Positions 1 through 64,000 of a stretch of DNA of 64,000 nucleotides are shown in pieces. A program made the translations under genes and the position numbers. The notes under the pieces were generated by a model. The model was not told the origin of the DNA. It worked only from the letters and a program-made list of their open reading frames with translations, and did no database searches. The DNA is from Roseomonas gilardii subsp. gilardii. GTDB lineage: Bacteria; Pseudomonadota; Alphaproteobacteria; Acetobacterales; Acetobacteraceae. Every line of letters starts with the position of its first letter. The stretch's first letter is position 1. The stretch lies in contig NZ_CP095554.1 in the NCBI RefSeq assembly GCF_023078375.1, forward strand, positions 3,000,001 through 3,064,000. Direction: 5' to 3'.

Positions 1-417
1 CCTGGCAGGGCGCAGATCTCCGTCGGCAGCATCCTCGGCACCTCCTCCTATTTCGACGTGCCACCGCATATGCGCTTCTATGCCGGCGGCGGCGGCTCGG
101 TGCGCGGCTATGACTTCCAGCGCATCGGGCCGCGCCGCAGCAACGACACGCCGACCGGCGGCCTCTCGGTCGTCGAGGCCAATCTGGAGGTGCGGCAGCG
201 CATCTCGGGCGCCTGGGGCATGGCCGCCTTCATCGATGGCGGCAGCGTGCAGGAGGACAGCGCGCCCGGCTTCAGCAACCTCGCCTTCGGCGCGGGCCTC
301 GGCGTGCGCTACGCCACCGCCATCGGCCCGATCCGCGCCGACGTGGCCTTGCCGCTGAAGAAGCTGCCGGGCGATTCCGGCTATGGTCTCTATATCGGCA
401 TCGGGCAGGCCTTCTGA
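1..417 (+). CDS. tamA: TamA, outer-membrane BamA-family protein (3' end only)
   Basis: The last 138 codons of an outer-membrane beta-barrel of the BamA/TamA (Omp85) family; the 5' part lies outside the window. TamA is the outer-membrane partner of TamB in moving proteins or lipids to the outer membrane. Visible signs are the RGY motif in 'GSVRGYDFQRIGP' near the start, an 'AAFIDGG' strand and a closing 'GYGLYIGIGQAF' strand ending in Phe, the typical barrel-terminal beta signal. The stop codon overlaps the ATG of tamB by one base (TGATG), which supports the TamA rather than BamA assignment and translational coupling. Confidence 0.85.
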   Translation, partial: PGRAQISVGSILGTSSYFDVPPHMRFYAGGGGSVRGYDFQRIGPRRSNDTPTGGLSVVEANLEVRQRISGAWGMAAFIDGGSVQEDSAPGFSNLAFGAGLGVRYATAIGPIRADVALPLKKLPGDSGYGLYIGIGQAF

Positions 418-3400
418 TGCGGCGCGCGCTGAAATGGGCCGGCATCCTGCTGCTGGTCCTGATCCTCCTCCCCGTCGTCGTGGTCGGCGGCGTGCTGGTC
501 TTCGCCAACACCTCGCCCGGCCAGGCGATGATCGCCCGGCTGGCCGGGCAATACGTGCCCGGCCTGACCATCGAGGGGCTGCATGGCGGCCTGCCCTTCG
601 GGCCACGCATCGACCGGATCACCATGGCCGATGCCAAGGGGACCTATCTGACCGTCGAGGATGCACTGCTGGAGGTGGATCTCGGCGCGCTGCTGCGGCG
701 GGAGGTGCGCATCCGCCGCCTCTATGCCGGCCGCCTGGATTTCGAGCGCGTGCCCGAAAGCACCGCCCCGGCGCCGGAGCCGCAACCCAGCGAGCCGGGC
801 GGCAGCCTGATCCCGTCCCTGCCCCAGCTTCCGGTCGGGCTGGCGCTGGAGGCGCTGGAGGTGAAGCGGCTGGAGATCGGCCAGGCGGTGGCCGGGATGC
901 CGGCGGCGCTGAACCTGCAGGCCGGCGGGCGGCTGGGCGGCGATGGCGCCTTCCTGGGCGTGAAGGCCCGGCGTCTGGACATGCCCGGCGCGCTGGATGC
1001 CGATGTCGCCCTGGCCCCCGGACAGCGGGTGAAGCTGAACCTCGCCTATGACGAGCCCGCGGGCGGCATGGTGGCCGGGCTGCTCGGCCTGCCCCCCTCT
1101 CCAGGCAGCGCCAGGATCACCCTGGACGGCCCGGCCGAAGGCGCCGCGCTCACCCTCCGCGCCGCCATCGGCGACGCGCTGAAGGCGCAGGCGGATGGCA
1201 CGCTGGCCCTGCCGGCCACGGGCGGGCTCGGCCTCGTGGCCAAGGGCAATGTCCAGGCCCCCGGCCTGTTGCCCGCCCCCGTGACCGGCGGCGACTTCGC
1301 CGTGGACCTGCGCCCCGAGGGCTCCGGGCTGCGGCTGAACAGCTTCCTGGTCTCCGCCGTGCCCGGCCGGGTGGAGGGCAGCGGCTATGTCGGCGACAAC
1401 AGCGACCTGACCCTCAAGGCGGCGTTCGGCAACTCCGGCGCCCTGGGCAACCTGCTGCCACAGGGCCTGGGCTGGGACGCCATCGAGCTGAACGCCCATG
1501 TCACCGGCTCCACCAGCGCCCCGGGCATCGAGGCCCAGGGCGTGGTGCGCCAGCCGCGCATCCCGCAGGCGCCGCCGACCCTGGTGGGCGATGCCATCCG
1601 GATGGACCTCAAGGGCGACGGCGAGCGCATCGAGCACCTGACCGTCGCGGGCGCCGGGCTGAACCTGGAGGCCTCGGGCCGCTACCGCGACAGCCTTGAT
1701 CTCGCGCTCAAGGCCCCGCATGGGCGATGCGAAGGCGCTGGGCGAGCTGCTGCCGGCCGGCATCGGCTGGGGCGCGCTGGAACTGGACGGCACCGTCACC
1801 GGCACGCAGCAGGACCCGTCCGTGGACGCGAAGCTGGTGATGCACGACCCGCGCCTGCCGGAGCCCGCCCCTGGCTTGCTGGGCAAGGAGCCCGTGCTGA
1901 CCCTGCGCGGTGGCCTGAAGCGGATCGATCATCTGGAACTGACCGGGGCGGGGCTGAGCGCCACCGCCTCGGGCTCCTACCAGGACCCGCTGGACCTGAC
2001 GGCGCAGATCCGCCTCGCCAATGCCGAGGCCACGGGGCAGCCGGTGCGCGGACGGATGCAGGCCGATCTGCATGTCGGCGGCACGCTCGCCGCCCCCACC
2101 GTGCAGGCGAAGGTGAACAGCCCCGAGCTGATCGCGAAGGGCCACAAGCTGGAGAACCTCCGGCTCGACGCCGATCTCGCCCGGCTCTCGCCCCCCACCG
2201 GCTCGGCGAAGCTGAGCGGCCGGCTGGACGGGCAGCCGCTGAGCCTCGACGCGGCCTCCGAGCTGAACGATCAGGTCCTGCGCATCGAGCGCCTCGCCGC
2301 CGCCCTCGGCCCGCTGCGGCTGGATGGCGGCGGCCGCCTCGACATCGCGAAGCTGCTCTTCGACGGGCAGGTGAAGCTGGAGGCCCGCGACCTCGCGCCG
2401 CTTTCCGGCATCGCCGGCATGCCACTCGCCGGCGGGCTGAACCTGGAGGCCCGGGGCATGCCGGACAGCCGGGGCGTGCAGGCGGTGAATGCCGATCTGC
2501 GCCTGAACCGCCTGACCGCGCAGGGCACGCCGGTCGATGGCACGGTCAGGGCCGAGGGCGCGCTCGACGCGCTGAACCTCCAGGCCCAGATCGCCGCCAT
2601 GGACGCCCGGCTCAACGCCCGCGCGAGGATCGACGCGGTGAGCGCGGACCGCACGGTGAACCTCGCCGCGCTGGACGTGACCCGTGGGCAGCTCGGCCTC
2701 CGCCTCACCGCCCCCGCCACGGTGACGCTGCGGCAGGATGGCGGCATCCGCATCGGCGACATGGCGCTGGCCGCCCGGCCGGGCGGCACGCTGCGGCTGG
2801 GTGGGCAGTGGGGGCCGCAGCAGGCCGACCTGCGCGCCACCGTCGCGAACCTGCCAGTGGCCATCGCCAACCTCTTCGTGCCCGATCCGCGCCTCGCCGG
2901 CATGGTGAATGCCGATCTCCGCGTCACCGGCGCCACCGCCACGCCGAACATCGATGGCGAGGTGCGCGCCACGGGCCTCCGGGCGGATGCGCCCTATGCC
3001 GCCGGCCTGCCGCCCGCCAACCTGACGGTGAACGCGAAGATGCGCGGCCAGGCGATCGAGGCGGTGGCCAATCTGGTCGCCGGCAGCGCCGCCCGGATGA
3101 CGCTGGAGGCGCGCCTGCCGCAGGGGGCGACCGGGAATGCGCCGGTCCAGGCCAGCCTGCGCGGCAACGCCAATCTCGGCACGATCACGGCGCCGCTGCT
3201 GGCGGCGGGCGCCAACCGGGCGACCGGGCAGCTCACCATCGATGCCCGCGCCGCCGGCACGGTCTCCGCCCCGCAGCTCAGCGGTGGGGCGACGCTGAGC
3301 AACGGCAGCTTCCGCAACCTCGAATACGGGGCGGCGCTGCGCAACATCGCGGCGCGCATCACGGCGCAGGGCGACCGCATCGTACTGGAAAGCCTGACCG

Positions 3401-4466
3401 CCAGCGGCACCAAAGGCACGCTGAGCGCCCGGGGCGAGGCGCGGCCCTTCGCGCCGGGCCAGCCACTGCGCATCGCCCTGACCAGTCAGGGTTTGCAGCC
3501 GGTGACGAGCGATCTCTTCACCGGGCTGTTCAACACCGACCTGCTGCTGGATGGCGGGCTGGCCTCCGGCCTGCGCGCCTCGGGGCGCATCGAGATCCCC
3601 GAGGCCACGCTTGGCATTCCCACCGGCCTGCCCGGCAGCGTGGCGGATCTGGGCCATGTGCGGGAGATCGGGCGCGGCGCCCCGGCGCCCGCATCCCCCG
3701 GAGCAGGGCGCGGCACCGCCACCCCGGCCGCCGCGCGCCAGCCCGATCCGCAGGCGGCGCCGATCGCGCTCGACATCAATGTGGTGATCCCCGGCCGCTT
3801 CTATGTGCGCGGCCGCGGGCTGGATGCGGAGATGGAGGGCAACCTCAAGGTCGGCGGCACCGCCTCGGCGCCGAACATCAATGGCTCGCTCGACATGGTG
3901 CGCGGCACCTTCACGCTGATCGACCGGCGGCTGAGCTTCTCGCGCGGCAACCTCGCCTTCCATGGCGGGGTGATGCCGGATCTGGACTTCCTGGCCACCA
4001 GCACGGTCCAGTCCACCACCATCAATGTCGCCATCTCGGGCAAGCCGACCGAGCCGAAGGTGGAGTTCACCTCCTCCCCCGAACTGCCGCAGGACGAGGT
4101 GCTGGCGCGGCTGCTCTTCGCCCGCTCGACCAGTCAGCTTTCACCCTTCCAGATCGCCCAGATCGCCCAGGCCCTGGCGGGTGCGACCGGGGCGCTGGGC
4201 AGTGATTCCGATGGCGGCTTCTTCGGCCGCATCGCGAAGCGGCTGGGCCTGGACCGGCTCGGCGTGGATTCCACATCGTCTGGGAGCTGGGCGTCAAGGC
4301 CGGCGGCTATGTGGCGGACGGCGTCTATGTGAACGTCGATCCGGGGGCGACGACGGGCCAGCCGCGCGTGGGGGTGGAGATCGAGCTGACCCCGCGCCTC
4401 AGGCTCAAGAGCAGTTCCGGCACGGACGGGCAGAGCGCCGGACTGTCCTACGAATATGAATACTGA
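417..4466 (+). CDS. tamB: TamB, translocation/assembly module inner-membrane protein (two frameshifts)
   Basis: A large AsmA-like protein of about 1,350 residues, anchored in the inner membrane and spanning the periplasm to TamA. An N-terminal membrane anchor (residues about 5-28, 'LKWAGILLLVLILLPVVVV') is followed by long repetitive beta-strand sequence and a C-terminal DUF490/TamB domain ending 'LSYEYEY'. As written the frame breaks twice. At the C run 1714-1717 one extra base moves the protein from frame 3 to frame 1 ('LALKA' continues as 'MGDAKALGELLP', parallel to 'FGNSGALGNLLP' upstream). At about 4262-4283 it returns to frame 3 ('ELGVKAGGYVADGVYV'). Apart from the breaks it looks full length, so the indels are probably sequencing errors. 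Confidence 0.85.
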
Positions 4467-4567
4467 CCGGAGCGAAGGGGCTGGCGGGCATCCAGCAGCC
4501 CCCCTTTGCCGTTTTCCGCCCGGTGGAATAGCTTATGTTCACACAGTGTTCAGGGGATGTGAGCCCG

Positions 4568-4756
4568 ATGCGTGCCTTCGAGGGCCAGTTCAGCGACAAC
4601 AAGCCGATCCAGCGGAACCGCGAGGAGAAGCGCCGCCTCCTGCGCGAGCTGGAGGAGACCCTGGCGGGGATGAAGGCGCATGCCTCGCCCAGCCTGCGCG
4701 AGAGCCTGCGCACCCGCATCCAGGCGCTGCGCGCGGAACTGGCGCCGCGCGGCTGA
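4568..4756 (+). CDS. small hypothetical protein, charged coiled-coil type
   Basis: A 62-residue protein starting 'MRAFEGQFSDNKPIQRNREEKRRLL', rich in Glu, Arg and Leu with helical heptad-like spacing ('RELEETLAGMKAH', 'LRTRIQALRAEL'). No known family recognised. An in-frame ATG at 4535 would add 11 residues; the start at 4568 is preferred because GGGG lies about 10 bases upstream of it. It sits between tamB and a hairpin at 4771-4795. Composition and codon use fit the chromosome. Confidence 0.55.
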   Translation: MRAFEGQFSDNKPIQRNREEKRRLLRELEETLAGMKAHASPSLRESLRTRIQALRAELAPRG

Positions 4757-4770
4757 TCCGAGACGGAGGG

Positions 4771-4795
4771 GTGCCGTTCCCCTGCGGAACGGCAC
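4771..4795. terminator. 10-bp hairpin between convergent genes
   Basis: A perfect inverted repeat, GTGCCGTTCC and GGAACGGCAC, separated by CCTGC. No T run follows, so it would be a weak intrinsic terminator; it lies between the small + strand gene and the - strand M20 peptidase. Confidence 0.45.
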
Positions 4796-4880
4796 CTTAC
4801 ATTACCCCGGTTCATCATCCGGGGGCGCGATGGCCGGAAGGGAACTCGCCCCTTCCGGCAGCACCACCCAGGCGACGGCC

Positions 4881-6284
4881 TCAGCCCGCCAGGGTGCCGA
4901 GCAGACGGGCCTGGGCGCGGGCGCCGCGGGTCAGGCAGCGCCACTCGAACTTCTCGTTCGGGCTGTGCACCTGGTCGTCATCCAGGCCGAAGCCCATCAG
5001 CAGCGAGTCCAGCCCCAGGATCCGCTTGAAGCTCTCCACCACGGGGATGGAACCACCGCAGCCGATCATCGCCGGGGCCTTGCCGAACTCCTCGGTCAGG
5101 ACCTCCTTGGCGGCGGCGACGAAGCGGTTCTCCACCGGCACCACCACGGGCGCGGCGAGGCCGAAGACCTGGACATCGGCGGTGCAGTCCTTCGGCAGCC
5201 GCGACTGCACGAACTCCTTGATGCCCGCCACGATCCTCGCCGGGTCCTGCTTGCCGACGAGGCGGCAGGAGAGCTTGGCATGCGCCTCGGCCGCGATCAC
5301 CGTCTTGGAGCCGTCGCCGGTATAGCCGCCCCAGATGCCGTTCAGGTCGCAGGTCGGCCGGGCCCAGAGCCGTTCCAGCGCGCCGAAGCCGCGCTCGCCC
5401 GCCGGCACCGACAGCCCGACATCGCCGAGGAAGCGCGCCTCGTCGAAGCCCAGCTCCGCCCATTGCGCCGCCTGGGCATTGGAAACCGGCTCCACCCCGT
5501 CATAGAAGCCGGGGATCTGCACGCGCCCGTCCTCGTCCTGCAACTCGCCTAGGATCCTGGTCAACAGGTTGATCGGGTTCCGCGCGGAGCCGCCATACAT
5601 GCCGGAATGCAGGTCGCGGGAGGCGGCGCGCAGGTCGATCTGCACATAGGCCATGCCGCGCAGCCGGGTGGAGATGGCGGGGGTCTCGAAATCCCACTGG
5701 TTGGTGTCGCTGACCACCACGACATCCGCCACCTTCAGCTCTGCGGCGTTCTCCCGCAGGAAGGCGTCGAGGCTGGGCGATCCCACCTCCTCCTCGCCCT
5801 CGATCAGCGCCGTGACACGGACCGGGATGCCGCCGCCGACCTCGTGCCAGGCGCGCAGCGCGGCGAGCCAGGTCATCACCTGCCCTTTGTCGTCCACCGC
5901 GCCGCGCGCGACGACGCGGTCGCCATGCGGGCCGGAGGTCACCGTCGGCTCGAAGGGCGGGCTGGTCCAGAGCTCGAAAGGCTCGGCCGGCTGCACATCG
6001 TAATGGCCGTAATAGAGCAGGTGTGGCGCGGAGCCGGATTGTGGCCCCGATTGTGGTCCCGGATGATGCGCCACCACCACCGGATGGCCCGCCGTGTCAC
6101 GCACCCGCGCCTCGAAGCCGATGGCGCTGAGCTCGGCGGCGAGGAACTCGGCAGTGCGGCGGCAATCGGCCGCATGGGCGGGCTGGGCGCTGACGCTGGG
6201 AATGCGGAGGAGCTCGAAATACCGCTGGCGGAGCTGCGCCTCCTGCTCGTCCAGGTGTCGCAGCACAGTCTCGGTCCGACTCAT
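4881..6284 (-). CDS. M20-family metallopeptidase (dipeptidase type)
   Basis: A 467-residue dinuclear zinc hydrolase expected to cleave dipeptides or related amides in the cytoplasm; the substrate cannot be read from the sequence. Metal-site motifs are all present: 'YYGHYDVQP' (His94, Asp96), 'GAVDDKGQ' (Asp131), 'EGEEEVGS' (Glu164-165) and 'VSDTNQW' (Asp193). The dimerisation lid lies in the middle ('AASRDLHSGMYGG'), as in the carnosinase/CNDP-like branch of M20. The ATG at 6284 is chosen because GGAGAGA lies 4 bases upstream; an in-frame ATG at 6386 gives an unlikely Arg/Pro-rich extension. Confidence 0.9.
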   Translation of the reverse strand: MSRTETVLRHLDEQEAQLRQRYFELLRIPSVSAQPAHAADCRRTAEFLAAELSAIGFEARVRDTAGHPVVVAHHPGPQSGPQSGSAPHLLYYGHYDVQPAEPFELWTSPPFEPTVTSGPHGDRVVARGAVDDKGQVMTWLAALRAWHEVGGGIPVRVTALIEGEEEVGSPSLDAFLRENAAELKVADVVVVSDTNQWDFETPAISTRLRGMAYVQIDLRAASRDLHSGMYGGSARNPINLLTRILGELQDEDGRVQIPGFYDGVEPVSNAQAAQWAELGFDEARFLGDVGLSVPAGERGFGALERLWARPTCDLNGIWGGYTGDGSKTVIAAEAHAKLSCRLVGKQDPARIVAGIKEFVQSRLPKDCTADVQVFGLAAPVVVPVENRFVAAAKEVLTEEFGKAPAMIGCGGSIPVVESFKRILGLDSLLMGFGLDDDQVHSPNEKFEWRCLTRGARAQARLLGTLAG

Positions 6285-6552
6285 CGCGTCTCTCCTCGCA
6301 AGGGTGCGCAGGTTCCGCCCCAGCGGCGCGTCCCGCAAGGGTGGCACGAGCAGGAACCGGCCCGCATTGACGCGGGGCGGCAGCATGTCATCATACGGGG
6401 CATGATTCAGGCCCAGCCCCTCGGCGAAGCTATTACCCGCGTCCTGACATGGCGCGGCAAGGATCAGTCATTCCCGATTGAAACGAGGCCGCCGGAAGGC
6501 GGCACACTCGTTCCTGCATCCCTCCGGCGGCCCCTGCCGGAGCGCCGATGCC

Positions 6553-7383
6553 ATGACCCCCTCCCTTCCCCCCGCTCATGCGGAAGAACCGTCCCTGCCC
6601 GGCCTCGGCCTGATCGGCGCGGGCGCCTTCGGCAGCTTCTGCCTGCCGCATCTGCGTCCCTTCTTCCGCATCCATCTCGCCGATCCGCGGCCCGACCTGA
6701 CGGAACTCGCCGCCCGCCACGGGGTCCGTGCCGTCAGCCTGGCGGAGGCCGCGGCTCAGCCTTTCGTGCTGCTCGCCGTGCCGGTGGCCCAGGTCGCGGC
6801 GGCGGGCGCCGCCATCGCCCCGCATCTGCGCCCCGGCGCACTGGTGGTGGATGTCTGCTCCCTGAAGCTGGAGCCGCTGCGCCTGTTGCAGGAGGTGCTG
6901 CCCGGCTCGGTCGATCTGGTCGGCACCCATCCGCTTTTCGGGCCGAACAGCGGGCGCGGCGGGATCGCCGGGCTGCGCATCACCGTCTGCCCGGGGCGCG
7001 GGCGCCGGCACAGGCTGGTGGCACGCTTCCTGGAACGCGCCCTCGCCCTCACCGTGATCCGCTCCACCGCCGAGGCGCATGACCGGGAGATGGCACAGGT
7101 GCAGGGGCTGACCCATCTGGTCGCCCGGCTCGTGGACAGCCTCGCCCTGCCGCGCCCCAGCCAGACCACGCCGAGCTTCGAGCAGTTGATGCGGGCGGTG
7201 GAGGCGGTGCGGGACGATTCCGAGGCCCTGTTCCGGGCGATCACCCAGGAGAACCCCTTCGTCGCGCCGCTGACGGCCCGCTTCTTCGCCGCGGCGTGCG
7301 AGATGCAGGCACGGATGATGCCCACCACGGCATCCCTGCCTCTCTCCGGCATGAGGGAAGAGCCGATGGAGGATGCCGCCTGA
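6553..7383 (+). CDS. prephenate/arogenate dehydrogenase-family protein
   Basis: A 276-residue NAD(P)-dependent dehydrogenase of the TyrA family (tyrosine synthesis: oxidative decarboxylation of prephenate or arogenate). A Rossmann motif 'GLIGAGAFGSF' lies at residues 19-29 and the substrate-site signature 'GTHPLFGPNSG' with the conserved His at about 126. A helical C-terminal dimerisation domain follows. No ACT domain is present and the length is at the short end for TyrA, so it may be a second copy or a relaxed homologue. ATG 6553 begins the conserved part; the 25 codons upstream of it are not protein-like. The promoter region is shared with the divergent M20 gene. Confidence 0.8.
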   Translation: MTPSLPPAHAEEPSLPGLGLIGAGAFGSFCLPHLRPFFRIHLADPRPDLTELAARHGVRAVSLAEAAAQPFVLLAVPVAQVAAAGAAIAPHLRPGALVVDVCSLKLEPLRLLQEVLPGSVDLVGTHPLFGPNSGRGGIAGLRITVCPGRGRRHRLVARFLERALALTVIRSTAEAHDREMAQVQGLTHLVARLVDSLALPRPSQTTPSFEQLMRAVEAVRDDSEALFRAITQENPFVAPLTARFFAAACEMQARMMPTTASLPLSGMREEPMEDAA

Positions 7384-7460
7384 CGGGGGCCGCCCCGCCA
7401 GACGCATAGCGCCGGGCCGCGGAAGCCTCGGCTGCCGCGGCCCGCATCATCTCTCCCCGG

Positions 7461-7919
7461 TCAGTCTCCCGTATCGGGCACCAGGCCGGCGGCCTTGATC
7501 CCAGCCACGGCAGCGGCCTCGTCCTTATCGGACAGGTCGCCGGACACGCCGACAGCGCCCAGGATCCTGCCGGCGGCATCCCGCAGCAGCACGCCGCCCG
7601 GCACCGGCACCGCGGAGCCGCCGGTAAGGTCGGATAGGGCGTTCATGAAGGCCGGCATGTTCTGCGCCCGCCGGGCCAGCTCGCGCCCACCGAAGCCGAG
7701 CGCCAGCGCCGCATTGGCCTTGCCCTGGGCGATGCCGGGGCGGAGCAGGCTGCAGCCATCCTCGCGCAGCATGCCCTTGAGCTGCGCCGCCTGGTCCAGA
7801 ACCACGACGGTCAGGGGCGCGAGGCCGAGGCGGCGGCCTTCCGCCAGCGTTTCGCGCAGGATCGTCTGCGTGGCTTCCAGCGTGACGCCGTGATCGAAGC
7901 CGGTCGGGGGATTGGCCAT
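7461..7919 (-). CDS. GlcG/HbpS family (heme-binding type) protein
   Basis: A 152-residue single-domain protein of the GlcG/HbpS (former DUF336) family. Members bind heme or small cofactors, or act as accessories to oxidative enzymes; the exact role here is unknown. Family signs are the N-terminal helix 'TLEATQTILRETLAEGRRLG', 'LTVVVLDQAAQLKGMLREDG', the central 'GKANAALALGFGGRELA' and a C-terminal 'GVSGDLSDKDEAAAVAGI'. No signal peptide is visible. Start ATG 7919 matches the family N terminus ('MANPPTGFDHGVTLE'). Confidence 0.8.
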   Translation of the reverse strand: MANPPTGFDHGVTLEATQTILRETLAEGRRLGLAPLTVVVLDQAAQLKGMLREDGCSLLRPGIAQGKANAALALGFGGRELARRAQNMPAFMNALSDLTGGSAVPVPGGVLLRDAAGRILGAVGVSGDLSDKDEAAAVAGIKAAGLVPDTGD

Positions 7920-8012
7920 GGTCGAGCCTCCGGAAATGCGATCCCGCAGAACAACCACGACCGGCCGCCCGCAGCCAGCCCCCGAGACATCCGAATCCGC
8001 GTGGTCGCGCGC

Positions 8013-8243
8013 TCAGGGCGCCGGTTCGGGGCGTTCCATGCTGTAGGGCAGCGGCGTCCAGCTCTCGCCATCGAAACTCCAGGAACGTCCGTCGGTCGTG
8101 TCGATCAGGAAGGCCGCCACGCCGCCTTTCGGCAGGCCGCTGCAGACGATCTGGAAACGCCCCACCGGTCCGGTCGCCGATTGCGCCACCGCCGCCAGAT
8201 CGGCTTCGGCCGGGAAAGGCACCGGGTCCGTGACGTCGCTCAT
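8013..8243 (-). CDS. small hypothetical protein
   Basis: A 76-residue soluble protein with no family recognised ('MSDVTDPVPFPAEADLAAVAQS' to 'YSMERPEPAP'). ATG 8243 has a strong ribosome-binding site, GGAGAAGAGG, directly upstream, which makes it a credible gene. The sequence 'FLIDTTDGRSWSFDGESWTPL' has the form of a small beta-sheet protein. It is divergent from the aldo/keto reductase at 8425. Confidence 0.6.
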   Translation of the reverse strand: MSDVTDPVPFPAEADLAAVAQSATGPVGRFQIVCSGLPKGGVAAFLIDTTDGRSWSFDGESWTPLPYSMERPEPAP

Positions 8244-8424
8244 CCTCTTCTCCTTCGCGCGATGCCCTGACGCCGGGCAGGCATGGTCACCCCCGTCAAC
8301 GCCGGAAGCCGTGGCCGGCTGCCTGCGCCCTGCTGTGTCGTCTTGCATCGCCCAAGCGGCTTATGCCTTGCCCGGCTTTGCGGCAGACCAGTGCGGCGCG
8401 ACAGCAGCGAAGGAGACTCGCTCC

Positions 8425-9393
8425 ATGAAGTACAGACAGCTCGGCCGCAGCGGCCTCACCGTCTCGGCGGTCTGCCTGGGGGGCAATTCCTGGGGTGCCG
8501 CCGGCCGGCGAGCCTGGGGCGCCTTCGACGAGGAGGGCTCGAAGCCCTTCTTCCGCACCGCGCTCGATGCCGGAATCAATTTCTTCGACACGGCCGATGT
8601 CTACAACCTGGGCGAGAGCGAGCGGATCATCGGCACCACCCTGCTGCGCTTCGCGAAGCGCGAGGAGGTGGTGGTTTCCACCAAGATCGGCAACGCGATG
8701 AGCGACCGGCCCAATGGCACGGGCGTGGGCCGCAAGCACCTGCGAGAGGCCATCGACGCCTCGCTGAGGCGGCTCGGCACGGATTACGTGGACCTGCTGG
8801 AAATCCACCGGCTGGACGCCGTCACCCCGATCGAGGAGGTGATGGAGGCGCTGAACGACATGGTGCGCGCCGGTAAGGTCCTGTACATCGGCGGCTCCAC
8901 CATGCCGGCCTGGCGCTTCGCCCAGATGTGCGCCGTGGCGCAATACCGCGGCTGGGCGAAGCCGGTGGCGATGCAGAACCTCTACAACCTCGTGCAGCGG
9001 GAGGAAGAGCGGGAGATGATCCCCCTCTGCCTGGAACAGGGCGTCGGCCTGGTCCCATACTCGCCCCTGGCACGCGGCTTCCTGGGCGGCAACCGGAGCC
9101 GTGCGGGGGCGGAAAGCCAACGCGCGAAGACGGACAAGATCGCTGACGGCCTCTTCCGGGAAAGCGACTTCGCCGTGCTGGACGCGGTGACGGCCATCGC
9201 GGCGGCGCGCGGGGTGAAGCCGATGCAGGTCTCACTGGCCTGGCTGCTGAGCAAGCCGGTGATGGCCGCGCCGATCTTCGGTGTCTCCGATCCGGCGCAG
9301 ATCGCCGATGCGGCGGCCGCGACGGACATCACCCTGACGCCGGAGGAAATCGCCTCCCTGGAGGCGCCCTACGCGCCGCGCGCCACCGCCTGA
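8425..9393 (+). CDS. aldo/keto reductase
   Basis: A 322-residue NADPH-dependent TIM-barrel oxidoreductase that reduces aldehydes or ketones in the cytoplasm. The catalytic tetrad is present: Asp55 and Tyr60 in 'FFDTADVYNLG', Lys87 in 'VVSTKIGN' and His128 in 'LLEIHRLD'. Length and the 'YSPLARGFLGG' loop fit the YajO/AKR11-13-like bacterial group; the substrate is not predictable. The ATG at 8425 has AAGGAG 11 bases upstream. The gene ends at a strong hairpin (9401-9432). Confidence 0.9.
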   Translation: MKYRQLGRSGLTVSAVCLGGNSWGAAGRRAWGAFDEEGSKPFFRTALDAGINFFDTADVYNLGESERIIGTTLLRFAKREEVVVSTKIGNAMSDRPNGTGVGRKHLREAIDASLRRLGTDYVDLLEIHRLDAVTPIEEVMEALNDMVRAGKVLYIGGSTMPAWRFAQMCAVAQYRGWAKPVAMQNLYNLVQREEEREMIPLCLEQGVGLVPYSPLARGFLGGNRSRAGAESQRAKTDKIADGLFRESDFAVLDAVTAIAAARGVKPMQVSLAWLLSKPVMAAPIFGVSDPAQIADAAAATDITLTPEEIASLEAPYAPRATA

Positions 9394-9400
9394 AAGCGGA

Positions 9401-9432
9401 ACGGGGCGCCTTCCTCGTGGAAGGCGCCCCGT
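9401..9432. terminator. 14-bp perfect hairpin, bidirectional terminator
   Basis: ACGGGGCGCCTTCC and its exact complement GGAAGGCGCCCCGT flank a TCGT loop. It sits between the convergent aldo/keto reductase and DedA genes and probably stops transcription from both sides. Confidence 0.75.
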
Positions 9433-9456
9433 CCGATGACGTCAGGTCCGGAAGGG

Positions 9457-10023
9457 TTATTCGGCTGCGACCAGGGCGCGGTTGCGGCGCTGGCGGATCA
9501 GCTTCACCACCAGGAAGAGAATGGCCCCGAAGCCGATCGCCCCCAGGGCATAGAAGGTGTTCTTCTCGCCCAGCCAAGCCACGGCATACCAGCCCGCGCC
9601 CACGAAGGCGCCGGCCCAGATCCCGGCGGCCACGAAGTTCAGCAGCATGAAGCGCAGGCGCGGCATCCCCGCCACACCGCAGGCAGCGGCAGCGACGTTG
9701 CGGATGCCATAGGCGAAACGGAAGGTCAGGACGAACAGCGCGCCATAGCGTTCCAGAATGCCCATCGCCTGGGTCAGGCGCCGCTCGGCGCCGGGGATCT
9801 TGCGCACGGCCTTGGCGCCATAGCGCTGGCCCAGCGTGAACCAGAGCTGGTCGCCCAGGAAGGAACCGCCCCAGACCGAGAACATCAGGATCCAGGGATC
9901 GATCAGCCCTGTGGCCCGTCCGGCTGCGGAGGCAAGGAGCACGAAGGTTTCGCCTTCGAAGAAGGCCCAGCAGGCCGCCGCTACATAGGCCAGCGCGCCC
10001 CAGTCCGCCCAGAATTCAGCCAC
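9457..10023 (-). CDS. DedA/SNARE-associated family membrane protein
   Basis: A 188-residue polytopic inner-membrane protein of the DedA family, whose members are linked to lipid (undecaprenyl-phosphate or phospholipid) flipping and envelope homeostasis. Visible family motifs are 'FFEGETFVLLASAAGR' near the N terminus, 'GSFLGDQLWFTLGQRYG', 'FGVLTFRF'-type 'ALFVLTFRFAYGIRN' and a C-terminal run of hydrophobic helices. A GTG at 10023 is used: GGGAG lies 8 bases upstream and it gives the family-length N terminus. Another GTG at 10041 is possible; the reading frame is open to 10191 but that part is not protein-like. Confidence 0.8.
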   Translation of the reverse strand: MAEFWADWGALAYVAAACWAFFEGETFVLLASAAGRATGLIDPWILMFSVWGGSFLGDQLWFTLGQRYGAKAVRKIPGAERRLTQAMGILERYGALFVLTFRFAYGIRNVAAAACGVAGMPRLRFMLLNFVAAGIWAGAFVGAGWYAVAWLGEKNTFYALGAIGFGAILFLVVKLIRQRRNRALVAAE

Positions 10024-10197
10024 CAGATGCGCTCCCGACACCTCTGTAGAGGTTAAAATGCCCGACCCCAAGGAATTGTGAAACAGCTTTCTGTGGCGTC
10101 GTCGCGAATTTCGAGATGCCGAGGCTGCGCCCGCTCCGCCCCCATGTCCCTTCCCATCCGGACATGGCTGCGTCCCGATACGGCCCGGCATCCGCCC

Positions 10198-10524
10198 TCA
10201 TACCTTGGCCTTGGGCTTCTTGGTGCTCTTTTCCGTCTTCACCGCAGCCTTCCTGGACCCGGTCGTCACCCCTGCGGCAGCGGCGGCGCTGGCCACCCTC
10301 GGCCGCCGGATCTTCGCGGCGACGGTCTTGGCCTCTTCCTCGGCCTTGGCGGCCGCGGCGGCCTGCAGCTCCAGCGGCTCGCCACCGGAAGACTGGCCGA
10401 ACAGGATCCGGCACGCCTGCTCCCAGTGCGCGCCCGCCATGCCTTCCGGGGAGCCGGCATCCTTCCAAAGGAAATAGGCGAGTTCCCGGATGCGAGCTTC
10501 GTCGTCAGGTGCGTTCCCGGCCAT
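10198..10524 (-). CDS. DUF2934 domain protein
   Basis: A 108-residue cytoplasmic protein. Residues about 8-40 match the DUF2934 pattern ('RIRELAYFLWKDAGSPEG', 'AHWEQACRIL'), a short helical domain common in alphaproteobacteria and of unknown function. The rest is an Ala/Lys-rich tail ending 'KTEKSTKKPKAKV', a nucleic-acid-binding or disordered type of tail. It lies alone just outside the integrated element. Confidence 0.75.
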   Translation of the reverse strand: MAGNAPDDEARIRELAYFLWKDAGSPEGMAGAHWEQACRILFGQSSGGEPLELQAAAAAKAEEEAKTVAAKIRRPRVASAAAAAGVTTGSRKAAVKTEKSTKKPKAKV

Positions 10525-11031
10525 GCGACCTCCTTTTCCTCGAATCAGGTCCCGGCCTCACGGTCGAGGCTCCTGTCATGGTCAGCATGAAATCTGGCGA
10601 TCATCCGGGCCAGTTGAAGGGCATCGGGAATCGGAAGGCCTGGCATTCACAATTGCGATGGACCTCGTGCCTTCACGAACACACAGCCCAGAGGAGCTTT
10701 CTGCCGAAAATTTCCATGAAAGAAAAAGATTTCAATCAAAAATGAGATTTTTCAACCATAGGTTGGTGGAGATAGACGAGGCATTCGGACAATTTCCCAT
10801 TGCTGCGGGCGCGGTGCCAATCACGACCAACCCCCGATATGGCCCCGAGAGCCCCCCTCCTTTGGCCCGCAGCTTTTTTCCTTTTCCGATGAAGAAAAGC
10901 CCCGCTTCGGCCAGGAACCGCCGCAACAGACGCGTCGCCATGAACAATGTTCTGGCTCTATAGATGGCGATCGCCCGGAGTGCGGGACAGCTTCCTGTGC
11001 CGTCGGGTTATGCGCGTGGTTCAGGGAAAGA
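10525..11031. other. gene-free stretch left of the integrated element
   Basis: About 500 bases with no convincing gene on either strand. GC is lower than the chromosome in 10720-10790. A small palindrome CAACC-ATA-GGTTG lies at 10753-10765. This was presumably the DNA next to the tRNA-Ser 3' end before integration. Confidence 0.5.
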
Positions 11032-11051
11032 AAATGGCGGAGGGGATGGGA
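11032..11051 (+). repeat. left attachment core (att)
   Basis: The sequence aaatggcggaggggatggga is identical to 24574-24593. It copies the last part of the tRNA-Ser gene (reverse orientation), the usual target of tyrosine recombinases. Confidence 0.85.
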
Positions 11052-11110
11052 CCCTCTTCTGGGCTTTTCCAAGCTCCTGAAAGCATTGCTCTTCAACCCC
11101 TTAGGACCTA

Positions 11111-11149
11111 CCGTAAGGGGGAGAATGTGAGGGGTGGCGTGAGGGGGAG
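11111..11149 (+). repeat. left iteron cluster, three GTRAGGGG boxes
   Basis: GTAAGGGG at 11113 and GTGAGGGG at 11127 and 11139 (spacings 14 and 12). The 39-bp block is 36/39 identical to 24475-24513, in the same orientation. It lies 59 bp inside the att core and just before the recombinase start, as expected of arm-type recombinase sites, possibly also controlling the gene. Confidence 0.65.
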
Positions 11150-11151
11150 GA

Positions 11152-11577
11152 ATGGCGAAAGTCCCTGGCTATCTGGAGCAACGGCGGCAGAGCTGGGAAG
11201 CCGTGGTGGACGTGCCCCCTGCCCTTCGTGAGGCAGTTGGACGCAAGCGGTTGCGGAAGGGTCTCGGCACCAGAGACAAGGCTGTGGCCAAGGCACGTCT
11301 CCCCAGGGCCCTCCTGGAACTCCACAGGACCATCGAAGAGGCCCGTAAAGCTCACCCGAAGACGGACCCTCTAACGGCCGAGGCGATGGCCCTGAGAGAG
11401 CAACGGGAGATGGTGAAGGCCGGTCGGTGGGCTGTCACCTCAACACACGAGGTATGGGACCCTGATGCCGGTGCGGTGGTGGAGGTGGAGGCCGATGATG
11501 CCGAACACCTCATCACGGACGCCATCCAGGCCCGTTCCGAGGAACTCCGGAAGCAGGAGGGGCCAGAGAGGGCAGCC
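11152..11577 (+). pseudogene. int: tyrosine recombinase (integrase), N-terminal fragment
   Basis: 142 codons of the N-terminal part of a phage-type integrase: an arm-binding/SAM-like region starting 'MAKVPGYLEQRRQSWEAVVDVP' with 'RLRKGLGTRDKAVAKARLPRALLELH'. The coding sequence runs straight into the inverted repeat of an IS element, whose first three bases (TGA) stop it. The catalytic domain is not here; its last part resumes at 12901. The first catalytic Arg region and about 150 or more residues are in neither fragment. The gene directly follows the left iteron block. It would have integrated and excised the element but is now inactive. Confidence 0.8.
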
Positions 11578-11616
11578 TGAACCGCCCCGGGATTGCCGGA
11601 GGCCATTGGGCTTAAA

Positions 11617-12522
11617 TTATGCGGCCATGGGAGTGCCGTCCAGCATGGCGTAGTAGCGTTCTTCGGCTTCGGCAGGTGGTATATTGCCGATGGGCGCGAG
11701 AAGCCGGCGGTTGTTGAACCAGTCCACCCATTCCAGCGTGGCGTATTCGACGGCCTCAAAGGATCGCCACGGACCACGCCGGTGGATCGCCTCGGCCTTG
11801 TAAAGGCCGTTGATCGTCTCTGCCAAAGCGTTGTCGTAGCTGTCGCCTACACTGCCCACCGATGGCTCGATCCCGGCTTCGGCAAGGCGCTCGGTATATT
11901 TGATCGAGACATACTGGCTGCCGCGGTCGCTGTGATGGATCAGGCCACCACGACGGACAGGACGCCGATCATGGATCGCCTGCTCCAGGGCATCCAGCAC
12001 GAAGCTGGCATGCGCCGTCCTGCTTACCCGCCAGCCCACGATATAGCGGGCGTAGACGTCGATCACGAAGGCCACGTAGACGAACCCTGACCAAGTCGCG
12101 ACATAGGTGAAGTCCGACACCCACAGCATGTTCGGCGCCGGGGCGTGGAACTGCCGGTTCACCTGGTCGAGCGGGCAAGGCGCGGCCTTGTCGCTCATCG
12201 TCGTGCGCACCGGCTTGCCGCGGATCACGCCCTGCAAGCCCAGCTCGCGCATCAGCCGCTCCACCGTACATCGGGCTATGTCGAAGCCTTCGCGCCGCAT
12301 CTGTCGCCAAACCTTGCGCACGCCGTAGACGCCGAAGTTCTCGGTAAAAACCCGCATCACCTCTGGCTTCAGGGCCCGATCACGCTGGGCACGCGACGAT
12401 AAGCGCGAGGGATCGCGCCGCTGCGCCAGGTGCTCATGGTAGGTGGATGGGGCGATCGGCAGAACCCGGCAGATCGGCTCGACCCCATAGTCACCGCGAT
12501 ACTCGTCGATGAACGCGATCAT
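11617..12522 (-). CDS. IS3-family transposase OrfB (DDE integrase core)
   Basis: A 301-residue transposase catalytic subunit. An HTH_21 region ('[18 protein letters not shown]') precedes an rve core with the D-D-35-E triad: Asp137 ('LWVSDFTYV'), Asp199 ('[10 protein letters not shown]') and Glu235 ('[13 protein letters not shown]'). Its ATG overlaps the orfA stop (ATGA). In IS3 elements the active enzyme is an OrfAB fusion made by ribosomal frameshifting; no clear slippery heptamer was seen at this overlap. All catalytic residues are present, so the IS may still be active. Confidence 0.92.
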
Positions 12523-12845
12523 CGCTTGAACGGGCGGTCGAGCTCCGCCTGGGCAAAATACGCAGATGCCTTGCGCAGGATCTCGTTGGCCTGGCGCAGC
12601 TCGCGGTTCTCGCGCTCCAGCGCCTTGAGCTTGTCAGCCACATCGGTGGGCACACCAGCTCGTTTGCCGCTGTTCACCTCGGCCTTCTTCACCCACTCCA
12701 GCAGCGTGTGCCCCGAACAGCCGAACTTCTCAGCAATGGATGTGATTGCGGCCCAGCGGGACGGATGGTCGCCTTCGTGATCCAGCACCATGCGGACCGC
12801 CCGTTCACGAACCTCCGGTGCAAACTTGTTCGTCGTCTTGCTCAT
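12519..12845 (-). CDS. IS3-family transposase OrfA (HTH)
   Basis: A 108-residue DNA-binding subunit. The helix-turn-helix is in '[22 protein letters not shown]' (residues about 31-52) and a leucine-zipper-like helix in '[19 protein letters not shown]' (about 72-90) for dimerisation and pairing with OrfB. The start '[20 protein letters not shown]' is the usual one for the IS51 group. It lies about 50 bases inside the right terminal repeat. Confidence 0.92.
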
Positions 12846-12898
12846 AGTAGACCCTTCCTCTCAGGAGTTGGGGCCTCCGACAATCCCGGGGCGGTTCA

Positions 12899-13146
12899 GC
12901 CGGTATCGCCAGGAGGTGGGAGTGCATGAGCGGGAGGAAGGAAGAAGGCGGAGCCGCGTCAACTTCCACTCCTTCCGCCGCTGGTTCATCACCAAGGCGC
13001 TCCAGGCGGGCCAGCCAGAGCGCGTTGTGAAGCAGGTGGTGGGTCACTCGTTGCAGGGGGACGTGACCCTCGGGGTGTACTTTGGGGGTGATTTGATGCC
13101 CGCGTTAAGGAAGTGCGTGGAGGCCGTGAGGCTGCCAGAATGTTAG
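12899..13146 (+). pseudogene. int: tyrosine recombinase (integrase), C-terminal fragment
   Basis: The last 82 or so codons of the disrupted integrase. Catalytic motifs of the C-terminal domain are intact: 'HSFRRWF' (box II Arg), 'VVGHSL' (His) and the nucleophile Tyr in 'GVYFGGDL'. The frame is read from 12901 (frame 1), one base off from what a simple 3-bp target duplication would need to join with the N-terminal part. No start codon with a ribosome-binding site precedes it, so it is unlikely to be made. Confidence 0.8.
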
Positions 13147-13273
13147 CCGCGCAGTTCCCAGACCTTCATAAGAACACAAATCGCAGACTACCGGATTTTT
13201 GAAAAATGCTGTAAATCAATACTCAGAAAATTAAATGCATTGGCAGAGAATTCATCGAACAGGAACGTTAACC

Positions 13274-14161
13274 ATGAGCACAATCGAACAAGCAACTCCT
13301 CTTTGCCCTTGCGTACAATGCAAAAGAAACACCAAGCACAAAGTCGTGCACGAAATCGAGGAGCAGTATCGGGACGAGTATCGTTGCGCCATCTCGCATT
13401 CAATTATCGAATGCCTCGGCTGCGGCGGAAGATCTTTCAGATATGTATTCAGTGATTTTGAGAACTCTTATCCGACTGACGAACATGATTGGGAAGTACC
13501 ACAAGATATAGAATATTATCCGAAGTATGACCCCCATTATATAAGCCTAGATAGCACCCATTCCGTTCCCGAATTGGTCAGTGAAATATACAAGGAGTCG
13601 ATCCACGCAGTACAGGCAGGAGCGCTCACATTGGCAAGCCTAGGTCTGCGTGCGACAATCGAAGCGATATGTAATGACAAGGCGATATCTGGACGTAACC
13701 TGGAAGTCCGCATTGCCAAACTTGCCACTCAGGGTCTCATCTCGAATAAAGATGCAGAGCGTCTACACGCAATTCGATTCCTGGGAAACGACGCAGCACA
13801 TGAAATTAAAAAACCGCGATCAAATCAGGTATCAGTTGCACTCAAAATAATTAATCATCTTATCCAAAGCGTCTATCTACTCGAAGACGAAATGTCTCGG
13901 AAATTAGACACAATCGTCACAGATTCGGATGAATTTAAGAGACTATTGAATAAGCATATTGCATCCCATCAAAAAGGCTCCGAATATCCACTTGCTGCAT
14001 ATCTAGGGAAAGATTTACGAAGGCTTGGTGCAGGCGCCGCACAACTTGAAACACAACTTCTGGCAGAAATTCATTCCGGTACTTATACAAAATTAGCTGT
14101 AGGAAAAGTGGCGCATTACCAGGGCTCCAAAAATCCAGTTCAGCATTTCATAATAAACTAG
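13274..14161 (+). CDS. DUF4145-domain protein with zinc-ribbon-like N terminus
   Basis: A 295-residue protein. Residues 11-16 and 47-50 form paired Cys motifs ('CPCVQC' and 'CLGC'), probably a zinc ribbon, followed by a helical DUF4145 domain ('ALTLASLGLRATIEAICND' to 'RFLGNDAAHEIKKP', about residues 110-190). DUF4145 is of unknown biochemical role; it occurs alone or beside restriction and other defence genes. GC and codon use are far lower than in neighbours, so it was acquired separately. ATG 13274 has AGGAA 9-13 bases upstream. It follows the broken integrase and ends exactly where a truncated phage gene begins, so it looks like cargo inserted in the element. Confidence 0.7.
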   Translation: MSTIEQATPLCPCVQCKRNTKHKVVHEIEEQYRDEYRCAISHSIIECLGCGGRSFRYVFSDFENSYPTDEHDWEVPQDIEYYPKYDPHYISLDSTHSVPELVSEIYKESIHAVQAGALTLASLGLRATIEAICNDKAISGRNLEVRIAKLATQGLISNKDAERLHAIRFLGNDAAHEIKKPRSNQVSVALKIINHLIQSVYLLEDEMSRKLDTIVTDSDEFKRLLNKHIASHQKGSEYPLAAYLGKDLRRLGAGAAQLETQLLAEIHSGTYTKLAVGKVAHYQGSKNPVQHFIIN

Positions 14162-14398
14162 GTCTCCTTCGTCCCCTCGGCGTACTTCATCCCAGGCACC
14201 GGAGCGGCGGGCCTCAAGCTGAACCTGGAGGCCGTCCAGGTTATCAAGCTCCAACAGGGCGGCGCCCGTGACGCCTCGGCCTACGGCTTCGGTGCCGAGG
14301 AGGACGGTTACTCCTACGAAGAGGAGCAGCAGGGCGGCTTCTCGGACGAGAGCGGGTCCGACGAGGGCGGCGACACCGAGGGCACTCCGGACTTCTGA
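14162..14398 (+). pseudogene. C-terminal remnant of a phage DUF2815-like protein
   Basis: An open frame with no start codon that encodes a typical phage protein tail: 'SAYFIPGTGAAGLKLNLEAV', 'QVIKLQQGG', 'YGFGAEEDG', then an acidic disordered end 'DEGGDTEGTPDF'. The acidic tail and beta-rich body resemble DUF2815/single-strand DNA-binding proteins of phages; the family call is tentative. The 5' portion is lost at the junction with the low-GC DUF4145 gene. High GC returns abruptly at 14162. Confidence 0.5.
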
Positions 14399-14480
14399 AT
14401 CCCCAAGCACATCAACATGAGAGGGCCGTGGGCGCCGCAGATGCGCCCGCTCGCCCCGACAGCATAGGACCAATCAACCC

Positions 14481-15074
14481 ATGAACACTTTCACCTTCCC
14501 GATCACCCAGCAGTCCATCCGCGTGGTGGAGATCGAGGGCCAGCCGTGGTTCGTCGCGGCGGATGTTTGCCGCATTCTTGACCTCAAGATGTCCGCCTCG
14601 GGAACCTTCGTGGTGCATCTCCGGCGATTGGATGTCTCAGAGATGCGCCGCGAGATGGTGCCTACCATCGTGAGTGGTAGGGAGCTGCGACGGCAAAACA
14701 TGCTCATCTCCGAGAGCGGCCTCTACAAGCTCATCATGCGCTCTGACAAACCCGAGGCCCGCCGGTTCCAGGATTGGGTGACGCGGGATGTCCTCCCCGC
14801 CATCCGCAAGGACGGCTCCTATGTGATGGGAGAGGAGAAGGTCCGCACCGGAGAGATGAGTGAGGACGAGCTGATCCTCCGGGCCGTCCAGGCCCTCCAG
14901 CGCAAGGTGGACCGCCTCACCGAGGAGAAGGCCGAGGTGGAGCGGGAGCGCGACGAGATGGCCCCGAAAGCGGCCTTCGTGGATGAGCATGTGGAGGACG
15001 TGAGGATGACCCTGGCGCGGTTCGGGAGGACCCTGACGGGGCTCCGGAGACTTGTAGCCCACACATGCCAATAG
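14481..15074 (+). CDS. Bro-N antirepressor, truncated KilAC domain
   Basis: A 197-residue phage-type regulator. A Bro-N DNA-binding domain covers residues about 10-110 ('EGQPWFVAADVCRILDL', 'ISESGLYKLIMRSDKPEARRF', 'WVTRDVLPAIRKDGSYVMG'), then a coiled coil (about 135-160) and the beginning of a KilAC domain ('VRMTLARFGRTLTGL'). The KilAC domain stops at that point, whereas the paralogue at 17004 continues for about 80 residues. Such antirepressors bind repressors or operators to control phage lysis-lysogeny. A palindrome copy lies just after the stop (15091-15108). Confidence 0.8.
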   Translation: MNTFTFPITQQSIRVVEIEGQPWFVAADVCRILDLKMSASGTFVVHLRRLDVSEMRREMVPTIVSGRELRRQNMLISESGLYKLIMRSDKPEARRFQDWVTRDVLPAIRKDGSYVMGEEKVRTGEMSEDELILRAVQALQRKVDRLTEEKAEVERERDEMAPKAAFVDEHVEDVRMTLARFGRTLTGLRRLVAHTCQ

Positions 15075-15090
15075 AAGTGTTACCTTCCCA

Positions 15091-15108
15091 GGTGCAGTTG
15101 ACTACACC
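15091..15108. repeat. island palindrome copy 1 (GGTGCAG-TTGA-CTACACC)
   Basis: First of six copies of the consensus GGTGCAG-N4-CTGCACC; one mismatch in the right arm. It lies 16 bases after the truncated antirepressor gene. Confidence 0.7.
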
Positions 15109-15124
15109 TGAACGGTTCTTCCCT

Positions 15125-15451
15125 TCACCGGCCCGCCACGGACCTCCAGCGGTTCACCATCTCGGGCCCGATATCCTGCCGGTAGCAGACCGGAGAGCGG
15201 CCTCCTGGGCGGCTGTAGGCACTGCGTCCACCGCAGGCCCGGCCGTTCCTCATGGTCGAGTAGGGACAGGCGCAGTTGCCGGGATAGCTCGCGATGCTCT
15301 CCGCGATGATGCGGTCCCGGATGGTGTCGTCCGAAGAGGACAGATCGCGGGCCGATAAGGGCCCCGCAAAGGCCACTCCTAGGACACCCAGGAGGAGCCC
15401 GGCGAAGGTTCCCCGTAGGGAGACCAGCGAAGCCACCGGCACGAGCGCCAC
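15125..15451 (-). CDS. small secreted Cys-rich protein
   Basis: A 108-residue protein with a signal peptide (residues about 1-35, hydrophobic 'TFAGLLLGVLGVAFAGPLSA') and a Cys-rich mature part: 'ASYPGNCACPYSTMRNGRACGGRSAYS' region and 'SPVCYRQDI', four cysteines likely forming two disulfides in the periplasm. Proteins with this SYPGxCACPY pattern recur on phages, plasmids and islands but have no known function. A GTG start at 15451 follows GGAAGGGGGG. It forms a two-gene unit with the upstream small gene at 15467-15637. Confidence 0.6.
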   Translation of the reverse strand: MALVPVASLVSLRGTFAGLLLGVLGVAFAGPLSARDLSSSDDTIRDRIIAESIASYPGNCACPYSTMRNGRACGGRSAYSRPGGRSPVCYRQDIGPEMVNRWRSVAGR

Positions 15452-15466
15452 GGCTGCCCCCCTTCC

Positions 15467-15637
15467 TCAGTAGCGCCGGTAGGAAGAGCCGTAGCCGGAG
15501 GAGCGTGAGGACTGCCCGTAGCTGCCGCCATAGGAAGGCGCGGGGTTCCGATAGCCCGGCTCACCCGTGAAGGGATTGGTGTTTCCGCGCGTGGTGTAGT
15601 TGTTCAGCGGCGTGCTGTCCGGGGCGAAGCGGAGCAT
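15467..15637 (-). CDS. small Gly/Ser/Tyr-rich conserved protein
   Basis: A 56-57 residue protein 'MLRFAPDSTPLNNYTTRGN' continuing 'TNPFTGEPGYRNP' and a low-complexity Ser/Gly/Tyr tail. The core NNYTTRGNTNPFTGEPG is a widespread short motif in hypothetical proteins of phages and proteobacteria, of unknown function. It precedes the secreted Cys-rich gene on the same strand with a 15-base gap, suggesting co-expression. An in-frame upstream ATG at 15658 adds 7 residues. Confidence 0.5.
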   Translation of the reverse strand: MLRFAPDSTPLNNYTTRGNTNPFTGEPGYRNPAPSYGGSYGQSSRSSGYGSSYRRY

Positions 15638-15658
15638 GGGCCTGTGTGTCCTTCCCAA

Positions 15659-16058
15659 GGGGTGTCCCGGCGCACCTCCGGGGACCCGTGGAGGGACCGA
15701 AGGGACGATCTATAAAGATACGATATGCAATAATTGAGACGTTCCACACAAGACTGATTCGCTCCTGAGACGATGGAGGCGAGGCTTGGCCGCCCGGCCA
15801 CGCGCCCGGAACCTCAGAGCCACCTCAGCGGCGGCCAGGACAGCCCCAGGAAGCCGCCACGCCTCTTTCCACATGTCCGGGAGGGGCACTGTCACAAGGG
15901 CATTCAGGGGCTTTTAAAAAGGCGATTAGGCATATTCGCGAAAGACTAAATATCCTTCGCATATGTCACACGAATAAATCCAAGGAAACCAAAAAACATC
16001 TTCCCGAAAACGCGAAGACCTATTATCCAAAATAAGAAATCAAGCTGTGGACGGATTG
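15659..16058. other. gene-free stretch, GC falling to the right
   Basis: No credible gene. The first half is GC-rich; after about 15,910 the sequence becomes AT-rich (for example around 15930-16040), like the DUF4145 region. It probably holds the promoters for the divergent small-protein pair and the 16059 gene. Confidence 0.45.
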
Positions 16059-16397
16059 ATGCCTCTGTCACCACGAACAAAAATCATCCTGGCGCTGCGA
16101 GAGTTGCGCCTGATGTTCCCAAATATCAAAGTGAGTGAGGCAGAAGTCCTTTTCCGGATCGCTGCAAATGAAGGGGTTTGCCAGCATGAGCTTATTGACG
16201 TGATGAAGCCTTCCTCAGTCGGCACACGCACGGTGATGAACCGAACGTTCTTGACTTTCGCGGCAGGCGGCCCCGATGGTCCGTTGATCCAGATGCACCA
16301 AAAGCGCGGAGAGCGTGGGTTTCCAGCGAAGGAAACGTTCCTTACGGCTGTGGGACAGAACTTCGTAAGCCGGATCGAAAGAATCCTAGAGAGATAA
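16059..16397 (+). CDS. possible MarR-like winged-helix regulator
   Basis: A 112-residue protein of lower GC than its neighbours. 'KVSEAEVLFRIAANEGVCQHELIDVM' followed by 'GTRTVMNRTFLTF' and a wing-like 'LIQMHQKRGERGFPAKETFLTAVGQNFVSRI' fits the MarR winged-helix fold, but it lacks the family's flanking dimer helices. ATG 16059 is used; a GTG at 16047 would add four residues, and neither has a clear ribosome-binding site. Three palindrome copies lie within 560 bases downstream, so it is a candidate to bind them. Confidence 0.45.
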   Translation: MPLSPRTKIILALRELRLMFPNIKVSEAEVLFRIAANEGVCQHELIDVMKPSSVGTRTVMNRTFLTFAAGGPDGPLIQMHQKRGERGFPAKETFLTAVGQNFVSRIERILER

Positions 16398-16491
16398 TAG
16401 CCAACCGAAGAGGGTGCCGGGAAGAAGCTCCATCGTACTTCCGGCCCACATGTGATAACCCAAGCATTGCGCTTCAAAGGTGATTTGTCCG

Positions 16492-16509
16492 GGTGCAGTG
16501 GACTGCACC
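16492..16509. repeat. island palindrome copy 2 (GGTGCAG-TGGA-CTGCACC)
   Basis: Perfect copy; arms extend to GGTGCAGT/ACTGCACC. Followed by TGAGA, as in copy 3. Confidence 0.75.
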
Positions 16510-16734
16510 TGAGACCCAAACCCACAGACCGCCCGATGGTGGTCACATGACGACAGCCGGGGGACTGTCCGAATGGGGGTAAGAGGGAAACTGAAAGTGT
16601 TCTTAAAGAGAACCTGATGGTTCCCGAGACAGATCACCTCAGAGTTTCACTTCCTCTCACTACCTCCAGGAAAGAACCTCACTGAGAAAACCTCTGAGGT
16701 TCACCTTAAAGGGAAACTTCCTGTATCCCTTCAA

Positions 16735-16752
16735 AGTGCAGTGGACTGCACC
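16735..16752. repeat. island palindrome copy 3 (AGTGCAG-TGGA-CTGCACC)
   Basis: The arms match over GTGCAGT/ACTGCAC; only the first G of the consensus is changed. It lies 243 bp after copy 2 and shares its centre and the trailing CTGAGA. Confidence 0.7.
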
Positions 16753-16892
16753 TGAGAGCCCTTCGGGCGGAAGACACCCCGCAGGCCGCCTCACTTTCTG
16801 TCTTCCCCTCAGGGAGTTTCCCTGGAGGTGGGTCTTCGAAGGAAAGGCGCAGGAGGGTGAACACCCTCAGTCCCCTTCCATGGGTGTCTTCC

Positions 16893-16911
16893 GGCACCGC
16901 CTTCCGGTGCC
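16893..16911. terminator. GGCACCG hairpin upstream of antirepressor
   Basis: GGCACCG and CGGTGCC with a CCTTC loop, followed by CCTTTAGG. It is a possible weak terminator or attenuator 90 bases before the Bro-N gene. Confidence 0.35.
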
Positions 16912-16942
16912 CCTTTAGGTCCCCGTCAAATCCCCGCTCACA

Positions 16943-16960
16943 GGTGCAGCCGACTGCACC
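16943..16960. repeat. island palindrome copy 4 (GGTGCAG-CCGA-CTGCACC)
   Basis: Perfect arms, 44 bases before the ATG of the full-length antirepressor gene. The surrounding 38 bases differ at one position from those around copy 5. Confidence 0.75.
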
Positions 16961-17003
16961 GACAGCGCCCCTTCGCCATTTCCTGAACAGCACAAGGAAC
17001 CCA

Positions 17004-17906
17004 ATGCCTCACGATGCTCTTTCCACGTCCCGCTTAACCCCTGGGCAGGACACCGAAGCCTTATTACCCGCCTCCGCGACCCCGCGTGTCTTCACCTTCC
17101 CCGACACCCGCCAGCCGGTCCGCACGGTGACCCGCGAGGGTGAACCCTGGTTTGTCCTGGCAGACGTCTGCCTTGTCCTGGCGCACAGCAATCCGTCCGT
17201 TGCTGCGGGCCGCCTGGATGACGAGGAGAAGGGGGTAAGCAGTGTTTATACCCCCGGCGGTCTCCAGGCCATGACGGTCATCAGCGAGAGCGGCCTCTAT
17301 TCCCTGATCCTGACGAGCCGCAAGCCGGAGGCCCGTGCCTTCAAGCGGTGGGTGACCGGAACCGTCCTTCCCACCCTGCGCAGGGACGGCGCCTATGTCA
17401 TGGGCGAGGAGAGGCTCTCCGACCTGGCCGCGTCGGTGGACGACCTGGAGGCCCTCAACGACCGCATCGTCTCCCTCCTGCGCCACAAGGCGGAGCTTCT
17501 GGAGGCCCGCGTGGAGCGCGAGAAAGCCGCCCGTCTGGCTGCCGAGGCCACGGTGCAGGTGATGGCGCCCAAGGCCGCGCTGGCGGACGAACACTTCGCC
17601 CAGGCCGGAACCATGACGCTGGCCCGCTTCGCCCGCACGCTGGGGGGCCTGAACGCGCACCGGATCAAGGCCGACCTGGAGCGCCACGGCTTCCTCTACC
17701 GCACCGGCCGGAAGGGCTCCTACCGGGTCCGCACGCCGTTCCGCGACACGCTCTTCGTGGAGAAGGCCCATCCCGCCCATCCCGGCACCATCGAAATCCA
17801 CCCGACCCCGAAGGGCTGCCAGCGCATCGTGGCCCTGTATCAGTCGGGCCAGCTCACGATGAAGCTCGGGCACGGGCCGAAGGCCCCCACCAGGGTCGCG
17901 GCTTAG
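17004..17906 (+). CDS. Bro-N/KilAC phage antirepressor
   Basis: A 300-residue phage antirepressor. The Bro-N domain (residues about 27-135) shows 'EGEPWFVLADVCLVL', 'ISESGLYSLILTSRKPEARAFKRWV' and 'TLRRDGAYVMGEER'; a coiled coil follows (about 145-190); the C-terminal KilAC domain (about 195-285) has 'APKAALADEHF', 'MTLARFARTLGGLNAHRIKADL' and 'RHGFLYRTGRKGSYRV'. Likely DNA- or repressor-binding, switching phage or element genes on. ATG 17004 follows AAGGAA. It is a paralogue of the truncated gene at 14481, with palindrome copies immediately before and after it. Confidence 0.88.
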   Translation: MPHDALSTSRLTPGQDTEALLPASATPRVFTFPDTRQPVRTVTREGEPWFVLADVCLVLAHSNPSVAAGRLDDEEKGVSSVYTPGGLQAMTVISESGLYSLILTSRKPEARAFKRWVTGTVLPTLRRDGAYVMGEERLSDLAASVDDLEALNDRIVSLLRHKAELLEARVEREKAARLAAEATVQVMAPKAALADEHFAQAGTMTLARFARTLGGLNAHRIKADLERHGFLYRTGRKGSYRVRTPFRDTLFVEKAHPAHPGTIEIHPTPKGCQRIVALYQSGQLTMKLGHGPKAPTRVAA

Positions 17907-17927
17907 CCCCCGGCGCAGACTTCCCCA

Positions 17928-17945
17928 GGTGCAGCCGACTGCACC
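17928..17945. repeat. island palindrome copy 5 (GGTGCAG-CCGA-CTGCACC)
   Basis: Perfect arms, 22 bases after the antirepressor stop and about 110 before RNase HI. Shares a 38-bp context with copy 4. Confidence 0.75.
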
Positions 17946-17965
17946 GACAGCGCCCCTTCACCACA

Positions 17966-18030
17966 CCCCCTTCCCGCGCCCTTCACGCCCCGCCCGGTTT
18001 CCCGGTGACGGGCCCCCGGCGCCTGTCCCC
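17966..18030 (+). repeat. shared leader block, copy A (before RNase HI)
   Basis: About 60 bases including CCCTTCCCGCGCCCTT and CCCGGTGACGGGCC. It closely resembles 18615-18679 upstream of the transglycosylase gene. Both lie in 5' leaders and may be a common regulatory element. Confidence 0.5.
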
Positions 18031-18058
18031 ACAGCCATCACGAAAGAACCGAACCCCG

Positions 18059-18535
18059 ATGAACGACACCGAGTTACAAACCCCCGACACCCCCGCCCCT
18101 CGCCCTGCCGTCGAAATCTGGACAGACGGCGCCTGCGCGGGAAATCCCGGCCCCGGCGGCTGGGCCGCGATCCTGTGCCAGGACAGCGAGGAGCGCATGC
18201 TCACCGGCTCCGCCCCCTGGACCACCAACAGCCGCATGGAACTGACCGCCGCCCTGGAGGCCCTCAAGGCCCTCCCCCACCCCTCGCGGGTGACGGTGCG
18301 GAGTGACAGCCAATACCTCGTGCGCGGCATGAACGAATGGATGGGCAACTGGCTCCTGCGGGGCTGGCGCACCGCTGGCGGCAAGCCGGTGGAGAACCGC
18401 GACCTCTGGGAGGCGCTGATGCGGGCTTCGGCCCATCAGCTCGTCACCTGGGTCTGGGTGAAGGGCCATGCCGCCGATCCGATGAACCGGCGGGTGGACC
18501 GCATGGCCGTGGCCGCCTGCAACCGGCAGGCATGA
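18059..18535 (+). CDS. rnhA: ribonuclease HI
   Basis: A 158-residue RNase H1, which cuts RNA in RNA-DNA hybrids. Complete active site: Asp23 in 'WTDGACAGNPGPGG', Glu61 in 'NSRMELTAAL', Asp83 in 'RSDSQYLV', plus His137 and Asp147 in 'WVKGHAADPMNRRVD'. Length matches bacterial RNase HI. It is inside the phage-like element and follows the antirepressor in the same direction. It would be a second, element-borne copy that could remove primers during phage replication. The start is ATG 18059 with AAAGAA upstream. Confidence 0.92.
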   Translation: MNDTELQTPDTPAPRPAVEIWTDGACAGNPGPGGWAAILCQDSEERMLTGSAPWTTNSRMELTAALEALKALPHPSRVTVRSDSQYLVRGMNEWMGNWLLRGWRTAGGKPVENRDLWEALMRASAHQLVTWVWVKGHAADPMNRRVDRMAVAACNRQA

Positions 18536-18614
18536 GCCATCCGGCGGCGGCTCGATAACGGCCCCGCCTCCCTTCGTGTCTTCCCCGGCGTCCCCGCGAC
18601 GCCACCCCACCGAT

Positions 18615-18679
18615 CCCCTTCCCGCGCCCTTTCCGTGCCCGCTCCGGTTCCCCGGTGACGGGCCTTCGGCGCTGGCCCC
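18615..18679 (+). repeat. shared leader block, copy B (before transglycosylase gene)
   Basis: Counterpart of 17966-18030: CCCTTCCCGCGCCCTTT then CCCCGGTGACGGGCC and GGCGCTGGCCCC. It starts about 100 bases before the ATG at 18715. Confidence 0.5.
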
Positions 18680-18714
18680 TTCCCGGCTCTCACTTCCCCA
18701 AGGATGCAACGCCC

Positions 18715-21102
18715 ATGAGCGGCTCCCAACAGAACACCTTCCGCCCGGCTGCCTCCCCGACCCGTCAGGCGGCCCTTCCCGGACGCCCCACGCCCAACCC
18801 CGCGCCGCTGCGTCCCTACGACCGCATCGCGCCCCAGCAGAACACCGCCCCCACGCCACCGCCACGGGGCGACAGCGGGGCGATGCAGGTGGCCCGTGCG
18901 CTGTCCGACATGAACCCCCGTCTCGGGGCCCTGATGGACACCTACATGGCCCAGCAGCGGGTGGAGGAGGCGGGCGAGGCCGACAGCGCCGCGACCATGG
19001 CGGCCCTCCAGTCCAACATCTCCTCCTGGGCCGATGCGGTGAAGGCCACCCCCGACCTTGCCGACCGCTCGCCCTACTTCCGGCGCATCTACGAGGACCG
19101 TCTCGCCCGCATGGCGGTGCAGCGCCGGGGCAACGAGCTGACGGCCGAGTACTGGAACAGCCCACTCGCCGGATCGGAGGACCCTGCGGCCATCAACGGC
19201 TGGCTCAATGAGCGCATGGTGGAGACCCTCAAGGGCTTCTCGGAGAACCCCAACCAGCGGGCCGCTGCGGCCGAGGAAATCCGCACCCAGGCCCAGCAGC
19301 TCATCCGGGGCCATCAGGCCAACGCCGTGCGCAACCTCGTCTCCCGCAACGAGGACAGCTTCTCGTCCGCCGTGGGTGCCGTCTTCGACACGGCGGGCCA
19401 GCGGTCCATCCCCGCCACGCCCGGCATCGGGGCCCTCGCACCGACCGAGCTGCGTTCCCATTACGAGGCGGCATCGGCCGAGACCGGCATCCCCGTGAAC
19501 GTCCTCATGGCGCAGGGCCACCACGAAAGTGGAGGGTTCGCGGCGGATGTTCTCAACGGCACCCGCAGGGGCACCCGAGGGGAGATCGGCTTGGCCCAGG
19601 TGCTGCCCTCCACGGCGGCCGATCCGGGCTACGGGCTGGCCCCCATCTCCGAGGCCGACCTCCTGGACCCCGGCAAGGCCATCCTGTTCCAGGCCCGCTA
19701 CCTCAAGGCCCGTGCCGAGGCCGCCGGGGTGAAGGACTGGAGCAACCCGAACGAGGCCGTGCGGGGGCTGGCCAGCTACAACGGGCAGGGTCCCGCCTCC
19801 CTCGGCTACGGCCGCGAGGTTCTGGGTAAGGCCGGGGGCGTGGGCGGTGTCGCGGGCAGCAACCTGGACCTTGCCTCCTCCCTGGAACGGCTGGAGGCCG
19901 AGGCCCGTGCCCAGGGCGTGGACGGGCGCAGGATCAACTCCATCCTGGCCCACGCCACGGCCGAGGCGATGGTGCGGCAGGGCCGTGAGGACTTTGCCGA
20001 GCTGGGCTTCCGCAAGCGCCCGGACGGCACCCCCGGCTTCGCCACCACGGCCGAGGGGCGGCAGATCATCGACCGCGCCCGCGAGCGCATCCTCTCCCGC
20101 CGGGTCCAGGAGGAGAACCGCCAGTGGACCCAGGAGCAACGCGCCAAGGCCACCCGCACGGAGGACGTGTCGAAGCTCGTAGGGGATGCCCTGATCGGCC
20201 AGCTCGCCCAGGGACAGGCCCCGATGCTGACCCCGGAGGTTCTCTCGAAGGTCAACGAGGTGGGCGGGGCGGATGCCGTGAAGGCCGTGATGACCCTCAA
20301 CGAGGCCCTCCAGAAGCCCGCCGAGCAGTCCCGCGCGGGGGTCCTGGCGCAGCTTGAGCTACAGGCCACGCAAGGGAAGCTGGATGAGCAGGACTTGCTG
20401 CCCCTCCTCGGCAACCGGATGGTCTCCCTCGGGGACTTCCAGCGGGTGGCCACGATGGTCCGTGACGTGCGGGCCGATCCGATGCTCTCCGATGGCACGG
20501 TGCAGACCGCCATTGCCCAGGCCCAGGATATCGTGGGCGACCCGGACAAGATGGCAAGCAGGACACCCTTCTTCCGCCAACCGGAGGCCGCCAACGCGAT
20601 CCGTTCCGCCCTCATGGAAAGCCTGATCGCCTTCCGCAAGGAGAAGCCCACCTCCTCGCGGGGCGAGGTGATCGAGCATATCCATCGGGAGGTGGAGCGC
20701 CTCGTGCCGGTCTATGCGCCGGGCAAAGACCTCGCGAGCTGGCGGCTGGCGCAGGTGCAGGCGAAGGGCGTGCTGCCCGATGGCCGTCGCATCGCCCAGC
20801 CGGGAGACGGCAGCAGTAATCCGCCACCGTCCTCACCGCCGCCCGCCACGGAGACCCCGAAGGGCCCCGCAGAGGGCAGCTCCGGGAAGCCCGGAACGGT
20901 CACGACCGGGGACGTGATGCCTGCCCCTGGGGTGGACTGGAGGACCACGCCGGTCTTTGCCTCCAGGGCACGGCTGGCCGAGGCATTCCGGGAGTGGCGG
21001 GAGAACCCCACGGGCACCGGCCCCTATGCCCGCTGGCTCCTGGAGGCAAAGGGGAGCGACGCCCTGACCTTCTACCGGGCCCAGCAACGGCTCTTGCGGT
21101 AA
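18715..21102 (+). CDS. large phage protein with lytic transglycosylase (SLT) domain
   Basis: A 795-residue protein. A Pro-rich, disordered N terminus (about 1-55) and helical region precede an SLT domain (about 245-360): catalytic Glu271 in 'GHHESGGF', then 'GEIGLAQVLPSTAADPG' and 'GLASYNGQGPASLGYG'. A long Ala/Gln-rich helical part follows (about 380-680), then a Pro/Ser linker and C-terminal 'GTGPYARWLLEAKGSDAL'. SLT inside a long helical protein is typical of podovirus internal virion/ejection proteins that open the cell wall during DNA entry. No neighbouring structural genes remain. ATG 18715 has AAGG 11 bases upstream; an upstream ATG at 18655 lies in the repeated leader. Confidence 0.8.
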   Translation: MSGSQQNTFRPAASPTRQAALPGRPTPNPAPLRPYDRIAPQQNTAPTPPPRGDSGAMQVARALSDMNPRLGALMDTYMAQQRVEEAGEADSAATMAALQSNISSWADAVKATPDLADRSPYFRRIYEDRLARMAVQRRGNELTAEYWNSPLAGSEDPAAINGWLNERMVETLKGFSENPNQRAAAAEEIRTQAQQLIRGHQANAVRNLVSRNEDSFSSAVGAVFDTAGQRSIPATPGIGALAPTELRSHYEAASAETGIPVNVLMAQGHHESGGFAADVLNGTRRGTRGEIGLAQVLPSTAADPGYGLAPISEADLLDPGKAILFQARYLKARAEAAGVKDWSNPNEAVRGLASYNGQGPASLGYGREVLGKAGGVGGVAGSNLDLASSLERLEAEARAQGVDGRRINSILAHATAEAMVRQGREDFAELGFRKRPDGTPGFATTAEGRQIIDRARERILSRRVQEENRQWTQEQRAKATRTEDVSKLVGDALIGQLAQGQAPMLTPEVLSKVNEVGGADAVKAVMTLNEALQKPAEQSRAGVLAQLELQATQGKLDEQDLLPLLGNRMVSLGDFQRVATMVRDVRADPMLSDGTVQTAIAQAQDIVGDPDKMASRTPFFRQPEAANAIRSALMESLIAFRKEKPTSSRGEVIEHIHREVERLVPVYAPGKDLASWRLAQVQAKGVLPDGRRIAQPGDGSSNPPPSSPPPATETPKGPAEGSSGKPGTVTTGDVMPAPGVDWRTTPVFASRARLAEAFREWRENPTGTGPYARWLLEAKGSDALTFYRAQQRLLR

Positions 21103-21182
21103 GCGGCCCGGATATTTGGGCCCCGTACCTGAGAGCCCATCCTCCCGTGCCCGCGTTGCGGTTCCCCCCGGTGGGGGTGGGC

Positions 21183-21222
21183 GGGCCCGGCAGGGTGGTC
21201 TTCGCGGGACCCTGGCGGGCCC
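21183..21222 (+). terminator. long imperfect hairpin after transglycosylase gene
   Basis: GGGCCCG-G-CAGGGT pairs with ACCCTG-G-CGGGCCC (one G/G mismatch), with a 12-base loop. No T run. It stands directly before palindrome copy 6 and may end the transglycosylase transcript. Confidence 0.5.
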
Positions 21223-21227
21223 CTTCG

Positions 21228-21245
21228 GGTGCAGTCCGCTGCACC
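21228..21245. repeat. island palindrome copy 6 (GGTGCAG-TCCG-CTGCACC)
   Basis: Perfect 7-bp arms; 71 bases before the ATG of the VOC-family gene. Confidence 0.75.
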
Positions 21246-21315
21246 TGGGGGCCACCCCCTCCCTCCCGGAGGGGCCAATGGACAGCCCACCGCCGGGGCC
21301 CTTAGCGTGCCCACC

Positions 21316-21726
21316 ATGGACACTCCGGCCTCGCCTCCTGTCCCGAAGCTCCGCGTCGCCCGTCCCACGGATCACCTGGAGGCGGTGGTGCGGTTCTACC
21401 GGGACGGGCTAGGACTGGAGGAGCTGACGCGCTTCCAGGACCATGAGGGCTTCGACGGGGTGATGCTGGGGCAGCCGGGCGGCCCCTACCATTTCGAGTT
21501 CACCCATGCCCAAGGCCACAGCGCGGGACGGGCCCCGACCCGGGACAACCTTCTGGTCTTCTACCTGCCCGACCCGGCGGCGTGGGAAGCGGCGGTGGCC
21601 CGGATGAGGAGCCACGGGCACGAGCCGGTACCCTCCTTCAATCCCTATTGGGACCGCGCCGGGGTCACGTTCGAGGACCCGGACGGGTATCGGGTGGTCC
21701 TGCAACGGGCCGCCTGGGGGCGGTGA
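21316..21726 (+). CDS. VOC-family (glyoxalase/bleomycin-resistance fold) protein
   Basis: A 136-residue single VOC module. Two beta-alpha-beta-beta-beta units are visible: 'PTDHLEAVVRFYRDGLGLEEL' to 'YHFEFTHAQG', and 'NLLVFYLPDP' to 'VTFEDPDGYRVVLQ'. The last motif carries the usual metal-binding Glu region. The family includes dioxygenases, glyoxalases and drug-binding proteins; function here is not predictable. It is an odd gene for a prophage and is probably cargo expressed in the integrated state. ATG 21316 is used; a GTG two codons upstream is possible. Confidence 0.75.
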   Translation: MDTPASPPVPKLRVARPTDHLEAVVRFYRDGLGLEELTRFQDHEGFDGVMLGQPGGPYHFEFTHAQGHSAGRAPTRDNLLVFYLPDPAAWEAAVARMRSHGHEPVPSFNPYWDRAGVTFEDPDGYRVVLQRAAWGR

Positions 21727-21918
21727 ACGTGGCCGGAGAGCGTCTCAGGAAAAAGATTAGTCCCGGATGCGGGAAGGCTATTGCGAGTCCGATCCGAGGG
21801 TTAGCCAAAGTTGCCCACACGATCCCGGATACGGTATTAAAATCAATGCTTTACGTCGAATTTCGGAAGATTCATAGCTTCGGCACCGGGGCACCAAACC
21901 TTTCCCGGAGGAGCCAAA

Positions 21919-22284
21919 ATGAACATCAGCCCGTTCTCTGATACCACTCCCGGCGGCTTCGGCGGGGAACATGAAGGAGGGCTTTACGTGGATAGCCCGA
22001 TGCGCGGCTGTGTCTGCTTTCGCGTGGGCCGGAAAATGGAAATAGAGCTGTATGCCTGGGGCGGCCGGGATATCAGGAGCGGCTTTGCCGGGTTCCGCCG
22101 AGGCTACAGCGCCTTCGCGCGGTGGCGCTTCTTCTCATGCTGGCTCGGGCAATCAGCCATCGTGGTCCATCGGAAGATCGCTCGCCCTGATCCCGTGCTC
22201 GTTGAAGAGCTGGAAACAGCCGTAGCCGACAGGCTTTTCGGCGCTCACACGAAGTGGGGCAGTCGCATAAGCGAAGGCGCCTAA
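21919..22284 (+). CDS. hypothetical protein of the element
   Basis: A 121-residue soluble protein with no family recognised. Features are a Gly-rich start ('TTPGGFGGEHEGG'), an Arg/Phe/Trp-rich centre ('GFRRGYSAFARWRFFSCWLG') and a helical C terminus ('DPVLVEELETAVADRLF'). GGAGGAG lies 6 bases before the ATG, a strong ribosome-binding site supporting that it is a real gene. A terminator follows. Note the lower GC of the leader (21780-21900). Confidence 0.55.
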   Translation: MNISPFSDTTPGGFGGEHEGGLYVDSPMRGCVCFRVGRKMEIELYAWGGRDIRSGFAGFRRGYSAFARWRFFSCWLGQSAIVVHRKIARPDPVLVEELETAVADRLFGAHTKWGSRISEGA

Positions 22285-22316
22285 CGCTCCCTCCCTCCCC
22301 AACCCGCCCTCAAGGG

Positions 22317-22346
22317 CCCCTTCCGGTCACTCCGGAGGGGGTCTTT
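22317..22346 (+). terminator. intrinsic terminator
   Basis: CCCCTTCCGG pairs with CCGGAGGGGG (one G-U) around a TCACT loop, followed by TCTTTGTCGTTT. It closes the 121-residue hypothetical gene. Confidence 0.65.
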
Positions 22347-22629
22347 GTCGTTTCCGGGGAAGGCTGTGCCCGCAACGGGCCGTGCCATAGAGCCGCCTAG
22401 CGGCGACCGGGGCGCCTCTGGTGGCGGCGAGAACCCTTCCCGCATCCTCCGGAGGGGTCACTGTCACAAGCTCTTCCACGGGCCCTTGGAGCGGCCCTGT
22501 GAGGGTGTGCGGAAGATCGTATCCGTTGCGGTGTCACATGAGGGTGGCGGGGCGTGAGCTGTCGCAGGACATGGAGGCCGCCCCTCCTTCCGCGCCATGC
22601 TCCTCACGGTCACGACACAGCGCTGCTCA

Positions 22630-22745
22630 GTCCATTTAGAGCCTGCTCATACTGGACTTTTCCGCACCCCTCCCAGACCGTCCATTTGAAATGGGTCTTG
22701 CATTCCTGGACGGATAGTCCATCAATGTCTTTGACCATTCTGGAC
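22630..22745 (+). other. putative res site, three resolvase subsites
   Basis: Three successive GTCCA...TGGAC inverted pairs, spanning 22630-22657 (28 bp), 22680-22711 (32 bp) and 22717-22745 (29 bp), 116 bp in all, end 12 bases before the resolvase ATG. Number, order, subsite lengths and overall size match Tn3/gamma-delta res sites (subsites 28, 34 and 25 bp, total about 114 bp), with subsite III next to the resolvase gene. Half-sites such as AGTCCATTTA resemble the Tn3-type consensus TGTCYRTTA. The array may also autoregulate the gene. Confidence 0.65.
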
Positions 22746-22757
22746 GGAGACACCCCC

Positions 22758-23339
22758 ATGTTCGTCGGCTACGCCCGCACCTCCACCGTGGACCAGGAAG
22801 CCGGGCTGGAGGCCCAGCAACGCGACCTCCGGGCCGCCGGGTGCGAACGACTCTTCTCGGAGCGGGTCTCCTCGGTGGCCAAGCGGGCCGCCCTGGAGGA
22901 GGCTCTCCGCTTCGTCCGGGAAGGTGACGTGCTGGTGGTGACGAAGCCCGACCGCCTCGCCCGCTCCACCGCCGACCTCCTGGCCCTCGTGGGGCGACTG
23001 GAGGCCCGCAAGGTGGCCCTGAGGGTCCTCTCCATGGGTGGCCAGGAGATCGACACCCGCAGCCCCACGGGGCGCCTGATGCTGACCATGCTGGGGGCCG
23101 TGGCGGAGTTTGAGCGGGCCCTGATGCTGGAGCGCCAGCGGGAGGGCATCGCCAAGGCCAGGGCGGATGGGAAGTACCGGGGGAGGACCCCCACGGCTCA
23201 GCGCAAGGCTGCCGAGGTGGTGTCCCTGCGGGCCGAGGGCCTCACCGCTCCCGCCATCGCCGCCAAGCTCGGGATCGGCCGGGCGAGTGTCTTTGCGATC
23301 CTCAAGGCGCACCGGGAAGGGAGCGTGGAGGTGGTTTGA
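22758..23339 (+). CDS. serine recombinase (resolvase/invertase family)
   Basis: A 193-residue small serine recombinase. The catalytic domain starts 'MFVGYARTSTVDQ' with nucleophile Ser9; further active-site motifs are 'VVTKPDRLARS' and 'SPTGRLMLTMLGAVAEFERALMLERQREG' (dimer helix). A C-terminal helix-turn-helix follows ('LTAPAIAAKLGIGRASVFAIL'). Length and layout are those of Tn3-type resolvases and DNA invertases. The res-like array directly upstream favours resolution of multimers or cointegrates. No Tn3 transposase is present. GGAGA precedes the ATG. Confidence 0.9.
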   Translation: MFVGYARTSTVDQEAGLEAQQRDLRAAGCERLFSERVSSVAKRAALEEALRFVREGDVLVVTKPDRLARSTADLLALVGRLEARKVALRVLSMGGQEIDTRSPTGRLMLTMLGAVAEFERALMLERQREGIAKARADGKYRGRTPTAQRKAAEVVSLRAEGLTAPAIAAKLGIGRASVFAILKAHREGSVEVV

Positions 23340-23392
23340 AGGGGCCGGTGGAGGCCAGTGAGGGGCAGCCTAGGGGCACAGGATGGGGCCAT

Positions 23393-23472
23393 GATAGGAC
23401 CGATCCGGACCTTATGGCTTGCCTGTCTTATCGCATGTTGTTTTCGGGTTGATAGGTCCGATACGGACTTAT
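23393..23472. repeat. pair of 22-bp imperfect direct repeats
   Basis: GATAGGACCGATCCGGACC-TTAT at 23393 and GATAGGTCCGATACGGAC-TTAT at 23451, 58 bp apart, in the gap after the resolvase. The second contains the perfect palindrome GTCCG-ATA-CGGAC. Likely protein-binding sites of unknown purpose. Confidence 0.5.
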
Positions 23473-23514
23473 CGGGGTGGTAAGGGGCACCGCTTATTGT
23501 TTTTCGGGGGACCC

Positions 23515-24402
23515 TCAGGAACCCCCAGACAAACCAACATAGGCGAGCGCCTTGCGGACGGCTTCCACCACATCAGGCGCCGCAGTGACAATCTGCACAG
23601 TCTGCCAGATGGCCTGGAGGTTGCTGGTCAGCTTTGTCTTATTAGGCTTTTCCTGCTTGATGAGCGTGCTGCATTCCTCGGCTAGTTCCTTGATATCGGT
23701 GGCCTTGTCGGAAGGAAGGCCAAGGCTATCAAGCTTCTCAAGCAGCACGCTCATGGCTGCCTCAACGGCATCTTTAGACTGACCGTCTAAGCGAATTGAA
23801 ACCGTGGAGCTGGTTAAACCCACCAAGACAATATTGTTGCTGCCATGCACATTGGCAGAGGTCGCCATTGGGGAAGTTCCTTGATTAGCAATCTGGATGG
23901 ACGCCGCCTCTATAGCCTCCAAATCAAGCTGTAACGTCTCTTCGGCTTCGGCCACCATCTTATTGAATATCTGCTCTTCCAGGATGGCAGCAGCGCGGGC
24001 ACATGTAGGGGTGCGGAACGAGGCGTGGCTCCGCATCTCGCCTCTTAGAATCTCGATTTGCTCATGGATGAGCGGCCTTAGAACTAAATATGCCCGCTCC
24101 GCAAATCCTGTGCCCTGCCGACCACCGAAAGCGGCCATCGCCTGTTGAAGGACAAGAAGCGCCTGTCTGTATCTGTAGGTGACCTCACTGCCATAGGCAT
24201 CGATCACAGCCCCTACCGTTACACCGGAATGTTGGCGGCCTGCCGCAATCATTGGCGATATGGTCTTGTTTAGCTCGCGGTGAAAGTTTCGCCCCCGCTG
24301 GTCGGCTTCGATAGCAAGCCGTCGCTTGACCTGCTCCAGGACCCAATCGGGAAGCGTCTCGGGCAAATCTACGTCCCCATCTATGCCGCCAAGGTAACAC
24401 AA
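23515..24402 (-). CDS. unrecognised cargo protein at right end of the element
   Basis: A 295-residue, mostly helical protein with no family recognised. Visible parts are an N-terminal helical region (about 15-165) with 'LPDWVLEQVKRRLAIEADQ' and 'AERAYLVLRPLIHEQIEIL', a short hinge 'NVHGSNNIVLVG' (about 185-197), and a C-terminal domain with 'AVEAAMSVLLEKLDSLG' and 'VVEAVRKALAYVGLSGG'. The plan (helical body, NVxGxNN hinge, C-terminal domain) is reminiscent of some abortive-infection proteins, but this is a guess. GC is lower than in the chromosome. The frame opens with a TTG at 24402 and no ribosome-binding site; the true start is uncertain. Confidence 0.5.
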   Translation of the reverse strand: MCYLGGIDGDVDLPETLPDWVLEQVKRRLAIEADQRGRNFHRELNKTISPMIAAGRQHSGVTVGAVIDAYGSEVTYRYRQALLVLQQAMAAFGGRQGTGFAERAYLVLRPLIHEQIEILRGEMRSHASFRTPTCARAAAILEEQIFNKMVAEAEETLQLDLEAIEAASIQIANQGTSPMATSANVHGSNNIVLVGLTSSTVSIRLDGQSKDAVEAAMSVLLEKLDSLGLPSDKATDIKELAEECSTLIKQEKPNKTKLTSNLQAIWQTVQIVTAAPDVVEAVRKALAYVGLSGGS

Positions 24403-24474
24403 AACTTCGTGGTTACGCAGAACTTACGGCACTGCGCCAACAAGGTGTCTGCGAATCGCCTACGCCCTCCCAAA

Positions 24475-24513
24475 CCGTGAGGGGGAAAACGTGAGGGGTG
24501 GCGTGAGGGGGAG
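24475..24513 (+). repeat. right iteron cluster, three GTGAGGGG boxes
   Basis: GTGAGGGG at 24477, 24491 and 24503, with the same 14- and 12-base spacing and orientation as at 11113-11146, ending 60 bp before the right att core. It is not upstream of any gene, which favours a recombination rather than a promoter role. Confidence 0.65.
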
Positions 24514-24573
24514 AGCCTGCGGGCAACTACCTCTAACACGCTGATTTATATGGATTATTCGGCAGATAAGGGG

Positions 24574-24593
24574 AAATGGCGGAGGGGATGGGA
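24574..24593 (+). repeat. right attachment core (att), within tRNA-Ser 3' end
   Basis: Perfect copy of 11032-11051. It overlaps the acceptor stem and CCA end of tRNA-Ser, so integration restores a full tRNA gene. Confidence 0.85.
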
Positions 24594-24669
24594 TTCGAAC
24601 CCACGATAGGACTTGACATCCTATAACGGTTTAGCAAACCGCCGCCTTCGGCCACTCGGCCACCCCTCC
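24577..24669 (-). tRNA. tRNA-Ser (anticodon GCU)
   Basis: A class II tRNA of 93 bases including an encoded CCA. The acceptor stem GGAGGGG pairs with CCCCTCC, discriminator G. The anticodon loop reads TTT-GCT-AAA closed by GGCGG/CCG-type pairing, decoding AGC/AGU serine codons. A long variable arm (TATAGGATGTCAAGTCCTAT) and the TΨC sequence GGTTCGAATCC are present. The 3' end is the integration target of the element to its left. Confidence 0.95.
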
Positions 24670-24736
24670 GCAGGAGTGGAAAGTCTCACGGCGTTGCGGG
24701 GGTGCTTCTAGCCGTGACCGAAGGCGCCGTCAAACC

Positions 24737-25369
24737 TCAGGACAGCGGGATTTCGAAGCCGCGCTTCACCGCTGGCCGGGCCATCATCCGGTCGTACCAG
24801 GCGGCCACGCTCGGCAGATCGTCGAAGGGCACGAGATGCCGCTCATGCCGCCAAGCCCAGCCGAGGATGGCGAAGTCCGCCACGCTGGGCTCCCCCTCGG
24901 TGGCCACGAAATCCCGCCCCGCCAGCCGCCTCTCCAGCACGCCGTAGAGCCGCTTCGTCTCCTTGCCATAGCGCTCCACGCCATAGTCGCGCGCCGGGCC
25001 CTCCGGCTGGCCCAGGAAGTGGTGGACCTGTCCTGGCATGGGGCCGAATCCGCCCATCTGCCACATCAGCCATTCCAGCACCGGCACCCGGGCGCGCAGG
25101 TCGCGCGGCAGGAAGCGGCCCGTCTTCTCGCCGAGATAGAGGAGGATCGCGCCCGATTCGAAGACGCTGATCGGCCTCCCGTCCGGCCCTTCCGAATCGA
25201 CGATGGCCGGGATGCGGTTGTTCGGGCTGATCTTCAGGAAGTCCGGCTCGAACTGCTGGCCCTTGGTGATGTCCACGGTCTTCACCGTATAGGGCAGCCC
25301 CATCTCCTCCAGCGCCACGCTGATCTTGCGCCCGTTGGGCGTGTTCCAGGTGTGCAGCGTGATGCTCAT
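24737..25369 (-). CDS. glutathione S-transferase family protein
   Basis: A 210-residue two-domain GST of the YfcG/YghU-like (Nu) type. The thioredoxin-fold N-terminal domain shows 'LHTWNTPNGRKISVALEE', where the TPNG turn is typical of disulfide-bond oxidoreductase-like GSTs, then 'NNRIPAIVDSEG' and 'VFESGAILLYLGEKTG'. The helical domain has 'WLMWQMGGFGPMPGQVHHF' and 'PSVADFAILGW'. It probably reduces peroxides or disulfides with glutathione. ATG 25369 gives the family start. A close relative lies at 45548-46243. Its promoter region is shared with the divergent TM2 gene. Confidence 0.88.
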   Translation of the reverse strand: MSITLHTWNTPNGRKISVALEEMGLPYTVKTVDITKGQQFEPDFLKISPNNRIPAIVDSEGPDGRPISVFESGAILLYLGEKTGRFLPRDLRARVPVLEWLMWQMGGFGPMPGQVHHFLGQPEGPARDYGVERYGKETKRLYGVLERRLAGRDFVATEGEPSVADFAILGWAWRHERHLVPFDDLPSVAAWYDRMMARPAVKRGFEIPLS

Positions 25370-25463
25370 GCCGGGCCTCGTCCTGTCATGGTGGCTGGAC
25401 CACTCCGGCGCGGCGGCCCGCACCCCTATATGGAAGGGGAAGAGGCCGAAGAGGATCTGCCGG

Positions 25464-25820
25464 ATGTCACAGTCCTTCAACGTATCGCCCAATGGGCTTC
25501 CCCAGGGGTTTCCCCAGGGAGCCACGCCGGGCGACGCGATGATGATGATGCAATACGATGCGAACAAGAAGTCGGCCCTGGTCGCCTATGTGCTCTGGTT
25601 CTTCCTGGGCTGGCTCGGCATCCACCGCTTCTATCTGGGCCGGACCATGAGCGGCGTGGTGATGCTGCTGATCACGGCGCTGAGCTGGGTGCTGAGCCTG
25701 ATCCTCATCGGCCATCTGGGATTCCTGCTGGTCGGGATCTGGCTCTTCGTGGACATCTTCCTGATCCCTGGCATGACCCGCCGCTACAACAACGACCTGA
25801 TCGCCTCCCTGCGGCGGTAG
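25464..25820 (+). CDS. TM2-domain membrane protein
   Basis: A 118-residue membrane protein with a TM2 domain: two transmembrane helices (about residues 37-57 and 63-100) with the family features 'SALVAYVLWFFLGWLGIHRFYLG' (helix 1 then HRFYLGR loop) and 'GIWLFVDIFLIPGM'. A short polar Gln/Pro/Met N terminus precedes them. Function unknown. ATG 25464 is preferred; the longer upstream frame encodes unlikely sequence over the GST promoter. It ends at a strong hairpin. Confidence 0.85.
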   Translation: MSQSFNVSPNGLPQGFPQGATPGDAMMMMQYDANKKSALVAYVLWFFLGWLGIHRFYLGRTMSGVVMLLITALSWVLSLILIGHLGFLLVGIWLFVDIFLIPGMTRRYNNDLIASLRR

Positions 25821-25829
25821 CGCATGAAA

Positions 25830-25861
25830 AAGGGGCCGGCGGCGCATGCCACCGGCCCCTT
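25830..25861. terminator. 10-bp hairpin, bidirectional terminator
   Basis: AAGGGGCCGG pairs with CCGGCCCCTT over a 12-base loop, preceded by AAAA and followed by TCCC. It is placed between the convergent TM2 and gatB genes, and the A run serves as a T run for the minus strand. Confidence 0.7.
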
Positions 25862-25884
25862 CCCTGTCCTGGCCGCTTTCCGGC

Positions 25885-27339
25885 TCAGCCGGCGAGCTTG
25901 GCCTTGATCACCTCGTTCACCAGGGCCGGGTTGCCCTTGCCCTGCATCGCCCGCATCGTCTGGCCGACGAAGAAGCCGAAGAGCTTCTCCTTGCCGGAGC
26001 GGTACTCCGCCACCTTGTCGGCGTTCTGGGCGAGCACCTGATCCACCACCGCCTCGATGGCGCCGGTGTCGGTCACCTGCCTCAGCCCCCGCTCCTCCAC
26101 GATCTCGCCGGGCGCGCGGCCCGTCTCGACCATGGCCTCGAAGACCTCCTTGGCCAGCTTGCCGGACAGGGTGTTGTCCGCCATCAGGTCCAGCAGGGCG
26201 CCCAGGTCCTTCGCCGAGACCGGCGAGGTGGTGATGTCCGTCTTCGTGCGGTTCAGCGCGGCGAAGAGGTCGCCCATCACCCAGTTGGCCGCCAGCTTGG
26301 CATCGCGCCCGCGGGCGACCTCCTCGTAATAGGCCGCCGTCTCCTTCTCCAGCGTCAGCACATGGGCGTCATAGGCGGTGAGGCCGTATTCGCCGACATA
26401 GCGGGCGCGGCGGTCGTCCGGCAGTTCGGAAAGCCCGGCCCTCAGCTCCTCGATCCAGGCCGGCTCCAGCACCAGCGGCGGCAGGTCCGGATCGGGGAAG
26501 TAGCGGTAGTCATGCGCATCCTCCTTGGAGCGCATGGAGCGCGTCACGCCCCGCGTGGTGTCGAAGAGCCGCGTCTCCTGCTCCACCGTGCCGCCCGACT
26601 CCCAGACCTCGATCTGGCGCCGTGCCTCAGCCTCGACCGCCTGCATGACGAAGCGGATGGAGTTGACGTTCTTCACCTCGCAGCGCGTGCGGAACCCCTC
26701 CCCCGCCTTGCGGACGGAGACGTTCACGTCGGCGCGGAGGCTGCCTTCCTCCATGTTGCCGTCGCAGGTGCCGAGATAGCGCAGGATCTGCCGCAGCTTG
26801 GTGACATAGGCCCCGGCTTCCTCCGGAGAGCGGAGGTCGGGTTCGGAGACGATCTCCATCAGCGCCACGCCGGCCCGGTTCAGGTCCACGAAGGTCCGCG
26901 ACGGGTCCTGGTCATGCAGCGACTTGCCCGCATCCTGTTCCAGATGCAGGCGGGTGATGCCGATCTCCTTGGTCGTGCCGTCGGAAAGCTCGATGGTCAG
27001 CTTGCCCTCCCCCACGATGGGAAAGGCGAACTGGCTGATCTGATAGCCCGTCGGCAGGTCGGCGTAGAAATAGTTCTTCCGGTCGAAACGCGACCAGGGG
27101 TTGATCTTCGCCTTCAGCCCCAACCCGGTGCGCACCGCCTGGGCCACGCATTCCCGGTTGATGACCGGCAGCATGCCCGGCATGCCGGCATCCACGAAGG
27201 AGACCTGGCTGTTCGGCGCGGCACCGAAGGCGGTCGCCGCGCCGGAGAAGAGCTTGGCCTCGGAACTGACCTGGGCATGGACCTCCAGCCCGATCACCAG
27301 TTCCCAGGGGCCGGTCTCGCCCTCGATCGTATAGCTCAT
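25885..27339 (-). CDS. gatB: aspartyl/glutamyl-tRNA amidotransferase subunit B
   Basis: A 484-residue GatB, the kinase/transamidase subunit of GatCAB that turns Glu-tRNA(Gln) or Asp-tRNA(Asn) into Gln-/Asn-tRNA in the cytoplasm. The GatB signature is clear ('[20 protein letters not shown]', '[16 protein letters not shown]', '[18 protein letters not shown]', '[14 protein letters not shown]'). The C-terminal GatB/YqeY tRNA-binding domain closes with '[16 protein letters not shown]'. Length is normal. ATG overlaps the gatA stop by the ATGA arrangement; third gene of the gatC-gatA-gatB operon. Confidence 0.97.
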
Positions 27340-28820
27340 GCGAAAGCCCTCACGCCCGGCAGGGCGGTGAAATCGGCGGCCCGCTCCAGGGCGGTGCCGA
27401 TCGCGAAGACGGTTTCCTCGTCGAAGGGCTTGCCGATCACCTGCAGGCCCAGCGGCAGGCCCTGCGCATCCAGCCCGGCCGGGACGGAAAGGCCCGGCAG
27501 GCCGGCGAGGTTCGCCGTCACGGTGAAGACGTCGTTCAGGTACATGGCGACGGGGTCGTCCTGCTTCTCGTCCGCGCCGAAAGCGGCCGAGGGCGTGGCG
27601 GGGGTCAGGATGGCGTCCACCCTCTCCCAGGCCTCGTCGAAGTCGCGCTTGATCAGCGCCCGCACCCGCTGCGCCTTCAGGTAGTAGGCGTCGTAATAGC
27701 CGGCGGAGAGCACATAGGTACCGATCATGATGCGGCGCTTCACCTCGGCGCCGAAGCCGGCGGCGCGGGTGTGCTCGTAGAGATCCTTGAGGTCGCCGCC
27801 GGTGGAGACGCGGGCGCCGTAGCGCACCCCGTCATAGCGGGCGAGGTTCGAGGAAGCCTCGGCCGGCGCCACGATATAGTAGGTCGGCAGCGCGTATTTC
27901 GTATGCGGCAGGGAGATCTCCACGATCTCCGCCCCCTCGGCGCGCAGCCAGTCGAGCCCCTGGTCCCAGAGCCTGCCGATCTCCTCCGGCATGCCCGGCA
28001 GGCGGTACTCCTTCGGCACGCCGATGCGCAGCCCCTTCACCCCGCGCGCGCAGGCGGCGGCGAAATCCGGCACCGGCATGTCCACCGAGGTGGAGTCCTT
28101 CGGGTCGAACCCGGCCATGGAGCCGAGCAGCAGGGCGCAGTCCTCCACGGTCCGCGCCACCGGCCCCGCCTGGTCGAGCGAGGAGGCGAAGGCCACCACG
28201 CCCCAGCGCGAGCAGCGGCCATAGGTCGGCTTGATCCCCGCGATGCCGCAGAAGGCCGCCGGCTGGCGGATCGAGCCGCCCGTGTCCGTCGCCGTGGCGC
28301 CCAGGGCCAGCCGCGCCGCGACAGCGGCGGCGGAACCGCCCGAGGACCCGCCGGGAACCAGCTTCGTCTCCGGGTCGTTGCGGCGGGACCAGGGGTTCTC
28401 CACCCCGCCGAAGGCGGAGGTGGCGTTGGAGGAGCCCATGGCGAACTCGTCCAGGTTCACCTTGCCCAGGAAGACGGCGCCGTCGCGCAGCAGGTTGGCG
28501 GTGACGGTGCTCTCATAGGGCGGCACGAATTCGCCCAGGATCTGGCTGGCCGCCGTGGTGCGGGTGCCCTCGGTGCAGAACAGGTCCTTGATGGCCAGCG
28601 GCACGCCGTCCAGCCTGCCCGCCCGCCCCGCCTTGCGGCGAGCGTCGGAGGCGCGCGCGGCCTCCAGCGCCTTCTCCGCCGTGACGGTGATATAGGCGTT
28701 CAGCCGGGGGTTCAGGGCCTCGATCGCGTCCAGATGGGCGCGGGTCAGCTCTTCGGAAGTGATCTCGCCCTCGTTCAGCGCGTCCAGCGCGCCACGGAGC
28801 GTGAAATCGGTCGGGCGCAT
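27336..28820 (-). CDS. gatA: aspartyl/glutamyl-tRNA amidotransferase subunit A
   Basis: A 494-residue amidase subunit that releases ammonia from glutamine for GatB. The Ser-cisSer-Lys triad is visible: Lys78 in 'PLAIKDLF', cis-Ser159 in '[14 protein letters not shown]' and nucleophile Ser183 in '[12 protein letters not shown]'. The ATG at 28820 lies 2 bases after the gatC stop; the open frame upstream to 28904 overlaps gatC and is not used. It overlaps gatB by 4 bases, so the three subunits are coupled. Confidence 0.97.
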
Positions 28821-28821
28821 C

Positions 28822-29121
28822 TTATTCGACGACCTTCGGAACGGTGAAGAAATCGCCCTGGCGGTCGGGCGCGTTGGCGAGGATCTTTTCCGGCATGCCG
28901 CCATCGGTCACGACATCGTCCCGCATGCGCAGGACGGCGAGCTCGGGCATGGCGGCGCCACCCGCCATGGGCTCGACGCCGGCCGTGTCCACGGCCTGGA
29001 GCTGCTCCACCCAGGCCAGGATGCCATTCAGCTCGGCTTGCAGGCGCGTGACCTCCTCATCCTCCAGGTGGATGCGGGCGAGCGACGCGACGCGCCGGAC
29101 GGTGGCGGTATCGAGCGACAT
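28822..29121 (-). CDS. gatC: aspartyl/glutamyl-tRNA amidotransferase subunit C
   Basis: A 99-residue GatC, the small subunit that stabilises the GatA-GatB complex. Typical sequence: '[19 protein letters not shown]', '[20 protein letters not shown]' and the closing '[11 protein letters not shown]'. First gene of the gatCAB operon; ATG 29121 is set by family length. The frame stays open far upstream but only codes for Arg/Pro-rich sequence. Confidence 0.95.
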
Positions 29122-29571
29122 GTTCGGGAAGGAACCCCAGTTCAGAGTACAGACAAAGGCCAGGAAGCGAGCGGCGGCCCCGAAGTCAAGGCCCGTGCGT
29201 CGCCGGCCTCCGCGAAGGGGCCCCGGAGACGACCGGGCCGGCCCCCGCGCCCTGCCCGACCCGGGCTTGCCGGCCCCTGTGGGGCGGGGGCGGTTCACGG
29301 CCTGAAACCCGGCGCGTCCCAGTGGCTTTTGCCGCTGGGACGCGGGCGGCACCGGGAAACGAAGCGTAACTTCGGGGGCGCAACGGTCGATCCTCGGGCG
29401 GGTTCGGCCTAGAAGCACCGCTCACCGAGAAAGACCACGGCCGGATCAGGGGCCGCGGACCCTTGGCCTGTCCTTGGAGCCGCGCCCCGGCACAGCGAAG
29501 AGGACAGTGACTGCATGAGGCTATCGCGCGTCGGACACGGACCGGCCCCAGGCCGGGACCGCCGGAGAACC
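29122..29571. other. divergent intergenic region, gatC / MscS gene
   Basis: 450 bases, very GC-rich and with several GC-rich inverted repeats, but no gene recognised. It should hold the gatCAB promoter (minus) and that of the channel gene (plus). An ATG at 29515 in frame with the channel gene is less well placed than 29572. Confidence 0.4.
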
Positions 29572-32091
29572 ATGACCGCCGGGATGAACCGCCCTGGCGC
29601 GAGGTCCCCGGCTCCGGCCCTCGGCCTGCCTCTGCTGCTGCTCGCTCTCCTGCTGGCCCTGGCTGCGCCCGGCCTGTCCCGGCCCGCCCTGGCCCAGAAT
29701 ACCTCGCCCCAGAACGCCGCCACGGCTCCCCAGCCCGCGGCGGCCGGGCTGACGCCCGAGGAGGCGCGGCGGGCACTGGATGTGTTGCAGAACGACGCGC
29801 GCCGCCGGGACGTCATCACCACCCTGGAAGCCATCGCCCGCACCGCGCCGCCCCCCCATGGCACGCCCGCTTCGGGCACCACCGCCGCGGCCCCGGCGGC
29901 GGGAGGCACAGACGAGGCTCCGAAGACCCCCGCACCGCCGGCCGACGCCGCGCCCGCGGCAGGGACCCCGGACCGTGTTTCATTGCAGGCGGACGGCATC
30001 CTGGCGCAGCTCATCGTCGCGCTGTCCGGATGGTTCGGGAATGCCTCGGACTACCTGGTCACGGCGGGGCGGACCGTGGGCAATGTCCCCCTGGTCTGGG
30101 ACTGGATGACCCGCACGGCGACCAACCCCTATGCCCAGTCCACCGCCCTCGACGCGGGCTGGAAGCTGGTGCTGGTCTGCGCCCTGGCCTGGACGGCCCG
30201 CCGCCTCGCCAGCCGCGCCCTGCGGCGCCCCACCCAGATGGTGATCCACCGGGCCGAGGAAGGCGTGGCCCGGCGCCGGCGGGAGCGTGAGGCCATAGGG
30301 CCGGAGGCGGCCGGCCTCGCCAGCCGGGCGGAGCTGCGCTTCCTGCGCCGCCTGCCCCTGGCGCTGCTGCGCCTGCTGCTGGAGCTCCTGCCCATCGCCG
30401 CCTTCGCCGCCGTGGGCAACCTGCTGCTGGCCACGCCGCTGAACGATGGCTGGACGGTGCCGCTGATCATCCTGGCCGCCGTCAATGCCTATGTGATCCA
30501 GCACATCGTCATGGCCATCTGCCACATGCTGGCCTCGCCGGACCATGCGGCCCTGCGCCTCTTCGACATCAGCGACGAGACCGCCGCCTATATCGAGGTC
30601 TGGCTGGCCCGGATCAGCCGCGTCGTGGTCTATGGCATGGCAGTGCTGGAGATCGCCCGGGTGCTGGGCCTCTACAGCCTGGCCTATATGTCCGCGGCGA
30701 AGCTGCTGATCCTCATCACCCACCTGATGATGGTCGTGGTGGTCCTGCAATGCCGCAAGCCGGTGGCCGAGGCGATCGCCGCCCCGCATGGCTCGCACAC
30801 TGCCTTCGCCCTGGCGCGCAACTGGCTGGCCGCCATCTGGCACGTGCTGGCGATCTTCCTGATCCTCGCCATCTGGTTCGTCTGGGCGGTGGAGATCCGC
30901 AACGGCTACGGCCTGCTCTTTCGCTATTTCGGCCTGACCGTGGTGGTGCTGGTGGTGGCGCGCCTGGTCACCGTCGGCATCCTGGGCCTGCTGGACCGCA
31001 TCTTCCGCATCGATGCCGAGAAGAAGCTGCGCCTGCCTTTCCTGGAGGAACGGGCCAACCGCTACTACCCCGCCCTGCGCCGGCTGATCTCGCTGGCCAT
31101 GACCCTGGTGACGGTGCTCGCCGTGCTGCAGGTCTGGGGGGTGGACGCCTTCGCCTGGTTCCACAATGGCCGGCTGGGCGAGCGCATCGCCAATTCCGCC
31201 GTGGTCGTGCTGATCGCCGCCCTGGTCGCGGTGGTGATCTGGGAACTCACCAATTCCTGGGTGGACCGGCAGATCACCGACATGGCCGCGCGGGGCGACT
31301 ATGCCCGCTCCGCCCGGCTGCGCACCCTCTTGCCGCTGCTGCGCACCGCGCTGCTGACCGCCATCCTGATCGTGGTGGGCTTCACCGCCCTCAGCCAGCT
31401 CGGCGTCAACATCGCCCCGCTGCTGGCCGGTGCCTCGATCATCGGCGTGGCGCTCGGCTTCGGCTCGCAGAAGCTGGTGCAGGACGTGATCAACGGCATG
31501 TTCCTGCTGCTGGAGAACGCCATGCAGGTGGGCGACTGGGTGACCGTCTCCGGCCTGTCCGGCTCGGTGGAGGCGCTCTCCGTCCGCACCATCCGGCTGC
31601 GGGCGGGCGACGGCTCGGTGCATGTGATCCCCTTCTCCTCCGTGACCACGGTGACCAACACCAACAAGGGCGTCGGCAATGCCGCCGTCTCCGTCACCGT
31701 CGCTTCCGACGAGGACACCGACCGGGTGGGCGAGGTGCTGAAGGAGATCGGCGCCGGGCTGCGGCAGGACCCGGCCTTCCGCGACAACATCCTGGACGAC
31801 TTCGCCCTCTGGGGCGTGGACAAGGTGGATGGCGCCACCGCCACGGTGGTCGGGCAGATGAAGTGCCGCGACAGCGGCCGCTGGGGCGTGCAGCGGGAGT
31901 TCAACCGCCGCATCAAGAAGCGTTTCCAGGAGCTGGGAATCCAGATCGCGGTCCCGGCGCAGGCCATCATCCTCGCCCGCGCGCCGCGGGATGAGGAGCA
32001 CCGGCCGGAACCTGCCCCGGCCAAGCCCAAGGACCCGTCCGGCGCCGAGACGCGCTCGCCGCCGCCTTCCGCGCTCAGCAACACCGAGTGA
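29572..32091 (+). CDS. MscS-family mechanosensitive channel, large periplasmic type
   Basis: An 839-residue inner-membrane channel that opens under membrane tension to release solutes. A signal peptide/first helix ('LPLLLLALLLALAAPGLS') leads into a Pro/Ala-rich periplasmic stretch, several additional membrane helices (about 190-500) and the conserved MscS core near the C terminus: pore helix 'LGVNIAPLLAGASIIGVALGFGSQKL', beta domain 'GDWVTVSGLSGSVEALSVRTI' and 'VHVIPFSSVTTVTN'. The Lys/Pro-rich tail is probably cytoplasmic. ATG 29572 has GGAG 6 bases upstream. Confidence 0.9.
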   Translation: MTAGMNRPGARSPAPALGLPLLLLALLLALAAPGLSRPALAQNTSPQNAATAPQPAAAGLTPEEARRALDVLQNDARRRDVITTLEAIARTAPPPHGTPASGTTAAAPAAGGTDEAPKTPAPPADAAPAAGTPDRVSLQADGILAQLIVALSGWFGNASDYLVTAGRTVGNVPLVWDWMTRTATNPYAQSTALDAGWKLVLVCALAWTARRLASRALRRPTQMVIHRAEEGVARRRREREAIGPEAAGLASRAELRFLRRLPLALLRLLLELLPIAAFAAVGNLLLATPLNDGWTVPLIILAAVNAYVIQHIVMAICHMLASPDHAALRLFDISDETAAYIEVWLARISRVVVYGMAVLEIARVLGLYSLAYMSAAKLLILITHLMMVVVVLQCRKPVAEAIAAPHGSHTAFALARNWLAAIWHVLAIFLILAIWFVWAVEIRNGYGLLFRYFGLTVVVLVVARLVTVGILGLLDRIFRIDAEKKLRLPFLEERANRYYPALRRLISLAMTLVTVLAVLQVWGVDAFAWFHNGRLGERIANSAVVVLIAALVAVVIWELTNSWVDRQITDMAARGDYARSARLRTLLPLLRTALLTAILIVVGFTALSQLGVNIAPLLAGASIIGVALGFGSQKLVQDVINGMFLLLENAMQVGDWVTVSGLSGSVEALSVRTIRLRAGDGSVHVIPFSSVTTVTNTNKGVGNAAVSVTVASDEDTDRVGEVLKEIGAGLRQDPAFRDNILDDFALWGVDKVDGATATVVGQMKCRDSGRWGVQREFNRRIKKRFQELGIQIAVPAQAIILARAPRDEEHRPEPAPAKPKDPSGAETRSPPPSALSNTE

Positions 32092-32237
32092 ATGGCAGGC
32101 ACCTCACGGATCGGGCGAGATTTCCGGTCCAGGGGGTTGTTTTTACGGCTATCCTGCCCCGGGCATCCGATCCGGCAGGGCTGGGTGGCGTGGCTTCCGC
32201 TTGACGGCGGCCACGCCCCCGGCGAAAGCCCGGGCTC

Positions 32238-32713
32238 ATGCCCCTCCTGCCCCTGCCCGAATTGCGGGCCGCCCTGCCCCGGGATGCCCGGCTGATCGGG
32301 ATCGATCCCGGCCGCCGGACCATCGGCCTCGCGCTCTCGGACGTGCTGCTGATGCTGGCCTCACCCTACCGTTCCATCCCCGGGGCAAGCTCGCCGCCAA
32401 TGCCGCCGAGATCCGGGCCATCGCCACCCGTGAGGGCGCGGGCGGACTGGTGGTGGGACTGCCGCTGGGGCTGGACGGTTCCTTCGGCCCCGCCGCCCAG
32501 GCCGCCAAGGACTGGGCCATGGCTGTGTCCGAGGCCGTGGGCCTGCCCGTTTCCCTCTGGGACGAGCGCCTGTCCTCCTCCGCGGTGAACCGGATGCTGA
32601 TCGACGAGGCCGACCTGTCCCGCGCCAAGCGGGCGAAGGCCGTGGATGCCGCCGCCGCCGCCTACATGCTGCAATCGGCGCTGGACGCCACCCGCCCCCC
32701 GCCCGCCCCCTGA
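32238..32713 (+). CDS. ruvX: RuvX/YqgF, pre-16S rRNA nuclease (one frameshift)
   Basis: About 158 residues of the YqgF RNase H-like family, implicated in 16S rRNA 5'-end processing. The N-terminal part shows the active-site Asp in '[17 protein letters not shown]' (frame 3). The rest continues in frame 2: '[16 protein letters not shown]', '[14 protein letters not shown]', '[12 protein letters not shown]' with the other acidic residues. The frame changes at the C4G4 run 32378-32385, where one base appears to be missing ('RSIP' then '[10 protein letters not shown]'). All motifs are intact apart from that, so a sequencing error is the simplest reading. Confidence 0.85.
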
Positions 32714-32801
32714 TCCCCCCACACAGGACCGGAACGCGGCGGGCTTCCGCCGAATCCACGCCGCGCCTATGGTCCGCCGCGACATTGGACGCCCGCCCGG
32801 A

Positions 32802-33743
32802 ATGGTTGCCTTCCCCTCCCGACATCTCCTGGCCATCGAGGGCCTGCACCCGGTCCATATCGCGGACCTGCTGGACCTCGCCGAGAGCTATGCCCTGCTC
32901 AACCGCTCCGGGAAGACGCAGCGCGACGTGCTCAAGGGCCGCACGCTGATCAACCTCTTCTTCGAGGACTCGACCCGCACCCGCACCAGCTTCGAACTGG
33001 CGGGCAAGCGGCTGGGGGCGGACGTGATCAACATGTCCGTCTCCAACAGCAGCGTGAACAAGGGTGAGACGCTGCTCGACACCGCCTCGACCCTGAACGC
33101 CATGAAGACGGACCTGCTGGTGGTCCGCCATGCCCAGTCCGGCGCCCCGGCCCTGCTGAGCCAGAAGGTGGATGCCGCGGTGATCAACGCGGGCGACGGC
33201 ACGCATGAGCACCCGACCCAGGCGTTGCTGGATGCGCTGACCATCCGCCGCCACAAGGGCAGCCTGGAGAACCTGACCGTCGCCATCTGCGGCGACGTGC
33301 TGCATTCCCGGGTCGCGCGCTCCAACATCCATCTGCTGAGCGCCATGAACTGCCGCGTGCGGATCGTCGGCCCGCCGACCCTGATCCCCTCCGCCGCCGA
33401 CCGGCTGGGGGTGGAGATCCACCACGAGATGCGCTCCGGCCTGAAGGATGCCGACGTGGTCATGATGCTGCGCCTGCAGAAGGAGCGCATGGCCGGCGGC
33501 CTCGTCCCCTCGGCCCGCGAATTCTTCCGCTTCTACGGGCTGGATGCCGAGAAGCTGCGTGTCGCGAAGCCGGATGCCATCGTCATGCATCCCGGCCCGA
33601 TGAACCGGGGCGTGGAGATCGACAGCGCCGTGGCCGACGACCCCAGCCGCAGCGTGATCGGCGAGCAGGTGGAGATGGGCGTGGCCGTCCGCATGGCCGT
33701 GCTCGACATCCTCTCGCGTGGCCCGGGCCGGAACGACCGCTGA
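32802..33743 (+). CDS. pyrB: aspartate carbamoyltransferase catalytic subunit
   Basis: A 313-residue ATCase that joins carbamoyl phosphate and aspartate, the first committed step of pyrimidine synthesis. Carbamoyl-phosphate site '[13 protein letters not shown]' (residues 54-66), '[18 protein letters not shown]' and the aspartate-binding '[12 protein letters not shown]' are all present. ATG 32802 fits family length; an in-frame ATG at 32769 is possible and neither has a strong ribosome-binding site. Overlaps the next gene (TGATG), whose product probably assembles with it. Confidence 0.95.
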
Positions 33744-35023
33744 TGACCGATACGATCTTCACCAATATCCGGCTGCTCGACCCGGCGAGCGGCCTCGACG
33801 CCACCGGCGGCCTGCTGGTGCGCGGCGGCGCGATCGCGGAAGTGCTGCAGGGAGGCCCGGCGGGCATCCCCGAGGGCGCGACGGTGGTGGATGGCGGCGG
33901 CGCCTGCCTCGCCCCCGGGCTGATCGACCTGCGCGCCGCCGTGGGCGAGCCGGGGGCCGAGCACCGGGAGACCATCGCCTCCGCCGCCCTGGCCGCGGCG
34001 GCGGGCGGCATCACCACGCTCTGCGCCCTGCCGGACAGCGAGCCGGCGCTGGACGATCCGGCGCTGCTGCAATTCGTGCTCCGGCGCGGGGAGGCGACGG
34101 GCAGCCTCTCCATCCTGCCCTATGGCGCCGCCACGCGCGGCTGCGCCGGCAAGGAGATGACCGAGTTCGGCCTGCTGCGGGAGGCCGGGGCGGTCGCCTT
34201 CACCGACGGCAACCATGCCATCGGCGACGCCAGGACCATGCGCCTGGCCCTTTCCTATGCCCGGGCCTTCGGCAGCTTCATCGTGCAGCACCCGGCCGTG
34301 CCGAGCCTGTCGCGCGGCGCGGCGGCGACCGAGGGGGAGCTGGCGACGCGGCTGGGCCTGCCCAGTGTGCCGGCGGCGGCGGAGGCGATGCAGGTCGCCC
34401 GGGACATCGCCCTGGCACGGCTGACCGGCGGCCATGTCCACTTCGCCCACCTGTCCACCGCGGCGGCGCTGGAACTGGTGCGGGAGGCCAAGGCCGAGGG
34501 GCTGCGCGTCACCTGCGACACCGCGCCGCCCTATTTCGACCTGAACGAGACGGCGATCGGCGACTACCGCACCTATGCCAAGCTGGAGCCGCCCCTGCGC
34601 CCCGAGCGCGACCGCGAGGCGGTGGTGGCGGCCCTGGCCGACGGCACGATCGACGCCATCGCCTCCGACCACCAGCCGCGCGACGCCGATGACAAGCGCC
34701 TGCCCTTCGCCCAGGCCGAGGCCGGCGGCGCCGGGCTGGCCACGCTGCTCGCCGTCACCCTGGCCCGCGTCCATGCCGGGGACCTGCCGCTGCTGCGGGC
34801 GCTGGAGCTGCTGACCATTGCTCCGGCGAAGCTGCTGGGGCTGGAGGCCGGGCGCCTCGCCGCAGGCGCGCCGGCCGATCTCGTGCTCTTCGACCTGGAG
34901 CGCGCCTGGAAGGTCGAGGCCGGCAGGCTGCCCGGCAAGGCGCAGAACTCGCCCTTCGACGGGCGCGCGCTGGAGGGCCGGGTCCTGGGCACCTGGAAGG
35001 CCGGGCGGCGGGTCTTCGGATGA
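33743..35023 (+). CDS. pyrC: PyrC', dihydroorotase-like protein lacking the zinc site
   Basis: A 426-residue amidohydrolase of the dihydroorotase family. The usual zinc-binding HxH after 'PGLID' is replaced ('[14 protein letters not shown]'), while later motifs persist ('VHFAHLST', 'IASDHQPRD'). This matches the non-catalytic PyrC' paralogues of Pseudomonas and many alphaproteobacteria, which form a complex needed for ATCase. Its coupling to pyrB supports that structural role, so a true dihydroorotase should lie elsewhere in the genome. Many annotations would simply call it dihydroorotase. The stop overlaps plsY's ATG. Confidence 0.85.
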
Positions 35024-35636
35024 ATCCCGGGATCACCCCCTGGACCCTGCATCTGCTGGGGCTGCTGATCGGGCTGCTGCTGGGCTCCATCCCCTTCGGC
35101 CTGATCCTGACCCGGGCCGCCGGGCTGGGCGATATCCGCAGCATCGGCTCCGGCAATATCGGCGCCACCAACGTGCTGCGCACGGGCAACAAGAAACTGG
35201 CCGCCGCGACGCTCTGCTGGATGCGCTGAAGGGCACGGCAGCGGTGCTGCTGGCCTCCGCCCTGCTCGGCCCCGGTGCCGCCCCGGCGGCGGCGCTGGGC
35301 GCGGTGCTGGGCCATTGCCATCCGCCCTGGCTCGGCTTCCGGGGGGGCAAGGGTGTCGCCACCTCGCTCGGCGTCTTCCTGGCCCTGTCGGTCTGGGTCT
35401 TCCTGGCGGCGGCGCTGGGCTGGCTATTGGTGGCGAAGATCACCCGCATCTCCTCCGCCGGGGCGCTGGGCGGCTTGGCCGTGGCGCTGCTGGCGGCCTG
35501 GGCGCTGGAGGTGCCCGCGGTGGCGGTCGCGGTGACGCTGATCGTGCTCTACGTCTATGTGCGGCACCACGCGAACATCCGCCGCCTGCTGGCCGGCACG
35601 GAGCCGCGTATCGGGCAAGGCAAGGAAAAGGCTTGA
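35020..35636 (+). CDS. plsY: PlsY, glycerol-3-phosphate acyltransferase (one frameshift)
   Basis: An inner-membrane acyltransferase of about 205 residues that transfers the acyl group from acyl-phosphate to glycerol-3-phosphate, starting phospholipid synthesis. Motifs are '[11 protein letters not shown]', '[20 protein letters not shown]' (frame 1) and, after the break, '[17 protein letters not shown]' and '[14 protein letters not shown]' (frame 3). One base is missing around 35209-35214, where 'AAATL' should run into '[13 protein letters not shown]'. All three active-site motifs are otherwise intact. It overlaps pyrC' (ATGA) and dprA (TTGA). Confidence 0.88.
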
Positions 35637-36792
35637 ACGAGGCGGAGGCCCTGGCCCGGCTGCGGCTGGCCCGCACCGAGGGGATCGGCACGGTGCGGTT
35701 CCGCCAGTTGCTGGAGACCTTCGGCAGCGGCAGCGCCGCGCTGGAGGCCCTGCCCCGCTGGCCGGCGCGGCGGGAAGGCGGGCGCTTCGAGCCCCCGCCC
35801 CCGATGCGGTCCGGCGGGAATACGATGCGGTGCGGGAGGCGGGCGGCCGTTTCCTGTACTGGCAGGAGGAAGGCTATCCCGAACTCCTGTTCCTGATCGG
35901 CGATCCCCCGGCGGTCCTGGCCGTGCTGGGCGATCCGGCGATCCTGGCGCTGCGGCAGGTGGCCATCGTCGGCGCGCGGAACGCCTCGGCCCCCGGGCGC
36001 CGCATCGCGGAGGAGATCGCGGCCACGCTGACCGCGGATGGGATCGTCGTCACCTCCGGCCTGGCGCGCGGGGTGGATACGGCCGCTCATGAGGGCGCCC
36101 TGCGCAAGGGGCGCACCGTGGCGGTCCTGCCCGGCGGTCTGGACATCGCCTACCCGCCCGAGAATGCGCGGCTTCAGGAGCGGATCGCGCTGGAAGGCGG
36201 CGCGCTGGTAGCCGAGCATCCGCTGGGCACGCAACCCTCCGCCCGGCATTTCCCGCGCCGCAACCGGATCGTCGCCGGGCTCAGCCTGGGCGTGGTGGTG
36301 GTGGAGGCCGCGATGAATTCCGGCACCCTCCTCACCGCCCGCCATGCCATCGAGGCCGGGCGCGAGGTCTTCGCCGTGCCGGGCAGCCCGCTCGACCCGC
36401 GCTGCCGGGGCTCCAACGACCTGCTGCGGCAGGGTGCGACCCTGTGCGAGCATGCCGGCGACGTGCTGGCGCACCTGCCGGAAGCGCCGCGCCCGGTGCT
36501 GCTGCGGGCCCCCACCGTGGTGCGGCAGACGGCCACCGGACCCGCCCCGAAGGCGGTAGATTCGGTATCAGAACCATCCGCCGATACCTCGGAACCCGGT
36601 TATCTCCTTGACCTGATTGGCTATTCTCCTGTGGCGGTTGACGAAATCCTGCGCCGCTGCCACCTCTCCCATTCCGATCTTCAGGGCCTGATCGCCGATC
36701 TCGAGATCTCGGGACGGATCGAGGTGCTGCCTGGAAACCGCATTGTCCGGTCCGCCGTTGCGGGTCGGGAGGACACCTCAGAGCGAAAATGA
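35633..36792 (+). CDS. dprA: DprA, DNA-processing protein (one frameshift)
   Basis: About 386 residues. DprA loads RecA onto incoming single-stranded DNA in natural transformation. An N-terminal helical part starting at TTG 35633 ('[19 protein letters not shown]', frame 2) joins the Rossmann-like core in frame 1: 'VAIVGARNASAPGRRIAEEIA', 'SGLARGVDTAAHEGAL', 'AVLPGGLDIAYPPEN', 'FPRRNRIVAGLSLGVVVVEA', followed by a C-terminal winged helix ('PVAVDEILRRCHLS'). One base is lost in the C runs 35792-35802. TTG follows AAGGAAAAG and overlaps the plsY stop. It overlaps topA by 4 bases. Confidence 0.88.
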
Positions 36793-39563
36793 CCGACGTC
36801 GTCGTCGTAGAATCCCCCGCCAAGGCCAAGACCATCAACAAGTATCTGGGTGGCGGCTACAAGGTCATCGCCTCCTTCGGCCATGTGCGCGACCTGCCCG
36901 CTAAGGACGGTTCCGTGCGGCCCGAGGAGGGCTTCGCCATGGACTGGGAGTCCGAGGAACGCGGTGAGCGGCAGCTGCGCGAGATCGCCTCGGCGCTGAA
37001 GGGGGCCAAGCGGCTCTTCCTCGCCACCGACCCGGATCGCGAGGGCGAGGCCATCTCCTGGCATGTGCGGGAGATGCTGGAGAAGAAGCGGCTGCTGAAG
37101 GGCCTCGAGGTCCACCGCATCACCTTCAACGAGATCACCAAGCGCGCCGTCCAGTACGCCATCGAGCATCCGCGCGACCTGGATACGCCGCTGATCGAGG
37201 CCTATCTCGCCCGGCGCGCGCTCGACTACCTCGTCGGCTTCACCCTCTCCCCCGTGCTCTGGCGCAAGCTACCGGGCAGCCGCTCGGCCGGGCGGGTGCA
37301 GTCCGTCGCGCTGCGCCTGATCTGCGAGCGCGAGGCGGAGATCGAGGTCTTCAAGCCGCGCGAATACTGGACGGTCGAGACGCGCTTCGCCACGCCGATC
37401 GGGGCGCAGTTCACCGCCCGGCTGACGCATCTCGACGGCAAGCGGCTGGAGCAGTTCGACCTGCCCGACGAGGCGGCCGCGAAGCGCGCCGTCGCCGCGA
37501 TCGAGGCCGGGGCCTTCTCCGTCGCCTCGGTGGAGAAGAAACGGGTCCGCCGCAACCCGCAGGCGCCCTTCACCACCTCGACCCTGCAGCAGGAGGCCTC
37601 GCGCAAGCTCGGCTTCGGCGCCCAGGCGACGATGCGCTTGGCGCAGCAGCTCTACGAGGGCGTGGAGATCGGCGGCGAGACGGTCGGCCTGATCACCTAT
37701 ATGCGAACCGACGGCGTGCAGATGTCGGCGGAGGCGATCCAGGCCATCCGCGGCCATGTCGGCGAGGAGTTCGGCCAGAACTACCTGCCGCCGCAGGCCC
37801 GCGAATACTCCTCCCGCGCCAAGAACGCCCAGGAGGCGCACGAGGCGATCCGCCCGACCGACGTGCACCGCACGCCGGGGCAGGTCGCGCGCTACCTGAA
37901 CCCGGACCAGCGTCGCCTCTATGATCTGGTCTGGAAGCGCGCCGTGGCCAGCCAGATGGCCTCGGCCGAGCTGGACCAGACCACGGTGGAGATCGCCGAG
38001 GGTACGGGCCGGACGAAGCTGCGCGCCACCGGCTCGGTGATCGCCTTCGACGGCTTCCTGAAGCTGTACCGGGAGGATGTGGACGACGCTCCCGCCTCCG
38101 CGCTCGGCGAGGAGGACGGCCGCGTGCTGCCGCCCATGGCGGAGAAGGACCCGCTGAAGCGCGGCGAGGTGACGCCGGAGCAGCATTTCACCCAGCCGCC
38201 GCCCCGCTATTCCGAGGCCTCGCTGGTGAAGAAGATGGAGGAGCTCGGCATCGGCCGCCCCTCCACCTATGCCTCCATCCTGCAGACGCTGCAGGACCGC
38301 AACTATGTGAAGCTGGAGAAGCGGCGCTTCCAGCCGGAGGATCGCGGGCGCCTCGTCACCGCCTTCCTGGTCGCTTTCTTCGAGCGCTATGTGGACACCG
38401 GCTTCACCGCCGCGCTGGAGGAGAAGCTCGACGACATCAGCGGCGGCCGCGCCGACTGGCGGGAGGTCATGGCCGAGTTCTGGGATGCATTCTCCAAGGC
38501 CGTGGATGCGACCAAGGACCTCAAGATCAGCGACGTGATCGACGCGCTGGATGAGGATCTGGGCCCGCACTTCTTTCCGCCCGCGGATGACGGCAAGGAC
38601 CCGCGCGAGTGCCCGAACTGCCATACCGGGCGGCTGGGGCTGCGGCTGGGGCGGACGGGCGCCTTCATCGGCTGCTCGAACTACCCGGAATGCCGCTACA
38701 CCCGCCCGCTGATCGCCCCCGGCGCCGAGGGCGACGAGGCGGCAGGCTTCTCGGACGGGGTGCGGGAACTGGGCACGAGCCCGGAAGGCGTGCCGGTCAC
38801 CATGCGGCGCGGGCCTTATGGAATCTATGTCCAGCTCGGCGAGCCGGGGGTGGATGCCAAGGGCAAGCCCACCAAGCCGCGCCGCGCCAGCCTGACCCGG
38901 GGCATGGACCCGGAAGGCGTGACGCTGGAGCGTGCCCTCGCCCTGCTGTCGATGCCACGCATCGTCGGGGTGCATCCCGAAACGGGCGAGGAGATCACCG
39001 CGCATCTCGGCCGCTTCGGCCCCTATCTGACCATGGGCACGCTGTCCAAGTCGCTCGACAAGGACGACGACGTGCTGACCATCGGGCTGAACCGTGCCGT
39101 CGCGCTGCTGGCCGAGGCCAAGCCGCGTTCCGTGGTGCTGGGCGAGCATCCGAAGGATGGCGCGCCCGTGGAGATCCGGCGCGGCCGCTTCGGCCCCTAT
39201 GCCCAGCACGGCCAGACCGTGGCCAGCCTGCCGCGCAATGTCCAGGCGGAGGATTTCACCCTGGAGCAGGCGGTGGCGCTGCTGGCCGAGAAGGGCAAGC
39301 AGCTCGCGCCCAAGGGAGCCAGGGGCAAGGCGAAGCCGGGCGCGAAGAAGGCGACCGCCAGGAAGGCTGCGGATAAGGCTGCGGATACAGCCCCGTCTGA
39401 CGGGGATGCCGCGCCGGCCAAACCCGCGAAGGCCAAGCCCGCCCGGGCCACCAAGGCGGCGGGCGAGACGGCCAAACCGGTGGCCCGCAAGGCGGCTGCC
39501 AAACCCGCGCTCCGCAAAACGGCCGCCAAGCCGGCGGCGCGCAAGACCACCGCCAAGGCCTGA
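36789..39563 (+). CDS. topA: DNA topoisomerase I
   Basis: A 924-residue type IA topoisomerase that relaxes negative supercoils. The Toprim domain lies at the N terminus ('VVVESPAKAKTI', acidic DPDREGE at 81-87); the catalytic Tyr304 is in 'GLITYMRTDGV'. One zinc-finger-like segment ('CPNCHTGRLGLRLG', 'FIGCSNYPECRYTRP') is followed by repeated topoisomerase C-terminal domains. The end is a long Lys/Ala-rich tail (about 845-924), a DNA-binding feature common in GC-rich bacteria. ATG overlaps the dprA stop (ATGA), so it is part of the pyrB to rnr gene chain. Confidence 0.97.
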   Translation: MTDVVVVESPAKAKTINKYLGGGYKVIASFGHVRDLPAKDGSVRPEEGFAMDWESEERGERQLREIASALKGAKRLFLATDPDREGEAISWHVREMLEKKRLLKGLEVHRITFNEITKRAVQYAIEHPRDLDTPLIEAYLARRALDYLVGFTLSPVLWRKLPGSRSAGRVQSVALRLICEREAEIEVFKPREYWTVETRFATPIGAQFTARLTHLDGKRLEQFDLPDEAAAKRAVAAIEAGAFSVASVEKKRVRRNPQAPFTTSTLQQEASRKLGFGAQATMRLAQQLYEGVEIGGETVGLITYMRTDGVQMSAEAIQAIRGHVGEEFGQNYLPPQAREYSSRAKNAQEAHEAIRPTDVHRTPGQVARYLNPDQRRLYDLVWKRAVASQMASAELDQTTVEIAEGTGRTKLRATGSVIAFDGFLKLYREDVDDAPASALGEEDGRVLPPMAEKDPLKRGEVTPEQHFTQPPPRYSEASLVKKMEELGIGRPSTYASILQTLQDRNYVKLEKRRFQPEDRGRLVTAFLVAFFERYVDTGFTAALEEKLDDISGGRADWREVMAEFWDAFSKAVDATKDLKISDVIDALDEDLGPHFFPPADDGKDPRECPNCHTGRLGLRLGRTGAFIGCSNYPECRYTRPLIAPGAEGDEAAGFSDGVRELGTSPEGVPVTMRRGPYGIYVQLGEPGVDAKGKPTKPRRASLTRGMDPEGVTLERALALLSMPRIVGVHPETGEEITAHLGRFGPYLTMGTLSKSLDKDDDVLTIGLNRAVALLAEAKPRSVVLGEHPKDGAPVEIRRGRFGPYAQHGQTVASLPRNVQAEDFTLEQAVALLAEKGKQLAPKGARGKAKPGAKKATARKAADKAADTAPSDGDAAPAKPAKAKPARATKAAGETAKPVARKAAAKPALRKTAAKPAARKTTAKA

Positions 39564-39638
39564 GTGGGGACGCCGCCGCGATGATACGCCGCATCGCTGG
39601 CGGTCCCGGCCGGGGCCTCCGGGTGAAGGTCCGCGAGG

Positions 39639-41852
39639 GTGCCGGCCCCCAGGCCAGCGCCCGCCGCCGCGCCGCGGCCCGGCCCGAAGCTCCGGCCAGC
39701 CTGCCGACGCGGAGAGGAATTGCGTGCCTTCCTGCGCGCCTCCGGCGGCACGGTGGGCAAGAGCCAGATCGTGCGGCATTTCGGCCTGGGCGTGGAACAC
39801 CGCCCGGCGCTGCGTGCGCTGCTGAAGGAGCTGAAGACCGAAGGCGGCGCCGCGCCGTCCGGCCGGCGTTCCTTCCGCCATGCGGCCAACCTGCCGGAAA
39901 CCGCGATCGTCGAAGTCTTCGGCACCGATCCGGATGGCGATCCCCTCGCCCGCCCGGTGAACTGGGAAGGCGGGCGCCCACCGCTGATCTACATGCGCCC
40001 CGAGCCCAGGGGGCAGCCCGCCCTGGCGCCGGGGGAGCGGGTGCTGGCGCGGCTGAAGCCGGCGGGGCGCGAGAAGTACGAGGGCCGCACCATCCGCCGC
40101 TTGGCGGAACAGGGCTCCTCCCGCGTGCTGGGCATGTTCGAGAAGGGCTTGGTCCGCCCCGTGGACCGGCGCATCCGGGCCGATTGGCGCGTGCCGCCCG
40201 GCGAGGAAGGTGGGGCGGAGGATGGCGACCTGGTCCTGGCGGAACCCCTGCCCGGCCACGGACTCGGCCTGCGCCCCGTGCGGGTGCTGGAGCGGCTGGG
40301 GAAGATGGGCGAGCCACGCTCGGTCTCGCTGATCTGCATCCATGCCCATGGCATCCCCGACACCTTCGACGGCGAGGCGCTGCGCCAGGCCGAGCGTGCC
40401 CGTGGTGTCGGGCCGGAGGGGCGCGAGGACCTGCGCGACCTGCCGCTGGTCACCATCGACGGCGAGGATGCGCGGGATTTCGACGATGCCGTGCATGCCG
40501 AACGCGATGGCGAGGGCTGGCAGGTGACGGTCGCCATCGCCGATGTGGCGCATTACGTCCGCCCCGGCTCCCCGCTGGACCGGGAGGCGCGGCGGCGCGG
40601 CAACAGCGTCTATTTCCCCGACCGGGTGGTGCCGATGCTGCCGGAGGCGCTCAGCAACGGCTGGTGCTCGCTGCGGCCGGACGAGGATCGCGGCTGCCTC
40701 TTCGTGCGGATGCGCTTCGATGCGGAGGGGCGGAAGCAGTCGCACCGCTTCGGGCGCTGCATCATGCGCTCCACTGCCCGGCTGACCTATGAGGCAGTGC
40801 AATCGGCGCAGGAGGCCGGCGAGGCGCGGTTCGCGGATCTGTACGGTGCCTATCGCGCCCTGCTCGGCGCGCGGGAAAAGCGCGGTACGCTGGATCTCGA
40901 CCTGCCGGAACGGAAGGTGGAGCTGAGCCCGGAAGGCAAGGTCCTCGCCGTGCGGCCACGGGAGCGACTCGATAGCCACCGGCTGATCGAGGAGTTCATG
41001 GTCGCCGCCAATGTCTGCGCGGCGGAGGAGCTGGGGCGCCTGCACCAGCCCTGCATGTACCGCATCCATGATCGCCCCTCGGATGCGAAGCTGGAAGGGC
41101 TGCGGCAGTTCCTGGAGACGTTCGGCCTGTCCCTGCCACCCGGCACCGAGTTGCGCCCGCGCGACTTCGCGCAACTCCTGGAACAGGTGAAGGACCGCCC
41201 GGAGGAGCGGCTCGTGCACGAGACGGTGCTGCGCGCCCAGTCCCAGGCCGAATACGCGCCGGACAATATCGGTCATTTCGGCCTCGCGCTGCGCCGCTAT
41301 GCGCATTTCACGAGTCCGATCCGCCGTTATGCGGACCTTCTGGTCCATCGCGCCCTGATCGCCGGTTTACGCCTCGGTCCGGATGGCCTGACTAGCGAGG
41401 AAGCGCAGGGGTTTACCGAGATCGGTGAAGACATCACGCGAACCGAGCGCCGCGCCGCGCAGGCGGAGCGCGACGCGGTGGACCGCTATCTCACCGCCTA
41501 TATGGCGGACCATGTCGGTGCTAGCTTCGCGGCACGGGTTTCCGGGGTGACACGCTTCGGTCTCTTCGTCACGCTGGACACCAATGGCGCGAGTGGAATT
41601 GTTCCGGTTCGCGTCTTGCCGGATGACCGATGGGAGCACGAGGAAGGCGCGCAGCGCTTGGTGGGCCGTCATACGGGCCTCGCCTTCTCGTTGGGACAGC
41701 CGGTCGAGGTCCGCTTGGCCGAAGCCATGCCCCTGACCGGCAGCCTGACATTCGATATCCTGCAAAGCGACCCACGCGCGGGGCGCAAGGCGGGCGGAAG
41801 GCGTCCTGCCAGCGGAAAGACCCGTTCCGCCGCATCCTCGCGGCGGCGCTGA
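39639..41852 (+). CDS. rnr: ribonuclease R
   Basis: A 737-residue 3'-5' exoribonuclease of the RNB family that degrades structured RNA. Order: N-terminal winged helix ('GKSQIVRHFGLGVEHRPALRALL'), cold-shock domains, RNB domain with the metal site 'DGEDARDFDDAVH', 'HFTSPIRRYADLLVHRAL', then an S1 domain ('FAARVSGVTRFGLFVTLD') and a basic tail. The first in-frame start is GTG 39639 with only a weak GAGG before it. The Pro/Ala-rich N-terminal 20 residues are unusual, so the real start may lie upstream in another frame (ATG at 39581) with a small indel. Confidence 0.93.
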   Translation: MPAPRPAPAAAPRPGPKLRPACRRGEELRAFLRASGGTVGKSQIVRHFGLGVEHRPALRALLKELKTEGGAAPSGRRSFRHAANLPETAIVEVFGTDPDGDPLARPVNWEGGRPPLIYMRPEPRGQPALAPGERVLARLKPAGREKYEGRTIRRLAEQGSSRVLGMFEKGLVRPVDRRIRADWRVPPGEEGGAEDGDLVLAEPLPGHGLGLRPVRVLERLGKMGEPRSVSLICIHAHGIPDTFDGEALRQAERARGVGPEGREDLRDLPLVTIDGEDARDFDDAVHAERDGEGWQVTVAIADVAHYVRPGSPLDREARRRGNSVYFPDRVVPMLPEALSNGWCSLRPDEDRGCLFVRMRFDAEGRKQSHRFGRCIMRSTARLTYEAVQSAQEAGEARFADLYGAYRALLGAREKRGTLDLDLPERKVELSPEGKVLAVRPRERLDSHRLIEEFMVAANVCAAEELGRLHQPCMYRIHDRPSDAKLEGLRQFLETFGLSLPPGTELRPRDFAQLLEQVKDRPEERLVHETVLRAQSQAEYAPDNIGHFGLALRRYAHFTSPIRRYADLLVHRALIAGLRLGPDGLTSEEAQGFTEIGEDITRTERRAAQAERDAVDRYLTAYMADHVGASFAARVSGVTRFGLFVTLDTNGASGIVPVRVLPDDRWEHEEGAQRLVGRHTGLAFSLGQPVEVRLAEAMPLTGSLTFDILQSDPRAGRKAGGRRPASGKTRSAASSRRR

Positions 41853-43329
41853 TCCTCCTTGTCCCGGCGCTGCTCCTGGGCTCTGTCCCGGCACGCGCGC
41901 AGAGCTTCCCGGCGCCGCTGATCGAGAGCACGCTCCAGGCCGGCTTCGAGGCGATCGCCGAGCGGCATCTCGACCCCGTGACGCCGCCCGACCTCGCCCT
42001 CTGGGCCCTGCGCGGGCTGACGGCCATCGAACCGGGCTTCGACGTGGAGTCGCGCGATGGCGTGCTGCGCGTCTCGCTGCTGGGGCGGAGCCTGGCGCAG
42101 CGCGCCATACCGGGCACGCTGGCCGAGGCCGCCACCGTGCTGTCCTGGCTCTATGGCGCGGCCTGGGGGGTCTCCCCCACCCTGCGGCGGGCCGGCGCGG
42201 ATGCGGTGCTGCAAGCCAGTTTCGATGAGGTGTTCAACCACCTCGATCCCTATAGCCGCTATGTTTCCCCCGCCACCGCCGACAGCGACCGCGACCGCCG
42301 CATGGGCACTGCCGGGCTGGGCCTCCAGGTCGAGGGCGGGCCGCGTGGCGCCACAGTGCTGGCCGTGATGCCCGACAGCCCCGCCGAGGCGGCCGGGCTG
42401 CAGACAGGGGACGTGCTGCTGAGCCTGAACGGCATCTCGCTGGCCCGGCAGACGCCGGAGCGGCTGGCGGCGCTGCTGGAAGGCCCCCTGGGCTCGCGCG
42501 CGCGCCTGCGCATTCAGCGCGGCCGCAGCCACCGCAACATCGTGCTCCGGCGAGAGGTCGTGCCACCGCAGACCGTCCGCACCGCGCGGCAGGGCGATGC
42601 GCTGGTGCTGCGGATCACCGCCTTCTCCTCCGACACGGCGGACCAGCTTGGCGAGGCGCTGCTGATGGCCTTCGACCATCCCACGGCCCCGGCACCGCGG
42701 AGCCTGATCCTGGACCTGCGCGGCAACCGGGGCGGCTTCCTGCGCGAGGCGATCCGGGTGGTGGACAACATCCTGCCCAGCGGCATCGTCGCCCGCACCG
42801 ATGGACGGCATCCGGATGCGCGCCGCGTCTGGCACGCGGCGGGGATGGATCTCACCCAGGGGCGGCCGATCGCCATCCTGGTCGATGGCCGCACCGCCTC
42901 CTCGGCGGAGATCGTGACGGCGGCGCTGTCCGACAACGGCAGGGCGGCGGTGGTGGGCAGCGCCACGATGGGCAAGGGGTTGATCCAGATCCTGGTGCCG
43001 CTGCCGAACGAGGGCGAGCTCTCGCTCTCCTGGTCCCGCATCCTGGCCCCGGATGGCTGGCCCCTGCAGTCGCTGGGCGTGCTGCCCTCCCTCTGCACCA
43101 GCCTCGGGGCGGACAGCACCGCCCGGAGCCTGGAGCGGCTGGCCCAGGGGGATGCCCCCATGGGCGCCGTGCTGCGGCGGCAGCGGCAGGCACGGGTGCC
43201 GGTGCTGCCCAGCGAGATCACGGCCCTCCGGGGTGCCTGCCCCCCGCCGAGGGCCGGGACGGCGATCTCCAGGCAGCGGTCACGCTGCTGTCGAATCCGG
43301 AAGCCTACCGCGCCGCCACAGCGAAGTGA
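41630..43329 (+). CDS. S41-family C-terminal processing-type protease (start uncertain, one frameshift)
   Basis: A periplasmic protease of the CtpA/S41 family. A signal-peptide-like segment ('RRILAAALILLVPALLLGSVPARAQ', coded at about 41828-41905) precedes an N-terminal helical region, a PDZ domain ('LGLQVEGGPRGATVLAVMPDSPAEAAGL'-type core) and the peptidase domain with the Ser/Lys dyad: Ser in 'GRTASSAEIVTAAL', Lys in 'SATMGKGLIQ'. The only start codon in this frame is ATG 41630, 220 bases inside rnr, implying an indel or an unusual start near 41810. Near the end a base is missing in the C6 run 43240-43245: after 'GAC' the frame should read 'EGRDGDLQAAVTLLSNPEAY' and stop at 43329. Confidence 0.8.
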
Positions 43330-43482
43330 CGGCGCGGCCGCGAGGGAGCGCCCGGCATGGGTGCCATCCGGCCGGTGAGGGTTGTTTCCGCGAGAGAAAG
43401 CTTGACGCGGCGGGCGCGGTGACTAGGTTGCGCCGTTCAACGGCCGGGGCTCAGTGCGCAGGCCTGTTTACGGAATCAGACC

Positions 43483-43650
43483 ATGGCCAAGTCCAACACG
43501 ATCCAGATCAAGCTCCTCAGCACCGCCGAGACCGGCTACTTCTACGTCACGAAGAAGAACACCCGGAATGCCCAGGGCAAGCTGGAGCTGAAGAAGTACG
43601 ACCCGGTGGCGCGCAAGCACGTCGTCTTCCGCGAAGCCAAGATCAAGTAA
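43483..43650 (+). CDS. rpmG: 50S ribosomal protein L33
   Basis: A 55-residue ribosomal protein, '[21 protein letters not shown]' to '[10 protein letters not shown]', full length. This is the Cys-free (C-minus) form, without the four zinc-binding cysteines. A ribosome-binding site is not obvious (ACGGAATCAGACC before ATG). It is followed by two hairpins and faces pleD, a neighbourhood kept in many alphaproteobacteria. Confidence 0.97.
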
Positions 43651-43657
43651 TCGCGGC

Positions 43658-43680
43658 GCGCCCCGGCCCATCCGGGGCGC
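43658..43680 (+). terminator. 9-bp hairpin after rpmG
   Basis: GCGCCCCGG pairs with CCGGGGCGC around CCCAT, 7 bases after the rpmG stop. No T run; probably works with the second hairpin at 43720. Confidence 0.6.
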
Positions 43681-43719
43681 CACCCTTCCTGCTCCGGCAT
43701 GACCGGAGCGCGATGACAG

Positions 43720-43755
43720 AAGCCCGACCGGAACCCGGCCGGGCTTTCGCTTTTG
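43720..43755 (+). terminator. intrinsic terminator downstream of rpmG
   Basis: AAGCCCG-A-CCGG pairs with CCGG-C-CGGGCTT around AAC (one A/C mismatch), then TTCGCTTTTG. It is the best terminator of the rpmG transcript. Confidence 0.7.
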
Positions 43756-43783
43756 TGGGCGTTCGTTCGGCCGGGCGGCTTGC

Positions 43784-45148
43784 TCAGGCCGCCGCGCCGG
43801 TTCCGCTGCGCGCGATTTCGAGCCGGTTCCGCCCGGCGGCCTTGGCGCGGTAGAGCGCGCCATCCGCCGAGGCCAGGAGGTCGTCCAGCAGGACGCCGTC
43901 CCCACCGCTGGCGCCGCCGATGCTGATGGTCACCCGGACCGGGCCGGAAGGCAGCCAGACGGGCTCCTCTCCCACCGCCAGGCGCAGGCGTTCCGCCACA
44001 TTCGCCACATCAGCGGGGGAGCGGCTGGCCATGATGACCAGGAATTCCTCGCCGCCATAGCGGGCCACGATATCGGAGGAGCGCAGGTTGGCCCGCAGGC
44101 GCTGCGCGACCTCGCGCAGCACCACATCGCCGCCGGCATGGCCGAAGGTGTCGTTCACGCGCTTGAAGTGATCCACATCCATCAGCAGCACCGAGGCACC
44201 GCCGGAACGCAGCATCGCCTCCAGATGGCGGGAGGCGTAGAGCCTGTTGCGCAGGCCGGTCAGGCTGTCGGTGACCGCCGCCTCCAGCGTGCGCTGGAGA
44301 TCCTCGCGCAGCCGGTCCTGATAGAGCTTGCGCCGGATCTGGTTGCGCGCCCGCGCCCGCATCTCGTTGCGGTCCACCGGGCGCAGTACATGGTCGTTGG
44401 CGCCGAGGTCGAAGCCGCGGAGCACGAGCTGCCGCTGCGCCGGATCGGCGACCAGCAGCACCGGCAGGTCGCGCGTGCCGGACTGCGCCCGGAGCCGGGA
44501 GGCGAAGCGCAGACCGTCGCCGGCATCGAAGGAGAGGCTCAGCACGGCCAGCTCGAACTCGCCCGACATCAGCGCGTTCCAGGCCGCGCCATGGTCGGTA
44601 GCCACGAAGCAGACCACGCCATCCTCGGCCAGCGCCTCCTCCAGGAAGCGCGATTCCTCGCGGTCCTCGGTGATGACGATGGCGCGCGTGCCGATCATGC
44701 TGTTCAGCGCGCGCAGCCCGCCGGTCATGCCCAGGTCGCCGGTGCTCTCGGAGCGGATGTGGAAGGCGTCCAGGACCTGCTTGGTGCGCAGCAGGGCACG
44801 CAGCCGCGCGAAGAGCATGGCGTGATCGACCGGCTTGGACAGGAAGTCGTCCGCGCCCGCTTCCAGGCCGCGGATGCGCTCGCTCTGATCCGTCAGGGCG
44901 GTGATCATGACCACGGGGATATGGCCGGTCTGCTTCTGCGCCTTCAGGCGGCGGCAGACCTCGTAGCCATCCATCCCCGGCATCATCACGTCCAGCAGGA
45001 TGACGTCGGGCGCCCATTCCTCGGCCAGGCGGATGGCCGCCGGGCCGGAGCTGGCAGAGGCGACCTCGTAGTATTCGGCCCGGAGGCGGGCTTCCAGCAG
45101 GTGGATGTTCGTCGCGATGTCATCCACCACCAGGATGCGGGCGCTCAC
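43784..45148 (-). CDS. pleD: PleD, response regulator diguanylate cyclase (REC-REC-GGDEF)
   Basis: A 454-residue c-di-GMP synthase. REC1 (about 1-120) has the acidic pocket Asp9-Asp10, phospho-acceptor Asp53 in 'VILLDVMMPG' and Lys105 in 'LSKPVD'. REC2 (about 150-270) lacks the acceptor Asp ('AVLSLSFDAGDG') and serves as a dimerisation adaptor, as in Caulobacter PleD. The GGDEF domain has active site 'GGEEF' (365-369) and an inhibitory RSSD I-site (356-359), so product inhibition is expected. PleD controls the motile-to-sessile switch. No divK is next to it here. Convergent with rpmG. Confidence 0.93.
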   Translation of the reverse strand: MSARILVVDDIATNIHLLEARLRAEYYEVASASSGPAAIRLAEEWAPDVILLDVMMPGMDGYEVCRRLKAQKQTGHIPVVMITALTDQSERIRGLEAGADDFLSKPVDHAMLFARLRALLRTKQVLDAFHIRSESTGDLGMTGGLRALNSMIGTRAIVITEDREESRFLEEALAEDGVVCFVATDHGAAWNALMSGEFELAVLSLSFDAGDGLRFASRLRAQSGTRDLPVLLVADPAQRQLVLRGFDLGANDHVLRPVDRNEMRARARNQIRRKLYQDRLREDLQRTLEAAVTDSLTGLRNRLYASRHLEAMLRSGGASVLLMDVDHFKRVNDTFGHAGGDVVLREVAQRLRANLRSSDIVARYGGEEFLVIMASRSPADVANVAERLRLAVGEEPVWLPSGPVRVTISIGGASGGDGVLLDDLLASADGALYRAKAAGRNRLEIARSGTGAAA

Positions 45149-45547
45149 GCCGAATGATCCTCCGCCTTTGGCGCGACGTCATGGCCGGCACCGGAACAGC
45201 CGGGCGGCACGACGCGAACGGCTGCTTGTGGCCGGGCACGAAGACCGGAAGAAGGACAAAGTGTGACGATTTTAGATCACTCCCCCGTCCCTTCGGGCGG
45301 CCCTCGTGGCTGATGCCACCTTTGCCCATACCGCGCCGGTTCCGCAACCTTCGCGGGAGCTTTGCCCGGACATTGCCCGGGGCTCTCCGCGCCACCGGCC
45401 CCGACGCGGCGCGCCAACACCTTCTACATACCGCATGCCGATCACCCCGGCGAGCGAAATGATTGTGCACAGCAGCATCGGCATGATCCAGGGCCAGAAG
45501 GCGCTTCCAGATCGCCTCCCGGCCACGGTTTGCCCAGGCAGTTGCGA
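45149..45547. other. intergenic region between pleD and a GST gene
   Basis: About 400 bases. One weak candidate gene (45272-45526, minus) lies here and is listed separately. The pleD promoter should be at the left edge. No other gene or RNA recognised. Confidence 0.4.
45272..45526 (-). CDS. possible small membrane protein
   Basis: An 84-residue frame with one clear hydrophobic helix, 'FWPWIMPMLLCTIISLAGVIG' (residues about 10-30), then a basic, low-complexity tail. The helix looks protein-like, but the GTG start has no ribosome-binding site, the tail is not, and no homologue is recognised. It might be a small inner-membrane protein or a chance frame; an indel could hide its true end. Confidence 0.3.
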   Translation of the reverse strand: MAGRRSGSAFWPWIMPMLLCTIISLAGVIGMRYVEGVGAPRRGRWRGEPRAMSGQSSREGCGTGAVWAKVASATRAARRDGGVI

Positions 45548-46243
45548 TCAGCGCCGGGCAAACTGGGTCTTGCCGAACATGTTCTCCCGCTCCGTATCGG
45601 TGATCGGCCCCTGGCGCGAACGGTCGGACAGTACGGCGACCCCGCGCTGGACGGCCGGGCGGGCGGCAATCGCATCGTGCCAGCGCCGGACCGAGGGGTA
45701 GTCGGACAGGTCGATGCCACGCCGGTCGGGGTTCCGGATCCAGGGGAAGGTGGCGATGTCGGCGATGGAATACTCGCCCCCGGCCAGCCATTCGGCTTCC
45801 GCCAGGCGCTTCTCCAGCACCCCGTGCAGCCGCCGGACTTCGTTGCCATAGCGTTCCACGGCATAGGGGATGCGCTCCGGAGCATAGGCGGCGAAGTGGT
45901 TGTACTGGCCGAACATCGGCCCGACGCCGCCCATCTGGAACATCAGCCATTGCAGCGCCTTCAGCCGTTCCACCGGATCCGCGGGGATCAGGCGGCCGGC
46001 CTTCTCGGCCAGATAGATCAGGATGGCGCCGCTCTCGAAGAGCTGGAGCGGCTGCCCGCCCGGCCCGTCCGGATCGACGATGGCGGGGATGCGGTGGTTC
46101 GGCGTGATGGCCAGGAATTCCGGGCGGAACTGCTCCCCCGCCCCGATGTTCACGGGCACCACACGATAAGGCAGGCCCAGCTCCTCAAGCGCGATATGGA
46201 CCTTGTGGCCATTGGGTGTGGGCCAGCTCCAGACTTCGATCAT
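45548..46243 (-). CDS. glutathione S-transferase family protein
   Basis: A 231-residue GST of the same YfcG/YghU type as the gene at 24737-25369. Motifs are 'WSWPTPNGHKVHIALEELGLP', 'NHRIPAIVDPDGPGGQ', 'LFESGAILIYLAEKAG' and 'WLMFQMGGVGPMFGQYNHF'; the C-terminal domain is longer, ending 'TERENMFGKTQFARR'. Expected to use glutathione in peroxide or disulfide reduction. ATG 46243 is the family start; the frame stays open to 46987 but that part is antisense to the methyltransferase gene. Shares an upstream region with it. Confidence 0.88.
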   Translation of the reverse strand: MIEVWSWPTPNGHKVHIALEELGLPYRVVPVNIGAGEQFRPEFLAITPNHRIPAIVDPDGPGGQPLQLFESGAILIYLAEKAGRLIPADPVERLKALQWLMFQMGGVGPMFGQYNHFAAYAPERIPYAVERYGNEVRRLHGVLEKRLAEAEWLAGGEYSIADIATFPWIRNPDRRGIDLSDYPSVRRWHDAIAARPAVQRGVAVLSDRSRQGPITDTERENMFGKTQFARR

Positions 46244-46373
46244 GCCATGCTTCCTCGGCTGCGGAGGGGCCGGAATTGGGGAGGCTGTGACCAGTCGGCA
46301 AGCCGCAAACCAACGGTTGCGAAGTCCGGAATAATTAACCACCATCGCGGGAAATTGTCTGGAGTATCCCGGA

Positions 46374-47642
46374 ATGGTGGCTTGGCTGCCCGAACATGCG
46401 GAGGCCTTCCTCGGCAAGGATGGGCTGATTGACACACGCCGTCTTCTGGACGCGACCGCGGAGGCGGAACGGCTGGCACGGCTGGACAGCCAGCACGAAG
46501 GCATTCCGGTCAGCGATCCACGGTTCCACATGCCCTTCTCGGACCCGGCGACGGTGCGTGAGGTGCTGCCGCAACTGACCGTGGCCCTCCATCTCCTGCA
46601 GGCTGAGCCCGGGCATCGCGTGCTGGATCTCGGCTGCGGCCATGGCTGGCTGTCGCGCCTGCTGGCGCAGCAGGGGCTGGAGGTGCAGGCGGTCGATCCT
46701 TCCGCCACCGTGATCGGCAAGGCGAAGGCCTTCGTCTCGGTCCACCTGCCCCAACTCGCGGCACGGCTGAAGACAGGCGTGCTGGAGAAGGGCCGGATTC
46801 CCCTCCCCGACGCCTCGGTGGACCGGATCATCGCCTTCCACAGCCTGCACCGGCTCGGGGACCTCGCCGCGCTGCTGCCGGAGATGCAGCGGGTGCTGGC
46901 GGAGGGCGGCCGCGCGGTGATCATGACCGCGGCGCCCGGCCAGTCCCGTTCCCCGGCGGCGCAGGCGAGGATGCGGGCCACCGGCATCGCCGAGCCGGAA
47001 ACGGACCCCGCCGCGATCCAGGCCGCCGCCGCCGCCGCGGGCTTCGCGCGCTGCGAGTTCGGCCTGGCGACTCGCCAGCCCCTCGTGATGGGCGCGGCAG
47101 CCTATACCGCCGAACTGGAGCGCGTCTCGCGCCAGGACAAGCCCGACGCCGCGCCCTCCCCGGCTGTGCAGGAGCGGGGCTTCGCGGAGCTGAATGCCTG
47201 GTTGCGCCAGGACTGCTGCATCGTGCTCAGCCGCACCGGGGAGGCGCCGGACAGCCGCGAGATCCCACCCCTGGCCAAGCGCAAGGCGCCGATCGCCGAG
47301 ATCTCCATCCTGTCAGGCACGGCGACCAAGCAGAAGCTGTCGCTCACCGTGGCGATCCGCAATCTCGGCGGCTATCGCTGGCGTCCGGGAGGAACCGGTG
47401 CGGGCGGCGTCAACCTCGGCGTGATGCGGCGCCTGGCGGACGGCACGCTGGAGCGCGACTTCCGCCGCGTCCGGCTGAGCGCGCAGGAGATCATGCCCGG
47501 GGAGACGGTACAGATCGTCTTCGAACTGCCGCTGCAGGACGCTCAGGGCTGGAACATGGACCTGGTCGCCGAGGGCGTGAGCTGGTTCGGGGCCGAGATC
47601 GCCCTGGACCGCACCGGCGCGGCCGTGCCGAAGGCCGGTTGA
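46374..47642 (+). CDS. SAM-dependent methyltransferase with C-terminal Ig-like domain
   Basis: A 422-residue protein. A class I methyltransferase fold (about 60-220) shows motif I 'VLDLGCGHGWLSRLL', an acidic 'VQAVDPSA' end of strand 2 and 'VDRIIAFHSLHRL'. The C-terminal 120 residues (about 300-415) form a beta-sandwich-like region ('LSLTVAIRNLGGYRWRPGG', 'IMPGETVQIVFELPL', 'VAEGVSWFGAEIALD') similar to Ig-like carbohydrate- or membrane-linked domains. Substrate unknown; the added domain suggests a large or envelope-associated substrate. ATG 46374 has GGAG 10-13 bases upstream. Confidence 0.8.
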   Translation: MVAWLPEHAEAFLGKDGLIDTRRLLDATAEAERLARLDSQHEGIPVSDPRFHMPFSDPATVREVLPQLTVALHLLQAEPGHRVLDLGCGHGWLSRLLAQQGLEVQAVDPSATVIGKAKAFVSVHLPQLAARLKTGVLEKGRIPLPDASVDRIIAFHSLHRLGDLAALLPEMQRVLAEGGRAVIMTAAPGQSRSPAAQARMRATGIAEPETDPAAIQAAAAAAGFARCEFGLATRQPLVMGAAAYTAELERVSRQDKPDAAPSPAVQERGFAELNAWLRQDCCIVLSRTGEAPDSREIPPLAKRKAPIAEISILSGTATKQKLSLTVAIRNLGGYRWRPGGTGAGGVNLGVMRRLADGTLERDFRRVRLSAQEIMPGETVQIVFELPLQDAQGWNMDLVAEGVSWFGAEIALDRTGAAVPKAG

Positions 47643-47943
47643 CCGGGCGCGCCGTTCCGACAGCCGCTTTCCGGGGCGATTCGCGATCCGTCGATTTCCG
47701 CCGGAGTCGTGGATTGCCCCTGGATTCGTGTACGGAAGATGGCGCAGAATGCATCTCCGGCCGCCCGGCTGATTCCCGTGGTGCCTGCTTCGTGCCGGTT
47801 TCCGCGTCCATTCTGTGGCAGTTCAGCCACAGCGACACAGGACGCATTTCCGGCATCCCTGCCTCTCATGCTGGTGAATATGCTTCGCCGCGGCGGCGTG
47901 CATTTTGAGTGTCGTTCGTCCCCCCGATGAAGGACTCTACTCA
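47643..47943 (+). other. long leader of the OmpA-type gene
   Basis: 300 bases without a gene. It contains the hairpin CTGTGGC-AGTTCA-GCCACAG at 47813-47832. The porin promoter should be here; the length leaves room for a structured 5' untranslated region or small-RNA target, but nothing more specific can be read. Confidence 0.4.
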
Positions 47944-49158
47944 ATGAAACTCCGTCACGCGTTGCTCGCGACGACCCTGTTCATGGCCCCCGGTGTCGCG
48001 ATGGCGCAGTCTGCCTGGTGGACGCCGCCGAGCTGGCTCGCCACTCCCGTCGCACAGCCGATCACCGGCCTCTACCTCTCCGGCGGCGCCGGCTGGAACC
48101 ACGCCAACAAGCGCAACGTCACCTCCGACGGCGGCGCCAACGGCTTCTTCGACGCCACGGTGAACAACCGCCAGGGCTCGTTCAAGTTCAGCGAAGGCTG
48201 GGGCGGCCAGATCGCTGTCGGCTGGGGCTTCGGCAACGGCCTGCGCGCCGAGGTCGAGGGCAACTTCCGCGACAACCCCACCAGCAAGGTCGGCGGCTGG
48301 TCCAGCCGTGGCGTCGGCACCACCAGCGGCAACTTCTTCAGCGGCACCGGCCGCATGCGCCAGTACGGCGTGATGGTGAACGGCTACTACGACTTCCAGC
48401 TGCCGGCCTGGTTCCCGAACATGCCGATCCCGGTCGTGCCCTATGTCGGCGGTGGCGTGGGCTGGATCTGGACGGATCTGGACAATGTCGGCGGCACGCG
48501 GGTGAACAGCGTCGGTCGTCCGGGCGACAACCTGACCATCGACGACACCGCGGGTGCCTTCGGCTACCAGGGCATCGCCGGCCTGGCCTTCCCGATCCCG
48601 GCCGTGCCTGGCCTGTCCCTGACGGCCGAGTACCGCTACCTCGGCACGCTGCAGACGAAGTATGACGGCATCGTCCGCACCGCTTCGGGCCAGATCCCGA
48701 CCCGCGGCAAGTTCGAGATCGACGGCGCGAACAACCACTCCGCCATGCTGGGCCTGCGCTACGCGCTCTGGACCCCGCCGGCGCCCGTGGCCGCTCCGCC
48801 GGTCGTGCCGCAGGCTCCGCAGGCCGTGGCCCGCACCTACCTCGTGTTCTTCGATTGGGACCGTTACAACCTGACGGACCGCGCCCGGCAGATCATCTCC
48901 GAGGCGGCGCAGAACGCGCGGACCACGGGTTCGACCCGCATCGAGGTGGCCGGCCACGCCGACCGCTCCGGCACGCCGCAGTACAACATGGGCCTGTCGC
49001 GCCGCCGCGCCGACGCCGTGGCCGCCGAGCTGGTGCGTCAGGGCATCCAGCGTTCGGAGATCACGGTCGAGGCTTTCGGCGAGAGCCGTCCGCTGGTGCC
49101 GACCGCCGATGGCGTGCGCGAGCCGCAGAACCGCCGCGTGGAGATCGTCCTGCGCTGA
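47944..49158 (+). CDS. OmpA-family outer-membrane protein
   Basis: A 404-residue outer-membrane protein. Signal peptide 'MKLRHALLATTLFMAPGVAMA' (cleavage after AMA), an eight-stranded barrel (about 40-300; 'GLYLSGGAGWNHAN', 'YGVMVNGYYDF', 'AEYRYLGTLQ'), a Pro/Ala linker ('APVAAPPVVPQAPQ') and an OmpA peptidoglycan-binding domain ('YLVFFDWDRYNLTDRARQII', 'VAGHADRSGTPQYNMGLSRRRA', 'NRRVEIVLR'). It anchors the outer membrane to the wall and may form a pore. Probably strongly expressed: long leader and a strong terminator. ATG 47944 is the start; an upstream in-frame GTG gives an unneeded extension. Confidence 0.93.
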   Translation: MKLRHALLATTLFMAPGVAMAQSAWWTPPSWLATPVAQPITGLYLSGGAGWNHANKRNVTSDGGANGFFDATVNNRQGSFKFSEGWGGQIAVGWGFGNGLRAEVEGNFRDNPTSKVGGWSSRGVGTTSGNFFSGTGRMRQYGVMVNGYYDFQLPAWFPNMPIPVVPYVGGGVGWIWTDLDNVGGTRVNSVGRPGDNLTIDDTAGAFGYQGIAGLAFPIPAVPGLSLTAEYRYLGTLQTKYDGIVRTASGQIPTRGKFEIDGANNHSAMLGLRYALWTPPAPVAAPPVVPQAPQAVARTYLVFFDWDRYNLTDRARQIISEAAQNARTTGSTRIEVAGHADRSGTPQYNMGLSRRRADAVAAELVRQGIQRSEITVEAFGESRPLVPTADGVREPQNRRVEIVLR

Positions 49159-49192
49159 TCGCGCGGACACTCCATACGCCGCTTCAGGAAAG

Positions 49193-49225
49193 GGGCCGGT
49201 CCGCGAGGACCGGCCCTTCTTCTTT
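49193..49225 (+). terminator. strong intrinsic terminator after OmpA gene
   Basis: GGGCCGGTCC pairs perfectly with GGACCGGCCC over GCGA, followed by TTCTTCTTT. Confidence 0.85.
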
Positions 49226-49442
49226 GCCCGCCCCGCCACTTGTCCAGCCTGGGCGCGTTACGCAACGCCACAAGCCCACCCGCTGTGCCAGACCAGGGAA
49301 GCTGTTACAGTCACGTCCGCGAACCGCGCCGCGCCATCCGCACGGACGGCGGATCGTTGGGACCACCGAGGCAGCGCCGCCACGACGCCGGGCGCGCCCT
49401 GCCTCCCTGCCGGCACGGGATCGAACCCCTGAGGACCAAGGC

Positions 49443-50018
49443 GTGATCACCGGTGCGGCGGTACCGGAAGCGGGGCAGATCCTGCCGGAGATCCTTGATC
49501 TCCTGCAGGCGGCACCCGGCGACCGGGAAAGCGGATGGCGGCTGCTCGCCCTGGCCACCGGCACCCCGTCCGGGCCACGCCAGCGCATGGTGGTGCTGCG
49601 CCACTTCGAGCCCGGCAGCCTGACCCTGCGGCTGCACAGCGATGCGCGCTCCGGCAAGGTGCACGAGATCGCGGCCGATTCATGTGTTTCCCTGCTCGGC
49701 TGGGATGCCGCGCGGCAATGGCAGGTGCGGCTGGAGGGTGAGGCACGGCTGCATCGCGACGGCGCCCTGGCCGACCGGGCCTGGACCGAAATGCCCGATG
49801 GCGAGCGCCGCAGCTACGCGGCCCCCGACCCGCCCGGCAGCACCGTACCCGCCCCTCCCCCACCACCCACCGTGACGCCCCGGGCCCGCGCGAATTTCTG
49901 TGTCATCACCATCAGGCTGCGGCAGATGGAGTGGCTTCACCTCGACCCCGAACGACACCGCCGGGCCTGCTTCCGTTTCCTGGGCCATGGCGTGGAGGCA
50001 AGATGGCTGATCCCCTGA
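49443..50018 (+). CDS. pyridoxamine 5'-phosphate oxidase-family FMN-binding protein
   Basis: A 191-residue flavin-binding split-barrel protein. 'WRLLALATGTPSGPRQRMVVLRHF' and 'LTLRLHSDARSGKVHEIAADS' are the PNPOx-like strands that bind FMN phosphate; 'WQVRLEGEARLHRD' follows. C-terminal 'MEWLHLDPERHRRACFRF' matches the Alr4036-type subgroup rather than PdxH. The reaction is unknown. GTG 49443 follows GAGG; no better start exists. Overlaps the DUF3253 gene by 16 bases, so they are co-expressed. Confidence 0.75.
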   Translation: MITGAAVPEAGQILPEILDLLQAAPGDRESGWRLLALATGTPSGPRQRMVVLRHFEPGSLTLRLHSDARSGKVHEIAADSCVSLLGWDAARQWQVRLEGEARLHRDGALADRAWTEMPDGERRSYAAPDPPGSTVPAPPPPPTVTPRARANFCVITIRLRQMEWLHLDPERHRRACFRFLGHGVEARWLIP

Positions 50019-50311
50019 CCCCTGATGCCGCCGCCAAGGCTCCGCCGCCCGACCGGGAGCGGATCGCCGAAAGCATCCGGCGCCTCGCCACGCAGCGTGG
50101 CGCGGAGAAGTCCATCTGCCCCAGCGAGGTCGCCCGCGAGCTGGGCGGCGAATCCTGGCGCAGCCTGATGCGGCCGGTGCGCGACACGGCGCTGGAACTG
50201 GCCCGCCGGGGCGAGATCGAGGTCCTGCGCAAGGGCAAGCCGGTGGAACCCGGCCCCAAGGGGCATGGCGATGTGCGCGGGGTCATCCGCCTCCGGATCG
50301 CCGCGCGCTGA
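50003..50311 (+). CDS. DUF3253 protein
   Basis: A 102-residue DUF3253 protein, a small winged-helix-like fold of unknown function: 'RERIAESIRRLATQRGAEKSICPSEVARELGG', 'WRSLMRPVRDTALELARRGEIEVLRKGKPVEP' and 'DVRGVIRLRI'. GGAGG lies 6 bases before ATG 50003, inside the end of the flavoprotein gene. Confidence 0.82.
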   Translation: MADPLTPDAAAKAPPPDRERIAESIRRLATQRGAEKSICPSEVARELGGESWRSLMRPVRDTALELARRGEIEVLRKGKPVEPGPKGHGDVRGVIRLRIAAR

Positions 50312-50364
50312 CGCCGCCTGCCGCCCATTGGCCTTTTTCGTTTTGACACGTTGGAGATCCCGCG

Positions 50365-52110
50365 ATGCGTGACACGCGCGGTGCCCTCAGGGACGCCTGG
50401 GCCCTGGCCCGCCCCTTCTGGTTCAGCGAGGAACGCTGGTCCGCCCGGGGCCTCCTGGCGGTGGTGATCCTGCTGAACCTCGCTCTGGTGGGGATGAACG
50501 TGATCCTCACCTTCTGGAACCGTGCCTTCTACAACTCCCTGCAGGACAAGAACTGGGAGGCCTTCTCGCAGCTCCTCTTCCTGGGCCGGCACGATCCGGA
50601 CGAAGGCTATCTTCCGGGCTTCTGCGTGGTGGCGGCGCTGTTCATCCTGGTGGCGGTGTTCCAGCTCTATCTGCGGCAGTTGCTGCAGATCCGCTGGCGG
50701 CGCTGGATGACTGGCCGCATCACCGGCGACTGGCTGCGGGACCGGGCCTATTACCGCATCGCGCTGACCGACACGGGCACAGACAATCCGGACCAGCGCA
50801 TCTCCGAGGACATCAACAACTTCGTCAGCCAGAACCTGTCGCTGGGCCTCGGGCTGATGAATTCGGTGGTGACGCTGCTTTCCTTCATCGCCGTGCTCTG
50901 GAACCTGTCCGATCCGGTGAACGTGCTGGAACTGCCGATCCCCGGCTATCTCGTCTGGGTGGCCCTGCTCTATTCGGCGCTCGGCACCTGGCTGACGCAC
51001 TTGGTCGGCCGCAGGCTGATCCCCGTGAACTTCCAGCAGCAGAGGCTGGAGGCGGATTTCCGCTACTCGCTGATCCGGGTGCGCGAGAATGCCGAGGGCA
51101 TCGCCCTGCACCATGGCGAGGCAGGCGAGGAACGCAGCCTGGCAGGGCGCTTCGCCGCGGTGGTGGCGAACTGGCGCGCGCTGATGACGGTGACGAAGCG
51201 GCTGACCTTCTTCACTTCGGCCTTTGGGCAACTCGCGGTCATCTTCCCCTTCATCGTCGCCGCGCCGGCCTTCTTCGCCGGCCGCATCCCGCTCGGCGCC
51301 CTGACCCAGACCTCCTCCGTCTTCGGCCAGGTGCAGGGCGCGATGTCCTGGTTCGTGGACAGCTACGGATTGCTGGCCGACTGGCGCGCGACGGTGCAGC
51401 GTCTCGCAGGCTTCCGCCAGGCCATCGCGATGTCGGAGGCACGCTCCGGTGAAGGGCCGAAACTCGCCCCCGCCAGCGGCAACCATTTCGCGGCGCGGGA
51501 TGTCGAACTGCAGCTTCCCAATGGCCGCGTGCTGGTGGGCGATGCCGACCTGTCCCTGGCGCCGGGCGAGGCGGTGGTGGTCACCGGCGCCTCGGGCAGC
51601 GGCAAGTCCACGCTGTTCCGGGCGCTGTCAGGCATCTGGCCCTTCGGCCGCGGCCGGGTGGAGATCCCGGAGGGCGCGCGCGTGCTCTTCCTGCCGCAGC
51701 GGCCCTATATCCCGCTTGGCACGCTGCGCCACGCGGTCTGCTATCCCATGGCGGAAAGCGATTTCAGCGAGGATCAGGTGCTGGACGCGCTGAACAGTGC
51801 CGGGCTGGAGGGCTTCGTCCCGCATCTGGATGAAAGCGATACCTGGGAGCGCCGGCTTTCGGGCGGCGAGCAGCAGCGTCTCGCCCTGGCCCGCGCCTTC
51901 CTGCAGAAACCCGACTGGCTCTTCCTCGACGAGGCGACGGCCAACCTCGATCCGGAATCGGAGGAACTGCTCTACGCGCGCCTGCGGGAGAAGCTGCCGG
52001 CGACCGGCATCGTTTCCATCGCCCATCGCCCGGCCGTGGCGCGCTTCCATGACCGCGGCCTGCGCATAGGCGGTGGCAAGCTCGCGCCGGTCGCGACGGC
52101 CGGGACCTGA
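50365..52110 (+). CDS. ABC transporter, fused permease/ATPase (SbmA/BacA-like type)
   Basis: A 581-residue inner-membrane ABC protein. The N-terminal membrane domain (about 1-340) resembles the SbmA/BacA/ABCD group ('FWFSEERWSARGLL', 'ILTFWNRAFYNSLQDKNWEAF', 'DNPDQRISEDINNFV', 'FRYSLIRVRENAEGIALHHGE'). It is fused to an ATPase with Walker A 'VTGASGSGKSTLF', signature 'LSGGEQQRLALARAFL' and Walker B 'WLFLDEATANLD'. Relatives import peptides, vitamin B12 or very-long-chain acyl groups; the substrate is not predictable. GGAGATCCC precedes ATG 50365. A hairpin follows. Confidence 0.9.
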   Translation: MRDTRGALRDAWALARPFWFSEERWSARGLLAVVILLNLALVGMNVILTFWNRAFYNSLQDKNWEAFSQLLFLGRHDPDEGYLPGFCVVAALFILVAVFQLYLRQLLQIRWRRWMTGRITGDWLRDRAYYRIALTDTGTDNPDQRISEDINNFVSQNLSLGLGLMNSVVTLLSFIAVLWNLSDPVNVLELPIPGYLVWVALLYSALGTWLTHLVGRRLIPVNFQQQRLEADFRYSLIRVRENAEGIALHHGEAGEERSLAGRFAAVVANWRALMTVTKRLTFFTSAFGQLAVIFPFIVAAPAFFAGRIPLGALTQTSSVFGQVQGAMSWFVDSYGLLADWRATVQRLAGFRQAIAMSEARSGEGPKLAPASGNHFAARDVELQLPNGRVLVGDADLSLAPGEAVVVTGASGSGKSTLFRALSGIWPFGRGRVEIPEGARVLFLPQRPYIPLGTLRHAVCYPMAESDFSEDQVLDALNSAGLEGFVPHLDESDTWERRLSGGEQQRLALARAFLQKPDWLFLDEATANLDPESEELLYARLREKLPATGIVSIAHRPAVARFHDRGLRIGGGKLAPVATAGT

Positions 52111-52118
52111 CAGACGAA

Positions 52119-52143
52119 GGGCCGGAGGAAAGCCCTCCGGCCC
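52119..52143. terminator. 10-bp hairpin between ABC transporter and bfr
   Basis: GGGCCGGAGG pairs perfectly with CCTCCGGCCC over AAAGC. No T run. Convergent genes on both sides. Confidence 0.65.
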
Positions 52144-52186
52144 CGGCCTCCGTCAGGCGGCGGGGTCGCCCCCGCCGGCCGGGTCC

Positions 52187-52693
52187 TCAGTGGCCGTCGT
52201 CCTGGCCCTGTTCCGGCGCCGCGTCGCTGTTGAGCATCGTGTAGCGCTCCTCGCCGATCTTCTCGATCAGCGTGAACTGCGCATGCAGGAAGTCCGCATG
52301 GTGCTCCTCGTCGGCGAGGATCTTCACCAGCAGGTCACGCGAGATGAAGTCGCGCACGCTCTCGCAATAGGCGATGCCCTCGCGGAGATCGTTGATCGCC
52401 TTCGCTTCCAGCTTCTCGTCGCATTCCAGGATCTCCTTCACGGTCTGGCCGATCAGGACCTGGTTCAGGCGCTGCACGTTCGGCAGGCCGTCAAGGAACA
52501 GGATGCGGTGGATGAGATCATCCGCATGCTGCATCTCCTCGATCGATTCCTTGTACTCGTGCTTGCCGAGCTTGGTGACGCCCCAATGGTTCAGCATGCG
52601 GGCGTGCAGGAAGTACTGGTTGATCGCCGTCAGCTCGTTGGTGAGCTGGGTGTTCAGGTGCTCGATGACCTTGGGGTCGCCGTAAGCGGACAT
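52187..52693 (-). CDS. bfr: bacterioferritin
   Basis: A 168-residue iron-storage protein that assembles into a 24-subunit shell and oxidises and stores iron. The ferroxidase ligands are in 'LTNELTAINQYFLHARML', 'ESIEEMQHADDLIHRILFL' (with Met54 as haem ligand) and 'EEHHADFLHAQF'. The C terminus has an extra acidic/His tail. ATG 52693 is the family start. Downstream of bfd in the same direction, with a 97-base gap holding a Fur-box-like TTGAGATTGAGAAAC (about 52773). Confidence 0.96.
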   Translation of the reverse strand: MSAYGDPKVIEHLNTQLTNELTAINQYFLHARMLNHWGVTKLGKHEYKESIEEMQHADDLIHRILFLDGLPNVQRLNQVLIGQTVKEILECDEKLEAKAINDLREGIAYCESVRDFISRDLLVKILADEEHHADFLHAQFTLIEKIGEERYTMLNSDAAPEQGQDDGH

Positions 52694-52790
52694 GGTCTGT
52701 CTCCCGTCTCGTCTGGAACAACGAGAAGACAGATCGTCCATCAAGCGTCAAGTCGTTGTTTTTCAACGATTTTGAGATTGAGAAACAGTT

Positions 52791-52979
52791 TCAGCGCGCG
52801 GCGCGTGCCTGAGCCTGTCCCGGCTGATCCCGCATCATGGCCAAAATCATACGGGTACAGGTGCCGCACTGTGCCTTGCAGCCGCATTTGGAATAAATCT
52901 CGCAGCAGCGGCTGGCGCCGGACGCGATGGCATCCTTGACCTGAGTGTCGGTGATTCCGTTGCAGAGGCAAACATACAT
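52791..52979 (-). CDS. bfd: bacterioferritin-associated ferredoxin
   Basis: A 62-residue [2Fe-2S] protein that reduces bacterioferritin iron for release. Cluster cysteines Cys4 and Cys6 ('MYVCLCNG') and Cys38 and Cys41 ('CGTC') are in place; further cysteines at 25, 26, 32 and 34 are unusual in number. The C terminus is Gln/Ala-rich. An in-frame ATG at 53039 is rejected since the family begins at MYVC. A Fur-like site lies upstream (53034-53052). Confidence 0.93.
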   Translation of the reverse strand: MYVCLCNGITDTQVKDAIASGASRCCEIYSKCGCKAQCGTCTRMILAMMRDQPGQAQARAAR

Positions 52980-53033
52980 GCGGATGTCGCGTCCGTGTGA
53001 TGACGGGCCCGCTATCGCATCCAGCTCGATTCG

Positions 53034-53052
53034 ATGCAAGTCATTCTTAGTT
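53034..53052 (-). promoter_or_regulatory. Fur-box-like site upstream of bfd
   Basis: The minus-strand sequence AAACTAAGAATGACTTGCA resembles the iron box core AATGAGAATGATTTGCA. It lies about 55 bases before bfd, as expected for iron control of bfd-bfr. The match is imperfect. Confidence 0.4.
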
Positions 53053-53063
53053 TCCTTCGCAGT

Positions 53064-54602
53064 TCATTCTCTCCTTGCCTCGTCACTGGTCATGCGGGTG
53101 CGTGGCTGGGGCGCTTGCCAGGGATGTACCGGCGTCGGCGACGGTGTGGCCGCCCTGGCGGTCCTGCTCCTCGGGGCCTTGGGCGGATCGCCGTAGCAAA
53201 GCACCCGGACCACGGAGCGGCCTGTCTCCTCCATGAGGTCAGCGAGGTTGCGAGGCTGACTCGCCGCATCGGCGAAAGCGGATGCCTCAGTCAGTGGAAG
53301 ATCGTAGTCGCGCAGGAAGCGCCGCAGCAGCCGCGGCGCGATAGCCAGGTTGACGTTCTGCGGCAGGGTGCCGTTCCGCAGCAGCGACAGGATGGCATCA
53401 GCCTGCCCCACCGGCATGCCAACGACCCGGCCCGACATGTCCAGCAGGGCCCCGCCGCTGTTGCCGGGCTGGGTCGGCGAGGTGTACTGGATCCAGCCAT
53501 CATTCTCACCCACACCGATGGCGCTGACATTGCCGCCGGTCACTGTGGGTTCTCGCGTCTTCACGTTCATGCCTGGAAAGCCCATCGCCGCCACTGGGGT
53601 GCCCGGGCGAACATCCGTGGCGATCGCCAATGACGGGCGGTTCAGCCCCGGCACATCGACCAAGGCAAGATCGAGTTCCTCGTTGCGGCCGCGCAGCTTG
53701 GCACCGGCCAGTTCCGCCAGCCCGGCCTGGACCGAAACCTGCCGGCAGCCATTCACCACATGCCAGTTGGTGACGATGAGATGCGGCGCCACGGCGAAGC
53801 CGCTTCCGGTTTTCCGAATTCTGTCTTCTGCTGCCGTCTGGGCGACGGCGTAGCGATAGGCAGGCCGCGACGGTAGGGCGCTTTCCTCCCGCCCGATATC
53901 GGGTGCGAACTCCTCCCCCGCCGCCAGCTTCGCGGGCCTGGAACGCGCCGGCTTCGGCATCAAGGATGGCACGGGTGCCACTTCGACAGGACGCGCCGCC
54001 CACTGACGGGCGCGCGTGAAGCTTTCCGGCGACAACTGACGTTCGAAAGCTGCAAGGCCGGGCTGGATGACAAAGGGGCCGCGATGCTGGCTCTCGCGCA
54101 GGATCGCCCAGCGCGCCGCCTCGACGGGATCGGCTTCCATGCCGCGCCCCAGCAGCGCCGCCACCATGAGGCAGCCCTGAGCGCGGAGTTGGCCGCGGCT
54201 GGCTCCATAGCGCCACCAAGCCACCGCCCTCGCTTCGTCACGCTCCGTGCCATAGCCGCTGGCATGGGCGCTGCCCGCCTCGGCAGCGGCGTGGAGATGC
54301 CCGGCCAGGGCGGCCTGCTCCAGATAGTAGAGCGCCTCCGCCGCTGTTTCATCCTCATCCCGGCTTTCCAGCAGGATCTGGGCAAGACTGTACATTGCTT
54401 CCGGGTCGCGATCCCGTGCCTGCTGCCGCAAAGTAGCCTCCGCCACACGCGGGCGCGCCACGAGGCGGGATGGCGGGCGGTGACAGCCGGAGGCCAGCGC
54501 ATCCGCCGTCAGGTTCCCAAGCCGATCCGGTGCCGCCGCCTCCGCAGGGTCAGCCAAGCCCAGGAGCGCGACACTGGACAGCAGAAGGAGACAGCGAAGC
54601 AT
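53064..54602 (-). CDS. secreted trypsin-like protease with Sel1-type repeats
   Basis: A 512-residue exported protein. Signal peptide 'MLRCLLLLSSVALLGLADPAEA', then Sel1/TPR-like helical repeats (about 60-175; 'AMYSLAQILLESRDEDETAAEALYYLEQAA', 'DPVEAARWAILRES') and a chymotrypsin-fold protease (about 255-450) with His in 'IVTNWHVVNGC', Asp in 'EELDLALVDV' and Ser in 'QPGNSGGALL'. No PDZ domain. Sel1 repeats fused to a DegP-like core suggest protein-quality or stress tasks in the periplasm. The Arg/Pro-rich tail is probably disordered. A small palindrome precedes the start. Confidence 0.85.
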   Translation of the reverse strand: MLRCLLLLSSVALLGLADPAEAAAPDRLGNLTADALASGCHRPPSRLVARPRVAEATLRQQARDRDPEAMYSLAQILLESRDEDETAAEALYYLEQAALAGHLHAAAEAGSAHASGYGTERDEARAVAWWRYGASRGQLRAQGCLMVAALLGRGMEADPVEAARWAILRESQHRGPFVIQPGLAAFERQLSPESFTRARQWAARPVEVAPVPSLMPKPARSRPAKLAAGEEFAPDIGREESALPSRPAYRYAVAQTAAEDRIRKTGSGFAVAPHLIVTNWHVVNGCRQVSVQAGLAELAGAKLRGRNEELDLALVDVPGLNRPSLAIATDVRPGTPVAAMGFPGMNVKTREPTVTGGNVSAIGVGENDGWIQYTSPTQPGNSGGALLDMSGRVVGMPVGQADAILSLLRNGTLPQNVNLAIAPRLLRRFLRDYDLPLTEASAFADAASQPRNLADLMEETGRSVVRVLCYGDPPKAPRSRTARAATPSPTPVHPWQAPQPRTRMTSDEARRE

Positions 54603-54611
54603 GTCGATTCC

Positions 54612-54626
54612 TCAACCAAAGGTTGA
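54612..54626. promoter_or_regulatory. short palindrome TCAACC-AAA-GGTTGA
   Basis: Perfect 6-bp arms, 10 bases before the protease start codon. It could be an operator or a leader hairpin that affects translation. Confidence 0.35.
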
Positions 54627-54713
54627 AGAAATGTAGCGTCACGGAAATGTTACGAGAAGTGATCGGGCGCCGGAAGGAAGGGATAGTCTCTTCCGCCGAA
54701 GTGGAGGGCTCCC

Positions 54714-56573
54714 TCACCCCCGCCCACAGGTCGCGAGCACGTCCAGCACATCCTCGCCATACCGTTCCAGCTTGCTGGCCCCCACGCCGGGGACGGTGGC
54801 CAGTTCGTCGAGATCGGTGGGCTTCTGCGCCGCGATCTCGCTCAGGGTGCGGTCGCTGAAGATCATGTAGGCGGGCAGCGCCTGCCGCTGCGCCTCATCC
54901 CGCCGCCAGGCGCGCAGCGCCTCGAAGACTGGATCGCCGGAGGAGGCGGGCGCCTCGCGCCTGCGTGGGCCGCCCCGGGCGGAGATGCGCGGCAGGATGG
55001 CCTCCTCCCGCAGCATCACCTTTTCCTGCCCTTTCAGGATCGGGCGGGCGGCCTCGGTCGGGCGGTATTCGCCATGATTCTCCACCGCCACGTCCAGCGC
55101 GCCCCGGGCCACGAGCTGCCGCGCGATGCTGCGCCAGTTCTGGGGCGAGACATCGCGGCCGACGCCGAAGGTGGGAAGCTGGTCATGGCCGAACTGGAGG
55201 ACCTTCTCCGTCTTCTCTCCACGCAGCACGTCCACCAGATGGCCCAGGCCGAAGCGGCTGCCCGTTCGGACCACGGCCGAAAGCAGCTTCTGCGCCGCCA
55301 CGGTCCCGTCGCGCAGGCTGGGTGGGCGCAGGCAGGCGTCGCAATTGCCGCAATCCCGCTCCAGATCCTCGCCGAAGCAGCGCAGCAGGATGCGGCGGCG
55401 GCAGGTCGCGCTCTCGGCGATGGCGACCATGCGGTTCAGGCGCTCGCGCTCGATGCGCTTCTGCTCGTCGGAGGCCGGGCTCTCCTCCAGCCGGTGGCGG
55501 GCCCAGACGATGTCCTCGGCCCCGTGCAGCAGCAGGGCGCGGGCCGGCAGCCCGTCGCGGCCGGCGCGGCCGATCTCCTGGTACCAGCTCTCCGGGCTGG
55601 CCGGCAGCGTGGCATGGGCGACCCAGCGCACATCGGGGCGGTCGATCCCCATGCCGAAGGCGACGGTCGCCGCCATCACCACCGCATCGCCGCTGGCGAA
55701 GCGCTTGTGCGCGGCGCGCTTGTCGGCGGCCTCCATCCCGGCATGGAAGGAGATGGCGTCATGGCCGTTCTCGCGCAGCCAGCCGGCGGTCTGCTCGGCG
55801 CCCTTGCGCGTGGCGCAATAGACGATGCCGGCACCACGCCCGTCGGAGGCTTCCCGCGCGAAGGCCAGGATCTGCCGGCGGGCGCTTTCGCGCGGCGCGG
55901 CCTCGATGCGGATGTTGGGGCGGTCGAAGCCGCCACGGAAGACAGGGTCCTCCGTCAGGCTCAGGCGTTCGCGGATATCCTCCACCGTGCGCGCATCGGC
56001 GGTGGCGGTGAGCGCGATGCGCGGCACCTCGGGGAAGAGGCGGGCCAGCACGTCGAGGTCGCGGTAGTCGGGGCGGAAATGATGGCCCCACTGGCTGACG
56101 CAATGCGCCTCGTCGATGGCGAAGAGGGCGAGCTCCGTGCGGCCCAGCCGCTCCAGCGTCGATTCGAGGTTCAGCCGCTCGGGTGAGACGTAGAGGAGCT
56201 TCAGCGCGCCCCGCGACAGGTCGCGGAACAGGTTGCCACGCTCGCCCTCCTCCATCTCGGAATGCAGGGCGGCGGCGGCCACGCCCGCCTGGCGGAGGGC
56301 CGAGACCTGGTCCTCCATCAGGGCGATCAAGGGCGAGACCACCACGCCCAGGCCGGGGCGGCAAAGGGCGGGGACCTGGTAGCACAGGCTCTTGCCGCCG
56401 CCCGTCGGCATCAGCACCAGGCCGGAGCCGCCCGCCACGATGTGGTGGACGATCTCCTCCTGGCGCCCGCGGAATCCCTTGTGGCCGAAGACCTCGCTCA
56501 GGACCTTGCGGGGGCCATCGGCCTCCTGCCCGGTCCCGCGGTCAATCAGACGGTCACGCAGAAATCCGAGCAT
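54714..56573 (-). CDS. recQ: ATP-dependent DNA helicase RecQ
   Basis: A 619-residue superfamily 2 helicase working in recombination and fork repair. 'RGRQEEIVHHIVAGG' and Walker A 'PTGGGKSLCYQVPAL' start the ATPase, with DEAH box 'FAIDEAHCVSQWGHHFRPDY', 'ALTATAD', 'GIVYCATRKGAEQ' and 'QEIGRAGRDG' of the second lobe. The RecQ zinc site ('CRRRILLRCFGEDL', 'CGNCDACL') and winged helix follow, then a C-terminal HRDC domain ('PAYMIFSDRTLSEIA'). Full length. Its ATG overlaps the stop of the OmpA-like lipoprotein gene (TGATG). Confidence 0.96.
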   Translation of the reverse strand: MLGFLRDRLIDRGTGQEADGPRKVLSEVFGHKGFRGRQEEIVHHIVAGGSGLVLMPTGGGKSLCYQVPALCRPGLGVVVSPLIALMEDQVSALRQAGVAAAALHSEMEEGERGNLFRDLSRGALKLLYVSPERLNLESTLERLGRTELALFAIDEAHCVSQWGHHFRPDYRDLDVLARLFPEVPRIALTATADARTVEDIRERLSLTEDPVFRGGFDRPNIRIEAAPRESARRQILAFAREASDGRGAGIVYCATRKGAEQTAGWLRENGHDAISFHAGMEAADKRAAHKRFASGDAVVMAATVAFGMGIDRPDVRWVAHATLPASPESWYQEIGRAGRDGLPARALLLHGAEDIVWARHRLEESPASDEQKRIERERLNRMVAIAESATCRRRILLRCFGEDLERDCGNCDACLRPPSLRDGTVAAQKLLSAVVRTGSRFGLGHLVDVLRGEKTEKVLQFGHDQLPTFGVGRDVSPQNWRSIARQLVARGALDVAVENHGEYRPTEAARPILKGQEKVMLREEAILPRISARGGPRRREAPASSGDPVFEALRAWRRDEAQRQALPAYMIFSDRTLSEIAAQKPTDLDELATVPGVGASKLERYGEDVLDVLATCGRG

Positions 56574-56971
56574 CAGTTTCCGATCTTGATCTCCACCCGG
56601 CGGCTCTCGACGGGGGTGGCTTCATAGGGGATGGCGCCAAGCGGCAGAACGGTGATGCGCGACCCGTCCACCTTGTCCGCGCGAAGCTGCGCCGCCACGG
56701 CCTGGGCGCGGAGCTGGCTCAGCTCCCGGTTGCCGCCGGCCACGGGGGTCGGCTCGGGATTGGCGAAGCCCAGGACGGTGACCCTGGTCTCGGGATAGCG
56801 ATTGGCGATGTCGGCCGCCTCGGCGATCAGGCCCTTGGCCGCGTCGTCGAGCATCGCGTCGTCGCGCTGGAAGAAGACGACGCGGGCCTGGGGCGCGCCC
56901 ATCTTCGGGCTGGCGCAGGCCGCCAGCAGGGGCAGGGCCGCGAGGGAGGCAAGCAGGAAAAACCGGCGCAT
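56573..56971 (-). CDS. OmpA-like lipoprotein
   Basis: A 132-residue lipoprotein. The signal peptide ends in a lipobox 'LPLLAACA' (lipidated Cys19), followed by an OmpA/MotB-like domain: 'ARVVFFQRDDAMLDDAAKGLIAEAADI', 'VTVLGFANPEPTPVAGG', 'LSQLRAQAVAAQLRADKVDG', 'ESRRVEIKI'. Probably bound to outer-membrane or wall material in the periplasm. The canonical peptidoglycan-binding Asp/Arg pair is only partly kept ('SRRVEI'). ATG 56971 is chosen because it starts the signal peptide. Upstream of, and coupled to, recQ. Confidence 0.8.
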   Translation of the reverse strand: MRRFFLLASLAALPLLAACASPKMGAPQARVVFFQRDDAMLDDAAKGLIAEAADIANRYPETRVTVLGFANPEPTPVAGGNRELSQLRAQAVAAQLRADKVDGSRITVLPLGAIPYEATPVESRRVEIKIGN

Positions 56972-57086
56972 CGGCGCGCGTCTCCGGGACAATGTGACGG
57001 GCCGTGCCATGCGATGCCCGTTCCGCCCCGTCAACGGGCCGGAACGGCTCCACGGCCGCTGCGGGCCTTCACCTGATTCATTGTGA

Positions 57087-58739
57087 TCAGCCCGCCGCAT
57101 GGAAGGCCCGGCCACCGGCCAGGCGCAGCACCCGCGTCGGGTGTTCCGCCCCGGTCAGGCGATGCGTGATCAGCAGGACCGTGCGCCCGGCGGTGGCCTC
57201 GTCCAGAGTCTCCAGGAAGGCGCGCTCGGCGCTGACATCGAGTCCCGCCGCGGGTTCGTCCAGGATCAGCACCGGCGCCGGGGACAGCAGCGCCCGTGCC
57301 AGGGCCAGGCGCCGTGCCTGCCCGCCGGAAAAGCGCGCCCCCGCCTCGCCGCAGCGTGTCTCCAGCCCCAGCGGCAGGGCGCGGACCAGATCGCCGATCC
57401 GCGCGCGGTCCAGCGCCTGCCAGAGTTCCGCCTCGTCCGCTTCCGGCCGGGCGAGGCGGAGGTTGGCGGCGATCGTGTCGTCGAAGAGCCGGGCATCCTG
57501 GGTCAGGCATGTGACACGGCGGCGCAGGTCATGGGCGGCGAGGCTCGCGATCTCCACGCCGCCCAGGGTGATGCTGCCGGATTGCGGACGGGCGAGGCCC
57601 AGCAGCAGCGCGGCCACGGTGGACTTGCCGGCGCCGGAGGGGCCGAGCAGCACCACCCGCGCCCCTTCCGGGATCTCCAGCGAGAAGCCGTCCAGCACCG
57701 GCTCCCGGTCCGCATCCCAGGCGAAGCGGATGTCGCGCATGCGGATGGCATGGCCCGGCGGCAGGGGCGCCGGCACGGCCGGGTCGGGGGCCGGAACCGG
57801 GGCGTCGGCGGCCTCTAGCAGGCGGCGCGCGGCGGCACCGGCACCGGCCAGCGCGATCCCGGCGCGGGGCAGCGCGGCGAGGCTCTCGGCGGCGGCGAGA
57901 GCGAGGAACAACGCGGGCACCGCCAGCGCCGCGGCACCCGCGCCGCCGGCCAAGCCCCAGGCCAGGGCGCCGAGCAGCGCGGCCTGGGCCAGCAGCGCCC
58001 CGGCGGCCCCGCCCAGCGTGCCGATGTGGGAGGCGTAGCCCTCGGCCAGGGACTGGGCATGGCCGGCCTCGGCCAGCCGCGCGCCGGCCCGGGCCTCGCC
58101 ATTGTTGGACAGCACGTCCTCCAGCCCCAGCAGCGGCTCCACGGCGCGGGCGCGGAGGGCGCCGCGTGCCTCGGCCACGGCGGCGGAACGGCGTGCGGCC
58201 AGGGGGGCGAGCAGCGGCGGCAGCAGCAGGGCCAGGGCCAGCGGCAGCGCCACCACAGCCATCAGCCCGGGCGAGGCCCAGCCCAGCAGCACGGCGATGG
58301 CCAGCACCGTGGCCGCGGCCGCCGCCATCGGCGCCATGGCGCGCAGGTAGAGTCCGTCCAGCGCCTCGACATCGGAAACCAGCCGCCCCAGCAGGTCTCC
58401 GGCGCGGCGCAGCCCGATCCCGGCCGGCAGGCGCTCGGCCAGCCGGCGGAAGAACCAGACCCGGGTATCGGCCAGGGCGCGGAAGGTCGCGGCATGGGTG
58501 GTCATGCGCTCCATCCAGCGCAGCACCGGGCGCAGAAGGATCAGCGGCCGCAGCAGCAGCAGCGCGCCCGCGGCGGCGGCCATGGCGCCGTGGCGCAGGC
58601 CCTGCGACACGCCATGCCCGGCCAGGGACAGCAGCGCCACGCCGGACAGGGCGGCAAGGCAGGCGACCAGCGCGCCGAGCACCAGCCCGGCCCGGTGCGC
58701 CCGCCAGAGGCCGAGGATGCGGGACAGATCACGCCACAT
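57087..58739 (-). CDS. cydC: CydC, thiol reductant ABC exporter subunit
   Basis: A 550-residue half-transporter. With CydD it exports glutathione and cysteine to the periplasm, which is needed for cytochrome bd assembly. Six hydrophobic helices (about 15-310) precede an ATPase with Walker A 'LGPSGAGKSTVAALLLG', Q-loop 'CLTQDARLFDDT', signature 'FSGGQARRLALARALL' and Walker B 'VLILDEPAAGLD'. ATG 58739 overlaps the cydD end by 11 bases. Second gene of the cydDC operon. The cydAB oxidase genes are not in this window. Confidence 0.92.
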   Translation of the reverse strand: MWRDLSRILGLWRAHRAGLVLGALVACLAALSGVALLSLAGHGVSQGLRHGAMAAAAGALLLLRPLILLRPVLRWMERMTTHAATFRALADTRVWFFRRLAERLPAGIGLRRAGDLLGRLVSDVEALDGLYLRAMAPMAAAAATVLAIAVLLGWASPGLMAVVALPLALALLLPPLLAPLAARRSAAVAEARGALRARAVEPLLGLEDVLSNNGEARAGARLAEAGHAQSLAEGYASHIGTLGGAAGALLAQAALLGALAWGLAGGAGAAALAVPALFLALAAAESLAALPRAGIALAGAGAAARRLLEAADAPVPAPDPAVPAPLPPGHAIRMRDIRFAWDADREPVLDGFSLEIPEGARVVLLGPSGAGKSTVAALLLGLARPQSGSITLGGVEIASLAAHDLRRRVTCLTQDARLFDDTIAANLRLARPEADEAELWQALDRARIGDLVRALPLGLETRCGEAGARFSGGQARRLALARALLSPAPVLILDEPAAGLDVSAERAFLETLDEATAGRTVLLITHRLTGAEHPTRVLRLAGGRAFHAAG

Positions 58740-60435
58740 GGCCGGCCTCCTTGCCACGGCGCGCCTGCCCGGCCACGCGCCCATCCTCCAGGGTCAGCAC
58801 CCGGGCGGGGAAACGCTGGCGCAGCAGCGGCGAATGGCTGGCGATCACCGCCGTCCGCCCGGCGCAGAGGCGGCGGAGCCCGTCAAGGACCTCCGCCTCG
58901 GTGCCGGGGTCGAGATGGGCCGTCGGCTCGTCCAGCAGGACCAGGGGCCGGTCGCGCAGGAAGGCGCGGGCCAGCGCCACACGCTGCGCCTGCCCGCCGG
59001 AAAGCCCCCAGCCCCCCTCGCCCACCAGCGTGTCGAGGCCGTTGGGCAGATCCGCGGTGAAATCCGTCACCCGCGCCTCCCGCGCCGCCGCCTCCACCGC
59101 CGCGTCATCGGCCTCCGGCCTGGCGAGGCGGATGTTCTCGCGGATCGTGTCGCGGAACAGATGCGGGCGCTGCGGGACATAGGCGGAGAGGCGGCGCAGC
59201 TCCTCCGGCCGCAGGGCCAGGGCATCGCGCCCGTTGAGGGCGATGCGCCCGGAATCCGGCCGGCGGAAGCCCAGCAGCAGGCGCAGCACGGAGGATTTCC
59301 CGGCGCCGGAAGGCCCCGACAGCACCAGCGTCTCGCCCGGCATCACGCGGAAGGTGACGCCGTCCAGCGCGACGGGGCGCGCCGGGTCGTAGCGGAGCGA
59401 GACATTCTCGAAGGTCAGCACCACGGAGGGCGGCACCTCCTCCAGCAGCAGCCCTTCCCGTTCCGGCGCATCGAGCAGCGGCGCCAGCTCGGCGGCAGCC
59501 CCGGCGGCGGACATGCGCTCGTGATAGGCGGCGGAGAAGGCGCGCAGTGGCGCGAAGAAGGCGGGCACCAGCAGCAGCACGAAGAGCGCCGAGACCGGCG
59601 AGGGATGGCCACCGGTGACCAGCGCGGCATGGCGCCAGGCGAGGCAGCCCAGCACTGCCGCGGCGATCAGTTCCAGCCCGGCGGAGCCGAGGAAGGCCAC
59701 GCGCAGCACCCGCATCGTCCGCTGCCGCAACTCGTCGGCGGCCTGTCCCAGCGCCTTCGCCTCGTCATCCTGGCGGTTGAACAGGACCAGGGTGGGCAGG
59801 CCCCTCACCCGGTCCAGGAAGCGGCCGGAAAGGCGTTGCAGGGCGTCGAACTGCCGGCGGCTCTGGATGGCGGCGCCGATGCCGGTCAGGGCCATGGAGA
59901 CGGGCACGAGCAGCCCGCCGGCGGCCAGGATCAGCCCGCCCACCGGGTCCATCAGCCCCGCCGCCAGGGCGATGGCCGCCGGCACCAGCAGGGCCAGCAT
60001 GGCAGCGGGCAGCCAGCGGGCGAAATAGCCGTCCAGCGCCTCGACCCGGTCCACCACCAGCGCGGCACGCTCCCCGGCGGGGCGCTCATCCGCCGGGCCG
60101 AGTTCCAGGAGGCGGGCCAGGGCCTGTTGCCGCAGCCGGGCGCGGGCAGCGGCGCCGGCGGCGTGCTGGGCGCGTTCCTGCGCCATGCCGAGCCCGGTCT
60201 GCAGCAGCAGGAGCACGGCGGCGGCGGCGAAGGCGGTCCAGCCGGACCCGGCCACCGCACCCGGAAAGCCAAGCAGGGTGGCGAGCAGGGTGGCGATGAA
60301 CCAGGCCTGGGCGATGCCACAGATGGCGGCGGCGAGACCGAGGCCGGTGGAGCGGAGGAGGCGCGGACGATCCTCGCGCGCGACACGGGACAGGAGCCGC
60401 CGGGCCGCCGCGTTATCCGCCTTTGAGGAAGACAT
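58729..60435 (-). CDS. cydD: CydD, thiol reductant ABC exporter subunit
   Basis: A 568-residue partner of CydC. The membrane half (about 20-330) has 'RLLRSTGLGLAAAICGIAQAWFIATLLATLL' and 'GLPTLVLFNRQDDEAKAL'; the ATPase has 'LSGPSGAGKSSVLRLLLG', 'VPQRPHLFRDTIRENI', signature 'LSGGQAQRVALARAFL' and 'LVLLDEPTAHLD'. The 'LVDRVEALDGYFARWLP' segment is typical of CydD. ATG 60435 is used; the open frame to 60513 overlaps the divergent deacetylase gene region. Confidence 0.92.
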   Translation of the reverse strand: MSSSKADNAAARRLLSRVAREDRPRLLRSTGLGLAAAICGIAQAWFIATLLATLLGFPGAVAGSGWTAFAAAAVLLLLQTGLGMAQERAQHAAGAAARARLRQQALARLLELGPADERPAGERAALVVDRVEALDGYFARWLPAAMLALLVPAAIALAAGLMDPVGGLILAAGGLLVPVSMALTGIGAAIQSRRQFDALQRLSGRFLDRVRGLPTLVLFNRQDDEAKALGQAADELRQRTMRVLRVAFLGSAGLELIAAAVLGCLAWRHAALVTGGHPSPVSALFVLLLVPAFFAPLRAFSAAYHERMSAAGAAAELAPLLDAPEREGLLLEEVPPSVVLTFENVSLRYDPARPVALDGVTFRVMPGETLVLSGPSGAGKSSVLRLLLGFRRPDSGRIALNGRDALALRPEELRRLSAYVPQRPHLFRDTIRENIRLARPEADDAAVEAAAREARVTDFTADLPNGLDTLVGEGGWGLSGGQAQRVALARAFLRDRPLVLLDEPTAHLDPGTEAEVLDGLRRLCAGRTAVIASHSPLLRQRFPARVLTLEDGRVAGQARRGKEAGHVA

Positions 60436-60511
60436 GGCGGCACCCTCTAGACCACTCCGCATCCGCATGCACCCTTTCCCCTGTTTCTTCCTTGTTTCGC
60501 GAGGGTCCCGC

Positions 60512-61405
60512 ATGCTGCGACAGCATGGCCGCTACGACTACCACCCCTGGTCGGAACGTCCACGCTGGACCTGGCCGGATGGCGGCCACCTCGCGGTCTA
60601 TCTCGGCGTGAACCTGGAGCACTTCGCCTTCGGCGAGGGGCTGGGCGCGGAACTGGCCCCCGGCGGCCCGCAGCCGGATGTGCTGAACCATGCCTGGCGC
60701 GACTATGGCAACCGGGTGGGGGCCTGGAGGCTGCTGGAACTGCTGGACGAACTGGGCGCCCCCTGCACCGTCCTGGCCAACAGCGCCATGTACGGATACG
60801 CGCCGCAGCTCATGGCGGCGCACCGGGCGCGCGGGGACGAGATCGCCGGCCATGGCCACAGCAACAGCGAGCGGCAGAGCGTGCTGCCCGAGGAGGCCGA
60901 GCGGGAACTGATCGCCGAGGCGACCGCGGTGCTGACGCGGCATGAGGGCCGGGCGCCGCGAGGCTGGCTCTCGCCCTGGATCGCGGAGAGCGTGGCCACG
61001 CCGGACCTGCTGGCGGAGGCGGGCTACCGCTACACGCTGAACTGGTGCAGCGACGACCAGCCCGTCTGGCACCGCACCCGCTCCGGCCCGCTCCTCGCCA
61101 TCCCCTATCCGCAGGAGGTCAACGACATCCCCGCCATCGTGGCGCGCAAGGACGGGGCGGAGCAGTTCGCCGCGATGATCGTGGCGGATTTCGACGAGCG
61201 GCTGCGGCAGGTGCGGGACGGCCGGGCGCAGGTGATGGGGATCGCCCTGCACCCCTATATCGTCGGGCAGCCTTATCGCCTGGCGGCGCTGCGCCGGGCG
61301 CTGGCCCATGTGCTGGCGCCGCGAGCCGGGGTCTGGGTCTGCACCGCCGGGGCGATCCATGACCATGTCGCCGGCCTGCCGGCCGGGACGTGCCCAGGCG
61401 GTTGA
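60512..61405 (+). CDS. polysaccharide deacetylase-family (PuuE-like) hydrolase
   Basis: A 297-residue NodB-homology-domain protein. The layout ('LAVYLGVNLEHFAFGEG', 'WRDYGNRVGAWRLLELLDELG', 'EIAGHGHSNSERQSVL', 'PRGWLSPWIAESVATPDLLAEAGYRYTLNW', 'GIALHPYIVGQPYRL') matches the PuuE/allantoinase-like branch of carbohydrate esterase 4 rather than classic chitin deacetylases. Probably hydrolyses a C-N bond (allantoin or an N-acetyl group) in the cytoplasm; no signal peptide. ATG 60512 has GAGGG 7 bases upstream. Divergent from cydD. Confidence 0.85.
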   Translation: MLRQHGRYDYHPWSERPRWTWPDGGHLAVYLGVNLEHFAFGEGLGAELAPGGPQPDVLNHAWRDYGNRVGAWRLLELLDELGAPCTVLANSAMYGYAPQLMAAHRARGDEIAGHGHSNSERQSVLPEEAERELIAEATAVLTRHEGRAPRGWLSPWIAESVATPDLLAEAGYRYTLNWCSDDQPVWHRTRSGPLLAIPYPQEVNDIPAIVARKDGAEQFAAMIVADFDERLRQVRDGRAQVMGIALHPYIVGQPYRLAALRRALAHVLAPRAGVWVCTAGAIHDHVAGLPAGTCPGG

Positions 61406-61681
61406 GCCCCCGGCCAGGCCATCGGCCTCGTGGTGCATGGCCTATCGGGGTTTGACAGCCCCCGCCGCGCGGTGGGGCCGGGTGCCGCACGCGCGGGTTG
61501 CCTTATGTGCCAGCCCCCTATCAACCGGATGAGTAACGGGATGTTTGCACTGCAACAAAGCGACACATTTGCCGTGCTTTCGCTTCCGCTTTCGTGATTT
61601 GGCAACCCCTGATGCGTTTTTCTCAATAGTCTCTTAATATAGACACTCTGGAGCACACTCTCACGGGCTGGGAAAATTGCC

Positions 61682-62023
61682 TTGTCGCTCCATGTCCAGT
61701 TCCGCATCGTCAGCACCTGGAGCCAGGGCTTCCAGGCCGAGATCGTCATCACCAACGGGGGACAGACCTCCATGCGGCGCTGGACACTCTGCCTGGTTCC
61801 AAGTTGGCAGATCCTGGAAGTCTGGAATGCCCGGCATGACGGCCAGGCCGTGCAGGGGCACCTCATCCGCCTGCATCCCGAGGGGACGGACCCGCTGCAT
61901 CCGGGGCAAAGCTCGACGATCGGGCTGATCGCCAATGGTCCGCCCCAGATTCCCGTCATCAGGACATGCTGGGACGATACCGGCCCGCCGCTTCCTCACC
62001 CCTCCCCCGGTTGCCAGGGCTGA
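61682..62023 (+). CDS. stand-alone cellulose-binding (CBM2-like) protein
   Basis: A 113-residue protein consisting of little more than one CBM2 domain. The strand pattern fits bacterial CBM2: 'SLHVQFRIVSTWSQGFQAEIVITNGG', 'MRRWTLCLVP', 'ILEVWNARHDGQ' and 'LHPGQSSTIGLIANGP'. The family binds crystalline cellulose or chitin through exposed Trp residues; three (in 'STWSQGF', 'RRWTL' and 'EVWNA') are present. No catalytic domain or signal peptide is visible. The start is TTG 61682 with no strong ribosome-binding site. An AT-rich promoter-like stretch lies at about 61615-61650 (TTCTCAATAGTCTCTTAATATAG). Confidence 0.65.
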   Translation: MSLHVQFRIVSTWSQGFQAEIVITNGGQTSMRRWTLCLVPSWQILEVWNARHDGQAVQGHLIRLHPEGTDPLHPGQSSTIGLIANGPPQIPVIRTCWDDTGPPLPHPSPGCQG

Positions 62024-62041
62024 CCGCCGCGCCGGGTCCGC

Positions 62042-62374
62042 TCACCGCCAGCAGAGCAGGAGATCCAGGACGCTGAGGACATAGCCCAGCATCAGGAACA
62101 GGAAGCCCAGGATCACGAGGAACAGGCCGATCACGTATTTCATCGTGGCGACGCCGTAATCCACCAGCGTCCAGCCGAACTGGACCACGGCGCGGCCTCC
62201 GTAGCAGCTCGGGCGCGGCGCGGCCTGATCCCTTTCCGCCGCCATCGAGGGGGCGGCCAGTGCCACGGAGCAGGTGACGGGAACCAGGCCGGCGCCACCG
62301 GCCGTCAGGGGTGAGACGATCAGGAAAGCCAGAAGGAGGGACCGCAGGAGTCCCCACGCGGATCGGTTGAACAT
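62042..62374 (-). CDS. small membrane protein, hypothetical
   Basis: A 110-residue protein with a signal-peptide or helix ('LLRSLLLAFLIVSPLTAGGAG'), a polar middle with one Cys ('APRPSCYGGRAVV') and a C-terminal pair of hydrophobic helices ('MKYVIGLFLVILGFLFLMLGYVLSVLDLLL'). No family recognised. ATG 62374 as given. Convergent with the CBM2 gene. Confidence 0.55.
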   Translation of the reverse strand: MFNRSAWGLLRSLLLAFLIVSPLTAGGAGLVPVTCSVALAAPSMAAERDQAAPRPSCYGGRAVVQFGWTLVDYGVATMKYVIGLFLVILGFLFLMLGYVLSVLDLLLCWR

Positions 62375-62477
62375 CGCGGCCGAAGCTGCGGCAGGGCACC
62401 GTGTCGGTCCAGCCCAGGCCGCGCAACCCTGCCGCCATCCGGATAGCCGGTCCCGGTTGCCGGCCCCACCCGCCGGA

Positions 62478-62663
62478 TCAGGGCAGGCGGCGGATCGGCA
62501 CCGGTTCCGTCCGCAGCCAGCTCGGCCAGCCGAGGGTCCTCTCGATCGTCACGAGCAGGAGCGACAGCGCCAGGGCCACCAGGATGACCATCGCCTTCCG
62601 GCGGCCGGGCGGATGGCGCCACCACTGCACCATCTGGATCAGCAGGCGCGTGAGAGGGTCCAT
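62478..62663 (-). CDS. small inner-membrane protein downstream of panC
   Basis: A 61-residue single-span membrane protein: amphipathic, basic start 'MDPLTRLLIQMVQWWRHPPGRRK', helix 'AMVILVALALSLLLVTIERTLGW' and a short periplasmic end. No family recognised, though the clean helix and the position 12 bases after panC suggest it is translated with panC. Belongs to the cutA-panC unit. Confidence 0.6.
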   Translation of the reverse strand: MDPLTRLLIQMVQWWRHPPGRRKAMVILVALALSLLLVTIERTLGWPSWLRTEPVPIRRLP

Positions 62664-62674
62664 CCGTGGGCGGC

Positions 62675-63538
62675 TCAGCCAGGCGTCATCAGGCGCATGT
62701 TGTCCAGCAGCCGGGTCCGCCCGAGCCGCGCGGCCACCAGGGCCAGGGCTTCCGGCGTGACGGTCCGCAGTTCCTCCATCGTCGCGGCATCGGCGATGCT
62801 GGCATAGTCCAGTTGCAGCTGTGGCTCCCGCCCGACCATGTCGCGGATCAGCCGCCGCAGCACCTCCGCGTCGCGCTCCCCACCGAGGGCCGCCTGCCGC
62901 GCCGCCTCCAGCGCCCGCAACAGGGTCGTGGCGATGCCCCGCTCCTCCGGGCTGAGATAGGTGTTGCGGCTGGACAGGGCGAGCCCGTCGGGCTCGCGCA
63001 CCGTCTCGCCGATCTCGATGCGGCATGGCAGATCGAAATCCGTGGCCATGCGCCGCACGATGGCGCATTGCTGGGCATCCTTCTGCCCGAACCAGACGGC
63101 GCCGGGCTGCAGGATGTTGAGCAGCTTCAGCACCACCGTCGCCATGCCGTTGAAATGGCCCGGACGGACAGCACCCTCCAGCCGCTCGCCCAGGGCACCG
63201 ACCTCGACGTGACAGGCGAAGCCCGCGGGGTAGAGGGTCGCCGGTTCGGGCACGAAGACCAGATCGACCCCCTCCGCCTCCAGCAAGGCGAGGTCGCGTG
63301 GCAGGTCGCGCGGGTAGCGTGACAGGTCCTCATTCGGGCCGAACTGGGTCGGGTTGACGAAGATGCTGACCGCCACCGCCCCGCAGGCGGCCCTGGCCTG
63401 CCGTACCAGGCTCAGATGCCCCGCATGCAGGAAGCCCATGGTGGGCACGAAGCCCAGCGTCGCATGGCGGGAACGGGCGGCGCGGACCTCCCCGATCGTC
63501 CGGCAGATCCGCATGGCGCGTGGCGAGGTCTCCGTCAT
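62675..63538 (-). CDS. panC: pantothenate synthetase (pantoate-beta-alanine ligase)
   Basis: A 287-residue ATP-dependent ligase that joins pantoate and beta-alanine, the last step to pantothenate. Signatures are 'FVPTMGFLHAGHLSLVRQA', 'VSIFVNPTQFGPNEDLSRYPR', 'GHFNGMATVVLKLLNI', 'AVWFGQKDAQQCAIVRRM' and 'LSSRNTYLSPEER'. Length is normal. ATG 63538 used; an ATG eight codons in is also possible. It starts 3 bases after the cutA stop. Confidence 0.95.
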   Translation of the reverse strand: MTETSPRAMRICRTIGEVRAARSRHATLGFVPTMGFLHAGHLSLVRQARAACGAVAVSIFVNPTQFGPNEDLSRYPRDLPRDLALLEAEGVDLVFVPEPATLYPAGFACHVEVGALGERLEGAVRPGHFNGMATVVLKLLNILQPGAVWFGQKDAQQCAIVRRMATDFDLPCRIEIGETVREPDGLALSSRNTYLSPEERGIATTLLRALEAARQAALGGERDAEVLRRLIRDMVGREPQLQLDYASIADAATMEELRTVTPEALALVAARLGRTRLLDNMRLMTPG

Positions 63539-63540
63539 CC

Positions 63541-63876
63541 CTATGCTTCCTCCGGCCGGGTGTTGGCATCGATCCAGTCCAGATAGGCCGCCGATCCGCC
63601 CAGGACCGGAAGAACCAGGATCTCCGGCAGCTCGTAGTCATGCAGGCGGAGGATCAGTGCCTCCGCCTCCGCCAGCCTTTGCCGCGTGGTCTTTGCCTGG
63701 AGCAGGAATTCCGGCCCGGCCTGCACCTCGCCCCGCCAGCGATAGGTGCTTTCGACCGGCGTGACCTGCACGCAGGCCGCCAGCCGCGCCGAAACCAGGG
63801 CGCTGGCGATGTCGCGCGCCCTGGCGTCGCTACCCACTGTCGAGGACAGCACGACGAAGCCTTCCTGCATCCCCAT
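63541..63876 (-). CDS. cutA: divalent cation tolerance protein CutA
   Basis: A 111-residue trimeric CutA1 protein, associated with metal tolerance and protein folding but without a settled activity. Typical sequence: 'ARDIASALVSARLAACVQVTPVESTYRWRGEVQ', 'EFLLQAKTTRQRLAEAEALI', 'HDYELPEILVLPVLGGSAAYLDWI'. ATG 63876 is preferred since GGAG lies 9 bases upstream; ATG two codons later is also possible. First gene of a cutA-panC-small protein unit. Upstream to 64000 no gene is seen. Confidence 0.93.
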   Translation of the reverse strand: MGMQEGFVVLSSTVGSDARARDIASALVSARLAACVQVTPVESTYRWRGEVQAGPEFLLQAKTTRQRLAEAEALILRLHDYELPEILVLPVLGGSAAYLDWIDANTRPEEA

Positions 63877-64000
63877 CCCGGCTTTCTCCCTGTCGCGGGC
63901 CATCTCCATGCCCACGATCCGGCCGGGGCGCCGGGACGGGCATCCCGCGGCCCGCCGGGGGCCGTCGCGGCTCTGGCATTGGGCGATGGAGAATGCAAGA

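Follow-up and report, generated by a model that had tools for sequence, protein, structure and literature searches.

An 18-bp palindrome, GGTGCAG-N4-CTGCACC, occurs six times within an integrated element in the window examined here (the whole stretch of 64,000 nucleotides analysed from Roseomonas gilardii subsp. gilardii), which raises the question of what kind of site it is and what might read it. A motif search recovered all six copies listed in a first-pass annotation made from the sequence alone, comprising four with perfect arms (copies 2, 4, 5 and 6 at 16492..16509, 16943..16960, 17928..17945 and 21228..21245, respectively) and two with a single changed base (copies 1 and 3 at 15091..15108 and 16735..16752); the context that copies 4 and 5 were said to have in common likewise extends over 38 bp with one difference. 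Allowing up to two mismatches, seven matches were found in the window against a mean of 0.78 and a maximum of 3 in 100 shuffles, the seventh match (start 3700, two mismatches) being at chance level. In the window, alternative centre lengths of 0 to 9 bases returned nothing beyond scattered weak matches. All four exact matches in the 4.62 Mb genome lie within the element (control 0), as expected from the confinement to the element first proposed, and six of the eight places in the genome with at most one mismatch are the six element copies. At up to two mismatches the genome-wide count was 42 compared with 40 in the control, and loose matches elsewhere are therefore noise. The window shuffles and genome counts rule out that the six copies arose by chance or belong to a chromosome-wide motif. 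All six fall outside recognised genes of the element, some being overlapped by longer unsupported open reading frames, and none of seven terminator-like matches coincides with a copy.

The element spans positions 11032-24593 and is integrated in tRNA-Ser, with a 20-bp direct repeat as its attachment site, the left copy (11032..11051) being identical to the right copy (24574..24593) at the 3' end of the tRNA gene (24577-24669, minus strand). Its recognised genes are all on the plus strand. The tyrosine integrase is split by an inserted IS3-like element into an N-terminal part (11152..11580; 52% identity to part of a 484-aa open frame of L023), which alone has no PHROG match, and a frame with the C-terminal part (12790..13146; PHROG integrase, E 1.7e-7; 70% identity to L023). 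These are followed by the C-terminal 78 residues of a T7-type ssDNA-binding protein (SSB; 14162..14397; 67.5% to phage contig G307 and 63% to the annotated SSB of TRX32-1), a first Bro-N protein (14481..15074; PF02498, E 8.1e-22; 36% to the RHEph01 gp011 region), a MarR-like protein (16059..16397), a second, Bro-N/KilAC protein (17004..17906; PF02498, E 1.8e-21; PF03374, E 4.9e-7), RNase HI (18059..18535; PF00075, E 1.4e-38; 42% to L026), a virion-type transglycosylase (18715..21102; SLT domain, E 3.5e-5; 48.7% over 579 residues to G307), for which a related-locus search gave no match in genome contigs, and a resolvase-type serine recombinase (22758..23339; PF00239, E 7e-41; 76% to L023 and 68% to L026). 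Based on the SSB fragment, transglycosylase, MarR-like protein and two Bro-N proteins, all homologous to genes of T7-like phages, the element is a degraded temperate T7-like prophage. No match to the T7-type RNA polymerase (PF00940) was found anywhere in the genome, so the element is only a remnant, whereas the relatives G307 and G309 do have this gene.

G307 and G309 are phage contigs with a T7-type RNA polymerase and an integrase, G307 also having a MarR-like protein, and the same palindrome is spread along both, with 13 and 15 copies, respectively, under a loose pattern (control 0) and always with a four-base centre. At up to one mismatch, 21 copies were found in the ~39 kb of G307 covered, against 0-0.03 per piece in shuffles. 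Numerous sites distributed over a phage genome, predominantly in intergenic positions, are a property of the relatives and not of the six-copy remnant alone. Since the relatives carry sites along their whole genomes, genes cannot be assigned to a regulon by their proximity to a site, and the joint control of RNase HI, the transglycosylase and the VOC gene first envisaged for the element is not supported. Some copies in the related phages sit within genes, which limits the earlier description of the palindromes as present only in gaps to the window remnant; one in-gene pair occurs in both G307 and G309 with the encoded peptide unaltered, and could reflect protein constraint. Many copies lie closely behind a stop codon and several shortly ahead of genes.

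The copies behind stop codons, together with 7-8 bp arms able to pair in RNA, would suit RNA hairpins acting as terminators or processing sites. However, the copies are without a T run, some are within genes, and the sites of the T7-like phage LUZ100 fall in none of its 22 mapped terminators (0/7). Furthermore, one arm base is changed in 13 of the 15 G309 copies, which occur in both orientations, and the stem is thereby broken at one pair, a pattern that fits a protein site better than an RNA stem. We consider RNA hairpins distinctly unlikely; these observations support the original suggestion of operator-like sites for a dimer rather than terminators, with binding itself predicted. The copies shortly ahead of genes, and the presence of the array in contigs with a T7-type RNA polymerase, might instead indicate promoters for that polymerase. 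This is very unlikely, as the sites are symmetric and face both ways in G309, the LUZ100 palindromes do not overlap any of its eight mapped phage promoters, and G307, whose RNA polymerase gene lies near a distinct 24-bp motif running in one direction, does not need the palindrome as a phage promoter.

A survey of the family identified exact matches in 27 of 299 genomes (own genome included), 21 of which are single-copy, and clustered copies at up to one mismatch were seen in G166 and G225 among stretches taken from part of the matching genomes. The elements of G166 and G225 have the serine recombinase in common with the window element; a MarR-like protein was detected only weakly in G166 (E 1.3e-4) and not at all in L026, the G225 stretch, where three palindrome copies lie. 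The common recombinase would be compatible with sites for the integrase or serine recombinase, and replication iterons are suggested by five other viral contigs (L038, L039, L040, L042 and L052) in which the motif lies inside one open frame, in several with tandem GGTGCA-like words. Iterons or recombination sites nevertheless have little probability, given that the copies are dispersed along G307 and G309 and that none adjoins the recombinase gene of the window; the motif in the five contigs, judged by its setting, is probably another kind of site.

Palindromes of their own were also found in six named T7-like phages (LUZ100, TRX32-1, RHEph01, RHEph21, Pasto and CRP-227), with three different words among the six, although RHEph21 was not above its shuffles in the blind best-palindrome search. 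A total of 32 of the 40 sites in these phages are outside annotated genes compared with 3.2 expected (0 of 20,000 simulations). Two of the seven LUZ100 sites are inside the three mapped host promoters (chance 0.0007), and five coincide with neither a mapped start nor a mapped end. A MarR-like gene, either annotated or matched, is present in all six phages (gp10 in LUZ100), one of which, TRX32-1, was by its record obtained through induction of a lysogen. More widely, phage records with a MarR match numbered 55 in one search and 24 in another. The first-pass annotation had named the Bro-N proteins as possible binders, and operators of Bro-N/KilA antirepressors, defining a small regulon within the element, would accord with the two Bro-N genes among the copies, the Bro gene of RHEph01 and the KilA-N gene of LUZ100. 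These are the only annotated Bro or KilA genes among the six phages, many of whose genes are unannotated, whereas palindrome families occur in Pasto, CRP-227, RHEph21 and TRX32-1 without any such annotation; we therefore regard antirepressor operators as unlikely.

The other binder proposed at the outset, the 16059 protein, gained support from a full-length match to a profile built on the MarR-like proteins that T7-like phages encode (22 bits, E 7.4e-5, 8,319 frames); only one other window frame was listed for this profile (E 0.29). Comparison with PHROG gave phrog_9665 (E 0.03), Pfam gave no match, and a related-locus search with the protein gave none in viral contigs. The structure model is poor (pLDDT 55.6), and no palindrome copy is immediately upstream of the gene. 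We consider the 16059 protein a likely candidate for the dimeric reader of the palindromes, with DNA binding predicted from its putative MarR-like character.

Not all MarR-bearing phages yielded an array. In the blind search, no clear palindrome family was found in HTVC019P and Lo5R7ANS, which have MarR-like genes, nor in HTVC200P. The latter has recognition-helix residues in common with LUZ100 and three similar sites at up to two mismatches (shuffle mean 0.33, maximum 2), which is no more than suggestive. BB8 showed no clear family (7 against 4 in shuffles), and the BB8 protein tested does not align as MarR-like; YIMV22061 was ambiguous (15 against 6-8, GC-rich). Prophages with a T7-type RNA polymerase were present in 7 of 397 family genomes. 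Neither GGTGCAG nor TATCCAC words (up to one mismatch) occur in stretches of six of these prophages or in a 3.3 kb contig representing the seventh, and no MarR homologue was found in the six (tblastn, E 1e-4), where the families returned by a blind search were GC-rich or made of tandem repeats and for the most part close to shuffle level. Since parts of these stretches may be missing, an association of no MarR with no array is only suggested. In G078, an orphan MarR-like gene was seen with none of the searched T7-like genes in its neighbourhood.

Our preferred explanation, held with moderate confidence, is that the palindromes are operators of a temperate T7-like phage, likely read by a MarR-like lysogeny repressor with a stoperator-like action. 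Each two-fold symmetric 18-bp site would receive one protein dimer, the likely reader being the small MarR-like repressor (16059 in the window element), and in relatives such sites recur over the entire genome, mostly at gene junctions. In the lysogen, bound repressor would close host-type early promoters wherever a site overlaps one, and at the remaining sites it would form a roadblock to transcription. The sites in the degraded prophage of the window are probably relics. More tentatively, temperate T7-like phages as a group may silence the lysogen through lineage-specific genome-wide palindrome arrays and a very small MarR-like repressor, separately from the mycobacteriophage stoperators; such arrays may be required, since a single leaky round of the phage's own, fast polymerase would be lethal to the lysogen. 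If this applies across the group, phages would fall into immunity groups according to the sequence of their sites and the recognition helix of their repressor.

For the question of how a T7-type phage maintains dormancy, the arrays provide concrete predicted sites in six named phages. None of the papers retrieved describes palindrome arrays in T7-like phages in its title or abstract, although Boeckman et al. 2022, which PMC10134795 links to a model of MarR-based lysogeny in temperate T7-like phages, may already describe some of it; PMC4916379 was the only paper retrieved for 'stoperator' together with 'T7-like'. In Helicobacter pylori prophages, MarR-like proteins have been hypothesised to bind palindromes near prophage promoters (PMC11321410), a similar pairing of protein and site, but the motifs are AT-rich, the phage group is another one, and the sections of that paper drawn on here describe no genome-wide array. 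The LUZ100 model also resembles ours in placing a MarR-like regulator beside the integrase and proposing phage repression through specific sites; its authors obtained no stable lysogens and were limited to proposing where the repressor acts, and in the sections consulted they place the sites solely around the promoter ahead of the RNA polymerase gene, in contrast to the genome-long arrays found here (PMC10134795). The Cluster A mycobacteriophage stoperators are likewise numerous repressor sites over the phage genome, in promoters and short intergenic spaces, but these are 13-bp asymmetric sites oriented with transcription and bound by a monomer with two DNA-binding domains (PMC9283540), whereas the sites of the T7-like phages are palindromes of 15-20 bp, with G309 copies facing both ways, and the candidate repressor is MarR-like. 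If confirmed, our reading would carry the stoperator principle over to T7-like phages, whose immunity groups may then be readable from sequence.

All six copies of GGTGCAG-N4-CTGCACC reported by the first-pass annotation (starting at 15091, 16492, 16735, 16943, 17928 and 21228) were found in place, and the window contains seven matches at up to two mismatches, compared with 0.78 expected and a maximum of three in 100 shuffles. A genome-wide motif search bore out their confinement to the integrated element (11032-24593), with all four exact copies in 4.62 Mb lying inside it (control 0). At two mismatches the genome holds 42 matches versus 40 in the control, and degenerate copies outside the element therefore carry no meaning. 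None of the terminator-like matches in the window coincides with a palindrome copy and, as described below, arrays recur in T7-like phages, both of which support the annotation's reading of the copies as operators.

Judged by sequence, we identify the element as a degraded temperate T7-like prophage, because an att repeat, an integrase and T7-like gene remains are present, whereas a search of the Roseomonas genome for a T7-like RNA polymerase gave no match. Integration at tRNA-Ser is evident from a 20-bp repeat (at 11032 and again at 24574), and the integrase gene is split by an IS3-like insertion (11580-12850) comprising two minus-strand ORFs and an Rfam ALIL pseudoknot (12448-12564); in a relative (stretch L023) it is a single 484-aa open frame. 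Positions 14162-14397 encode the C-terminal portion of a T7-type ssDNA-binding protein, with 67.5% identity to viral (IMG/VR) contig G307 and 63% to Rhizobium phage TRX32-1. The transglycosylase at 18715 is 48.7% identical to that of G307, which adjoins the gene for a T7-type tail tubular protein, and the Bro region of phage RHEph01 is similar to the element's first Bro-N. Also within the element is a low-GC DUF4145 gene (13235-14161), unlike its neighbours in composition and possibly cargo. Related palindrome-bearing remains are present in two other genomes, one (G166) retaining the integrase and the recombinase together with a protein that shares 65% identity with the product of the G307 gene adjoining the transglycosylase, the other (G225) retaining RNase HI and the recombinase. 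Clustered fragments of terminase, integrase and polymerase in a genome of the same genus (G102, L114 14932-19851) are another T7-like prophage remnant.

Scanning IMG/VR with a stricter palindrome form returned 17 stretches. Most prominent were viral contigs G307 (42.5 kb) and G309 (37.6 kb), both encoding a T7-type RNA polymerase and an integrase, where the pattern GGTGNAG-N{3,6}-CTNCACC has 13 and 15 matches, respectively (controls 0), with a four-base centre in all matches listed. At up to one mismatch, 21 copies were found in the ~39 kb of G307 seen (19 in three pieces, 2 in other stretches; 0-0.03 in shuffles of the three pieces). Some copies in both contigs lie within genes, in different reading frames, and three in-gene pairs occupy matching places. 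At the integrase pair the peptide is not conserved in phages LUZ100 or RHEph21; one other pair has an identical peptide, which could reflect protein constraint. A single arm base is changed in 13 of the 15 G309 copies, in both orientations; a site for a protein dimer is a better fit to this than a stem in RNA. Five further viral contigs (L038 7183, L039 10301, L040 3020, L042 6541, L052 3011) carry the motif within a single open frame, and several of them have GGTGCA words in tandem, resembling origin iterons.

Named T7-like phages with MarR-like genes carry other palindromic words. TATCCAC-N2-GTGGATA, first noticed through TRX32-1 and RHEph21 and hence tested independently in LUZ100 and RHEph01, occurs at up to two mismatches 7 times in LUZ100, 8 in TRX32-1, 5 in RHEph21 and 6 in RHEph01 (shuffle averages ≤0.1). 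Words discovered in the genomes in which they were counted are TAGTCAC-N6-GTGACTA in Pasto, with 9 copies where the top-scoring palindrome of any sequence in shuffles reaches 4-6, and TTAGGT-N3-ACCTAA in CRP-227, whose 5 copies (at most one mismatch) include three immediately before or after the polymerase gene. Across the six phages, 32 of 40 sites fall largely outside annotated genes (expectation 3.2; 32 reached in 0 of 20,000 simulations), the Rhizobium phages being related and their sites not independent. Many palindromes in three Rhizobium phages (L059, L061, L085) start 2-8 bp past a stop codon at matching places (e.g. L061 8381, 13866, 24420). Several results do not fit a common architecture: no clear palindrome family was found in HTVC019P or Lo5R7ANS, which have MarR-like genes; a blind search of RHEph21 gave no excess over its own shuffles; BB8 scored 7 versus 4 with no aligned MarR-like protein; and the outcome for YIMV22061 was ambiguous.

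The mapped promoters and terminators in the LUZ100 record bear on whether the palindromes are themselves phage promoters or terminators. None of the seven LUZ100 palindromes falls in its 8 phage promoters or 22 terminators, and the phage promoters share a different motif, as also stated in the LUZ100 paper (PMC10134795). G307 likewise has a separate, one-directional 24-bp motif, GATTAGGTCGCCCTACCGCATCCC (0-2 mismatches; L079 360, 3066, 3942 and 5779 of IMGVR_UViG_3300017655_000010, at and after the polymerase gene), a candidate phage RNA polymerase promoter. Given this lack of overlap and the separate motifs, such roles are unlikely. Host promoters P1 and P2 contain two of the seven LUZ100 sites (chance 0.0007), which by our reading would sit between the two promoter boxes; the other five are at no mapped start.

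MarR-like genes were annotated or matched in LUZ100, RHEph01, RHEph21, TRX32-1 and CRP-227, and an HTH protein ahead of the Pasto integrase aligns with them. The G307 gene adjoins the integrase (MarR_2, E 5.4e-7), with a five-base-centre palindrome 62 bp upstream; the G309 frame by the integrase (L050 6314-6607, minus) is recognisable only in its C-terminal part and looks broken. In the element, the protein at 16059-16397 (+) matched along its entire length the phage MarR-like profile, which also included one BB8 protein not aligning as MarR-like, at 22 bits (E 7.4e-5 among 8,319 frames). Little else speaks for its MarR-like identity: phrog_9665 matches at E 0.03, identity with the G307 protein is 28%, a Pfam search gave no match and the structure model is poor. 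The recognition helix differs between phages with different palindromes, a pattern rather than a test.

These findings support the six copies being the remnant of a temperate T7-like phage's genome-wide operator array. Its most likely reader is a MarR-like repressor, for which the 16059 protein is a candidate with predicted binding. MarR repression in temperate T7-like phages has been proposed in the LUZ100 paper (PMC10134795), which also attributes it to Boeckman et al. 2022; as far as literature searches show, what is new is the spread of palindrome arrays over whole genomes. Operators at early promoters with roadblocks elsewhere fit best, the roadblocks being putative. This would be an arrangement like that of the mycobacteriophage stoperators, repressor sites described in PMC9283540.
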